From positions 26,511 through 65,831 of the IMG/VR virus record IMGVR_UViG_3300005096_000003: 39,321 nucleotides of DNA, one strand, 5' to 3'. Below are positions 1 to 39,321 of this stretch, one piece after another (position 1 is the first letter of the stretch; the number at the start of each line of letters is the position of its first letter). The stretch comes from a virus. The notes beneath the pieces were generated by a model that saw only the letters and a program-made list of their open reading frames with translations, was not told the DNA's origin and did no database searches. The translations under genes were made by a program, and so were the position numbers.

Positions 1-144
1 GGAACATTCACACCTCCTGCAATCACTGGCAGCGGCACGCTGCTAGTGGGAGCAGGTATACTAAGCTCATCAGGAACATTCACACCTCCTGCAATCACTG
101 GCGCCGCCAGTTTAGGAATTGGACCTGTTGTTTTTTACGCAACA
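1..144 (+). repeat. 72-bp tandem repeat, two copies visible
   Basis: Bases 1-30 recur identically at 73-102, giving a 72-bp (24-codon) period. The array is in frame with the surrounding gene and is cut by the window edge, so the copy number is unknown. The second copy diverges after its first 30 bases. Confidence 0.85.
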
Positions 145-375
145 GGGTTCGTCAGTATTCATGGCTCAATATCAGTAACAGTTGCGTCAGTAACAGCCTC
201 GGCAAGTGGTGTTGTGTTTGGTTCCACTCCAGTGAATGCGGGCCCGTATGTGGTGGAGAAACTCACCACACATTTACCCACTGTTGTGGCGTTTGCTGTC
301 AAGAAATTTGGAGTTGTGAAAATGGGCTTTGTGCGTCCAAGAGCTGAGGCCTTTAGAAAATATATAGGGGTGTGA
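1..375 (+). CDS. Repeat-containing structural protein, 5' end outside the window
   Basis: The frame is open from base 1 to the TGA at 373-375, so this is the C-terminal part (124 residues) of a longer protein. The visible part starts with a 24-residue repeat beginning GTFTPPAITG. A second copy follows and diverges after its first 10 residues. The remainder is rich in Gly, Val, Ala and Thr and ends in a short basic tail. Gly/Thr/Pro-rich tandem repeats of this sort are common in phage fibre-like or virion-surface proteins, but I cannot name a family. The next gene starts 2 bases downstream, so they are probably co-transcribed. An internal ATG at 46 exists, but the in-frame repeat upstream of it argues against it as the start. 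Confidence 0.75.
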   Translation, partial: GTFTPPAITGSGTLLVGAGILSSSGTFTPPAITGAASLGIGPVVFYATGFVSIHGSISVTVASVTASASGVVFGSTPVNAGPYVVEKLTTHLPTVVAFAVKKFGVVKMGFVRPRAEAFRKYIGV

Positions 376-376
376 A

Positions 377-748
377 GTGGACATAACCCAAGTTTTTGAG
401 ATGACTGTTTTGCAGGGAAGTAGCACACAAATTCAGGCACGAATTGTGGGTCTGAATGGAGTCAATATCCAGCAAGGGGATATTGACTCCATCACTTGGC
501 ATTCTTGGTATGCCAAGCAACCAACTGTTCAAGTGGGTACAGGTTCCTTGGTGATCACGACTGTTATTTATGACACACTGCAAAGCTGGGAGGAGGATTC
601 TATAGGGGCTAATTTTTTGTGGACGACTCCCTCCAGTCTTTTTTCTGTTTCTCAAGTTACATTTGTTGCTGTCACACTTTTAATGTTGGATGGCACAGCT
701 TTGAAACTTAAAATCCGAGTCAATATCACACGCACCATTCCGGGATAA
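377..748 (+). CDS. Putative Ig-like beta-rich phage structural protein
   Basis: This 123-residue protein starts with GTG, 2 bases after the previous stop. It is acidic-neutral and beta-rich, with alternating hydrophobic residues. The middle reads VIYDTLQSW...DSIGANFLW, which resembles small phage proteins of an Ig-like or upper-baseplate fold that I recall from metagenomic phages, with a VxYDTLQ...DxxGYNF pattern. No signal peptide, membrane segment or catalytic motif is visible. It lies between a repeat-rich structural gene and a peptidase, which suggests a virion component. The family assignment is weak. That it is a real gene is supported by its tight packing and by the absence of a competing frame. 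Confidence 0.6.
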   Translation: MDITQVFEMTVLQGSSTQIQARIVGLNGVNIQQGDIDSITWHSWYAKQPTVQVGTGSLVITTVIYDTLQSWEEDSIGANFLWTTPSSLFSVSQVTFVAVTLLMLDGTALKLKIRVNITRTIPG

Positions 749-752
749 TTTT

Positions 753-1451
753 ATGACAAAAAATAATCCACGTCCCATTGACGCACTGTCCTGCTATAAG
801 ATTGATGTAAAAAATGCCCCTTTGGAAATCAAACCTGGAACCCCTGTCCATCCCGTATTTTTCAAAGATTACAGAGAACACGCGTTTAACTGTGACATCC
901 TGCTTCACAATCCCACAACATATTTTGGGAGAGCCATAGCTCGACACACTGGCGGTAATTATGGTTTCAATTTCAGTCATGTAGAAGCCGTGTTACATTG
1001 GAAAAATGTCTCACGCATCATGTCCTGTGGTTACCAAGAAGGGGAAGGCGGACGGGCTATCCCATTAGAAAAAGTGGTTCAACAGAGAAGTGGACTTGTT
1101 CACGTGTTTCGAGTCAGTGGACCCCATTGGCCCACTGAGGGTAATCCCCGTCAATGTATCTCAGAGCATCTGGCTGGGGATCTTGGTGAGAAGTATGGGT
1201 GGAAGTCTATATGGCTGCAATTGGCCAGTCTGCTCCCACTCACGCGGTTTCTTATGTCAGGTGGATTGTTTCAAAAGTTGGCGCAAAAAGCTAGTAAATC
1301 TGCTGGGTATGGCATATGCTCCCAGCATATAGCTCGGTCTTTTGAGAAATGTGGGCTTCGTTTGATAGATAAACCGACGGCGCTTGTGACACCAAACGAC
1401 ATTGCACAGTCAGCGCTCACAACATATATCGCCACTCTTGTGAAGGAGTAA
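753..1451 (+). CDS. Putative permuted papain-fold (NlpC/P60-like, YiiX-type) cysteine peptidase or amidase
   Basis: The protein has 232 residues. The order of motifs fits the circularly permuted papain-like family: an early D-I-L-L stretch (about residue 49), then a His in FSHVEAVLHW (about residue 78), and later the presumed catalytic Cys in YGICSQHIARSF (about residue 189). In that family (YiiX/YebB-like, also called DUF830) the His precedes the Cys, as here. Members act on cell-wall peptides or lipoproteins. A role in host-wall penetration or lysis is possible, but no wall-binding domain is visible. The ribosome binding site is weak. The gene lies 4 bases after the preceding gene and just before a secreted protease, so the pair may act on the same cell envelope. 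Confidence 0.55.
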   Translation: MTKNNPRPIDALSCYKIDVKNAPLEIKPGTPVHPVFFKDYREHAFNCDILLHNPTTYFGRAIARHTGGNYGFNFSHVEAVLHWKNVSRIMSCGYQEGEGGRAIPLEKVVQQRSGLVHVFRVSGPHWPTEGNPRQCISEHLAGDLGEKYGWKSIWLQLASLLPLTRFLMSGGLFQKLAQKASKSAGYGICSQHIARSFEKCGLRLIDKPTALVTPNDIAQSALTTYIATLVKE

Positions 1452-1454
1452 GTT

Positions 1455-2996
1455 ATGAGGCAGACATTTTATTTGATTACTTTGGTTTTACTTGCCTTGC
1501 TTTTCAATCCAGTTACAGTGAGTAGCGCTAGTGGTCCTGTGGTGGCGGTGCGTTGTAACTTGTGCACACAACGCAGGTGACTAGGTTTCCAAAATGGCAG
1601 CGGTGTCGTTGTCGATAATTTCTCAAACCACGTTTACGTCCTCACGAACAAACACGTGGCACAGTGGCAGAGCCCCAATGGAACTCCCGCGGGGTCTTCC
1701 TGCAAAATCAGTGTCTGGCTAAATAATGCGTGGCAAGAGGGGGTTGTTGTAGCTACGGGGGTTGTCACAGAGACTAAGCACGAAGATTTGGCGTTGATTC
1801 GCGTTCTCCATAGTGGGACGGTCCAAGTCGCTAAAATCTCTAAGTCTAATCCTAAGAACGGGGAGAAGGTCTATCTCGCGTCATTTTTAGGTGGCACGAA
1901 ATATGCCAAACAGCCTTGTGAGATAGCACATTCTTTATCATATAAGGGTGGTGATAAATCCGGGATGTGGGTTGACATGCCGGACACGGCTTACGTTTCC
2001 CAGCGCACAGAAGGGGGTCAGTCTGGTGGTGGTGTTTTTAACCTGCGTGATGAGCTCATTGGTATTATTTGGGGTCAAGATTCAAAGGTAACATCCCGTG
2101 ATATTGTGCAAGGTTTAGCTGTTTCATTGCAGCGTTTGGGTACGGCACCAAGATCGGCATATACTAATTGGGGTCTTGCTGTGGAGTGGGATGTTATGAA
2201 CTCTTTTCTAGCGAAAAATAAAATAGGGGTTTTGAGTCGCCCACCTCCTGAGTTGAAAGCCCCTGATCCTAAAAAGCGACCAGTTGTGAAACCCAAGTCA
2301 GTTGTGAAACCCAAGTTGGACCCACGTATTTCTCAACTGCTGGAGCTTTTGAAAAAACAGGGTAGTGCTTCTAATAAACGGGAAGAAAAACAGAGTGAGC
2401 AGTGGATTCAAAGTCGGCAAGCGGAGGTCAGCCGATTTAATTCATTAAAGAAAATTCTTGGTACGGCAGTCAAGGCGGCCCCAGTTGTTGTTGACGTTGC
2501 GGAGGGTGGAGGCTGGATGGCGTCGCTGGCAACACTACTTGGAATTAGCACTGGCGTCGCAACTGGCGGCGCTGGGTTTGCCACAATGGGAGGTCTATGG
2601 TTAGCCCGTACGTTATGGAACCGCCGTGCCGCAAGGCGCCGAAAGGAGGACGAGGATGAAATAGAGAGTGGGGTAGCCGTCTCAACAGGGGAGACGGCGG
2701 GAGTTGCCGCTATGCTCCGTAAAATTCTTCTACAAACAAGGGAGCGTCGTCAACCAATTGTTGTGACAGAGCCCGGGTCACACACTACTACAGAATCAGT
2801 TCAGAATCAATATGTGTCTGTTGAGCGCAGCACATATCGGGATGCAGTGCAGTATGCGTTCAAAGAGTACCTCGGTCGTTATCCCGGGGGTCGGGGTGAT
2901 GTGGGTTATATTGAAAGCCTCATCACGCAGTATCTCGATGGAGTTCAAATTACAGAAGCAGAAACGAAATCTGGAGGCAAAACTGATGGCAATTAA
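1455..2996 (+). CDS. Trypsin-like serine protease with signal peptide, interrupted by an in-frame TGA at 1578-1580
   Basis: The ATG at 1455 opens a frame that starts with a signal peptide (MRQ, then a hydrophobic run ending near VSSAS). Codon 42 is TGA. The same frame then continues without a break to the TAA at 2994-2996. The trypsin-like motifs lie after the TGA: GSGVVV, catalytic His67 in LTNKHV, Asp111 in HEDLAL and Ser190 in GQSGGG (numbering includes the TGA codon). A Pro/Lys-rich linker with a tandem VVKPK repeat follows, then a Gly/Ala-rich hydrophobic segment (about 350-387) and an Arg-rich stretch. Starting at the internal GTG at 1656 would lose both the signal peptide and His67, so the intact enzyme needs TGA to be read through. 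The TGA is followed by CTA, a context known for leakiness. Alternatives are a sequencing error or a recent nonsense mutation. Other genes here use TGA as a normal stop. Confidence 0.75.
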
Positions 2997-3795
2997 CACA
3001 AAAACAGATGCGATGCTTTGGTACAATGTGCCAGGGTGGGACAAACTTGGATTGGCGGTTCCGAATTGGTCGAATGATGAGTACAGTCAGAACGCTAACA
3101 TACGTTATGTCTGTTCCATTATGGGGCGCAATTTGCAAGCATTGATGTTTCATGACGATGCACGACAAACGACGCCACCGTCTATCAACACACTCGCACG
3201 CATTCACAAATTGTGTGTGCGCGCACGGGACATTATGGCGTCTCGTGCTATTCCTGAGAATGTGTTCGAGATGGAGTCTGCCCACGCCAATCCGGCTCCT
3301 GAAGTGCACCTCGTTTTTCCGACACCATACTTCCAAGTGCGTAATCGGTGGATGAAGGATTATTGCATGCTCATCCTCACAGCAATGACTGAGGCGATGC
3401 AGCACCAAGAGAACGCCAAAGCCATTGAAATCTCGGAGCGCTTTGCAGGTCTTGTTGGGCAGTATATCAAACGTGTGTATCGACGGATGGCTGTGGAGCT
3501 TTTCCAAGTCCCATTAGAAGAAGCGGACAAGGATAGCTTTACGATGACTGACGCTATTTTGTCATCGTATAAACCATCAAAATGGTTCACGTCCACTGAG
3601 ATGATTGATACTGTTCCTGAAATTCTCAGCGAACCAACGGAGGACACATTGTCCACAATCACTAATGGCATTCCAGTCACAAAGCTGCCAAACTTAGGTC
3701 CATGGCCGGCTGCTATTAGAACCCCAGCGGCAGGGGTTGTGGCAAGTGATGCAAATCCAACGGGTTCGTCCTTCATTGGTCGTCCTTCCGTTTAA
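2986..3795 (+). CDS. Phage protein of unknown function, probably structural
   Basis: The ATG at 2986 was chosen because GGAGG stands 8 bases upstream and because the protein then begins MAINTKTDAML, giving 269 residues. The frame is open further upstream, but that part would run through the protease gene. It overlaps the protease by 11 bases. The N-terminal two thirds is predicted helical with many Met, Arg and aromatic residues. The last 70 residues are Pro/Thr/Ser-rich and probably extended. No known motif is recognised. A strong terminator follows it, so it closes the first + strand transcription block. Confidence 0.7.
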   Translation: MAINTKTDAMLWYNVPGWDKLGLAVPNWSNDEYSQNANIRYVCSIMGRNLQALMFHDDARQTTPPSINTLARIHKLCVRARDIMASRAIPENVFEMESAHANPAPEVHLVFPTPYFQVRNRWMKDYCMLILTAMTEAMQHQENAKAIEISERFAGLVGQYIKRVYRRMAVELFQVPLEEADKDSFTMTDAILSSYKPSKWFTSTEMIDTVPEILSEPTEDTLSTITNGIPVTKLPNLGPWPAAIRTPAAGVVASDANPTGSSFIGRPSV

Positions 3796-3833
3796 TCGTC
3801 TCTGCCTCGAGGGGCTGCACTTCGGTGTAGCTC

Positions 3834-3877
3834 GGAACGGTGAGGTGACCCACATTTCCTCACCGTTCCTTTTTTTT
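3834..3877 (+). terminator. Strong intrinsic terminator, preceded by a UUCG-loop hairpin
   Basis: A perfect 12-bp stem (3834-3845 with 3858-3869) has a 12-base loop and is followed by eight Ts (3870-3877). Just upstream, at 3814-3831, a second 7-bp hairpin closes on a TTCG tetraloop. The pair separates the opening block from the head genes. Confidence 0.93.
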
Positions 3878-3913
3878 GAGGCTTTGTAATTTTAGTTACG
3901 GAAGGTCAGTACC

Positions 3914-4231
3914 TTGTCTGAGTCAGCCACGCAACTATTTTTGCAGACGGTTCCTGTTCTTTTGGCGTGTATAGTATACCTCGTTAAGCAGGTGATCGAA
4001 GCGTACAAGATGGCAATGGGTTTGTCCGATCGACGGATGATTGAGGATCTTTGGAGGTGGCACAAACCCCAAACAGACCCTGTGACTGGCCAGCCAATTT
4101 TTCATTGGTATGAGGATAGTAAAACTCTCAAATTGTCTATTACAGAATTAGAACAGGCGATGGTGGAGTTGAAAGACGAATTGAGTGAACTTCGCAAAGC
4201 TTACCACGAAGCGAAAGGACATGAGACGTGA
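3914..4231 (+). CDS. Small membrane protein with cytoplasmic coiled coil, possible holin or accessory lysis protein
   Basis: The TTG start at 3914 is supported by GGAAGG 8 bases upstream. The 105-residue product has one hydrophobic segment near the N-terminus (about residues 8-26, VPVLLACIVYLV). A soluble region follows, with a C-terminal heptad-like stretch (about 75-100, LEQAMVELKDELSELRKAY). One N-terminal membrane helix plus a coiled coil is a layout seen in holin-like and membrane-associated phage proteins, but many unrelated small proteins share it. It is the first gene after a terminator and the last before the prohead protease. Its function is unproven. Confidence 0.6.
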   Translation: MSESATQLFLQTVPVLLACIVYLVKQVIEAYKMAMGLSDRRMIEDLWRWHKPQTDPVTGQPIFHWYEDSKTLKLSITELEQAMVELKDELSELRKAYHEAKGHET

Positions 4232-4339
4232 CCGAAGTCCTTACCTCCCAACATCCTAGAGAAATTTGAAGTTCGCTCTTTACAATGACGTGGTTTTTGT
4301 TTAGCATAATTTTTAATCCCTCGTCACTATGGAGATGAG

Positions 4340-5893
4340 ATGAAAAAGAACAAACGAATGAAAAAGAACCAGCTCATTTTGAATCGGACGGTAAACGCTA
4401 GTCCGGTCTCAAATGTGGAGCGTGTCGTAGCAAATTTTTCTGGTACGTGCCGCTATGATGAAATGGAAGGACGCACCTATCTTGTGGCGCCAATGGTTAT
4501 GCTGACTGAGGGCGTTCACGCCGGAAGTCACGGTCCTGTTTATTACCCGCCAAAAGAGATGGCGAAAACTCCTGCCGTTTGGAACGCTAAGCCGGTTGTC
4601 GTGTACCATCCAACAATGGGTGGAGTTGGGGTTTCGGCGTGTGACCCTGTGATTTTCAATACCCACAAAGTGGGTTTGATTATGAACACTCGTTACGACA
4701 AAAAGAAAAAGCGTCTCACAGCTGAGGCGTGGTTGGAACCGGATCGATTGGAAGCAATTGACCCACGGGTTTTGGAGGCAATTGAGAGTGACCAGCCTAT
4801 GGAACTTTCCACGGGGCTGTTTACTGACAATGAAGATAAGGACGGGACTTTTAAGGACAAGCAGTACGATACTGTCGCCACCAATTTTCGTCCTGATCAT
4901 CTAGCCTTGCTGCCCGATAAGAAGGGGGCTAATTCCTTGGCAGATGGTGCGGGTTTTCTTGTGAATGAGAACTATACCGAGCACCTTAAAAAACGGGTGG
5001 CTTCGGATATCAATCAAATCATTGACAACGCGATGTCTCACGGCAATGTTCGTGAAGCTTTGTCTTCTCAGCTCCGAGAGCGGTTCTCCACGTCAGCGAC
5101 TGGTAATGACGTTCCCTCCGGTCCATGGGTTGAAGACGTATACGATTCATTTGTCGTATATGATTTCGGTGGTGAGTTGTGGCAATTAAGCTACACAATG
5201 AATGACACAGAGGTGGTGTTAAGCACCACAGAGCCGGAGCAAGTTGTTCGAGTTACTGAGTACCGCACACTCACAGGCATTTTTGTGGGCAACCTATTCC
5301 GGTCCCACTCAACATCAACAGAAATGGAGCCCGACATGAAGCGTGAAGAAACGGTCAAGGCGCTGGTCGCCAATGACAAGTCACCGTTCGGTGAAGATGA
5401 CGTCGAATTTCTTACCAATATGAAAGACGACCAATTTGCTAAGTTGGTGACGGTGGAGGAACCCGTTGTCATCAATGATGCGCGCACTGTGGAGGAACCG
5501 GACGACAATCAATTGACGGTCAATGACAAGGACGGACAAAAACAACAAACGGCTGCGGAGTATGTGAACAACGCGCCGTCTGAAATTCGGGACATGCTGA
5601 ATGCGGGTTTGTCCTCCCACAATGCCGATCGTGCTCGTGTTATTGCGAACATTGAAAAGGCCCCAGGCAACACGTTTACAGTGAACGCACTGGAAAGTAT
5701 GGATCTCAAGGATTTGAAAGCGATTGAAGCAATCGCAACGAATGGTCGTGTTCCTGAGACGCAGCAAACTCCTGCCCGCTTTCAAGCGCCAAGGGGGTCA
5801 AAGCAAACGGTCACGATTAACGACGGTGACTGGACTCCTGAGCCGTTTGTGGCCCCAATCCATAATTATGAGGGGTCCACCAGCAAGGACTAG
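4340..5893 (+). CDS. Prohead maturation protease with scaffold-like C-terminal region (DUF2213-type)
   Basis: The product has 517 residues. The N-terminal part (about 30-215) matches the DUF2213 family of phage head-maturation proteases. It has the candidate nucleophile Ser in MELSTGLF (about residue 157) and a His in NFRPDHLALLP (about residue 187), followed by the conserved GA-SLADG turn. These enzymes cleave the scaffold and capsid protein inside the prohead. After a short beta-rich insert (about 250-310), the C-terminal 200 residues are Asp/Glu/Asn-rich and probably helical, as expected of an internal scaffold fused to its protease. The ATG at 4340 has GGAG 5 bases upstream. The gene sits directly upstream of the decoration and major capsid genes, which supports the call. 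Confidence 0.82.
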   Translation: MKKNKRMKKNQLILNRTVNASPVSNVERVVANFSGTCRYDEMEGRTYLVAPMVMLTEGVHAGSHGPVYYPPKEMAKTPAVWNAKPVVVYHPTMGGVGVSACDPVIFNTHKVGLIMNTRYDKKKKRLTAEAWLEPDRLEAIDPRVLEAIESDQPMELSTGLFTDNEDKDGTFKDKQYDTVATNFRPDHLALLPDKKGANSLADGAGFLVNENYTEHLKKRVASDINQIIDNAMSHGNVREALSSQLRERFSTSATGNDVPSGPWVEDVYDSFVVYDFGGELWQLSYTMNDTEVVLSTTEPEQVVRVTEYRTLTGIFVGNLFRSHSTSTEMEPDMKREETVKALVANDKSPFGEDDVEFLTNMKDDQFAKLVTVEEPVVINDARTVEEPDDNQLTVNDKDGQKQQTAAEYVNNAPSEIRDMLNAGLSSHNADRARVIANIEKAPGNTFTVNALESMDLKDLKAIEAIATNGRVPETQQTPARFQAPRGSKQTVTINDGDWTPEPFVAPIHNYEGSTSKD

Positions 5894-5963
5894 CGTTTGC
5901 TGTTTCCATGTCTTTCTGTGTTTGTAATTATCACACAACAATTTTGAAAAAGGAGCTACATTC

Positions 5964-6416
5964 ATGGCTACTTCTGATGTCAACACCATTGTTTTGAAAG
6001 GCAATGGTCATCATGATGAAGGTGAAGCTGGAGTTGGGACTATTATTCCCGGCATGGCAATCGAATTGCAGGCTGATGGTAAATATGACCCCGTGGTCAC
6101 AGCGCAGGCTGCGGCGTTGAAAGCTGGTTTGAAGATTGCAAAGGAGGACGCCCTCCAGGGTAAACTCATCACGGACACGTACACCCTCGCTGACCGTGTC
6201 TTTTTCTACTCCCCTCAGGAGGGGGACCACATTTTTGCTCTTGTCAAATCCGGTGAGGATATTGACGTTGGCAACAAGCTTCTTGTTGAAGGGGGCACAA
6301 GCGGATTGTTTGTTGAAGCGGCCGCACAAACGAAGTTTCAGTTGGAGGCTCTTGAGGATTCTGGTGGCGTATTGGCCGCTAATACTCATTTGCGTATGCG
6401 CGTCGTCGCTCCGTAG
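5964..6416 (+). CDS. Capsid decoration (head stabilisation) protein
   Basis: This 150-residue beta-rich protein shows the pattern of small phage capsid cement proteins: an IIPGMAIEL opening strand, an early AAALKAGLKIAKEDALQGK segment, then DRVFFYSPQEGD, VGNKLLVEGGTSGLFV and a closing LRMRVVAP strand. Such proteins bind the outside of HK97-fold shells and stabilise the expanded capsid. It lies between the prohead protease and the major capsid gene, the usual place for this class. The ATG at 5964 has AAGGAG 9 bases upstream, suggesting strong translation. Confidence 0.8.
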   Translation: MATSDVNTIVLKGNGHHDEGEAGVGTIIPGMAIELQADGKYDPVVTAQAAALKAGLKIAKEDALQGKLITDTYTLADRVFFYSPQEGDHIFALVKSGEDIDVGNKLLVEGGTSGLFVEAAAQTKFQLEALEDSGGVLAANTHLRMRVVAP

Positions 6417-6483
6417 TAAGTTTGATTTTTCAAAACTTGTTTCGTGAAAATTGTAACACTCAACTCAATGGAGGATTTTGCTC

Positions 6484-7551
6484 ATGGCTACGGACTTCAT
6501 TCTTGACGGTCAGGCTCATGGCAGTGTTGCCGAGCGTCTGCTGCAGAACGACTTTGACCCTGGGGCGTTGCGTCCCTATGTTGAAGTTGACGAACAAGGA
6601 AACGAACGTGGTTCGTTTGTGACGATTAACAATCGGGGCAACCCGGTGGTTATGACAAACGCCAACGCCACTCTTCGTAAGGATGAGTGGAAGGCGATGG
6701 ACACGGCCGTCCTCAAAGTTCACCGTGAGAGGTTGAATGCGGTGACTGATATGAGGGGCGCTGGTCTTCAGCACATCATCCCCAACGGACTTGGGAAAAC
6801 GGTATTCGAATATGAAGACCAATCGGATATCACGGACGCTGAAATTTCGATGGATGGTATCCGTCGGGGTGAAACCAGTCGGCCGGTCTACAATCTGAAG
6901 GGTCTGCCCTTGCCGTTGATCCATAAGGATTTTTCATGGTCCGCACGTCAGATTGCGGCAAGCAGAAACGGCTCCACCCCACTTGATCTTTCCTCGGCAG
7001 AAATGGCGTCGCGTAAAGTTGCTGAGGAAGCAGAGAAATTGTTGATTGGCGTTTCCTCAAACACTGGCTATCAGTATGCAGGCAACGCCATTCGGGGTTT
7101 CATTGATTTCCCGGAACGTTTGACCAAAGCATTGACGGCTCCAACGTCGTCAAATCACGGCGTGACTCTGAATGAGATTTTGGACATGCGCACGCAAGCG
7201 TATGCTGCCAATCATTACGGTCCGTTTATGCTGTACTGCTCTCCTGCGTGGGATGAGTATATGGACGAAGATTATTCCACGGCGAAAGGGGACAACACTT
7301 TACGTGAACGGATCAAAAAGATCCAAAATATCAATGATGTCAAGACGTTGGACTTTTTGACCGGAACCACTTTGGTCCTTGTTCAAATGTCCTCTGACGT
7401 CGTGCGTATTGTGATTGGACTTGATGTGACAACTGTCCAATGGGAAACGAACGGTGGCATGGAATTGAACTACAAAGTCATGGCCATTATTGTTCCGCAG
7501 TTGCGTGCAGATCACAATGGTCAAACCGGCATTGTTCATGGAAGTGTCTAG
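6484..7551 (+). CDS. Major capsid protein, HK97 fold, encapsulin-like type
   Basis: The product has 355 residues. The ATG at 6484 follows GGAGG with a 9-base spacer and starts MATDFILDG. The segment DFSWSARQIAASRNGSTPLDLSSAEMASRKVAEEAEKLL (about residues 150-190; only part matters, RQIAASR and VAEEAEKLL) is the spine-helix region of linocin/encapsulin-like HK97-fold proteins. The C-terminal region reads VVRIVIGLDVTTVQWET, as in the A domain of that group. Gene order (protease, decoration protein, capsid, connectors) agrees. A weak terminator follows it, consistent with high expression relative to downstream genes. Confidence 0.88.
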   Translation: MATDFILDGQAHGSVAERLLQNDFDPGALRPYVEVDEQGNERGSFVTINNRGNPVVMTNANATLRKDEWKAMDTAVLKVHRERLNAVTDMRGAGLQHIIPNGLGKTVFEYEDQSDITDAEISMDGIRRGETSRPVYNLKGLPLPLIHKDFSWSARQIAASRNGSTPLDLSSAEMASRKVAEEAEKLLIGVSSNTGYQYAGNAIRGFIDFPERLTKALTAPTSSNHGVTLNEILDMRTQAYAANHYGPFMLYCSPAWDEYMDEDYSTAKGDNTLRERIKKIQNINDVKTLDFLTGTTLVLVQMSSDVVRIVIGLDVTTVQWETNGGMELNYKVMAIIVPQLRADHNGQTGIVHGSV

Positions 7552-7565
7552 GAAATAAAGCGACC

Positions 7566-7597
7566 GCCTCCGCTATATGAGGCTTCTATTTTTTTTT
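7566..7597 (+). terminator. Weak intrinsic terminator after the capsid gene
   Basis: A 5-bp stem (GCCTC 7566-7570 with GAGGC 7579-7583) and 8-base loop are followed by a T-rich run with an uninterrupted Ts stretch to about 7597. The short stem suggests partial termination, so that capsid mRNA exceeds downstream mRNA. Confidence 0.6.
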
Positions 7598-7619
7598 CAA
7601 ATTAAGAGGTGGAGAATAC

Positions 7620-7979
7620 ATGCGTTATTTCAAACTCAAATGTGGCAGTCACCGAGATGTGGAAAAGGTGGATTACATTGCCGGAGATGTTGTTTCGTCG
7701 GAAACAGATCTTGTCAAATCTTTTGGTGACCAAAGGTTTGAGGAAGTTGATGAGAAGGCGTTGAAGAAATCGAAGAAAAAGCGGAAGAAGCGTGATGCGG
7801 CGGAAGAGTTGGTGGAGAAGTATGGTGACGAGGTCACGGCTGACTTTCCAAACGCCGGAGCTGATTACCGCATTTTCAAAAAGGGCACGAAGTACAACAT
7901 CCATGAGTCCGACGATATGGACGCCCCACTTGATAGCTACGGCAATAAAAAGCAGGTCACAGACTGGCTCAAATCGTAA
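7620..7979 (+). CDS. Small charged phage protein downstream of the capsid gene, function unknown
   Basis: The 119-residue product starts at an ATG with GGTGGAG upstream. It opens with a short beta-rich segment (MRYFKLKCGSHR...YIAGDVV). A very basic linker (about residues 43-59, many Lys) follows, and then a C-terminal segment with FKKGTKYNIHESDD and a final amphipathic helix. Genes at this position in siphophages often encode head-assembly or head-tail joining accessories, but I see no diagnostic motif. The stop codon lies inside a 12-bp hairpin (7955-8001). Confidence 0.6.
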   Translation: MRYFKLKCGSHRDVEKVDYIAGDVVSSETDLVKSFGDQRFEEVDEKALKKSKKKRKKRDAAEELVEKYGDEVTADFPNAGADYRIFKKGTKYNIHESDDMDAPLDSYGNKKQVTDWLKS

Positions 7980-8001
7980 TTTATTGAATCAGTCTGTGGC
8001 C
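7955..8001 (+). other. Inverted repeat spanning a stop codon
   Basis: Twelve bases at 7955-7966 pair with 7990-8001 (one G-T pair), with a 23-base A/T-rich loop that contains the TAA of the preceding gene. No T run follows, so this is not a standard terminator. It may protect or process the mRNA. Confidence 0.5.
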
Positions 8002-8019
8002 TCTTAGGAGTTTGTTGTA

Positions 8020-8436
8020 ATGGCAATTCGCACAACGGCCATTGCGGTCAAGAAGATAATTGAAACGGATCTAGGAGCAGATTCCGAACTTGATCCGTTC
8101 ATTGAAACTTCAAGTGCGCTTGTTGATGAGGTGTGTGCGTTGGCGGTAAAAGCTGACGGCTCTCTTTACTACGACTCAACACGTTTGGAGTTGATTGAGC
8201 GCTGGTTAGCCGCACACTTTTATACAATTTTCTCTGCACGTTCGGAGTCGGAAAAAGCTGGTCCGGTTTCGGAAAAAATTCAATCAAAAGTGGATCTAGG
8301 CTTGCAACTGAGCCACCATGGACAGCAAGTTTTGATTCTTGACACAAACGGAGGTCTCGCCGCCCTTAATCGCAATGCGACTGAGGGGGGACCGACGAAG
8401 GCCTCCATCCTATGGTTAGGAACGGAGGCTACCTGA
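8020..8436 (+). CDS. Head-tail connector protein (gp6-like)
   Basis: The 138-residue product has the pattern of phage head-completion/connector proteins of the gp6-like class: an N-terminal VKKIIETDLG-SELDPFIETSSALVDEV helix pair, then LELIERWLAAHFYTIF, then a loop with EKAGPVSEKIQSKVDLGLQLSHHGQQVLILDTNGGLAAL (key parts: LAAHF, LGLQLS-HGQQ, LD-NGGLAAL). These proteins form a ring below the portal. AGGAG lies 9 bases before the ATG. The stop overlaps the next start by one base, so the two are translationally coupled. Confidence 0.82.
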   Translation: MAIRTTAIAVKKIIETDLGADSELDPFIETSSALVDEVCALAVKADGSLYYDSTRLELIERWLAAHFYTIFSARSESEKAGPVSEKIQSKVDLGLQLSHHGQQVLILDTNGGLAALNRNATEGGPTKASILWLGTEAT

Positions 8437-8768
8437 TGGCAACCCTTGCGGTGCAGACCGTAGTCCGAACAGGACTTGAAGCTACGTTTGCCGCCTGTGA
8501 TGTAGCAGGTGACGAGTTTGTGAATAGTGGTGCGGAATGGATTGAAATTGTCAACGCCGATGTGGCGGACAAAACAGTAACCATTCAGACTCCAAATCTC
8601 ATTGACGCAGATTTGACAATTCAGGATCGTTCTGTTGTTGTTACCGCTGGTGAGACCCGGTTGATTGGTCCATTTCCAACTGGAAATTACAACGACGGCG
8701 CTGGAAAAGTGCAATTCACATATTCCGCTATTACAAGCCTGACCATCGCCTTATACAAGCTTGGCTAA
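8436..8768 (+). CDS. Small beta-rich phage structural protein, probable virion component
   Basis: The ATG at 8436 overlaps the previous TGA and has GGAGG 8 bases upstream, so this start is preferred over codons further 5'. The 110-residue product has a pattern I recognise from many siphophages between connector and neck genes: TGLEATFAACDVAGDEFVNSG, then IEIVNADVADKTVTIQTP, IGPFPTGNYNDGAGKVQFTYS and a final LTIALYKLG strand (each shown only in part of the protein). The function is unknown. It may be a capsid- or neck-associated beta-barrel. Confidence 0.72.
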   Translation: MATLAVQTVVRTGLEATFAACDVAGDEFVNSGAEWIEIVNADVADKTVTIQTPNLIDADLTIQDRSVVVTAGETRLIGPFPTGNYNDGAGKVQFTYSAITSLTIALYKLG

Positions 8769-8771
8769 CCT

Positions 8772-9146
8772 ATGGGCATCATTTCTTCATCACGAACCCA
8801 GGACGCGTTGTACTGGCCTAAGATTGGGGATGACCGATATGGCAATCCTGGGTTTGGTTCTTTGTTAGAAGTTTTGGTGCGTTGGGACGATAAAGCTGTT
8901 GTATTTCGCGATGCGGAAGGAGAGGAGACTGTCAGCGACGCCATAGTGATGGTGGATAGGAAGATGCCAATTGGTAGTGCGCTGTGGCTTGGGTCTTTGC
9001 ACGAGTTTTTATATGATCAAAGTGGGGACCGCTCCAAACCCCTTGATACCGATGGTGTTAAACTCATACGTCAATTTCAAACAACCCCAAAATTAGGAGT
9101 GAAGAAGATGACGTCCGCCAATACTCTGCGTCAAGCATATCTTTAA
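8772..9146 (+). CDS. Putative head closure (neck) protein
   Basis: The 124-residue product is beta-rich, with a DDRYGNPGFGSLLEVLVRWDD segment near the N-terminus and SDAIVMVDRKMPIGSALWLG in the middle. This beta-barrel pattern is typical of small head-closure or stopper proteins. The gene lies between the connector pair and a tail-completion gene, as expected of the stopper. No strong ribosome binding site is seen. The stop overlaps the next ATG by one base. Confidence 0.62.
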   Translation: MGIISSSRTQDALYWPKIGDDRYGNPGFGSLLEVLVRWDDKAVVFRDAEGEETVSDAIVMVDRKMPIGSALWLGSLHEFLYDQSGDRSKPLDTDGVKLIRQFQTTPKLGVKKMTSANTLRQAYL

Positions 9147-9553
9147 TGGGTAGGAACAGAAATTCAAAAGGTCAGTTTATCAAAGGCAACGGAGCTAGTG
9201 TTTCTGGAGTCGCTGCCGTAACAGAAGCCTTGCGGAAAAAGTTTCGAAGTCACGGACGTGGGTTTGCTCGTGGCATGAAAATGGCGGGGCTTTTGATTCA
9301 AAGAGCTAGTCAATTGATTGTTCCAATTGACACTGCAGCACTAAAAAATAGTGCCTTTACACGCAATGTGGGTGGGAAGGAATTCAAAGTAGAAATCATA
9401 GTGGGTTATACTGTGATCTACGCCATATATGTTCACGAGGACATGAACGCCAAGCACAGTTCGGGAAAAGAGGCGAAGTTCCTCGAAAAACCTTTCCGGG
9501 AAAACAGGAAAGCAATTATAAAAATTGTTCGTACGGAGACTCGCAGAGGATGA
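9146..9553 (+). CDS. HK97 gp10-like tail completion/neck protein
   Basis: The 135-residue product contains the signature of HK97 gp10-like neck proteins: a central helix GFARGMKMAGLLIQRAS, then VPIDTAALKNSAF, then VGYTVIYAIYVHED and the closing AKFLEKPFRENR helix. These proteins join the head connector complex to the tail. The first 15 residues are basic and polar. The frame begins at an ATG that overlaps the previous stop, and the end overlaps the tail terminator gene by 4 bases (ATGA). Confidence 0.82.
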   Translation: MGRNRNSKGQFIKGNGASVSGVAAVTEALRKKFRSHGRGFARGMKMAGLLIQRASQLIVPIDTAALKNSAFTRNVGGKEFKVEIIVGYTVIYAIYVHEDMNAKHSSGKEAKFLEKPFRENRKAIIKIVRTETRRG

Positions 9554-9969
9554 ATCACTCACCAGCCGATATCCTTTTGCGTTACTTGCTTGATGCAGGC
9601 ATTGCTTCTTCAGCAAGTTTGTGGGAGGGATTTGTTGGTTTTCAACCGGATCTTCCAGATGATGTCATCTCCATTTATGATACAACGTCTATTCAAGATG
9701 GACGTCTCATGTCCGGGGAGACCATCAACCATCCTGGGTTTCAAGTTCGTGTCCGTTCCAATTCTCGTATTTTAGCTTATAGAAAAGTGTCTGACATCAG
9801 CAGTAGTTTTGATGCAGTTCTTCGAACTGCTGTTGAAATGGAGGGCAGTAACTACACTCTTCAATCAATTAGACAGGGTGCACCTATACCTCTTGGACTT
9901 GAACAAGATCGCACTCCTGCCCGACATTTGTTTGTGCTGAATGGAAGTGTGACTGTTAAGCAAATTTGA
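9550..9969 (+). CDS. Tail terminator-like protein (minor capsid protein type)
   Basis: The 139-residue product has the alpha/beta pattern of phage tail terminators: ADILLRYLLDAGI at the N-terminus, then LPDDVISIYDTTSIQDGRLMSGE, then HPGFQVRVRSN, and a terminal strand with LFVLNGSVTVKQI. The YDT-x5-GR and GFQVRVR elements are the parts I recognise. Terminators cap the growing tail tube and bind the neck. It lies directly upstream of the tail tube gene, which supports the call. Confidence 0.75.
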   Translation: MNHSPADILLRYLLDAGIASSASLWEGFVGFQPDLPDDVISIYDTTSIQDGRLMSGETINHPGFQVRVRSNSRILAYRKVSDISSSFDAVLRTAVEMEGSNYTLQSIRQGAPIPLGLEQDRTPARHLFVLNGSVTVKQI

Positions 9970-9996
9970 ACTCAATCAAAACAAGGAGAAACTCTG

Positions 9997-10434
9997 ATGC
10001 CCAATACTCCCGCTGGCACAAAAATGGATGATGGTCATTCGACAAGATTGACGTTTGCGGCGGACGCTGACGTCAACATTTGGGAAAAAGCAATTCAACC
10101 TCCGGCGCTGTCTGGTGACGGTCCGATTGACACCACAACATTTTTGAACACCACGTATCGAACCCGAGCGCCCAAGTCTTTATTGTCCCTTGAAGAAATG
10201 ACGTTCACAGCAGCGTATGATCCGTCGGTTTATAACGACATGATCGCGATGTTGAATACAAACCAACTCGTCACTATTACATTCAGTGATGCATCGACGC
10301 TTGCTTTTTACGGTTACGTTGACGAATTTGCTCCGCAAGAAGTTGCCGAAGGTGAGCAACCGGAAGCAGAGTGTACTGTCATCCCGACGTTGCAAAATGC
10401 CGGGGTAGAGACGGCACCTGTCTTCACACCATAA
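9997..10434 (+). CDS. Major tail (tube) protein
   Basis: The 145-residue product has the tail-tube pattern: an N-terminal strand with STRLTFAADADVNIWEKAI, the DGPIDTTTFLNTTYRTRAPKSL loop, a central helix VYNDMIAMLNTNQLVTITFSD, then YGYVDEFAPQEVAEGEQPEAECTV (elements partly shown; DTTT and ECTV-I-PT are characteristic). Tube proteins stack as hexameric rings around the tape measure. AAGGAG lies 8 bases before the ATG. A strong terminator follows, as often seen after the tube gene to raise its dose relative to the tape measure. Confidence 0.85.
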   Translation: MPNTPAGTKMDDGHSTRLTFAADADVNIWEKAIQPPALSGDGPIDTTTFLNTTYRTRAPKSLLSLEEMTFTAAYDPSVYNDMIAMLNTNQLVTITFSDASTLAFYGYVDEFAPQEVAEGEQPEAECTVIPTLQNAGVETAPVFTP

Positions 10435-10464
10435 GCGGGGGCTGCAGTTGTCCTTTGTGTTACC

Positions 10465-10500
10465 AGCGGACCGGACCAAACACCCGGTCCGCTTTTACTT
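10465..10500 (+). terminator. Intrinsic terminator after the tail tube gene
   Basis: A perfect 10-bp GC-rich stem (10465-10474 with 10484-10493) with a 9-base loop is followed by TTTACTTTTTG-type T-rich sequence. It sits between the tail tube gene and the tail chaperones. Confidence 0.88.
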
Positions 10501-10547
10501 TTTGTTACACAGCCTGAGAGGCTGTCCAATTAGAGGAGAGGCAGAGT

Positions 10548-11132
10548 ATGTCAATCGAAAAGTTGGCGGACAAGTTAATCACCAATTCTGATTCTGTGTG
10601 GGAGGATGCAGATCGAAGCACGTTGGAAGAGATGGGGGAGGACGTTCTTCTCAAACTGCTTGATGAGAAAAAGAAGCCGAAAGATTGGGAGCGGTTTGAG
10701 AAGACAGATGGCTCACTCTTTTTCGAGACAGCGGAGCGCACGATAGTCCCCGTCACTATCCGAGACAAGGACACCAAAAAACTGCAGTCGTATACTCTGC
10801 GTGAACTGAGTGGCAAGGATCGCGACAAGTACCTGAACGTGATGGGTGGCAAGATGCGCCACCGTGAAGGTGAAAAAGGTTTGAAGAATTTCGACAACAT
10901 CACCGCCACACTCATTCACCTCAGTTTGCTTTACTCGGTTATTCCGGAAACCCTTCCGGAAGGGACCAAAAAATCCGATTGGCTTGAGCATGAGACAAAT
11001 GCTGTTGGGACTAATGTGCCAACAAATTTGATTCAGACTTGGCCGTCCACTCTTCAAAAGGGCATGCACGCTAAGTGTGTCGATATGTCAAGTTTAGATG
11101 AAGGGGATGAGGAAGACTCAAAAAACGACTAA
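10548..11132 (+). CDS. Tail assembly chaperone, upstream frame (gpG-like)
   Basis: The 194-residue product is acidic and helical and lies between tail tube and tape measure, where gpG-type chaperones are always found. Near the C-terminus the segment LPEGTKKSDWLEHETNA and an acidic end (SSLDEGDEEDSKND) are visible. These chaperones coat the tape measure while the tube polymerises. The ATG at 10548 has GAGGAGAGG-like sequence upstream. Three codons before the TAA is the slippery heptamer A AAA AAC. A -1 slip there would bypass the stop and continue into the downstream frame, giving a gpGT-like fusion. Confidence 0.82.
   Translation: MSIEKLADKLITNSDSVWEDADRSTLEEMGEDVLLKLLDEKKKPKDWERFEKTDGSLFFETAERTIVPVTIRDKDTKKLQSYTLRELSGKDRDKYLNVMGGKMRHREGEKGLKNFDNITATLIHLSLLYSVIPETLPEGTKKSDWLEHETNAVGTNVPTNLIQTWPSTLQKGMHAKCVDMSSLDEGDEEDSKND
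11120..11126 (+). promoter_or_regulatory. Programmed -1 ribosomal frameshift site (A AAA AAC)
   Basis: The heptamer at 11120-11126 is in the correct phase (codons AAA at 11121 and AAC at 11124). It lies 3 bases before the TAA at 11130. After a -1 slip the frame reads on without a stop to 11512. Poly-A heptamers of this form are classic -1 sites in tail chaperone genes. Confidence 0.85.
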
Positions 11133-11143
11133 AAGGTGAGACG

Positions 11144-11512
11144 TTGATTTGGGCACGTCTCGCCGTGAAATTGGGTAAGTGCTTTCAAGAGGTGCAAGGA
11201 GGCACCACGTCAAAAGAATTCTCTGAGGTGTGGATCCCATTCTTGGAGCAGGAGCCGAATGAATTTAATTCGTTGCATAGCTACTTAGCACAGATTGCTG
11301 CTGAGATTCGCGACGCTAGAAATATGTGGTCTAAGGGGAGGCATAAGGCTACTACAATTGATGATATGCTTTTGAAATTTACTGCAAAGGATCGCAAGCA
11401 AGAGACGGAGGAATCTAATTTAATCCAATCCAAAACGTTTTGGTTGGGTGGACTAGGTCTCACAAAGCAACTCAAAGAAGAGATTGCGAAAGATAAAGAT
11501 GACCGAACTTGA
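11144..11512 (+). CDS. Tail assembly chaperone, downstream frame (gpT-like part of a frameshift fusion)
   Basis: The frame is open from just after the slippery site at 11120-11126 to the stop at 11510-11512. It lies exactly one base back (-1) from the upstream chaperone. Made by frameshift, the joined protein would have about 320 residues. The coordinate given starts at a TTG (11144) that could start translation, but it lacks a good ribosome binding site; the fusion is the likelier product. The visible part is helical and basic/acidic mixed (FSEVWIPFLEQEP, LAQIAAEIRDAR). In other siphophages the gpT part recruits tube protein to the tape measure. It overlaps the tape measure start by 14 bases. 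Confidence 0.8.
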   Translation: MIWARLAVKLGKCFQEVQGGTTSKEFSEVWIPFLEQEPNEFNSLHSYLAQIAAEIRDARNMWSKGRHKATTIDDMLLKFTAKDRKQETEESNLIQSKTFWLGGLGLTKQLKEEIAKDKDDRT

Positions 11513-14084
11513 GCGCATGGTTGTAAGATTGGTTGGTGACGCCTCATCCTATAATCGGATGCTGGATAAGGCGGAATCTAAAACTGTTCGTTCAATGGCA
11601 AAAATTGAAAAAGTGGCGAAGAGGATGACAATGGTCGTCACGACGTCGCTTCTGGCTATGGCTGCTGTGTCCATAGCCAGTTTTGCTAAGTTTGACGACG
11701 CTATGACCAAGTCCACGGCTATTATGACTGGCGTCACAAAAGAGCTCAGGGCAGAAATGGAAAAAACTGCCCTGAGCTTATCTACAAGAAGTGTGACGAG
11801 CGCTAAGGACTTAGCGGATGCATACTTCTTTCTAGCATCTGCCGGTCTTGACGCTCGTCAATCTATGGCCGCTCTTCCTGCTGTGCAGAAGTTTGCGGCT
11901 GCTGGTGCATTTGATATGGCGCGGGCTACGGACTTACTCACAGACGCACAATCGGCTTTAGGTCTGACTGTCAAGAACTCCATAAAAAACCTAGCAAACA
12001 TGACAAGGGTCTCGGATGTTCTTATCAAAGCTAACACATTAGCCAACGCAACTGCGGAGCAGTTTTCTAAATCACTTGTGACAAAATCGGGCGCTGCTTT
12101 GCGTTTGCTCAACAAGAGGATGGAGGAGGGGGTTGCTGTTCTTGCTGTGTTTGCTGATCAGGGTGTGAAAGGTGAACTGGCTGGTGAGAGACTAGCAATT
12201 GTTCTTCGGGACCTACAAACAGCATCTTTGAAAAACACTAGGCAATGGGAAGCCATGGGTCTTAGTGTTTTCGACGCCACCGGAAATATGCGCCCAATTG
12301 TTGAGATAGTTGAGCAATTGGAGACGGCACTTGAAGGCGCTACAGATAAACAGAAGAAACAGACTCTTGCTGTTCTTGGTTTTACGGATAAGTCACAATC
12401 TGCTGTCACATCTCTTTTAGGGATGTCCGGAAAAATTCGAGAGTATGAAAAAGCTTTATTGTCTGCAGGTGGAACTACAGAGGACGTGGCTAACAAACAA
12501 ATGGCCTCGTTTTCATCCCAATTGAAAATTACAAAAAATCAATTAACAGCCATCGCTATACAGATTGGTTCTGTCTTGGCACCATTCCTAACGAAGTTGA
12601 ATGAGCAATTGCAGCGCGGTCTTATGTGGTGGGAGACACTCACCGACTCCCAAAAGAAATGGATTGTTGCTGTGGGTGCCTCTGTGGCAGTAGCCGGTCC
12701 TTTGATGCTTATCTTTACCAAAGGGTTTGCACTTGCTGTTCAATTTGGGGGTGCAATTCGGACGATGGGAACTCTGGGCAAGACAGCGTTCGCCGCTATT
12801 CGTGTTGCTGGGTTTGCTGCTCTGCTTCCATTCATAAAAGTGATTGCTGTCGTAGCTCTTGTTAGCGCCGCCGTCGCTGGATTGATTTCGTGGATTGGAG
12901 GTCCACAAGGTTTGACTAATGCTTGGGAGTCTGTGAAATCAACAATGTTTTCTTTCTTTAGATCCGCTATAGGATTTTTTGCTAATTTCCGTCAGAATAT
13001 GAGCACACTGTGGTCGTGGTTCCGTTCCAATTGGGATACAATTTTGGAAGATGTTGGAGTGATGATTGTAACCATGTGGGCGAACACAATTAAGAATACG
13101 GCAACCGCCATAAGAATGGTTATTCGTTTGCACAGTGCTATGTTCGGATGGGTCGTGGGACGTTTTCGAGATGTGTTTTCCGGTGAATTTGTGAAGTGGG
13201 TTTGGAAGGGAATTAAGAAAGCGGCCAAAGCGTTTATCAGCTTTGCCAAACGAGCATGGAAGATTCTGAAAGGGATCTTTACTGGCAAGCGTTTTAGTAT
13301 GAAAGATTTAACTAACAAGATGGCGGACGACTTCAAAAAAGGGATGTCGGAGAAAAACCTGTTCAAAGTTTTTGGTGATGTAATCAAGGATGAGAGCAAA
13401 AACTTTGTGAGTCCACTTGATGGTTTTAAGGCAAAAACAAAAGCGCCCAAACTTAATTTCACAATTCCTACAAAGGACATCAAGAAAAAAGTTGAGACAC
13501 AATTAAAAAAGAAGCCCCCAATTATTCCAGTGAAGGTTCCGAAGGGGAGCAAAAAATTGCAGAAGTCGTTAGATAAATTGATGGTAAAAACACAGCGGAC
13601 GGCGCCCACAATAATGGCTAAGGTCAAGTTCAGTGCTGTGGACGCCGCTAGTTCCGAGGCCATCACACGCACAGAGGAGCAGAGGGATTTATTGAACCGT
13701 CAGAGGCGACGCAATCCTATGCTTGTGGCTGTCAAAAAACTTGCGGGTGGCATCAATAATCTAACAAAGAAAATGACGCCAAAGAACAATGCTGCGTTCG
13801 GTGCTGCGTTTGGGGCTGCAGTTGCGGCGGGTGTTACCCATCCACGATTGCAAAATTCAGGTAGCACATTTGGAGGTGCGGCGGGTGCTATTACATCTGG
13901 CACAACAGGTTCCCGAGCGGCAGGGATGAGTGTTGATGAGAGTAGGCGTCGAAATAACAGCTCACAAGATCGACAAGAGACAACTCTCAATGAAAAGTCC
14001 GCGAAATTTTTGGAACAGATTGCTTTCAACACATCCAAGTCTAGGTCTGTTATCATGTCACCTGTCAATTTAGATTCGGAGTGA
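11499..14084 (+). CDS. Tail tape measure protein (TP901 type)
   Basis: The product has 861 residues from the ATG at 11499; a TTG 15 bases upstream is a less likely start. The N-terminal third has the TP901-type tape-measure core (FDDAMTKSTAIMTGV, LADAYFFLASAGLDA, ALNN-like helices with VLAVFADQGVKG). Hydrophobic segments follow at about 390-410 and 435-465. They are a feature of tape measures that insert into the host membrane. The C-terminal part is Lys-rich with an Ala/Gly patch. Using the common rule of about 0.15 nm per residue, the tail would be about 130 nm long. The gene follows the chaperones directly. Confidence 0.92.
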   Translation: MTELERMVVRLVGDASSYNRMLDKAESKTVRSMAKIEKVAKRMTMVVTTSLLAMAAVSIASFAKFDDAMTKSTAIMTGVTKELRAEMEKTALSLSTRSVTSAKDLADAYFFLASAGLDARQSMAALPAVQKFAAAGAFDMARATDLLTDAQSALGLTVKNSIKNLANMTRVSDVLIKANTLANATAEQFSKSLVTKSGAALRLLNKRMEEGVAVLAVFADQGVKGELAGERLAIVLRDLQTASLKNTRQWEAMGLSVFDATGNMRPIVEIVEQLETALEGATDKQKKQTLAVLGFTDKSQSAVTSLLGMSGKIREYEKALLSAGGTTEDVANKQMASFSSQLKITKNQLTAIAIQIGSVLAPFLTKLNEQLQRGLMWWETLTDSQKKWIVAVGASVAVAGPLMLIFTKGFALAVQFGGAIRTMGTLGKTAFAAIRVAGFAALLPFIKVIAVVALVSAAVAGLISWIGGPQGLTNAWESVKSTMFSFFRSAIGFFANFRQNMSTLWSWFRSNWDTILEDVGVMIVTMWANTIKNTATAIRMVIRLHSAMFGWVVGRFRDVFSGEFVKWVWKGIKKAAKAFISFAKRAWKILKGIFTGKRFSMKDLTNKMADDFKKGMSEKNLFKVFGDVIKDESKNFVSPLDGFKAKTKAPKLNFTIPTKDIKKKVETQLKKKPPIIPVKVPKGSKKLQKSLDKLMVKTQRTAPTIMAKVKFSAVDAASSEAITRTEEQRDLLNRQRRRNPMLVAVKKLAGGINNLTKKMTPKNNAAFGAAFGAAVAAGVTHPRLQNSGSTFGGAAGAITSGTTGSRAAGMSVDESRRRNNSSQDRQETTLNEKSAKFLEQIAFNTSKSRSVIMSPVNLDSE

Positions 14085-14087
14085 GAG

Positions 14088-14987
14088 ATGAGTGGCATCA
14101 ACTTAGGGATGTTAGACTTGGGTGGCGTTCGCGACAAAGAAGGTCACCGAGAGTTTGATGTGACATGGCTTGTGCAAACAACAAACATTCTGGACGGTCC
14201 TGCCGTTGTGATGCACAGTACAGCCGGACTTCCGGTTATTGGCTCCACTTATTTTTTTGGGAATGATATTGACGTTTGGGCATTTTGCTACCCAAACCTG
14301 GACGTCGCACGTCACCCAGATTTGCCAAGAGGGGAGAAGGGTTATTATTGGACGGTCACCCAGAAGTTTTCAACAAAGCCTCTAAGCCGCTGCCAAGATT
14401 CAAACATTGAGAATCCACTAGCGGAGCCGATGAATCTTAGTGGTGGATTCAATAAGTACACTTACGAAGCAACTCGGGATCGCTTTGGGAATTTTTTGAA
14501 GAGCAGTTCCCATGAACAATTTCGTGGCTCTAATGTTGAGAGGGATGGGAATCGCCCAACAGTATCCATTCAAAAAAATCTAATAACACTGCCCCTCTCC
14601 ACTTTTGCTCCTATGGTGGATACAGTGAATAGTTCGGCGCTGTGGGGGCTTAATAAGCGGATGATAAAATTATCGAATGTGAGTTGGGCCCGCAAATTAT
14701 ATGGAACGTGCACATTCTATTATACTGTGACTTACGAATTTGATATTCGTTATGACACGTTCGACCCAGTAATTTTGGATGAAGGGTCTAAGGTGCTGGC
14801 TGTTGGTGGCGACAAAAACAATCCAAATCATTTTATAATTTGGAAAGACATTAACGGAGAGAACGCTCGCATCCTTCTTGATGGGAACGGTGGCATACTC
14901 TTAGACGCCACCAACCCCGTTTCTAAGGTTGCGGAGATTTACTTTGAGAGTAATTTTTTGAGTTTAGGGATTCCGACATCACTCTGA
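14088..14987 (+). CDS. Distal/minor tail protein, function inferred from position
   Basis: The 299-residue product follows the tape measure by 3 bases, with GGAG 7-10 bases before the ATG. This position usually holds the distal tail protein or baseplate hub. The N-terminal half has a beta-rich pattern (REFDVTWLVQTTNILDGPAVV, YFFGNDIDVWAFCYPN, GYYWTVTQKFST). The middle carries SWARKLYGTCTFYYTVTYEFD, and the C-terminus reads ILLDGNGGILLDA, a strand-turn-strand element. I recall similar proteins in environmental siphophage genomes but cannot assign a named family. Confidence 0.65.
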   Translation: MSGINLGMLDLGGVRDKEGHREFDVTWLVQTTNILDGPAVVMHSTAGLPVIGSTYFFGNDIDVWAFCYPNLDVARHPDLPRGEKGYYWTVTQKFSTKPLSRCQDSNIENPLAEPMNLSGGFNKYTYEATRDRFGNFLKSSSHEQFRGSNVERDGNRPTVSIQKNLITLPLSTFAPMVDTVNSSALWGLNKRMIKLSNVSWARKLYGTCTFYYTVTYEFDIRYDTFDPVILDEGSKVLAVGGDKNNPNHFIIWKDINGENARILLDGNGGILLDATNPVSKVAEIYFESNFLSLGIPTSL

Positions 14988-15000
14988 TAGCAGGTTCACC

Positions 15001-15561
15001 ATGCCACTTGAAGGACAAGAATTGGACCCCAGGATCTTAAAATCTGTTGATGAGACAGGTTCTATGAGTGGTCGTCAGCCTCTTACAGAAGAGGAATTGA
15101 TACGCCAAGTGACCCCTCTTGAAGCAGGGGACGCTATGCTTCAAAAATCAGACCGCATCACAGCTATGTGCACTCTCTACCACGAACATTTCGGGGAGCA
15201 ACCCGTATCATCCGAGGCTTCATTTTCGGCTATGCTGGACACAGATGATGGTGAAGTCTACATGAGAAAACGTGTCAAAGTTGGGGTAGATTGGACGGAC
15301 CTTGACACGGGTTGGGTTACAGAACCGGGGTATGTCCTTGTGACTAATGTCACAGGTCAGGGAACGCACCTCACTCCCACAGCCGAGCAAATGGAAGTGA
15401 ATGGCAAGTGCATTGTTGAAGTGGGGGTGGCGGGTCAACGGTGCCATCATATCTCCCCTAAGAGGTTTTTTGTTGTGGATTGCATACCTCAAGAGGCACT
15501 ACAAGTCCGCTGTCCTTCGGGGGGTTCTGCTCAAATAAATATAGTTGTATTTCCGAGGTAA
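15001..15561 (+). CDS. Putative tail-associated protein, function unknown
   Basis: The 186-residue product has a mixed N-terminal half and a beta-rich C-terminal half, with several Cys residues (GQRCHHISPKRFFVVDCIP). No motif is recognised. It lies between the distal tail protein and a repeat protein in a tightly packed block, so a tail-tip role is possible. The ribosome binding site is only a short AGG. Confidence 0.6.
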   Translation: MPLEGQELDPRILKSVDETGSMSGRQPLTEEELIRQVTPLEAGDAMLQKSDRITAMCTLYHEHFGEQPVSSEASFSAMLDTDDGEVYMRKRVKVGVDWTDLDTGWVTEPGYVLVTNVTGQGTHLTPTAEQMEVNGKCIVEVGVAGQRCHHISPKRFFVVDCIPQEALQVRCPSGGSAQINIVVFPR

Positions 15562-15563
15562 TC

Positions 15564-16451
15564 ATGCCAGAGGAACTTGGATTTTTAACCCCACGGGATA
15601 AGACCATTCTTCAGAAAATGAAGAGTGAGTTGCAGCAGTTATTGTCTAACAATAACTACCGCATGGAACAGGATAAACAGAAACCTGATCCCTCTCCCGA
15701 CGTTTACGTTGCGCGTTTGACAGAGTGCACCAAAGTTGACAAGATGGTGGACAATGTTCCGGGCAAAGCTAAAGCTAAGATTTACAAGCTCGTTCGTGAT
15801 AATGGAACGGACCCAGATTCTACGGCAGTCATTCAGCCTGTTATGCTTCCTGGTCCTGGCCGTGTTCAGAAAACGGTTACTGTTTTCAACATCTATGAGT
15901 TTGATTTTGAGGCCGGTGAGAACGATGGCTCAAGTGAGCTTCCATCTGGAGCGGACGTTAATTGGTATTTCCAAACTCACCGCTCTAAGTTTGGTTTCTG
16001 GTTGGTTGAACGACCGGACGAAGCGTCCGTGTGCCCCAGCAGCTCCGAGTCCACAGGAGTAGCGTCTACAGGGGTGTCTGTTAGCGAGTCCACAGGAGCT
16101 TCCACAGTAGAGGCCACCTCCACAGGAGCTTCCACAGTAGAGGCCACCTCCACAGGAACATCTGTGAGTGCGTCTACAGGAGTGTCTGTTAGCGGTTCCA
16201 CAGGAGTGTCTGTTAGCGGTTCCACAGGAGTGTCTGTTAGCGAGTCCACAGGAGCAGCCTCCACCCCAAGTTCCACATCACTTATTGGCACATCTTCATC
16301 GTCTGCTGTTTCAACTTCGTTTATATGTATTCATGGTGTCGCCGGCTATGACACGGATTCTATTCCATGGCTGCAAGGAGATTTGCAATCTCTTTTAGGT
16401 TTTGATGTGAATGGGTGCCTTGTGCGTGTTCCAATATCTGAATGTAATTAG
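15564..16451 (+). CDS. Repeat-containing tail-tip or surface protein (STG repeats)
   Basis: The ATG at 15564 with GAGGT upstream is preferred over an upstream in-frame codon. The 295-residue product has an N-terminal folded region (about 1-155) with charged helices and a beta segment (TVTVFNIYEFDFEAGE, NWYFQTHRSKFGFWLVER). A Ser/Thr/Gly/Val tandem-repeat region (about 160-235, units such as STGVSVSG and STGASTVEAT) follows. A short C-terminal segment contains two Cys (FICIHGVAGYD, GCLVRVPISEC). The repeats look like a flexible, possibly glycosylated stalk. Glycosyltransferase genes lie 0.6 kb downstream, which makes modification of these Ser/Thr repeats an attractive but untested idea. Confidence 0.65.
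   Translation: MPEELGFLTPRDKTILQKMKSELQQLLSNNNYRMEQDKQKPDPSPDVYVARLTECTKVDKMVDNVPGKAKAKIYKLVRDNGTDPDSTAVIQPVMLPGPGRVQKTVTVFNIYEFDFEAGENDGSSELPSGADVNWYFQTHRSKFGFWLVERPDEASVCPSSSESTGVASTGVSVSESTGASTVEATSTGASTVEATSTGTSVSASTGVSVSGSTGVSVSGSTGVSVSESTGAASTPSSTSLIGTSSSSAVSTSFICIHGVAGYDTDSIPWLQGDLQSLLGFDVNGCLVRVPISECN
16047..16257 (+). repeat. STG-coding tandem repeats (24- and 30-bp units)
   Basis: Two 30-bp units lie at about 16099-16158. About three 24-bp units (TCCACAGGAGTGTCTGTTAG core) lie at about 16170-16250. All are in frame with the gene and vary slightly from copy to copy, so unit gain and loss seems likely. Confidence 0.85.
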
Positions 16452-16459
16452 GAACGACA

Positions 16460-16825
16460 ATGGGTCACGTATCTGCTTGCTCTTCAGACACACTGCGACC
16501 GTGGGTAGCTCCTCGGGAGTCGGGGGAAGGTGTGTCTATTCTTGTTGCCCCGGCATTAAATTCTGGTGGGACTGTCACTGTCATTATTTGCTGTCACTGC
16601 CCTTGTGTTGTTAGCAGCTCATCTAGTTTTAGCAGTTCGTCATCTAGTACGATAAGTGCCAGCAGCATCTCATCATCCAGCTCATCTAGTTTTAGCAGTT
16701 CGTCATCTAGTATAGTGAGCAGCAGCATCTCATCATCCAGCTCATCTAGTTTTAGCAGTTCGTCATCTAGTACGATAAGCGCTAGCAGCAGCACTATCAG
16801 CAAGGAATTTGGATCGGGTGCATAG
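16460..16825 (+). CDS. Serine-rich repeat protein
   Basis: The 121-residue product starts at an ATG with AGGAACG upstream. The first 50 residues include a short Cys-bearing hydrophobic stretch (TVTVIICCHCPCVV). From about residue 51 to 115 it is mostly Ser with Phe, Thr, Ile and Ala, built from a repeat unit of about 20 residues. Serine cannot fold alone into a stable core in such a run, so this is probably an extended linker or a site of modification. It lies between the STG-repeat protein and two glycosyltransferases. No family is recognised. Confidence 0.6.
   Translation: MGHVSACSSDTLRPWVAPRESGEGVSILVAPALNSGGTVTVIICCHCPCVVSSSSSFSSSSSSTISASSISSSSSSSFSSSSSSIVSSSISSSSSSSFSSSSSSTISASSSTISKEFGSGA
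16618..16800 (+). repeat. 60-63-bp tandem repeats coding for serine-rich segments
   Basis: Copies begin at 16618 (63 bp), 16681 (60 bp, one codon shorter) and 16741 (partial). Each starts CTCATCTAGTTTTAGCAG. Within each unit there is a shorter TCATC/TCATCTAG internal repetition. Confidence 0.9.
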
Positions 16826-16835
16826 GAGCGACAAA

Positions 16836-17093
16836 ATGCCAAGTCAACCGGGAACCGCACTTCATCGCAAACTCTCCACGATGGGTATAGCACCGATGGA
16901 GGGTTGTAGTTGCCAAACTCATGTGAATGAAATGGATCAAAAGGGTCTAGAGTGGTGTGAGCTCCACGTAGAGGAAATTTTAGATTGGATGTCAAAAGAG
17001 GCAAAAACGAGGCGTGTTATTTTCTTTCGATTTGGAGCACGGATGATTGTCAAACGTGTTTTTAAGTTTTGTAGAATAGAAGAGGAACGATGA
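16836..17093 (+). CDS. Small Cys-containing protein next to glycosyltransferases, function unknown
   Basis: The ATG at 16836 has AGGAG 9 bases upstream and gives 85 residues starting MPSQPGTALHRKLSTMGI. A CSCQTHVNEMD element is followed by LEWCELHVEEILDWMSKEAKTR, so three Cys and two His could bind a metal. I recall similar small proteins (with G-T-EL...LG, C.C...MN..G..WC pattern) beside glycosyltransferase-like genes in planctomycete phage regions; the link is from memory. Its stop overlaps the next ATG. Confidence 0.6.
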   Translation: MPSQPGTALHRKLSTMGIAPMEGCSCQTHVNEMDQKGLEWCELHVEEILDWMSKEAKTRRVIFFRFGARMIVKRVFKFCRIEEER

Positions 17094-18409
17094 TGACTGA
17101 GTGGGCAGTCGCTGTCACCACAGCACCAAGAAAACGTCCAACCATCCGTAAATGCCTGGAGTCCATTTCGGCTTGTGGGTGGAAGCCAATTGTATTTGCG
17201 GAGCCGGACTCCCTTGTTCCAATTGGGACTATAGGTTTTCTAAACGAAATAAAATTAGGTGTCTGGCACAATTGGATTCAATCGGTGCGCTGGGTTCTAG
17301 ATAATACGGACGCCAGTATTATCATGACGGTGCAGGATGATTCTTATTTCCATCCAGATTCTAAAACCTATATTGAGCAGGCACTTTGGCCTAGCCCTAA
17401 CATAGGTTTTGTGAGTCTCTACACTCCTAAACACTACACTGTGAGAAGTTGGAATGGCTCCCACAGACCAGTTGGCATCAACCGTATTCTAACATCTTCT
17501 ATGTGGGGAGCTTGCGCCACCATTTTCCCACGCATTGTTCTGGAAAAAGTAATTACACATCCCACGGCATTGAAATGGCAGGGTGTGTTGCCCGGTAAAA
17601 ATCGAAAACCCGGCAATAAAGAAAAGAGACTACGCATAGCGGAGAGGAGGCGTTTGGACCCATCACTCGTGGCTAATAGTGACACGGCCATTGGAAAAAT
17701 TATCAACGTCCTCAATCGGGAAATGTGGTTTGTGGACCCCTCTCCTGTATCCCACATAGCCACGCATTCTACCATTGCTCATGGAGGCAATAAAGGGAGG
17801 CGAAATTGTTTTCGATGTTCTGATCACACAATCCCATTGAAAGATCAATGCCCACTTCCATCAACTTTGTTTAATGTAGATGGGAATTTGCTGAATGCCA
17901 ATGTAGCACCGGGTTACGCGGAAGGCGTGAAGCGCTGGTTCAAATTGGGCCATCAATTAACCATGTCCGTTCCCCTTAAATTTTGGACATTGATTTGTGA
18001 TGCTATTAAACCTGGAATGAGGACGCTGGAGTTTGGTTGTGGTGTGTCTACGACGGCATTCGGACAGAATAAAAATCACAATCACATCGCCATTGAGCAG
18101 AGTGCTAAACAAGCAAAGGAGTTCAAATGTGCTGTCTACTCTCCTTTGAATGTAGACGGGTGGTATAGTGTGATTCCAGAGGGTGGAAAGTTTGACGTTA
18201 TCTTAGTGGATGGACCTTTCCATGGAGACCGTTTAAGGTTTTTGGAGGTCCACACTAAGCTCGTAAAATCAGGGACTATTTTGTTCATTGATGATGCCGA
18301 GCGGCACGATGGAGAGTGTCTCGTTGGGGAATTGGAAGATCTATATAATGTTAAGGCTGTGTTCCATGCGGATAACGGTCGCATGCTAGCCCAGTTGGAT
18401 ATACCATGA
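17090..18409 (+). CDS. Glycosyltransferase-like domain fused to a SAM-methyltransferase-like domain
   Basis: The 439-residue product has two parts. The N-terminal part (about 1-200) starts WAVAVTTAPRKRPTIRKCLESI and contains IIMTVQDDSYFHPDS, a D-D-S substitute for the DXD motif of GT-A glycosyltransferases. A short segment with two Cys pairs (NCFRCSDHT...) links to the C-terminal part (about 300-439). That part has GMRTLEFGCGVSTTAF, a motif I-like SAM-binding loop, and FDVILVDGPFHGDRL and GTILFIDDAERHD strands, typical of class I methyltransferases. Transfer and methylation of a sugar on a tail protein or host glycan is a reasonable guess. The start has GAGGAACG upstream and overlaps the previous stop. 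Confidence 0.68.
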   Translation: MMTEWAVAVTTAPRKRPTIRKCLESISACGWKPIVFAEPDSLVPIGTIGFLNEIKLGVWHNWIQSVRWVLDNTDASIIMTVQDDSYFHPDSKTYIEQALWPSPNIGFVSLYTPKHYTVRSWNGSHRPVGINRILTSSMWGACATIFPRIVLEKVITHPTALKWQGVLPGKNRKPGNKEKRLRIAERRRLDPSLVANSDTAIGKIINVLNREMWFVDPSPVSHIATHSTIAHGGNKGRRNCFRCSDHTIPLKDQCPLPSTLFNVDGNLLNANVAPGYAEGVKRWFKLGHQLTMSVPLKFWTLICDAIKPGMRTLEFGCGVSTTAFGQNKNHNHIAIEQSAKQAKEFKCAVYSPLNVDGWYSVIPEGGKFDVILVDGPFHGDRLRFLEVHTKLVKSGTILFIDDAERHDGECLVGELEDLYNVKAVFHADNGRMLAQLDIP

Positions 18410-19104
18410 AGAGTTTTTTAATGATTCGCTCGGCGTATAGCGACAAAAATTTGAGTCGCCAGCGTCTAGATTTATCTATTGCCACGTGTCTTCCAAGTAT
18501 TGCGGCGCAGAGGTGTCGTAATTTTTCTGTTGTGCTGTCTGTAAAAAAAACAGATCCATTTCTAGGTGAGCGCCTTGCCGCGTTTTACAAAGTATGTCCT
18601 GATTTGCTTGTGTGTGATACGTCCCAATTCAAACAAAAAACTTATGCTACAAATGGAAAATTCTGGAAATTGATTTCCCGCATGGATGATGACGACATTC
18701 TCGCTAATCATTTTATAGGCGACATACGAGAAAAAGCAATAAAGAGGAAGAAACCGCATGAAGGAATTTGGACTTACTCTCACGGCTATATGTTCAACAA
18801 CGGAAGTCTGCACCCAATCTCTTACATTGGGAATATGTTCATCACGCTGCAAACGGAAATGAACAGAACCCCATTTGACTTTGTCCATGGACGTTCCGTG
18901 TCTCTATATAGAAAAAGAGTGTGGGCTATCAACCGGGAACGTAGTTGGGTGTGGATGCGCCATCGCGCAAACAAGTCACCAATGACATCCATGACTCGCT
19001 CCTGGGCACGAAAGAACAAAGCAGAAGCACCCCCACAGCAATTTCCTTATGACTGGACGGGAATTACGAAGGCCGTGCAGTCAACGCACCGCCCTTCGGC
19101 ATAA
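18406..19104 (+). CDS. Putative glycosyltransferase (GT-A, rhamnosyltransferase-like)
   Basis: The 232-residue product begins with a nucleotide-sugar-binding style strand-helix (FLMIRSAYSD...RQRLDLSIATCLPSIAAQ). It carries SRMDDDDILANHF at about residue 95, a clear DXD-type metal-binding motif. This pattern fits putative rhamnosyl transferases of GT-A fold. The gene is coupled to the upstream fusion (ATGA overlap). Its 3' end overlaps the convergent gene on the other strand by 24 bases, with no terminator in between. Confidence 0.7.
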   Translation: MKSFLMIRSAYSDKNLSRQRLDLSIATCLPSIAAQRCRNFSVVLSVKKTDPFLGERLAAFYKVCPDLLVCDTSQFKQKTYATNGKFWKLISRMDDDDILANHFIGDIREKAIKRKKPHEGIWTYSHGYMFNNGSLHPISYIGNMFITLQTEMNRTPFDFVHGRSVSLYRKRVWAINRERSWVWMRHRANKSPMTSMTRSWARKNKAEAPPQQFPYDWTGITKAVQSTHRPSA

Positions 19105-19443
19105 CTCTGATTTCATGTCCGAAAGTTTTTTTGCTGTGACACCCAAACGTCGGCACTCTTTAGCAAGCTCACTTTTCTTTCTTGCTTTTTGGATGTCCGA
19201 GGTGCTCATTCCTGTGGGTTCCAGGATTGTAGTGTTCACCTCCACATCCCCATCTTCAAATTGAACCCCTTGTCCATTTTCTTTTCTGTCTGCCAGTAAC
19301 CATTTTTCAAATTCTTTCATCACCCAATTGTAATCTGCGTATAGGAAATCCTCATTATCAATTGTCACAGTCATGCGGCGTGGCACGAGCTCCTCTACTG
19401 TAAATTTCACCTGCATTGTGCGTGTGAGTTCTTTTTGTTTCAT
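19081..19443 (-). CDS. Protein of unknown function, last gene of the minus-strand block
   Basis: The 120-residue product has an N-terminal beta segment (MQVKFTVEELVPRRMTVTIDNEDF) and a basic helical C-terminus (IQKARKKSELAKECRRLGVTAKKL). No motif is recognised. Its ATG overlaps the stop of the upstream ATPase gene (ATGA), so it is made from the same mRNA as the Rad50-like C-lobe. It converges with the + strand glycosyltransferase. Confidence 0.6.
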   Translation of the reverse strand: MKQKELTRTMQVKFTVEELVPRRMTVTIDNEDFLYADYNWVMKEFEKWLLADRKENGQGVQFEDGDVEVNTTILEPTGMSTSDIQKARKKSELAKECRRLGVTAKKLSDMKSELCRRAVR

Positions 19444-20009
19444 AATTTTATTGTCGTTCCGATTTGTAGTTCGGGGATATGAGTGACCATTACAAATTGG
19501 ACGCCCATTTCTTTTGACAGTTGATCCAACATCATTCGCACACGATCTCTGTATTCTGCCGAGACGAATTTGAATGGCTCATCTAGGACCACCAATTGTC
19601 TAGGAGATGGGCGGGAGAGTGACAGACACGAGAGGCGGAGAGCAAATGCAGCCACGTCTACCACCCCGCCACCCGCTGCCGTGAGAGGGTCGATTCCTTC
19701 TCCGTTACGAACGAACGTGAGAACTGCTTCCGTGCGGCCCCTTTTTCGGTCGAACGTGATGCAGAATTCATAGGGCTCGTCGAACACAGATTCAAGGCAA
19801 CGGGAAACAACGGTTGCGATTTGAGTGTGTGCTTTTTGTTGCACGTTCTGTGCTATGCGCTGCAGGATCTGCACAGCTTCTGTGCAAGCCGCTAATCCCT
19901 GCCGAGATTTTTTGCGTTCTCTTTTTTCTTTCTTCAGTGCTTTGGTAGACGCTCTGAGTTTGGCAAGTTGTTTGTCAGCTCTTTTTCTTAGGTTTGTCAT
20001 TGAGGTCAT
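19440..20009 (-). CDS. C-terminal ATPase lobe of a split Rad50/SbcC-like protein
   Basis: The 189-residue product starts with a basic coiled coil (about 1-55). It then has the C-terminal half of an SMC/Rad50 ATPase: the signature region LTAAGGGVVDVAAFALRLS (about 120-140), Walker B LVVLDEPFKFVS (about 152-162) and the D-loop/H-switch region VTHIPEL (about 178-184). No Walker A is present. Walker A is supplied by the gene at 22087-23100. In normal Rad50 both halves are one chain joined by a coiled-coil hairpin with a zinc hook. Here they are separate genes with the Mre11-like nuclease between them. The start is ATG 20009; an internal ATG at 20000 is also possible. Confidence 0.82.
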   Translation of the reverse strand: MTSMTNLRKRADKQLAKLRASTKALKKEKRERKKSRQGLAACTEAVQILQRIAQNVQQKAHTQIATVVSRCLESVFDEPYEFCITFDRKRGRTEAVLTFVRNGEGIDPLTAAGGGVVDVAAFALRLSCLSLSRPSPRQLVVLDEPFKFVSAEYRDRVRMMLDQLSKEMGVQFVMVTHIPELQIGTTIKL

Positions 20010-20244
20010 CTGCCCACTCTTTCTCGAACGCCTCCAATTCTTTGGAGTATTCCATTTCTAATGATTTCACCTTCTTTTTTTGTTTAGCAAGTTTTGTCTC
20101 CGCCTCTTCAATTGATTTGCACCCATGAGACGATTGGAGGCGCCCCAGAACTTGCTGGAGCGCCCCCTTCGCCTTGTCGGATGCAGCCTGAAGATCAGAG
20201 ACTCGTTGTTTGAGTCTATTAAATTTCTTCAGGCTGATCGTCAT
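19975..20244 (-). CDS. Small coiled-coil protein, possible part of the split Rad50 arm
   Basis: The 89-residue product is almost entirely charged heptad-like helix (LKKFNRLKQRVSDLQAASDKAKG, TKLAKQKKKVKSLEMEYSKELEAFEKE), with one Cys near the middle (SHGCKS). It overlaps the ATPase C-lobe gene by 35 bases and the upstream gene by 4 bases (ATGA). Its place directly upstream of the C-lobe suggests it could act as a detached piece of the Rad50 arm. Sequence alone does not prove this. Confidence 0.6.
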   Translation of the reverse strand: MTISLKKFNRLKQRVSDLQAASDKAKGALQQVLGRLQSSHGCKSIEEAETKLAKQKKKVKSLEMEYSKELEAFEKEWADDLNDKPKKKS

Positions 20245-20624
20245 TTCGACTGCACCTTTTTGATGCCTTCATTCACCTTGATGAGTGCCCTTAATTCTTT
20301 GGCCAGTTCGTTTGCTTCCGTTTTTTGGGTTGTGTGGTAGGAATTGAACGACTTCACCTCCACAGTCACAGAATCTAATGGTTTGACGAACCCTCCTTTT
20401 GTTGTGTTCCAATCACCTCCCGTTCCGGGTAAATCTCCGGGCACTGAGATGATGCATGAAAATGTATTTTTCATGTCGGGAAAGATGCAAACGTTGCTTT
20501 TGTGGAAACACCATTTCCAGCGGTCACCCTCATCCCACACTTTGATTCTCCAACCGGTTGGAGTTGGTCCGGCGTCGGCGGACCTTTTTGCGTCGGCCTG
20601 CGTTGCAAATACGGCTACTGTCAT
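20241..20624 (-). CDS. Protein of unknown function in the SbcCD-like cluster
   Basis: The 127-residue product starts at an ATG with GAGGAG upstream. The middle has several Trp and Cys residues (WRIKVWDEGDRWKWCFHKSNVCIFPDM). A C-terminal helix follows (EANELAKELRALIKVNEGIKK). No family is recognised. It lies between the Mre11-like nuclease and the coiled-coil gene and is coupled to the latter. Confidence 0.6.
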   Translation of the reverse strand: MTVAVFATQADAKRSADAGPTPTGWRIKVWDEGDRWKWCFHKSNVCIFPDMKNTFSCIISVPGDLPGTGGDWNTTKGGFVKPLDSVTVEVKSFNSYHTTQKTEANELAKELRALIKVNEGIKKVQSK

Positions 20625-20690
20625 TCTTCTTTCTCCTCAGACATCTGAACTTGCGGTGATGGCCACAACAGGGACCAAGCACCAGAAACT

Positions 20691-21659
20691 TTAATCCATG
20701 GCTTTCAAAATAATGTCACGAACACGTTTCCCAATTTTGTGGTCTCCGAGAAATTGTTTTACGGACTCTACAAAACTAAGACCGGTCTTGCCTAGTCGCC
20801 CAAGTTCGCCAATAAATTCGGCCATGTCAAGGGAAGTATTTAGAATTTCGAGGACTGTGTCGGTTTCAATAAACTGATCTGTTTTGCAATCTAGTTTTTG
20901 CGTCCCAACTGTCCCATCCTCAAACAGAAATCCGACTTGTGGTTTATACTCTTTTTGGTCAATGTTGCGACGCATAAAGCCACCGCAATTGACCACACGG
21001 CAGTTCTGAATTTTGGCTTGGAATCCTTTATGGTTATCTCCGAAGAATGCGGCGGTGTAACCCTTGAGACGCTCCCCCATCCCACCAATCAATGCGGTCT
21101 TTGGAGCTCCAGGAAAACCAGTTTTACCCTTGTTCCATATATAGTCATGGACTGCTGCGATGTGAAAATAGGAGTCCGTATCTGGAAGGTTACGTGCTTT
21201 CTTTTTCTTTTTTTTCTCATCCCTTTTTCTTAGCAAGGGTGCAAGCTCAAACCCATGTGGAAATGGGTGAATGATAAACCTGTTCAATGTGTCCCCGTTG
21301 TGGCACGCTATGTGAGTGGGTTCATCCATATTACGAATGCGTTTTGCTGCCACCAACGTGCCATAGGCGCTGCGTTTGATTTGGTCGTAGTCGTGTGATG
21401 GTAAATCGTGGTTTCCGGGGATAGCCCACATGCCCTTCGGAATGCAGTCCAGCGCCATATTGATTAGTTCTGGTGGTGCGTTCCACTTATCGAAGATGTC
21501 ACCACAACAAACGATAGGAAGACCTCCAGCGATGTTTTCAAGTTGTGCAAGATAACGTGCCTGCACACCATACCAATCCTCCTCCACACTGCGAGCGATA
21601 GGTGCCCGGTGAGAGAGGTGCAAGTCGGAAACAAATACCGCGACGATGTGTTTGCTCAC
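20691..21659 (-). CDS. sbcD: SbcD/Mre11-like metallophosphoesterase nuclease
   Basis: The 322-residue product starts with GTG (GTGA overlap with the upstream gene). It carries the calcineurin-like phosphoesterase motifs in order: VSDLHLSHR (about 10-18), CGDIFDKW (about 52-60), PGNHDLPSHD (about 80-89), AAVHDYIW (about 170) and FFGDNHKGF (about 203). These bind two metal ions. Mre11/SbcD removes ends and hairpins in complex with Rad50/SbcC. Both Rad50-like parts are encoded on either side. The C-terminal part (after about 240) is short, as in phage gp47-like nucleases. T4 uses gp46/gp47 for recombination-dependent replication, and the same role is likely here. Confidence 0.87.
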   Translation of the reverse strand: MSKHIVAVFVSDLHLSHRAPIARSVEEDWYGVQARYLAQLENIAGGLPIVCCGDIFDKWNAPPELINMALDCIPKGMWAIPGNHDLPSHDYDQIKRSAYGTLVAAKRIRNMDEPTHIACHNGDTLNRFIIHPFPHGFELAPLLRKRDEKKKKKKARNLPDTDSYFHIAAVHDYIWNKGKTGFPGAPKTALIGGMGERLKGYTAAFFGDNHKGFQAKIQNCRVVNCGGFMRRNIDQKEYKPQVGFLFEDGTVGTQKLDCKTDQFIETDTVLEILNTSLDMAEFIGELGRLGKTGLSFVESVKQFLGDHKIGKRVRDIILKAMD

Positions 21660-21937
21660 GCATTCTCTCCAAAGTAACTATCAGAAAGATTACAATGGAC
21701 GCACACCCCTGAATTATCGGGATCACTATGAAGACACTGAGATTGTGGGATCTTGGGGTCCTCTAAATTTAATAAAACTTTTGCCGCCGCCCCTGCCATG
21801 TCTTCAGCATGGTGTTCCAAAGTCTTTCGATTTGCATCGTCCAGTTTGTTATCTTTCGACCATAAAATAAATTGTGATAGGATTCGATCCAGAGCGCCAA
21901 CAGCGGTATTAAATTGATTTTGTTTTTTCTGTTTCAT
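21656..21937 (-). CDS. Small protein with a putative metal-binding Cys/His tail
   Basis: The 93-residue product has a helical N-terminal part (about 1-60) and a C-terminal segment QCLHSDPDNSGVCVHCNLSD. Its Cys/His spacing (C-x-H-x8-C-x2-C) could bind zinc. It begins 33 bases after the tRNA-like element and is coupled to the nuclease gene by a GTGA overlap. No family is recognised. Confidence 0.58.
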   Translation of the reverse strand: MKQKKQNQFNTAVGALDRILSQFILWSKDNKLDDANRKTLEHHAEDMAGAAAKVLLNLEDPKIPQSQCLHSDPDNSGVCVHCNLSDSYFGENA

Positions 21938-21970
21938 GGTTTTGTCTTTGAGTGTTATTATTGATAGAAT

Positions 21971-22088
21971 AGCATCGACGGGATTCGAACCCGCAAAAAC
22001 AATATCGCGAGTAGATACTGTTCACTCGCACTCACGTGATTCTACGCAAGTTCCCGCGCAAGATGTGCACCAATTTCATCACGATGCT
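21971..22088 (-). tRNA. tRNA-like element of class II form, 118 bases, anticodon unclear
   Basis: Reading the minus strand, a perfect 7-bp acceptor stem forms between AGCATCG (22088-22082) and CGATGCT (21977-21971). The D arm has a GATG/CATC stem and a loop with GG, very like tRNA-Leu (GAAATTGGTGCACATC). The T arm is canonical, with loop TTCGAAT and GCGGG/CCCGT stem. Between them the sequence can form TGCGC/GCGTA with an 8-base loop GGGAACTT, and a second stem GCGAGT/ACTCGC (11-base loop) that looks like a long variable arm. The anticodon loop has one base too many and lacks U33, so I cannot assign an amino acid. No CCA is encoded. The 5' end overlaps the TAG of the Rad50-like gene. It may be a degenerate or non-standard tRNA, an intron-bearing one, or a mimic. 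Confidence 0.6.
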
Positions 22089-23100
22089 ACAAAGTTTTGC
22101 CACATATTGGGCAACTCCCTTTCATGTTTTTGTTGAGTTCCTCTTGCGCCACTGTCAATTCCTCTCTCAACTTTGTGGCGTCTTTTTCCAGTATGCACGC
22201 CTCCCATAATTGTAGACGTAGGTCGTTTGTTTTTTCGTTCAATTTTTCGTGCTTGATAAATAATAGTTGCGCCGACTCAAAATTTGGTGTCTGTTGTGTT
22301 GATTGTTGGTGACGCTTCTGACTGGACTGAACTGTTCTCTCAAACTCCTCCAGGTCATTTGTGTACTTAATCGACCGCTCCCCACTGGCAACCACTTTTC
22401 GTCCTTCTGTCGCAGCCTGTCCAAGGCGTTTGGATGTGGTCGCATAATCTCGGGCCTGACGAACCAATTTGCTTAGACGGATGAAGCTCTTGCGTTCTTT
22501 GGTTAGTTTTGATTCCAACCGCTCCACATGAATTAGCGCTTTGTCCAGAAGTTTGTAATGCTCAAGAGTGTCAATCTCTTTTTGTAATTCTGATGCACGT
22601 TTTTCTGATGCGCGGAAGTGGGCTCGTTCAGCAGTTAGCGCCTTCCCAACTCCAGATAATGTTTCATCCAGTGTGGATAAATCAACAACGGTGTTCAAAC
22701 GGCGGCTAACTTCAGGCGGTGACAGTGATAACCAGAATGCTGATTCGTGCTGGTTTTGAAATGTCGAATCCGCTATGTTAAGTAGCTGCCGGATTGGTTC
22801 TGGAACTGCAGTTCCAAATCCTGTAAACTCCTTGCCATCAAGTGAGTAGGAATTTACACTCTTGCCTCTCCGTCGAATGATTGTGTGCCCATCTATTTTC
22901 AAAGTGACGGCAGCTGTTTTGGCTCCGTGCCGCACAAATGCCTCACCTGTTGGCCGGTTTGTTAGCACCCACCAGATAGCTCGCAGCACGGACGACTTCC
23001 CAGCATCTGATGAACCAACGATGCATGTGACTCCATCATCGAAGTCTATAGTCAACTTCTTGTGCATCTGGAAGTTGCGGATGGTTGCGGACTCAATCAT
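22087..23100 (-). CDS. N-terminal ATPase lobe and half arm of a split Rad50/SbcC-like protein
   Basis: ATG 23100 is chosen because it overlaps the stop of the small membrane gene (ATGA) and gives MIESATIRNFQMHK, the usual start for this family. Of 337 residues, the first 150 carry the Rad50 N-lobe: Walker A IVGSSDAGKSS (about 29-39) and a Q-loop-like NQHESAFWLS (about 110-120). A coiled coil fills 165-320. The C-terminus ends in CPICGKTL, a zinc-hook-type CxxC. Rad50 normally turns at the hook and returns to the C-lobe; here the chain stops at the hook. The missing half is the gene at 19440-20009. Confidence 0.85.
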   Translation of the reverse strand: MIESATIRNFQMHKKLTIDFDDGVTCIVGSSDAGKSSVLRAIWWVLTNRPTGEAFVRHGAKTAAVTLKIDGHTIIRRRGKSVNSYSLDGKEFTGFGTAVPEPIRQLLNIADSTFQNQHESAFWLSLSPPEVSRRLNTVVDLSTLDETLSGVGKALTAERAHFRASEKRASELQKEIDTLEHYKLLDKALIHVERLESKLTKERKSFIRLSKLVRQARDYATTSKRLGQAATEGRKVVASGERSIKYTNDLEEFERTVQSSQKRHQQSTQQTPNFESAQLLFIKHEKLNEKTNDLRLQLWEACILEKDATKLREELTVAQEELNKNMKGSCPICGKTL

Positions 23101-23198
23101 TTCGGTAGTTTCTTTTTTGGTGATGCCGCCCAAAAAAGAATCCCAGCAAATACGATGGTCACTGCTATCCAGACTGTGGACTCAGTAATTGGATTCAT
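23097..23198 (-). CDS. Tiny single-pass membrane protein (33 residues)
   Basis: The frame starts at ATG 23198, which overlaps the TGA of the upstream gene (ATGA). It ends in a TGA that overlaps the ATG of the Rad50-like gene (ATGA). GGGGAG lies about 11 bases upstream. The peptide has a short polar N-terminus (MNPITEST), a hydrophobic helix VWIAVTIVFAGILFWAA and a basic tail (SPKKKLPK), the layout of an N-out, C-in membrane helix. Double overlap with both neighbours strongly suggests a translated gene. The function is unknown. Confidence 0.68.
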   Translation of the reverse strand: MNPITESTVWIAVTIVFAGILFWAASPKKKLPK

Positions 23199-23650
23199 AC
23201 TTTTGCTTTCTCCCCATCTTGCCATTGGAAATAAATTTTGCGAATGTCGTTGTGACGTCCTGTTGATGTATTTCCTTTTCGTCTGGTGAAAAGTTTCTCC
23301 ACGATAGTTTTATTTTTTCCGTTGCGGTACTTTTCCACGACTTCATTTTTGGGAACTTTGTCCCAAAAATGCTCACGTAGTGCTTTCATAATCAATTTGC
23401 CTGTTAGATCGTGGCGACCTTTTGTGTTGTCGTCGTCCAAGCTAGCAAGAACAATAGCGTGCTCCCATTCTAAGGGCTCCGCTTCGTTGGTCCGAGAATC
23501 TAATGAGAAGGCGCGGGATGTGTGCCTTAGCTGTGACCGCAAAGCCCGTCTCTCCAACCGCGTCACGTCTTCATTTTGTAAGGCATCTTCGATGTCTGTG
23601 AGACAGATTATGAGACTTCCAATCAGTTCGGCGACTCTGTTATTTTTCAT
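23195..23650 (-). CDS. Helical protein of unknown function
   Basis: The 151-residue product is helical and charged (IGSLIICLTDIEDALQNEDVTRLERRALRSQLRHTSR at the N-terminus, in parts). A C-terminal segment, VVEKYRNGKNKTIVEKLFTRRKG, might be a helix-turn-helix. It is coupled to the ligase gene upstream (ATGA) and to the tiny membrane gene downstream (ATGA). No family is recognised. Confidence 0.6.
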   Translation of the reverse strand: MKNNRVAELIGSLIICLTDIEDALQNEDVTRLERRALRSQLRHTSRAFSLDSRTNEAEPLEWEHAIVLASLDDDNTKGRHDLTGKLIMKALREHFWDKVPKNEVVEKYRNGKNKTIVEKLFTRRKGNTSTGRHNDIRKIYFQWQDGEKAKV

Positions 23651-24978
23651 GTCTTCCTCTTCTTTCCGTGGATGGCCTTGACGATGGGGAACAGCAACGA
23701 TGGACCTCCATCGTTATTTACTGTTTCTCTTGCATACTGGACTGTGATGGTTTTACCAATTAACTTATCAGGTTTCTTCCTATATTGTCGGCGCTGAGTC
23801 ACAGTCCAGCCAGATCCGACTCTTACTTTTCGTTTTTTGTATTTGATGACCGCCGCGGTCATCACTTTGACAACTTTTTCTTTTCCGTTTTTTACGATCT
23901 GCATCGTACCCGTTTCAATTCCTATAACTTTGAATTCCGCGTCTTTGAATTCCTTAACTTTGAGCACGTCACTAGATCTTTTCCCAAGATAGGGAGCGTT
24001 CTTACGGAGGATCAAACCCTCCCACCCACCAACATTAGAAGCGGAGACCAATTCGGTAAAGCGTTTTTCTGAGGACACGCGCCATTGTGGTACACGACGG
24101 ATGTGGGGTGTGTCAACCCATTCTAACACTTCTTTGAGGTGGCGTTGTCGAGCATCAAACCACGCTTTAGATTCACCTTTGCGAAAAGCATTGAGTGAGA
24201 CGCAGTCGAATGCGTGGAACACGGCATTTGTGATGTCGTGGTCCTTCCGTCTAATCTGAGAAACAATACCATGGAAGTCGTCGGTACCATCTCCATCTAG
24301 TGCCAGCTCACCATCTAGCACACAATTTGGCAAATTACAATCATCAGAAAACCATGCGTCTATGATGTGTTGCTCTAGCTCTTTGAGTGATTCAAATGGA
24401 ATGCCGGAACGGCTAAGAAGCTGCGGGTCACGACCATCTTCGAGAATGATGAGACATCTCACACCGTCAAGTTTGCGGCTAGCAAACCAGTGCTCTGTTT
24501 CATTCCACACTTGTTGATTTTTATACGGTTCTCCTAGAGCCACACAGAAGTCGGGAATCAAATTAAACTTTAAGCGTTTGAAAACTTTGTTTACGGTTTT
24601 GACACCAAGCCGGCATTTCAAGTCCTTGTCCAAGATAGCATTTGCTGTTGATTGAAACGGTTCACCGATTCGTTTGACTGCCGTATACCACGCAGCCGCG
24701 GCTAGTTCACCTGTCAATTGCCTGTTACGTAATTTTTCTAAAAGTTTCTTGATGTCTCGCTCGGGCCGTCCATTGACGTGCGCTTGACTGAGTGCTCGTT
24801 TACTTGTCAAATGGAAATGAATGTAAGGATCGTAGACAAGCCTCAGCCAGTTTGCTAGATTTCTGTTGTTTTTTAACGAGTCGCAAAGTATGGCTTCTTT
24901 TTCTATTTTTGATGACGTTGTGCGCAACGTGTCAACAAGTGCTGTGAGGGAGATGATATCATTTATTTGTTTATCCAT
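23647..24978 (-). CDS. ATP-dependent DNA ligase
   Basis: The 443-residue product has the nucleotidyltransferase motifs of ATP-dependent DNA ligases: motif I ASRKLDGVR (about 166-174, Lys adenylated), motif III-type VLDGELAL (about 219), motif IV GWEGLILRK (about 320) and motif V VLKVKEF (about 338). An OB-fold-like region with VRVGSGWTVTQRR and GKTITVQYAR follows. It joins nicks, for instance between Okazaki fragments made by the phage polymerase. The N-terminal 150 residues are helical, as in the DNA-binding domain of larger ligases. The ribosome binding site is weak (GAAAG). Confidence 0.9.
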   Translation of the reverse strand: MDKQINDIISLTALVDTLRTTSSKIEKEAILCDSLKNNRNLANWLRLVYDPYIHFHLTSKRALSQAHVNGRPERDIKKLLEKLRNRQLTGELAAAAWYTAVKRIGEPFQSTANAILDKDLKCRLGVKTVNKVFKRLKFNLIPDFCVALGEPYKNQQVWNETEHWFASRKLDGVRCLIILEDGRDPQLLSRSGIPFESLKELEQHIIDAWFSDDCNLPNCVLDGELALDGDGTDDFHGIVSQIRRKDHDITNAVFHAFDCVSLNAFRKGESKAWFDARQRHLKEVLEWVDTPHIRRVPQWRVSSEKRFTELVSASNVGGWEGLILRKNAPYLGKRSSDVLKVKEFKDAEFKVIGIETGTMQIVKNGKEKVVKVMTAAVIKYKKRKVRVGSGWTVTQRRQYRKKPDKLIGKTITVQYARETVNNDGGPSLLFPIVKAIHGKKRKT

Positions 24979-24987
24979 AAAATGCTT

Positions 24988-25170
24988 TCATATAGTTTTT
25001 AAGAATTTTATGATGAGTTTTTGTGTGTGTGGGCTGCAGATCAAAATCCACGTGCCATCACATTCCATCTCAACGTGTGTAGATATAGTGGGGTGGTGGT
25101 TTTCAAGAAAGTCTAAAATTTTTTCAACAGTGAGTTTGTTTTTGAACATCAATTTTTTCTTAAACGCCAT
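24988..25170 (-). CDS. Small protein of unknown function
   Basis: ATG 25170 is preferred (GAGGA 5-6 bases upstream), giving 60 residues starting MAFKKKLMFKNKL. A GTG at 25182 that overlaps the upstream stop is an alternative. The peptide has an amphipathic helix (TVEKILDFLENHHP), a beta hairpin (STHVEMECDGTWILIC) and a C-terminal helix (TQKLIIKFLKTI), a plausible small alpha/beta fold. No family is recognised. It sits between the nuclease and ligase genes. Confidence 0.58.
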   Translation of the reverse strand: MAFKKKLMFKNKLTVEKILDFLENHHPTISTHVEMECDGTWILICSPHTQKLIIKFLKTI

Positions 25171-25178
25171 TGAGTTCC

Positions 25179-25775
25179 TCACACAATCAAGGAAAGTTTC
25201 CGCAGTTTGTTCGGACGCGTAATTCTTAAGAATTGCCCAAAATGCATTCCGTGCACCTCACACTCTGTTAATGTATTATCGGAGTTGAGCACGTTTCCTT
25301 TGAAAGTAATCAGTGGTGATGGTTGTTGTTTGAACACACTATTCTGGAGCATTATGTGATAGAAATCCGATGGGGTGAGGATCAATTCCTCGCGGCGATT
25401 TCTTCGACAAATTAGCATCCAAGAGAAGGAGCCGGCTAATTGATGGGAACGGTGCACTTTCTCAAACCACACATCCCACGTCTGCGGTTTGTGTGTCGAC
25501 GCACGATCAAACACGTCCTGCAGCGTGTCCTTTTGATAACCGCGTTTGACTTCTATCGTCACAAGGTCCATCAACGAAGCGCCGTCCGGATGCGTGTGTG
25601 CGATGTCGCCGTGCTGTCCTGTCGTGTCCTTACCACGTTTGGCTCTAGTGGTGGCACGGGCCCCGGATGTTTGGCTGCGCCAGAATAGGTCGTCTCTGCG
25701 GTTCCTGCTCCACCATAACGAAAGGTCAACTGCAACCTTTCGTTCAAATTGACCGCCTTTGCTTGACTTTGCCAT
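25179..25775 (-). CDS. Putative PD-(D/E)XK nuclease (Holliday junction resolvase-like)
   Basis: ATG 25775 has GGAG 6 bases upstream and gives 198 residues starting MAKSSKGGQFERK. The core shows an N-terminal Glu in GGQFERKVAVDLSLWW, then FWRSQTSGARATTR, then QHGDIAHT (Asp) and VTIEVKRGY (E-x-K). The order E...GDI...ExK fits the PD-(D/E)XK fold of resolvases and restriction-type nucleases. A role in resolving recombination or replication intermediates is likely, given the neighbours (ligase, 5'-3' exonuclease, RecA-like). The family name is inferred from motif order. Confidence 0.68.
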   Translation of the reverse strand: MAKSSKGGQFERKVAVDLSLWWSRNRRDDLFWRSQTSGARATTRAKRGKDTTGQHGDIAHTHPDGASLMDLVTIEVKRGYQKDTLQDVFDRASTHKPQTWDVWFEKVHRSHQLAGSFSWMLICRRNRREELILTPSDFYHIMLQNSVFKQQPSPLITFKGNVLNSDNTLTECEVHGMHFGQFLRITRPNKLRKLSLIV

Positions 25776-26646
25776 TGCGGACTCCAATTCCTCTCATAGT
25801 TTTGATGCCGAGTTTATTCATTACTCGGTCCCATTTTTTCGGGCTGGTTTTGTCATCACGAATAATGAATGATTGTGTTCCTATAAATGGCAGACGCACC
25901 AATTTCCTATTTACCTTGATTAGTTTCTTCCCTGCCGTGATGTTTTGGTAGGCGGCGGATGTTTTATTCAATTCATCCCGCAAATACTTGGCGGCTGTTT
26001 TCTCACCGACGCCTTTAATCCCTTTCACATCATCCCCACTGCACCCAGCAATTGCTTTTACCTTAGCCCAATGTTTTGGGTGGAATTTGTGTTCACCCAC
26101 AAAAGAGTTGAACGTTGTGGTGCTCTTGGACGCGGGGCTATAAAGAGAAATCCCGGGTAGCAGCAGTTGCAATAAATCGTTGTCAGAACTCACAATGACA
26201 ATACGTTCGTCTGTTGGAATACTGCGCTGACAAATAGAAGCTATGAGGTCGTCGGCTTCCATACCCTTTTGATGGAACACGTTTTTGAAGCCAAGTTCCT
26301 TCAAAAGTTTTTTTCGCAGTCGTGTGATCTGTTCGTAAAACTCCACCCACAATTTTTTTTCTTGCTCTGACTGGTTTTCGCGTTTCTTTTTGCGGGAAGA
26401 TTTGTATGTTGGTAGGATGTCTTTGCGAAAATTTATACGGGAGTCGAAGCAGAAGATTATGTTGCGTGTGCTAAAGTCTGCTTGCAAGTTTATAATATCC
26501 TGCAACACTCCATAGATTACACCTGTTCCCACCCCACCGTGCCGCAAATGGCCTAGGGCATAATACGCACGGTGACAGAGATAATTGGTGTCAAGTAAAA
26601 GCCACGTCTTCTTTTGGTTTCCTTTTTCTTTTCCGTGCTTTGACAT
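25744..26646 (-). CDS. 5'-3' exonuclease (FEN/T5 D15 family)
   Basis: ATG 26646 has GGAGG 6 bases upstream and gives 300 residues starting MSKHGKEKG; upstream in-frame codons lack a site. Metal-binding acidic motifs are visible: LLLDTNYLCHRAYYA (about 16-30), IIFCFDS, GMEADDLIASI and VSSDNDLLQLL. The helix-hairpin-helix follows (DDVKGIKGVGEKTAAKYL). Such enzymes remove RNA primers and flaps. In bacterial PolA this domain is fused to the polymerase; here it is free, and the polymerase at 30425-31843 lacks it. It overlaps the downstream nuclease gene by 32 bases. Confidence 0.88.
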   Translation of the reverse strand: MSKHGKEKGNQKKTWLLLDTNYLCHRAYYALGHLRHGGVGTGVIYGVLQDIINLQADFSTRNIIFCFDSRINFRKDILPTYKSSRKKKRENQSEQEKKLWVEFYEQITRLRKKLLKELGFKNVFHQKGMEADDLIASICQRSIPTDERIVIVSSDNDLLQLLLPGISLYSPASKSTTTFNSFVGEHKFHPKHWAKVKAIAGCSGDDVKGIKGVGEKTAAKYLRDELNKTSAAYQNITAGKKLIKVNRKLVRLPFIGTQSFIIRDDKTSPKKWDRVMNKLGIKTMRGIGVRNGKVKQRRSI

Positions 26647-26749
26647 CAATAACCTCCAATGGGGATTTTGATACGTCGATGCTCGCCGCCACCATCCCTG
26701 AAATTTGCGCAGCATCGTAACCGTTGTCTTGAAGGATTAAAGTAACCTT
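26591..26749 (-). pseudogene. Possible small gene with a broken start (52 codons, no in-frame start codon)
   Basis: After the stop of the RecA-like gene, the frame starting AAG at 26749 reads KVTLILQDNGYDAAQISG, then MVAASIDVSKSPLEVIDVKA and a Lys/Arg-rich end, to the TGA at 26591-26593. It looks like a real alpha/beta peptide. An ATG lies at 26753-26751, but one extra G separates it from this frame. Deleting one G would give a start reading MKVTLILQ. The ATG frame itself gives only a 35-residue peptide (26648-26753) of odd composition. This may be a frameshift mutation, a sequencing error or a chance frame. The internal ATG at 26695 could also start a 34-residue peptide. Confidence 0.35.
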
Positions 26750-26758
26750 CCATACTTT

Positions 26759-27856
26759 TTACTCATAACGTTTTTTCCGTTTCAATTTTACAGCATCTTC
26801 GATTTCGTTCCAGCACTTACCAACAGCGGCGTGGAGGAATGGTTCATCTTCGTTTTCTTCAATGTGGTCGATTAGTTTTTCGCGTGTGGCTATTATATCA
26901 AACTCCGGCGCCACAATTTTTGACTTCCGTTTTTTCCACCATCCCTCATCAATAAGATAGTCAACGCAGCTGCCAGTGTCGTCAAAGCCATACGAATGAT
27001 AGATAGGAACCACAACTTCCCGTCTACGTCCGGTGTGCCGATTCTTTTTTACTTTGATGCCACATTTTAATCCTTGTTCACGCTTCTTTTTCTTGTACTC
27101 CTTTTGAATTTGTCCGTGGTTTGCGGACCACATCTCAGCGTGAGCATAAAATTTGAGTGCACGACCTCCACCTCGGGATTTCTTTTCTCTGCTAAACTGG
27201 TCCACGTTATCCCGGGTTTGACTGATGATGATTAGTATGCTATCCGTTTTTCGTAGTTTACGTTGCGCACGGCGCAAGCCCTGGGAGTTTGCCTTAGCCT
27301 TTGCCATTCCATAGGTCCCCTTCTCTTCCGTGCCAGCGGCCGCGGCTTTTTTCTTCTTTTGGAACTTAGCTTCGTCGTCTTTATGATCAATTGAATCCAT
27401 GCTATCCATTACATAGATAAATGGTTTGCCCTCTGGACCTCTGGCCACTTCGTAGGCGTTGTCAAGGTTGTAGTAGAAGTCGTCAACATCGGAACTGAAC
27501 TCCGGGTTCTCCTGCGTTCCTTTGGGTGGTTCGACTCTATCGGCCATATCCGCACCAAAGAACTCCTCAAAGTCCATCAGCGCCCCACCTTCGATATCGT
27601 CAAAGATAAAACGATGACTATCGAAGTGCTTATTTTTGGCCGCTTCAGCAAGACACGTGAGGGATAGAAATGTCTTGCCGCTGGCGCTATCACCGACGAG
27701 GAAGTAGTAGAGCCCCATCGCAAAGCCGCGGTTTGGATTTCCGGTTAGAGCGCAGTTCAGTAAAGTGCTGCCAGTGTGCAGCCACTTATCTGGGTGAATC
27801 TTGGGCGCCCGTTTCTTTTTCCCCTTCAATTGTTTCTTTAATTTTTTGCTCCCCAT
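26759..27856 (-). CDS. RecA/UvsX-like recombinase ATPase
   Basis: ATG 27856 has GAGG 9 bases upstream and gives 365 residues starting MGSKKLKKQLKGKKKR. The RecA-type core shows Walker A GDSASGKT (about 55-62), an acidic segment FIFDDIEGGAL, Walker B-like FIYVMDSMDSI (about 138-148) and SILIIISQTRDNV (about 203-215), the strand that ends in the Gln typical of RecA folds. Basic N-terminal and C-terminal extensions flank it. It probably catalyses strand exchange together with the ssDNA-binding protein encoded upstream. A strong hairpin with a T run lies just upstream of its start. Confidence 0.8.
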   Translation of the reverse strand: MGSKKLKKQLKGKKKRAPKIHPDKWLHTGSTLLNCALTGNPNRGFAMGLYYFLVGDSASGKTFLSLTCLAEAAKNKHFDSHRFIFDDIEGGALMDFEEFFGADMADRVEPPKGTQENPEFSSDVDDFYYNLDNAYEVARGPEGKPFIYVMDSMDSIDHKDDEAKFQKKKKAAAAGTEEKGTYGMAKAKANSQGLRRAQRKLRKTDSILIIISQTRDNVDQFSREKKSRGGGRALKFYAHAEMWSANHGQIQKEYKKKKREQGLKCGIKVKKNRHTGRRREVVVPIYHSYGFDDTGSCVDYLIDEGWWKKRKSKIVAPEFDIIATREKLIDHIEENEDEPFLHAAVGKCWNEIEDAVKLKRKKRYE

Positions 27857-27873
27857 CAATGTCATCCTCATTC

Positions 27874-27922
27874 AAAAAGCGGTTAGAACTCAGCCCGTTT
27901 TTCAGGGCTAAGTTCTAACCGC
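27874..27922 (-). terminator. Hairpin with T run between the SSB and RecA-like genes
   Basis: On the minus strand an 18-bp stem with one mismatch (27922-27905 with 27896-27879) and an 8-base loop is followed by TTTTT (27878-27874). It looks like an intrinsic terminator that ends SSB mRNA, yet the RecA-like start is only 18 bases beyond. Partial termination would give more SSB than recombinase. Confidence 0.8.
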
Positions 27923-27957
27923 ACATGCACGGAAGATTTACGCATTCATCACAAAGT

Positions 27958-28860
27958 TTAGAACGGAACTTCGTCATATTTCTTGTCTTTCTTCTTCTTC
28001 TTTTTGGGCTCGCTTGTACTGGATGCGTTTGAAGAAGGTTTGTCGCCTTTGTCTTTCTTTTTTCCTTCCTTTTTCTTCTTTCCGTCGCCGGCGCCTGTCT
28101 GTTTGAAGATCGCTTCCAGATCATCATAGTCCAAAATGATCAACAGCTCGTCGAGGCACGGTGCTTTTTTGAGCAACTTCTCACTCAGGGGTTTCTTTCT
28201 CTTTTTGAACTCAACTGTCTTCACGGGGTAGAAATCCCGCCCTTCAAATTGCTCCTTGCCAATACCCAGTTTCAGTGTGGAGCCATCTTCCGGATCAGCG
28301 AAAAAGATTTTGTGCTCTTCATCCGGATCAGCAAACTCAATTGCCTCCTGCAGAGTCTGTCCAAACGATTTGTAAAAGGCTGTATGCCACAATTGAACCC
28401 CACGTTCATCGTCATCATGGTCGTAGATGAGAATGAGTTGGCGGCGCTTAGCTTTGAGTCCTTGTAGCAGTTTTTTCTGTTTGTCAGTCGGATCACTATA
28501 CTGTGATTTCAACTTGGTATGTTCTTCACAAACAGGACACGATTTTCTTTCTGACGGCTCCAAATGCTCGGTGCAGCGGGCTGGGCAACAGTAGTCATCA
28601 CCACTTGGTCCAATGCGTCGATGCATGTAAACCGTGCGCTCAAAATGTAACACTCCTTCATCTGCTTGTGGGTTGTCCTTTCCTGCTTTGAATGGAATGA
28701 CGTCGACTCGTTTGATTCCATTTTCTTTCAATTGAAAGAGTTGCGTTTTGTCCGGAACACGAAACGCGGTTAGACGTAGCCCACCTTTGTTGTCATCGGA
28801 CCACTTCTTTGCAGACACGCGCTCACGTTTGGCCTTCTTATCTTTTGTCTTCTTCCCCAT
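27958..28860 (-). CDS. Single-stranded DNA-binding protein, T4 gp32-like
   Basis: ATG 28860 (MGKKTKDKKAKRER) was chosen; an ATG three codons upstream lies only 2 bases from GGAG. The 300-residue product has a basic N-terminus and a beta-rich core. A gp32-type zinc-binding region, CCPARCTEHLEPSERKSCPVCEEH (Cys/His positions about 94-117), follows. The helical C-terminal part ends in a long Lys/Ser linker and the tip YDEVPF. The tip resembles the acidic, Phe-ending tails of bacterial SSB that recruit partners. It should coat ssDNA during phage replication and recombination. Confidence 0.82.
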   Translation of the reverse strand: MGKKTKDKKAKRERVSAKKWSDDNKGGLRLTAFRVPDKTQLFQLKENGIKRVDVIPFKAGKDNPQADEGVLHFERTVYMHRRIGPSGDDYCCPARCTEHLEPSERKSCPVCEEHTKLKSQYSDPTDKQKKLLQGLKAKRRQLILIYDHDDDERGVQLWHTAFYKSFGQTLQEAIEFADPDEEHKIFFADPEDGSTLKLGIGKEQFEGRDFYPVKTVEFKKRKKPLSEKLLKKAPCLDELLIILDYDDLEAIFKQTGAGDGKKKKEGKKKDKGDKPSSNASSTSEPKKKKKKDKKYDEVPF

Positions 28861-28993
28861 TGAAATCATTTCTCCATCGGCGCTCAAATAGTTGCCTCCC
28901 TCGCAAGGCGCCGAGCACTGCAAGTTTGGATGTGAAATAAACTACAAACGGCAGCAGGACAAGGATTACCACTGCCCAAGCCGGGCCACTCAT
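28838..28993 (-). CDS. Small single-pass membrane protein (51 residues)
   Basis: The frame runs from ATG 28993, which overlaps the TGA of the upstream gene (ATGA), to TAA at 28838-28840. AAGGA lies about 10 bases upstream. The peptide has a hydrophobic helix near the N-terminus (WAVVILVLLPFVVYF). An Arg-rich tail follows (LRGRQLFERRWRNDF, then GEEDKR). It overlaps the SSB gene start by 23 bases in another frame. Coupling to the upstream gene supports it as real. The function is unknown. Confidence 0.65.
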   Translation of the reverse strand: MSGPAWAVVILVLLPFVVYFTSKLAVLGALRGRQLFERRWRNDFNGEEDKR

Positions 28994-29484
28994 TTTTTCT
29001 TGTCCTTTTTTGGTTTCTTGGTTCCAGTTTTTGCTACAGCGTCGCTTGTCTCCCTAATTTGTGTGATGGTGTCATGGTCAACTGGAGTCTGTGTTTTGGG
29101 TGGTGAGAAATAGTTTTGTCCGTGCAATGAGACTAACCGTTCCAGTGCCGATTTTCTGTGGTCAAGTGTTCTCACCGTGGCGTCTAAAATATCAACGTGA
29201 TGCTTTGCGTTGAGCATTTTCTTGTGTGCTTTGCGGTACTTTTTTTGACTGAGGATAGTTGCGGAAACTGTTGCCTCAGTTATTTTACCGACATCAAATT
29301 TCTCAGGGTTCCCTCGGATATCGAGATCTAGTTCGGCTTTTGTCAATTCCAAATTTGCTCTGCTCTGCTCGTGCTCCCGCTTAGCATCAGCAAGCTTTGT
29401 TGCGTATTTGAAATACAAATCTGGCTGGCGAACCCACTCCCGATCCAATTCATTCAGGTCCACTTCAAATAAGTTGTCAGACAT
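28990..29484 (-). CDS. Coiled-coil protein next to SSB, function unknown
   Basis: ATG 29484 with AAAGGAG 8 bases upstream gives 164 residues starting MSDNLFEVDLNELD. The core (about 10-130) is a long helical region: REWVRQPDLYFKYATKLADA, RANLELTKAELDLDIRGNPEKF, TEATVSATILSQKKY, HHVDILDATVRTLDHRKSALERLVSLHGQNYF (shown in parts). I recall this family in many environmental phages beside SSB and clamp-loader genes, without a named function. A Lys-rich tail ends it. A conserved 24-bp element lies upstream. Confidence 0.7.
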   Translation of the reverse strand: MSDNLFEVDLNELDREWVRQPDLYFKYATKLADAKREHEQSRANLELTKAELDLDIRGNPEKFDVGKITEATVSATILSQKKYRKAHKKMLNAKHHVDILDATVRTLDHRKSALERLVSLHGQNYFSPPKTQTPVDHDTITQIRETSDAVAKTGTKKPKKDKKK

Positions 29485-29502
29485 AGGTTTGTCTCCTTTG
29501 TT

Positions 29503-29526
29503 TATTATCGGCCTTGATACTATTTC
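29503..29526 (-). promoter_or_regulatory. Conserved 24-bp intergenic element, copy A (candidate phage promoter)
   Basis: On the minus strand the element reads GAAATAG, one variable base, ATCAA, one variable base, GCCGATAATA. It agrees at 22 of 24 positions with a second copy at 38362-38385. It overlaps the stop of the clamp-loader gene and ends 18 bases before the next start codon. GATAAT resembles a -10 box, but no clear -35 is visible. Confidence 0.6.
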
Positions 29527-30428
29527 TGTGCAATAACGTCGTGACACGCCAAAACAAGTCCAGCTTTGCCATTGTCAAAGAAATTATCTGCGAAGGCTTC
29601 CAGAACTAATGCTGCACGGCCCGGTGGCCGACCACTCAGCATAACAGTCGTCGTGTAGGCTAACACCAGCCTCCGCACCCCCTCTGGTTCGTCATCAACT
29701 GCTTTCAAAATACCACACATCTCACCCCACGTTGTTGACTTCCGGATAAGTGCCCGCGCGATTTCAATTGCTTGTTTTTTAGTGTCGGAGTTGTCAATCA
29801 ACTTCATATGATTTTTGGGTTTGATTCCAAGCAATTTATTCAGCAGAACTAGACCATGGCGTGCCGAGCCTCCGGCGATGTCTGTGATGCGGTCTCGCAC
29901 CTCTTCATTCACCTTCATCTTCTCTGCTTTGGCCACTCGTTGGAGCAGTGTGTCCATTTCTTTTGGATCGAGTAACTGAGTTGTCACGTCAGTGCAACGA
30001 GTCCGAATGGTGGGTAGCAGTTTTTTTGGTTCTGTTGTGGCGAGTACGAAATAAGCATGGTCCGGCGTGTCTTCGAGCATTTTGAGCAGGGCGTTTTGTG
30101 CGTCCTTCGTCATGCTGTGTACTTCATCCAGCAGCCAGATGCGGCAGTCGCCACCTAGCGGGTATGTATTGATCCGTTTACGAACATTGCGGACGTCGTC
30201 AATACCACGGAAGTCCGCAATGTTCAGTTCGGTGAAGTCCCCGTTGTCACAGTTCAGTGTGCGTTTGATAATACGTGCTAGAGTTGTCTTGCCTGTGCCA
30301 GACGGACCGGAGAACAGGATAGCATGCGGCAAGTTCTTACCGAAGCCCCGCAAAGTGCCAACCGCAGCTGTGTTTCCCACAATCATTTCCAAAGTTTTGG
30401 GACGGTGCTTCTTATATAATTCCTTCAT
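29520..30428 (-). CDS. Clamp loader ATPase, DnaX/replication factor C-like
   Basis: The 302-residue product has the AAA+ clamp loader motifs: YKKHRPKTLEMIVG at the start, Walker A GPSGTGKTTL (about 41-50), Walker B LLDEVHSM (about 99-106), sensor 1-type ATTEPKK (about 131-137) and a TRCTD box (about 142-146), the usual SRC-like arginine finger site. It should load the sliding clamp encoded at 33123-34145. It is much shorter than bacterial DnaX and lacks the four-Cys zinc module. The ATG overlaps the polymerase stop (ATGA), with AAAGGAAAG upstream. Confidence 0.87.
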   Translation of the reverse strand: MKELYKKHRPKTLEMIVGNTAAVGTLRGFGKNLPHAILFSGPSGTGKTTLARIIKRTLNCDNGDFTELNIADFRGIDDVRNVRKRINTYPLGGDCRIWLLDEVHSMTKDAQNALLKMLEDTPDHAYFVLATTEPKKLLPTIRTRCTDVTTQLLDPKEMDTLLQRVAKAEKMKVNEEVRDRITDIAGGSARHGLVLLNKLLGIKPKNHMKLIDNSDTKKQAIEIARALIRKSTTWGEMCGILKAVDDEPEGVRRLVLAYTTTVMLSGRPPGRAALVLEAFADNFFDNGKAGLVLACHDVIAQK

Positions 30429-31843
30429 ACCACTTTCCTTTCATATATTTGTTTTTGAAACCAATTGCCATCCACTGGAGTGACTTCGGGCTCCACTTCC
30501 AATGGCACAATCAACCACTTCCATTCCTGCATCAAAGCATCTGTCATAAATCGCACAGCGGTTTCAATGTATTCATCGAGTTCTTCTATCGGTACATCGG
30601 CAATTATACTGTCGTGGATTTGAAGAACTATTTTTGACTGCATCCAGCGTTGTTTTTCAAGGTAAGTTTGTAGTTCAATTAACGCCCACAACAGACAATG
30701 AAACGCCGAACCTTGAATAGGATAGTTGATTATTTCGTTGCGGCTTAGGTCCCCGGAAATTGTAAATCCCGTGAGTGTGTGCATCGATCCGCGTCTTTGA
30801 AACTTATCACACCACTTATTTTTCCAATCACCATACACTTCAAATCGATTGCCCCAAAAATCTTTTTCTACTGATTTTACGTGTGACTCAAATGTTCCTT
30901 TTTTAGGGTCTTCCTTAGGGTCAAGCGCCCCCAACTTTTTAAGACCCACTCTATTCAAGTGCTTGCGTAGTGGCAGCTCTTTTCCGTTTTTTAGATAAGT
31001 TAAATCTGCCGACGACTTCCACAATGCACGTGCATTATTGATATACCAATCACCGTAGAATTGTGGAAAAACGAATTGGTTTTTCCCTGCGTGTCTAGCC
31101 GCCTTTGTGATTTGTTTGGGTTTTAATTTGTAAATCTGTGCCGCCATATCACGATGCATGTCTTTTGTTGGGTCTGTGATATACTCTATCATTCTCGGGT
31201 CTTTGTGGTAGCAGGCAGCAACGCACACTTCGGCGCCACTGATGTCGATTTCCACAAGGACTCGGCCTTTTCGGGGGATAAAGCATGGTCTAATAATAGC
31301 GGCCATGGCAGGATCGCGAATTGGAATGTTTTGCAGGCTTGGACTATCAATTGAACTTCGGTAAGTCTTTGCTACATGAAGATTGTTGACCGCATGTATT
31401 AGACCGTCCTGTTCATGCTTGAGAATTCCATTGAGATATGTTCCTCGAATTTTGTTCAATTGTTTCCAATGGATATAAAGTTCCACAAATTTTAGACCCG
31501 TGGACTTCAATGCCGCTTCATCCGATTTGTATTGTTTCTTTTTTTCTGTAGACCCTTTTGTTTCCCCAGGGCTTGGGAATTTCATAACGTCAAATAGAAT
31601 AGTCGCAAGCTGTTTGTCGGCACCCAAGTTCGTTTTTGTGTGGAACCGTTTGTTCCACGTTTTGAAGATGGTGTCGGACATCAACTCTTCTTCGACCCGC
31701 TTAATTTTTTTGGTGGTTTTTTTGATTGTTTTCTTTAGACACTTCACATCAATTCTCATGCCGTTCCCTTCGACGCCAGCAAGAGCGATGCAGCCATCGT
31801 GGAGCAATTTATATGCAGCAGGAGTGGTTGCCTTTATTTTCAT
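30425..31843 (-). CDS. Family A DNA polymerase, polymerase domain only
   Basis: The 472-residue product carries the thumb, palm and finger domains of family A polymerases. The SLQNIPIRDP motif is at about 169-178, and motif A is LVEIDISGAEVCVAA with Asp200. Motif B runs from R250 through K254 to Y263-G264, and motif C is LQIHDSIIAD with Asp411. Motif C has Ser where many family A enzymes have Glu (HDE). Motif B has FP where FG is usual. No 3'-5' or 5'-3' exonuclease domain is fused; both are encoded as separate genes here (31909-33126 and 25744-26646). There are 65 bases between this gene and the UDG-exonuclease. Confidence 0.9.
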   Translation of the reverse strand: MKIKATTPAAYKLLHDGCIALAGVEGNGMRIDVKCLKKTIKKTTKKIKRVEEELMSDTIFKTWNKRFHTKTNLGADKQLATILFDVMKFPSPGETKGSTEKKKQYKSDEAALKSTGLKFVELYIHWKQLNKIRGTYLNGILKHEQDGLIHAVNNLHVAKTYRSSIDSPSLQNIPIRDPAMAAIIRPCFIPRKGRVLVEIDISGAEVCVAACYHKDPRMIEYITDPTKDMHRDMAAQIYKLKPKQITKAARHAGKNQFVFPQFYGDWYINNARALWKSSADLTYLKNGKELPLRKHLNRVGLKKLGALDPKEDPKKGTFESHVKSVEKDFWGNRFEVYGDWKNKWCDKFQRRGSMHTLTGFTISGDLSRNEIINYPIQGSAFHCLLWALIELQTYLEKQRWMQSKIVLQIHDSIIADVPIEELDEYIETAVRFMTDALMQEWKWLIVPLEVEPEVTPVDGNWFQKQIYERKVV

Positions 31844-31908
31844 AAAACTTTCATTCTAAATGGTAGCAGTTGCTCACAAGTATGAGTGGAGTTCTAAGTG
31901 AGTCCAAT

Positions 31909-33126
31909 TTATGGGTTAGGAGCATGATATCCCATTTGTTTCATTTGTTTGACCGCCACGTCAAATGTGAGAAGACTGTCTAGACCATTGTAGGTCAATA
32001 AATGATGGATGTTGATATCTCGAACTCGGTTTAGCATGGAGCCCCTTTTGCTTCTGAGAAACCGTTTGATATGTTTATCATAAGGGCTTTGGCCGCAATG
32101 AACGAATGCTTGAAAGTTGAGCGAGCATATTTCTCGGCGATTGTCAATAGCGTGCGCACCAAGCATGCCACACCAATGCCAATTTGCTACGACTATTTGA
32201 AGGACCCGGCGCGTCCACCGTTCCTCAAATTTGATATTGAATCCATATTTTGGCATGGGTGATTGGACAAAACGTTTGAATGCTTTGACTGCGTCCCCAT
32301 GCCAAGGAAATGCAATGGTTCGTTTGCCCTGCCAGCAGATGGATGCGGCCACAATTTCCGCACCCGGTGTTTCTGGTTTGATGCAGTTGCATTCATAGTC
32401 AAAGGATGCTGGACCGCCTTGTTTTACAATCCAATCAATTGCTTTTGCTGCCTTTACGTGATCAAGGATTACAGTGACGTCATCCTCATACTTTGGTGGT
32501 TTTTCCCAAGGTCTACTTGTGTGTTTGCATGCCGCCTCTAGATGCTGCCGCCATTGAATTGCAACGTGTCTTTTCTTTTCAATTGTTTTATCAATGAATG
32601 ACGGGTGCCAAGTTGGGCAAACCCAAGCGTTCAACTCAGTTGACGGTATACTCCACCCCACCCAACGGCGTCCATCACCCGGCTCCTCTTTCCATATATT
32701 TTTTAGTGTGGAACTTATTCCAAATCTTCCAAGCGGAATGATTAGTTTGGGTTTGATTTTGGCGATCGTGTTCACCACATTTGGACGACAGTATTTGATT
32801 TCTTTTTTGGTGGGATCCCTATTATCTGCCGGCCGGCAGATAAGTGCGTTTGTGGTGTAGCAATCTTGCTGGAGGTCGATCCCAAACGCTTGCAGTTGGT
32901 TCTCTAGTCTCTGTGCAGCTTTGCCCGCAAACGCTAAACCCCGCCTGTCTTCTGTTTTGTCGGGCGCCTCCCCAACAATGAGTATATCTTTGCGTCCCTG
33001 TCCACTCACTTTCATTTTAGGTGTGTTACATTGGCGCCATAAACCGCATACCCCACATTTGGGTATATTCGACTCAGGCTCTTCACCCGAGTGCATTTCG
33101 GATACTGTGAAAAATCCTTGTCTCAT
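31909..33126 (-). CDS. Uracil-DNA glycosylase (family 4-like) fused to a 3'-5' exonuclease
   Basis: The 405-residue product has two domains. Residues 20-205 match family 4 uracil-DNA glycosylases: Cys24/Cys27 in CGVCG, GEAPDKTEDRRGLAFAGKA (about 52-70), Cys97 and Cys113 flanking NRDPTKKEIKYC, and WHPSF (about 173-177). The four Cys could hold a [4Fe-4S] cluster. Residues 215-405 look like a DEDD exonuclease: FDYECN (Asp243, Glu245), NIKFE (about 297-301) and a Tyr-Asp pair in YNGLDSLL near the end. The exonuclease II motif has Glu in place of the usual Asp. The SPO1 phage polymerase carries a UDG domain upstream of exo and pol; this gene plus the next look like that order split in two. Confidence 0.82.
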   Translation of the reverse strand: MRQGFFTVSEMHSGEEPESNIPKCGVCGLWRQCNTPKMKVSGQGRKDILIVGEAPDKTEDRRGLAFAGKAAQRLENQLQAFGIDLQQDCYTTNALICRPADNRDPTKKEIKYCRPNVVNTIAKIKPKLIIPLGRFGISSTLKNIWKEEPGDGRRWVGWSIPSTELNAWVCPTWHPSFIDKTIEKKRHVAIQWRQHLEAACKHTSRPWEKPPKYEDDVTVILDHVKAAKAIDWIVKQGGPASFDYECNCIKPETPGAEIVAASICWQGKRTIAFPWHGDAVKAFKRFVQSPMPKYGFNIKFEERWTRRVLQIVVANWHWCGMLGAHAIDNRREICSLNFQAFVHCGQSPYDKHIKRFLRSKRGSMLNRVRDINIHHLLTYNGLDSLLTFDVAVKQMKQMGYHAPNP

Positions 33127-34145
33127 TCGTCGTCACCTCCACCCGGTTTTCCCAATGAGATGATCAGACGGTATTTACCGCCACCGTCGATTTCCATTTT
33201 GTTGGAGTTGAGTGTGCACTCTTCATAATGTGTGGTAACATCTGTGAGCAGATCTGGACTGATGCGGAACGACATAGGCTGTCCAGCGTATTTAATTTCT
33301 CTTTGCTCCCTGTGCCATCCAGATACACCCTTGCCAGAAATCACCAGTTTGTTACTCTTTAATTCAATGAGAACCTCATCATCGTCAGCGTTCTCCATTG
33401 AAAAGATGCGTGCACGTTCGGCTGCGCCTGCTAAACCTTTTGGCAAAGCGGTCTTCACCCCGCCTTTCATTTTGAGTATAGACTTGAGCTCCTTGTATTC
33501 TTCAACGTAGCGCCGACAAGAAACGGTGAGACCTGCTGGATTTCGAAAGTGCAGCCAATTAGATGTCTCAGAAACCTCTGTCATCCCAAGGTCGTGGAGG
33601 TGCGTGATTGTGTCTTTACGAATCAAACAGGGCTCACTCAATTTCAGTTTGATTTGGTAGCGAATTGCTTTGTACCCATCGCACGCTTCCATGTGCTTAG
33701 GAGTCAAATGAACGCATGTCAGTGGATACGTTGATTCGTCTTTTGCTGCACATTCGATACATAGTCGAACAGCGGCGCCAAAGTCCTCAGGAAGTTCATT
33801 CCACTTTTTTGGTTTTTCAATGCGGTCAATCGGGAGTAGGATCTCCGACTCCATTCCGATTCCAGTTTGTCGTTTCTTTCCCACCAATCTAAACTCGTTC
33901 TTTTTTAGTTCAATGACTAATTCATCGTCTGGATGTTTGCGCAGTATTTCAAGGAGTGGTTTGGCTTGGACGGCTCCTTTGATGTCCAATTTTAATTTCA
34001 TTCGACACGCAATATGATCGTTGAATGTCACTACTGATTTTCCATCAAAGACTACGCATGCCGATTGGTCTATGATGTCTCGTGGTGACAATCCAGGGGT
34101 GACGGCTTCAAGTGCTGCTAGCAGAATTTCACGACTCACTTTCAT
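33123..34145 (-). CDS. dnaN: DNA polymerase III beta subunit-like sliding clamp
   Basis: The 340-residue product shows the beta-clamp pattern: FDGKSVVTFNDHIACRM, a middle domain with HLTPKHMEACDGYKAIRYQIKL, and ARIFSMENADDDEVLIELKSNKLVISG in the last domain (partly shown). The clamp encircles DNA and tethers the polymerase. It is slightly shorter than the usual 366 residues. GAGGAG precedes the ATG. The stop overlaps the ATG of the UDG-exonuclease gene. No clamp-binding motif was identified in the polymerase by eye. Confidence 0.85.
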   Translation of the reverse strand: MKVSREILLAALEAVTPGLSPRDIIDQSACVVFDGKSVVTFNDHIACRMKLKLDIKGAVQAKPLLEILRKHPDDELVIELKKNEFRLVGKKRQTGIGMESEILLPIDRIEKPKKWNELPEDFGAAVRLCIECAAKDESTYPLTCVHLTPKHMEACDGYKAIRYQIKLKLSEPCLIRKDTITHLHDLGMTEVSETSNWLHFRNPAGLTVSCRRYVEEYKELKSILKMKGGVKTALPKGLAGAAERARIFSMENADDDEVLIELKSNKLVISGKGVSGWHREQREIKYAGQPMSFRISPDLLTDVTTHYEECTLNSNKMEIDGGGKYRLIISLGKPGGGDDE

Positions 34146-34155
34146 TGTGTGCTCC

Positions 34156-35499
34156 TCAATTCAATAATTCCGCAAACCCTTGATGCTTTCGCCGGGCTCG
34201 GAATGGCCATGGGTATTGCGGAAGGTTATTCCGCAGTTCTTCAAAGAACAGTAGATTCGCCGCTCGTCGTTCCGTGTGGCGTGTCATGACACCATTGGAT
34301 TTGATAATCAATTTTCCGTTTTTGTGTCGGTAAGTTCCGAGCTCGATGTTGTGTTCGTGCAGCCACTGTCTGACGGTTTTTTGCTCTTCGCGGCTCATGT
34401 CCCAATAGGGAAGAGGGGCATTATCCCGCCTCATAGATTCGACCGATATGGTGACTGTGTGAGGTTGCTTGTCGTACCTCCATGCACCCTTGTGGCTGGC
34501 GGGGATAAAGATATACCCGTAAGCCCCCTTTTTCGTCCAGGATGTGGAGTCCACGCTGAACCACGGGTATCTGAGGAGCAGTTGGAAGCTGGTGACACCG
34601 AAGCCGTGTAGTTTTACTTTCGGCACCATAGAGGGTGGTTCGCAGACGATGTCAAAGCAGCGATCAATCCAATCCTTGCACGACTTTTGACTTGAACTCC
34701 CAACCAACCCTCCTAGACCTATAAATTCATAGCCCTGGTCGAGGTAATGCTGCAGCCAACGATGTCTCGTGGTGTAGTGAACTACGGGCACAGGGTCAAG
34801 TCCTCTCGCTTCCAACCACTCCTGATTCCTCCAAGTCATCCGTGCATACTTGTCAGCGAAGTGGTCTCCCTTTTGCTCCCATTTCTTTCCACGTTTCTTC
34901 CATTTTTTGGTATCCCGCATTGGAATCACGTCAATGTTGGCGCAGTAGTCAATAGCGTGTTCCCATTTTTTATTGAACGCGACATATGCTTCCATATAAG
35001 CCCAAAACTCGTCGCTGTTATAAAAATCTAGCGGGTGGCATTTGTGTTCTTCGGCAAACTCGGAACAGCGGGTCCAGATTGTAAACGCACCTGAGTCGAG
35101 GAAGTGGGAATCAACCCTCCCCACTTTCACATCATCCATTTTCATGGATAGGTCAAATACCTCATCCCACTGTTGCAATACGCGGCCGGGTTTGGGTTTC
35201 TTCCTTCGTTGTTTCTCAATTTTTTTGAAACGGCTGTCAGGTTTTTTTTGGTAGTTATGAAATGTTAGCATCAGATTTGATTCATCCCCGAGTAGAACTT
35301 CGGGGTTTGAGCGGCTGCCTTCGCCGCTATAGTAGATTATCATATGGTGGTTCCTGAATAACCGTTTAAACCGAAGTGGCAGTCCGGCGCTCTTTGCTTT
35401 CCAGATGTCATGGAAAGTTGTCATCACATGACATGGGTCTAATACCCGTTCGGGCGTTCCATTCAGTTCCGTGTGTGCCCCCGAATGGTATATGATCAT
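34156..35499 (-). CDS. dpdA: DpdA-like 7-deazaguanine DNA transglycosylase (TGT family)
   Basis: The 447-residue product belongs to the TGT-like DpdA family, which swaps guanine in DNA for a 7-deazaguanine base. Visible landmarks are HFLDSGAFTIW (about 133, Asp), AIDYCANIDVIPM (about 188), a Gly-rich phosphate site YEFIGLGGLVGSS (about 260) and HGFGVTSFQLLLRYPWFSVDSTSW with a candidate nucleophile Asp (about 320). The first 52 residues look like a second copy of the N-terminal element: MIIYHSG...MTTFHD, then MIIYYSG...MLTFHNY from residue 53. AGGA stands 8 bases before Met53 (35343), which may be an alternative start. The whole preQ0 pathway is encoded just upstream. Confidence 0.82.
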   Translation of the reverse strand: MIIYHSGAHTELNGTPERVLDPCHVMTTFHDIWKAKSAGLPLRFKRLFRNHHMIIYYSGEGSRSNPEVLLGDESNLMLTFHNYQKKPDSRFKKIEKQRRKKPKPGRVLQQWDEVFDLSMKMDDVKVGRVDSHFLDSGAFTIWTRCSEFAEEHKCHPLDFYNSDEFWAYMEAYVAFNKKWEHAIDYCANIDVIPMRDTKKWKKRGKKWEQKGDHFADKYARMTWRNQEWLEARGLDPVPVVHYTTRHRWLQHYLDQGYEFIGLGGLVGSSSQKSCKDWIDRCFDIVCEPPSMVPKVKLHGFGVTSFQLLLRYPWFSVDSTSWTKKGAYGYIFIPASHKGAWRYDKQPHTVTISVESMRRDNAPLPYWDMSREEQKTVRQWLHEHNIELGTYRHKNGKLIIKSNGVMTRHTERRAANLLFFEELRNNLPQYPWPFRARRKHQGFAELLN

Positions 35500-35532
35500 G
35501 TGTTAAATTCTACCTCTGGTGTATAGCTTCTT

Positions 35533-35652
35533 TCAAAAAGCCACTTCCAACCTTCGCACTGCCCATTGTTTTAATTTTTCGGTGACAGCGCTGTCCGCTA
35601 TTGATTTTATCTCTTTTTCAACTTTTTTGACACGTTCTTTTAATTTCGACAC
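35533..35652 (-). CDS. Tiny charged helical protein (39 residues)
   Basis: The GTG at 35652 has GGGGGA 7 bases upstream and follows the folE-fusion stop by 4 bases. The peptide is a single amphipathic helix (MSKLKERVKKVEKEIKSI, then VTEKLKQWAVRRLEVAF). It fills the gap between folE and dpdA. Good ribosome binding site and helical pattern suggest it is real, but it is short and unlike anything I can name. Confidence 0.5.
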   Translation of the reverse strand: MSKLKERVKKVEKEIKSIADSAVTEKLKQWAVRRLEVAF

Positions 35653-35656
35653 TCAG

Positions 35657-36598
35657 TCATCCCCCAATCAATTGGAACAGTTCCGAGCGTGCTTTGGCGT
35701 CTTTACGAAAGACGCCAGTGAGACTTGATGTTTTCATGACGGACCCCTGCTTCTGCACTCCGCGGCACATCATACACAAATGCTTTGCCTTGATAATGCA
35801 CGCGGAGCCTATTGGGTTAAGATGTTTGTTGATGGCTGTGGTGATGTCCGTGGTGAGGCGCTCTTGGATTTGCAAACGGTGGGCGAAGATGTCAAGTAGG
35901 CGTGCCAATTTTGAGACGCCAATAACTTTACCATCCCTCGGGATGTAGCCGATCGTTGCCGATCCGATGAATGGGAGCATGTGATGCTCACACGTGGAGT
36001 AGAACTCAATGTCCTGCAAAATTACTAGTTCATCTACACCTTCATCAAACACCTTGAAGACGGATTCGGGGTCCTTCTTATATCCGCCAAACGTCTCACT
36101 CATTGCTGCTACTACGCGATGCGGGGTTTCAATCAAACCCGGTCGTTCGGGGTCTTCTCCAATATACTGCAGGATGCGTTTGATATTGTCGTGTGGTCCG
36201 TCGTTTTTTGCCATGCGCTCCCAAGGAAAAGAAAGCCACGGCTTAGGGTCTGGCATCTGTCTCTTATCATAAAGAGACCAGAAATCTTTTTCTCCATAAG
36301 CCTCAAAAACACCCTGCATTGTGTCGCCGGAATCAATTAAATCATCTATGTAGCAATTGCAGTCTTTTGGGTCTTCTACAATCTCAAGGCGAACGTTGGG
36401 TAGCTGGTTCACGTATTGTTGAACAAGCAGCACAACCGGGATGCCACCATTTGGAATGGCATAGGCACGAATCACTCCTATGTCCTCCTCGGCACCACTC
36501 AAATTATTTGGGTGGTATTGTTCCGCCATAATGGCGCTGACCGCGGCTGCTTGTGTGTGCACATCAGACCACAGCAAATTTTTTTTAATTTGTGTCAC
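35657..36598 (-). CDS. folE: Phosphoribosyltransferase-like domain fused to GTP cyclohydrolase I
   Basis: The GTG start has GGAGG 7 bases upstream and overlaps the previous stop. Of 313 residues, 134-313 are GTP cyclohydrolase I: ETPHRVVAAM (about 157), STCEHHMLPF with zinc ligands Cys203 and His206, GVSKLARLLDIFAHRLQIQERLT (about 228-249, in parts) and LCMMCRGVQKQGS with Cys275. It makes 7,8-dihydroneopterin triphosphate, the first step to preQ0. Residues 1-130 look like a type I phosphoribosyltransferase: AIPNGGIPVVLL (PPi loop region, about 47-58) and the PRPP loop YIDDLIDSGDT (about 83-93), then SLYDKR and WLSFPWE. FolE is normally about 190-220 residues without this domain. The extra domain might salvage a purine base to supply GTP. 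Confidence 0.87.
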   Translation of the reverse strand: MTQIKKNLLWSDVHTQAAAVSAIMAEQYHPNNLSGAEEDIGVIRAYAIPNGGIPVVLLVQQYVNQLPNVRLEIVEDPKDCNCYIDDLIDSGDTMQGVFEAYGEKDFWSLYDKRQMPDPKPWLSFPWERMAKNDGPHDNIKRILQYIGEDPERPGLIETPHRVVAAMSETFGGYKKDPESVFKVFDEGVDELVILQDIEFYSTCEHHMLPFIGSATIGYIPRDGKVIGVSKLARLLDIFAHRLQIQERLTTDITTAINKHLNPIGSACIIKAKHLCMMCRGVQKQGSVMKTSSLTGVFRKDAKARSELFQLIGG

Positions 36599-36867
36599 TT
36601 GAGTTCCTCCAATTGTTTGCTATTAAGGGATGAGCAGTCCGGGCACAACCAACCCCACCCATTTTTGAAAGACCATCCATGGTCTTTGATGGAGACTGTA
36701 GCGGCAGCTCTACGTGTTCCCATGAATGCTGTGTTAATGAGCCGGCCCGGTTTTTGCTGGAGAGCTGGCACAGAAATACCAATGTGGCATCCACCACATT
36801 TTGTGTCCATAGTTTTTGTTTTTGAATTAAAAACAAAGATTGATGATTTTTTTGTGTTGAATGACAC
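36595..36867 (-). CDS. Small zinc-ribbon-like protein within the queuosine-type cassette
   Basis: GTG 36867 is chosen because AGGAG stands 7 bases upstream; a TTG at 36873 is also in frame. The product has 90 residues. Two Cys pairs, CGGC (about residues 24-27) and CPDC (about 75-78), could bind one zinc ion. Between them are an Arg-rich stretch (MGTRRAAATVS) and a Trp-rich one (GWSFKNGWGWLCPDC). It is coupled to the folE fusion by a GTGA overlap and lies 31 bases after queC. The function is unknown; a role in DNA or protein binding within the modification system is possible. Confidence 0.62.
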   Translation of the reverse strand: MSFNTKKSSIFVFNSKTKTMDTKCGGCHIGISVPALQQKPGRLINTAFMGTRRAAATVSIKDHGWSFKNGWGWLCPDCSSLNSKQLEELK

Positions 36868-36898
36868 AATCAATCTCCTGTTAGATGCGGTGCATCAA

Positions 36899-37618
36899 TT
36901 ACGATTTGGCAAGTTCCCCGCGATACTCATACTTGATGGGGTCTTCGATTTGATTCAATCGAAATGCCTCTAAGCGCTCTTGGCATGCCCCACATTTGCC
37001 GCAGGCGTTTTTTTGATCTTTGTAGCAGGTTCGTGTCATGGCGTAGGGCATATCAATCGACACCCCCTTTGCAAGGATGCTAATCTTATTCATGCCAAGG
37101 AACGGTGCCTCAAGAATCACGCGACCGTCCGTCCCCATTCTGGTAGCGCGATCCATATCGTAAAAGAATTCAGGACGACAATCGGGATAGACTGCGTGGT
37201 CGCCTTGATGGATTCCAATCTGAACAATGGATTGTTCATTTTTTGACGTGCTTCGGGACCATGCCAATGCGATAGCATGCGATATGAAAATAATGTTACG
37301 ACCCGGAACCACGGTTTGACTCATACTCTCTGCTTCGTAGTGACCCTCCGGGATTTTACCCCCTGACTTTAGCAAGTTGGATTTGATGTCTTTTGTGGCC
37401 GCCGCCAGGTCAATTACGACACGCTCAACACCAAGATGCTCACACAATTGAAACGCTTTTTCCATTTCATACGGATTATGTTTGGATCCGTAAATAAAAC
37501 TGACAGCGATAACTTCCTCAAATCTTTGTGAAGCAACTGTGATTGCTAACATGGTTCCAGAGTCCATCCCTCCAGATAAGGAAACCACACATAGACGTTG
37601 AAATTTGAGTGTTTTCAT
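36899..37618 (-). CDS. queC: QueC, 7-cyano-7-deazaguanine (preQ0) synthase
   Basis: The 239-residue product has the PP-loop ATP-binding motif SLSGGMDSGT (about 13-22), a VVPGRNIIFISHAI segment (about 101-115) and the zinc motif CGKCGACQERLEAF (about 204-218), as in QueC. It converts 7-carboxy-7-deazaguanine to preQ0 with ATP and ammonia. No glutamine amidotransferase or other domain is fused, so the end product is predicted to be preQ0 and not the G+ type. TAGGAG before its ATG overlaps the queE stop. Confidence 0.92.
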   Translation of the reverse strand: MKTLKFQRLCVVSLSGGMDSGTMLAITVASQRFEEVIAVSFIYGSKHNPYEMEKAFQLCEHLGVERVVIDLAAATKDIKSNLLKSGGKIPEGHYEAESMSQTVVPGRNIIFISHAIALAWSRSTSKNEQSIVQIGIHQGDHAVYPDCRPEFFYDMDRATRMGTDGRVILEAPFLGMNKISILAKGVSIDMPYAMTRTCYKDQKNACGKCGACQERLEAFRLNQIEDPIKYEYRGELAKS

Positions 37619-37631
37619 GAGTATATTGCTC

Positions 37632-38330
37632 CTAATCTAGTCCACACAATTTGTGAACCTGCAAACACAGACGATGGTTGTGTTTCAGGCACGAGGCTAC
37701 TGCTGCTTTGATGTGGTTTGCGTTTTCGTAGTAATTCCCAGAATCATATGGTTGGATAAAAATATCACCAACAAAGTCTGCCGGGGGACGCCAAACACGC
37801 ACGTCATCGTTAAGCACGCGCAATGGCAGACCATCTACTGGGTCAATATGACGGTCTTGTACCACATATTTTAGTGCTCCAATATGTGGAATGAGTCTTT
37901 TATTCAACTCCACAGTTTTTGGACTGCACACAACGGTCAGTGAGTTGGCGTCGTAAGGGAGACCCGAAACAAATAGTGTGCCATTCGTTTCGATCTGCAC
38001 GTTGAAGCCCCAGACAAGTAACGAAAGAACTGCAGGTGCTATGTTCTGCCGCATGGGCTCTCCGCCAGTAAACACGACCAGTGATGGTGAACGCCTGATT
38101 TTTTTGATTGCTTTTGCTAATTCTACGGGACCATACTGTTTGCGTTTGGATGTATAATCCGTGTCACATCCGGAGCACAGCAGGTTGCATCCCCAGAGGC
38201 GAACAAATACTGCTGGAACACCAGCGTATGGTCCCTCTCCTTGAATAGTTTCCCACATACTGTGGACGTTTAATTTTCCGTCCGGGTCTACATTAGAACC
38301 CACTGGTTGTTGCGTGTTTGTAGTCGTCAC
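37632..38330 (-). CDS. queE: QueE, 7-carboxy-7-deazaguanine synthase
   Basis: The 232-residue product carries the radical SAM cluster motif C-x3-C-x2-C (CNLLCSGC, about 48-55) preceded by IQGEGPYAGVPAVFVRLWG, the hallmark of QueE. It also has VVFTGGEPM (about 85-93). It turns 6-carboxy-tetrahydropterin into 7-carboxy-7-deazaguanine. The start is GTG with AAAGGAG 7 bases upstream. The conserved 24-bp element lies upstream, between queD and queE. Length is typical for the family. Confidence 0.92.
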   Translation of the reverse strand: MTTTNTQQPVGSNVDPDGKLNVHSMWETIQGEGPYAGVPAVFVRLWGCNLLCSGCDTDYTSKRKQYGPVELAKAIKKIRRSPSLVVFTGGEPMRQNIAPAVLSLLVWGFNVQIETNGTLFVSGLPYDANSLTVVCSPKTVELNKRLIPHIGALKYVVQDRHIDPVDGLPLRVLNDDVRVWRPPADFVGDIFIQPYDSGNYYENANHIKAAVASCLKHNHRLCLQVHKLCGLD

Positions 38331-38361
38331 GTTTTGATCTCCTTTGACTGGTTGAACAATA

Positions 38362-38385
38362 TATTATCGGCGTTGATTCTATTTC
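38362..38385 (-). promoter_or_regulatory. Conserved 24-bp intergenic element, copy B (candidate phage promoter)
   Basis: This copy matches copy A (29503-29526) at 22 of 24 positions. It lies at the end of queD and 31 bases before the queE start. A GATAATA box and shared GAAATAG...ATCAA upstream sequence suggest a promoter or a binding site. A weaker partial match (18 of 24) lies inside the nuclease gene at 25274-25297. Confidence 0.6.
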
Positions 38386-38872
38386 ACTCGACACAATGGT
38401 CCGCCCAACAATTTGGGGTCTCGTACACTCGAATTTTGAGGACTCGAATTTTGGAATGACCGGCGTTATTGAGCAATTCCTGCGCCACATAAAATAATTG
38501 TATGGCGATATTTTCTGCCGTGGGGTTGGTTCCTTCCGGGAAAATGAATGGTTTTTTCCCACCAAAGATACACTGCCCGCCTAACATAGATTTCAGTTCG
38601 CTATCTAGATGCGGAATTTTCCATAGCTGTGCCACTGGATCTTGTGGGTGCAGGAGCAGATTATGGTCCCAATTTTCATCAATCCAAGCGCCAACAATTG
38701 TTTTTAGCACCCCGAAATCAATCACTCTTCCTTTTTCATCTAATCCGTCACTTGGGTTGTTGACTGTGATCTCTGCTACATAGCGGTGACCGTGAAGATG
38801 TTTACATTTTGATTCGTGCTTGAGTACCCTATGTCCGGCGTCAAACTCTAGGCGACGAGTAGCAGTGGGCAT
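38384..38872 (-). CDS. queD: QueD, 6-carboxy-5,6,7,8-tetrahydropterin synthase
   Basis: The 162-residue product has the QueD/PTPS pattern: FDAGHRVLKHESKCKHLHGHRY with zinc His residues and the catalytic Cys (about 10-31, key positions His14, Cys23, His27 and His29), then DFGVLKTIV (about 72) and DENWDHNLLL (about 85), and a late Glu in YETPNC. It makes 6-carboxytetrahydropterin from the FolE product. CAGGAG lies 5 bases before the ATG. A terminator lies just upstream, so this is the first gene after it. Confidence 0.9.
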   Translation of the reverse strand: MPTATRRLEFDAGHRVLKHESKCKHLHGHRYVAEITVNNPSDGLDEKGRVIDFGVLKTIVGAWIDENWDHNLLLHPQDPVAQLWKIPHLDSELKSMLGGQCIFGGKKPFIFPEGTNPTAENIAIQLFYVAQELLNNAGHSKIRVLKIRVYETPNCWADHCVE

Positions 38873-38907
38873 GGTAACTCCTGAGTAGATAGAGTGGGAG
38901 GTAGAAC

Positions 38908-38941
38908 AAAACCCGGGGCGGTTTTACCCACCCCGGGTTTT
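38908..38941 (-). terminator. Strong, probably bidirectional intrinsic terminator
   Basis: A perfect 11-bp stem AAAACCCGGGG (38908-38918) pairs with CCCCGGGTTTT (38931-38941), with a 12-base loop. The A/T ends make it work on either strand. It ends transcription from the upstream minus-strand gene, 31 bases after its stop. Confidence 0.88.
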
Positions 38942-38972
38942 CATAGGGGTCGTGAACACGGAGGTCTGTGCT

Positions 38973-39321
38973 TCAGGACTTGGCAATCCAGTAACCACCG
39001 CTGTCATTCTTTTGGACGTCCAGACCTTTATCTTTTTTGATGCGGTTGGGGACTTGCACGTTGATCGTTTTGATCATGCTATCCGCTTCCCGTTCCGGGA
39101 ATTTTTCTTTGAGCACATCCAAGATGTCTTCCTTCTTCACGGGCTTCTTCTTGGACGCTCCCTGCAGAGTGGACACAATTGTGGCGATAACCCCTGGACC
39201 TTTTGGTCCCTTCTTTTTCTTTTTGGGTTTGTCCGATTCTGTTTCTTCCGCTTCCTTCTTTTCCCGTTTCAAGCGCTTCTTTTTTTCTTTCTTTGTTTCA
39301 CCTTCTGGTGGTGCTGTTGGA
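38973..39321 (-). CDS. Lys/Glu-rich protein with winged-helix-like C-terminus, 5' end outside the window
   Basis: The frame is open from the window edge (39321) to the stop at 38973-38975, so no start is seen; a TTG at 39272 lies in frame but follows further Lys-rich coding sequence. The visible 115 residues begin with a Pro/Lys/Glu-rich stretch. The C-terminal 75 look like a folded winged helix: GVIATIVSTLQGAS, then KKEDILDVLKEKFPEREADSMIKTINVQVPNRI and a final GGYWI wing (in parts). It may bind DNA and regulate phage genes. A strong terminator follows it. Confidence 0.65.
   Translation of the reverse strand, partial: PTAPPEGETKKEKKKRLKREKKEAEETESDKPKKKKKGPKGPGVIATIVSTLQGASKKKPVKKEDILDVLKEKFPEREADSMIKTINVQVPNRIKKDKGLDVQKNDSGGYWIAKS

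Follow-up and report, generated by a model that had tools for sequence, protein, structure and literature searches.

Why would a phage join a phosphoribosyltransferase (PRT) to GTP cyclohydrolase I (FolE) in a gene cluster that appears to serve the modification of its DNA with 7-deazaguanines? This question is raised by a gene in a stretch of 39,321 nucleotides, hereafter the window, which represents one part (positions 26,511 to 65,831) of the 65.8-kb virus record IMGVR_UViG_3300005096_000003. The gene is encoded on the minus strand, the first-pass annotation having named no strand, and belongs to a same-strand series in the order QueD, QueE, QueC, a small ORF, PRT-FolE, DpdA, a polymerase clamp and a family A DNA polymerase:

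34156 to 35499, minus strand: DpdA, DNA guanine transglycosylase (PHROG 887, E=3.4e-37)
35657 to 36598, minus strand: PRT-FolE fusion gene, 313 amino acids, GTG start
36606 to 36610, minus strand: Shine-Dalgarno-like GGAGG of the fusion gene, read from the sequence
36899 to 37618, minus strand: QueC without GAT domain, 239 amino acids (PF06508, 1.1e-52)
37632 to 38330, minus strand: QueE-like radical SAM enzyme (PHROG 2076, 1e-48)
38384 to 38872, minus strand: QueD (PF01242, 5.8e-29)

We predict this operon, QueD-QueE-QueC-[PRT-FolE]-DpdA, to be of the phage 7-deazaguanine DNA-modification type with dPreQ0 as its product. An amidotransferase leading to dG+ would be a GAT domain, QueF-L or ArcS; QueC has no GAT domain, and QueF was not found in the 65.8-kb record, which may itself be a fragment. 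Separating queC from the fusion gene, the small ORF (36595 to 36873, minus strand) contains two CxxC pairs and is zinc-ribbon-like, gave no family match above threshold, and has its stop overlapped by the GTG of the latter gene (GTGA). Further along the series, the family A DNA polymerase is divided between two ORFs (30425 to 31843 and 31909 to 33126, minus strand) separated by a 65-base gap and matching consecutive parts of phrog_17 (474-828 and 835-1234), the first half resembling a uracil-DNA-glycosylase-like domain plus a 3'-5' exonuclease. Elsewhere in the window an SbcC-like ATPase seemingly occurs in two pieces (19440 to 20009 and 22087 to 23133, minus strand), one N-terminal and bearing a CPIC hook motif, the other the C-terminal ATPase portion, with a metallophosphoesterase gene between them.

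Two separate genes joined by a frameshift, or a chimeric assembly, are ruled out by the single open reading frame of 313 amino acids and by the many homologues; with 128 fetched loci sharing the fusion, an artefact of assembly is excluded. The protein is organised as follows:

35666 to 36187, minus strand: FolE domain, residues 138-311 (PF01227, E=1.9e-68)
36209 to 36598, minus strand: N-terminal XGPRT-type PRT domain, residues 1-130 (profile, hhalign, AlphaFold, Foldseek)
36443 to 36457, minus strand: PPi-loop motif IPNGG, residues 48-52 (family consensus [IV]PRGG)
36320 to 36352, minus strand: PRPP-binding loop YIDDLIDSGDT, residues 83-93 (D85, D86, G91 and T93 invariant)
36263 to 36265, minus strand: K112, which lines up with the Lys contacting the base in E. 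coli XGPRT (101 of 113 homologues have Lys here)
36218 to 36238, minus strand: hood motif WLSFPWE, residues 121-127 (WIEQPWD in E. coli XGPRT)

The C-terminal part is a GTP cyclohydrolase I, matching PF01227 above the cut-off and carrying the zinc/catalytic positions C203, H205, H206, H273 and C275, which are invariant among the homologues. The model of this domain has M. tuberculosis FolE as its top Foldseek match with 49% identity. The complete FolE with its zinc Cys/His residues, which had been placed at residues 134-313, is therefore borne out, the profile match spanning residues 138-311.

The N-terminal domain of the window protein alone has no Pfam PRTase match and gives a weak match to a PHROG 'phosphoribosyl transferase' family (E=0.0095), so that the window sequence by itself would not settle its identity. 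A profile of 35 sequences, comprising the window protein and 34 homologues, matched the archaeal purine PRTase 1vdm (E=1.4e-14) and E. coli XGPRT (E=1.1e-10); PF00156 was matched individually by 21 of the 35 members, and hhalign against E. coli Gpt gave 98.5%. AlphaFold models reached a pLDDT of 92.9 for the full-length protein and of 94.1 for residues 1-130 modelled separately, the latter having chains of E. coli XGPRT as its top Foldseek matches (probability 1.00, TM 0.55-0.58). A PRPP motif arising by chance is ruled out by the profile and fold searches. According to these comparisons and models, the N-terminal domain is a type I PRT of the 6-oxopurine XGPRT/Gpt kind, supporting the earlier proposal of a PRT-like domain with a PRPP loop, here located at residues 83-93, and of a purine PRT fused to FolE in a single chain.

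We infer a catalytic domain with guanine, supplied by DpdA, as its substrate, starting from the observed fold, family, fusion, recurrence and genomic linkage. According to PMC6884629, TGT-type enzymes swap guanine for the incoming base, and hence one guanine is freed per insertion. This leads to a model according to which FolE would begin preQ0 synthesis from GTP and DpdA would replace guanine of the phage DNA with preQ0, releasing one guanine per swap; the XGPRT-type domain would use PRPP to convert the released guanine (or xanthine) to GMP, which phage or host kinases would phosphorylate to GTP, feeding the attached FolE. Capturing guanine would at the same time remove the product opposing the DpdA exchange and save purine. 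We give an even chance to a bifunctional enzyme returning DpdA-released guanine through GMP to GTP for preQ0 synthesis. Tentatively, and with slightly less confidence, we propose a closed guanine loop, in which a guanine PRTase built onto FolE would return DpdA-ejected guanine to the precursor of the base being inserted and thereby drive the exchange forward. As to scale, using the 28-32% G replacement measured in the preQ0 phages CAjan and Rosebush (PMC6884629), 100 genomes of this size would release ~0.9-1.0 million guanines, corresponding to ~1.4-1.6 mM in 1 fL, an estimate resting on an assumed burst size, volume and modification level, the last taken from those other phages.

The PRPP loop follows the pattern DD..[ST]G.T at residues 85-93, and the alignment with Gpt places K112 and W121 at what we take to be the base-contacting Lys and hood Trp positions of XGPRT, corresponding to the Lys and aromatic hood presumed to contact 6-oxopurines. 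Among 113 distinct fusion proteins, Lys112 is conserved in 101, Trp121 in 106, Pro125 and Trp126 in 111 each and Glu/Asp127 in all 113, none of these positions having played a part in choosing the loci. Part of the invariance of the PRPP loop stems from the selection itself, the PRPP-loop motif having been used to choose the second batch of loci; the first batch, chosen by other patterns, also carries the conserved loop. The N-terminal domain shows dN/dS values well under 1 in close pairs (mostly 0.03-0.3), medians from distant pairs being saturated and hence left out. The PPi loop resembles [SK]RGG, but with the Arg replaced by Asn: the window protein has PNGG, and PRGG is found in 87 of the 113 homologues. 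The full flexible catalytic loop is absent from the window domain, as the segment between the GG of the PPi loop and the DD of the PRPP loop comprises about 32 residues compared to 48 in E. coli Gpt (20-43 residues, median 27, across the 113 homologues). We therefore file it as an XGPRT-type domain and not as a proven XGPRT. Two fusions, L067 and L068, have the longest PPi-to-PRPP segment (~43 residues) together with an ISRGG motif and are nearest to canonical XGPRT.

With the flexible loop trimmed, a non-catalytic, ligand-sensing role is possible, and the strongest rival to salvage is a domain that senses nucleotides. The domain would have kept its PRPP/purine-nucleotide pocket as a regulator tuning FolE to PRPP, GMP or guanine. 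PRT folds do serve as regulators, as in PurR and PyrR, and a flexible loop trimmed in almost every fused protein alongside a retained ligand pocket, together with the variable Arg of the PPi loop, would fit such a role. We nevertheless consider it unlikely, because the base-recognition Lys and the Trp hood are conserved almost like the PRPP loop and because PRT copies unattached to FolE exist, one of them full-length and Gpt-like.

The fusion is widespread. We found it in 128 fetched virus and phage loci (counting the window copy; a few loci overlap or are identical, leaving the 113 distinct proteins), with que or dpd genes nearby in all 128. The first-pass annotation had suggested looking for the same fusion beside dpdA in other phages, and DpdA indeed lies within the fetched stretch in 110 of these loci; searching ten DpdA-negative records over their whole length revealed it in three more, the remaining seven being mostly short contigs. 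A tblastn search against GenBank phages identified the fusion in at least 33 records (30 with more than 80% coverage and three Vibrio phages slightly below), and VpKK5 and NP1 (Queuovirinae) as well as Sphingomonas phage MMDA13 have it in the identical que-folE-dpdA arrangement. The 80 best FolE loci from a scan of bacterial genomes contained no fusion (0/80). The earlier statement that FolE normally lacks such a domain accordingly holds for bacteria within these 80 loci but not for phages, in which the fusion is common. Its presence in so many guanine-replacing phages suggests that guanine ejected from DNA may be recycled as raw material.

The distribution also bears on a salvage of general purines, in which the domain would supply the nucleotide pool with xanthine, guanine or hypoxanthine from the breakdown of host nucleic acids, unrelated to DpdA. 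The XGPRT family uses both xanthine and guanine, and nucleotide-salvage genes are frequent in phages; however, all 128 fusions occur in que/dpd contexts and are joined to FolE instead of to general nucleotide enzymes, rendering this explanation improbable. No NMP-kinase genes were found near the fused loci with a two-sequence profile. Many dpdA phages have a plain, unfused FolE with no PRT nearby, indicating that phages either can do without the PRT activity or obtain it from the host. Mapping the presence of the fusion onto a quickly built FolE tree takes 14 changes, of which supported branches compel at least four, and the tree carries long-branch warnings; a single clean origin is thus unlikely and the number of events unsure. 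One locus (L059) was considered a candidate for a decayed PRT domain and reached 7.5% in hhalign.

PRT genes are also found unfused beside the pathway. Flavobacterium phage immuto has the order queD-queE-PRT-folE-dpdA with small genes interspersed, its PRT, of confirmed identity, being a separate gene directly upstream of folE, and in another locus (L050) a stand-alone PRT lies between queC and queD. Brevundimonas phage MaInes (L250) shows the order dNMP kinase-folE-PRT, with a Gpt-like PRT containing a full-length loop immediately after folE and with que genes elsewhere. In Cellulophaga phage phiST (L249) the PRT adjoins a dNMP-kinase-like gene, the queD-queE-folE cluster being located elsewhere, and in Pseudomonas phage Callisto gpt adjoins queE. 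Such gene neighbourhoods in unrelated phages tie the PRT to the pathway. A further stand-alone PRT-like gene (L071, 66-533), near queD, queE and folE, has an altered PRPP loop (IDDDLATGVT) and an altered hood and has possibly decayed.

DpdA was not found in phiST, MaInes and Callisto by a search with three protein families, which also overlooked the annotated DpdA of immuto, so its absence from them is not established; MaInes and phiST may insert 7-deazaguanines by another route. A PRT converting the pathway base (preQ0 or carboxy-deazaguanine) to a nucleotide, with the modified base entering DNA via the dNTP pool, would suit the co-occurrence of PRT with folE/que genes in these three phages and the dNMP-kinase-like genes close to the PRT in two of them, but we regard it as very improbable given the doubt about the missing DpdA, the presence of DpdA, an enzyme that puts the free base straight into DNA, in the window and most fused loci, and the uselessness of a nucleotide to DpdA.

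Returning to the recycling of DpdA-released guanine, the shortened flexible loop, the PPi-loop Arg replaced by Asn and the dpdA phages with plain FolE count against it, as do two kinase steps: with GMP as the product, these would lie between the active sites and make direct channelling impossible. If the proposal is true, DNA transglycosylation would have a salvage step devoted to it. In the literature searched we found no discussion of the fate of guanine freed by DNA transglycosylation, and a widespread fusion linking a family of salvage enzymes to the first, GTP-consuming step offers a directly testable answer. The fusion is furthermore usable as a marker for preQ0-modifying phages.

Both enzymes and the pathway are known, and the fusion and its likely role are apparently, and provisionally, undescribed in the open literature searched. 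Compared to E. coli Gpt (PDB 1a95) and archaeal 1vdm, the N-terminal domain has the same fold, PRPP loop, PPi-loop GG, Lys position and Trp hood followed by PW[DE], and it differs by its fusion to FolE, the trimmed flexible loop, an identity of ~20% and its phage lineage. With GTP cyclohydrolase I (PF01227) the protein shares the complete domain including the zinc and catalytic Cys/His residues, whereas bacterial FolE lacks the N-terminal PRT domain in the 80 best loci. As in the phage 7-deazaguanine systems of CAjan, Rosebush and 9g described in PMC6884629, the main text of which yielded no reference to a fused FolE, the window, which stems from a metagenomic record, has all five genes FolE-QueD-QueE-QueC-DpdA, the minimal dPreQ0 set; it differs from them by the PRT domain on FolE. 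VpKK5, NP1 and MMDA13 have the same fused gene with the same neighbours, que-folE-dpdA-clamp-DNA polymerase. Their records name the product simply GTP cyclohydrolase, the domain marked in that of MMDA13 covering only residues 116-295, and our analysis corrects this annotation of a common phage protein. The immuto protein gp211 represents the same trimmed PRT domain beside folE in a que-dpdA cluster, encoded there as a separate gene.
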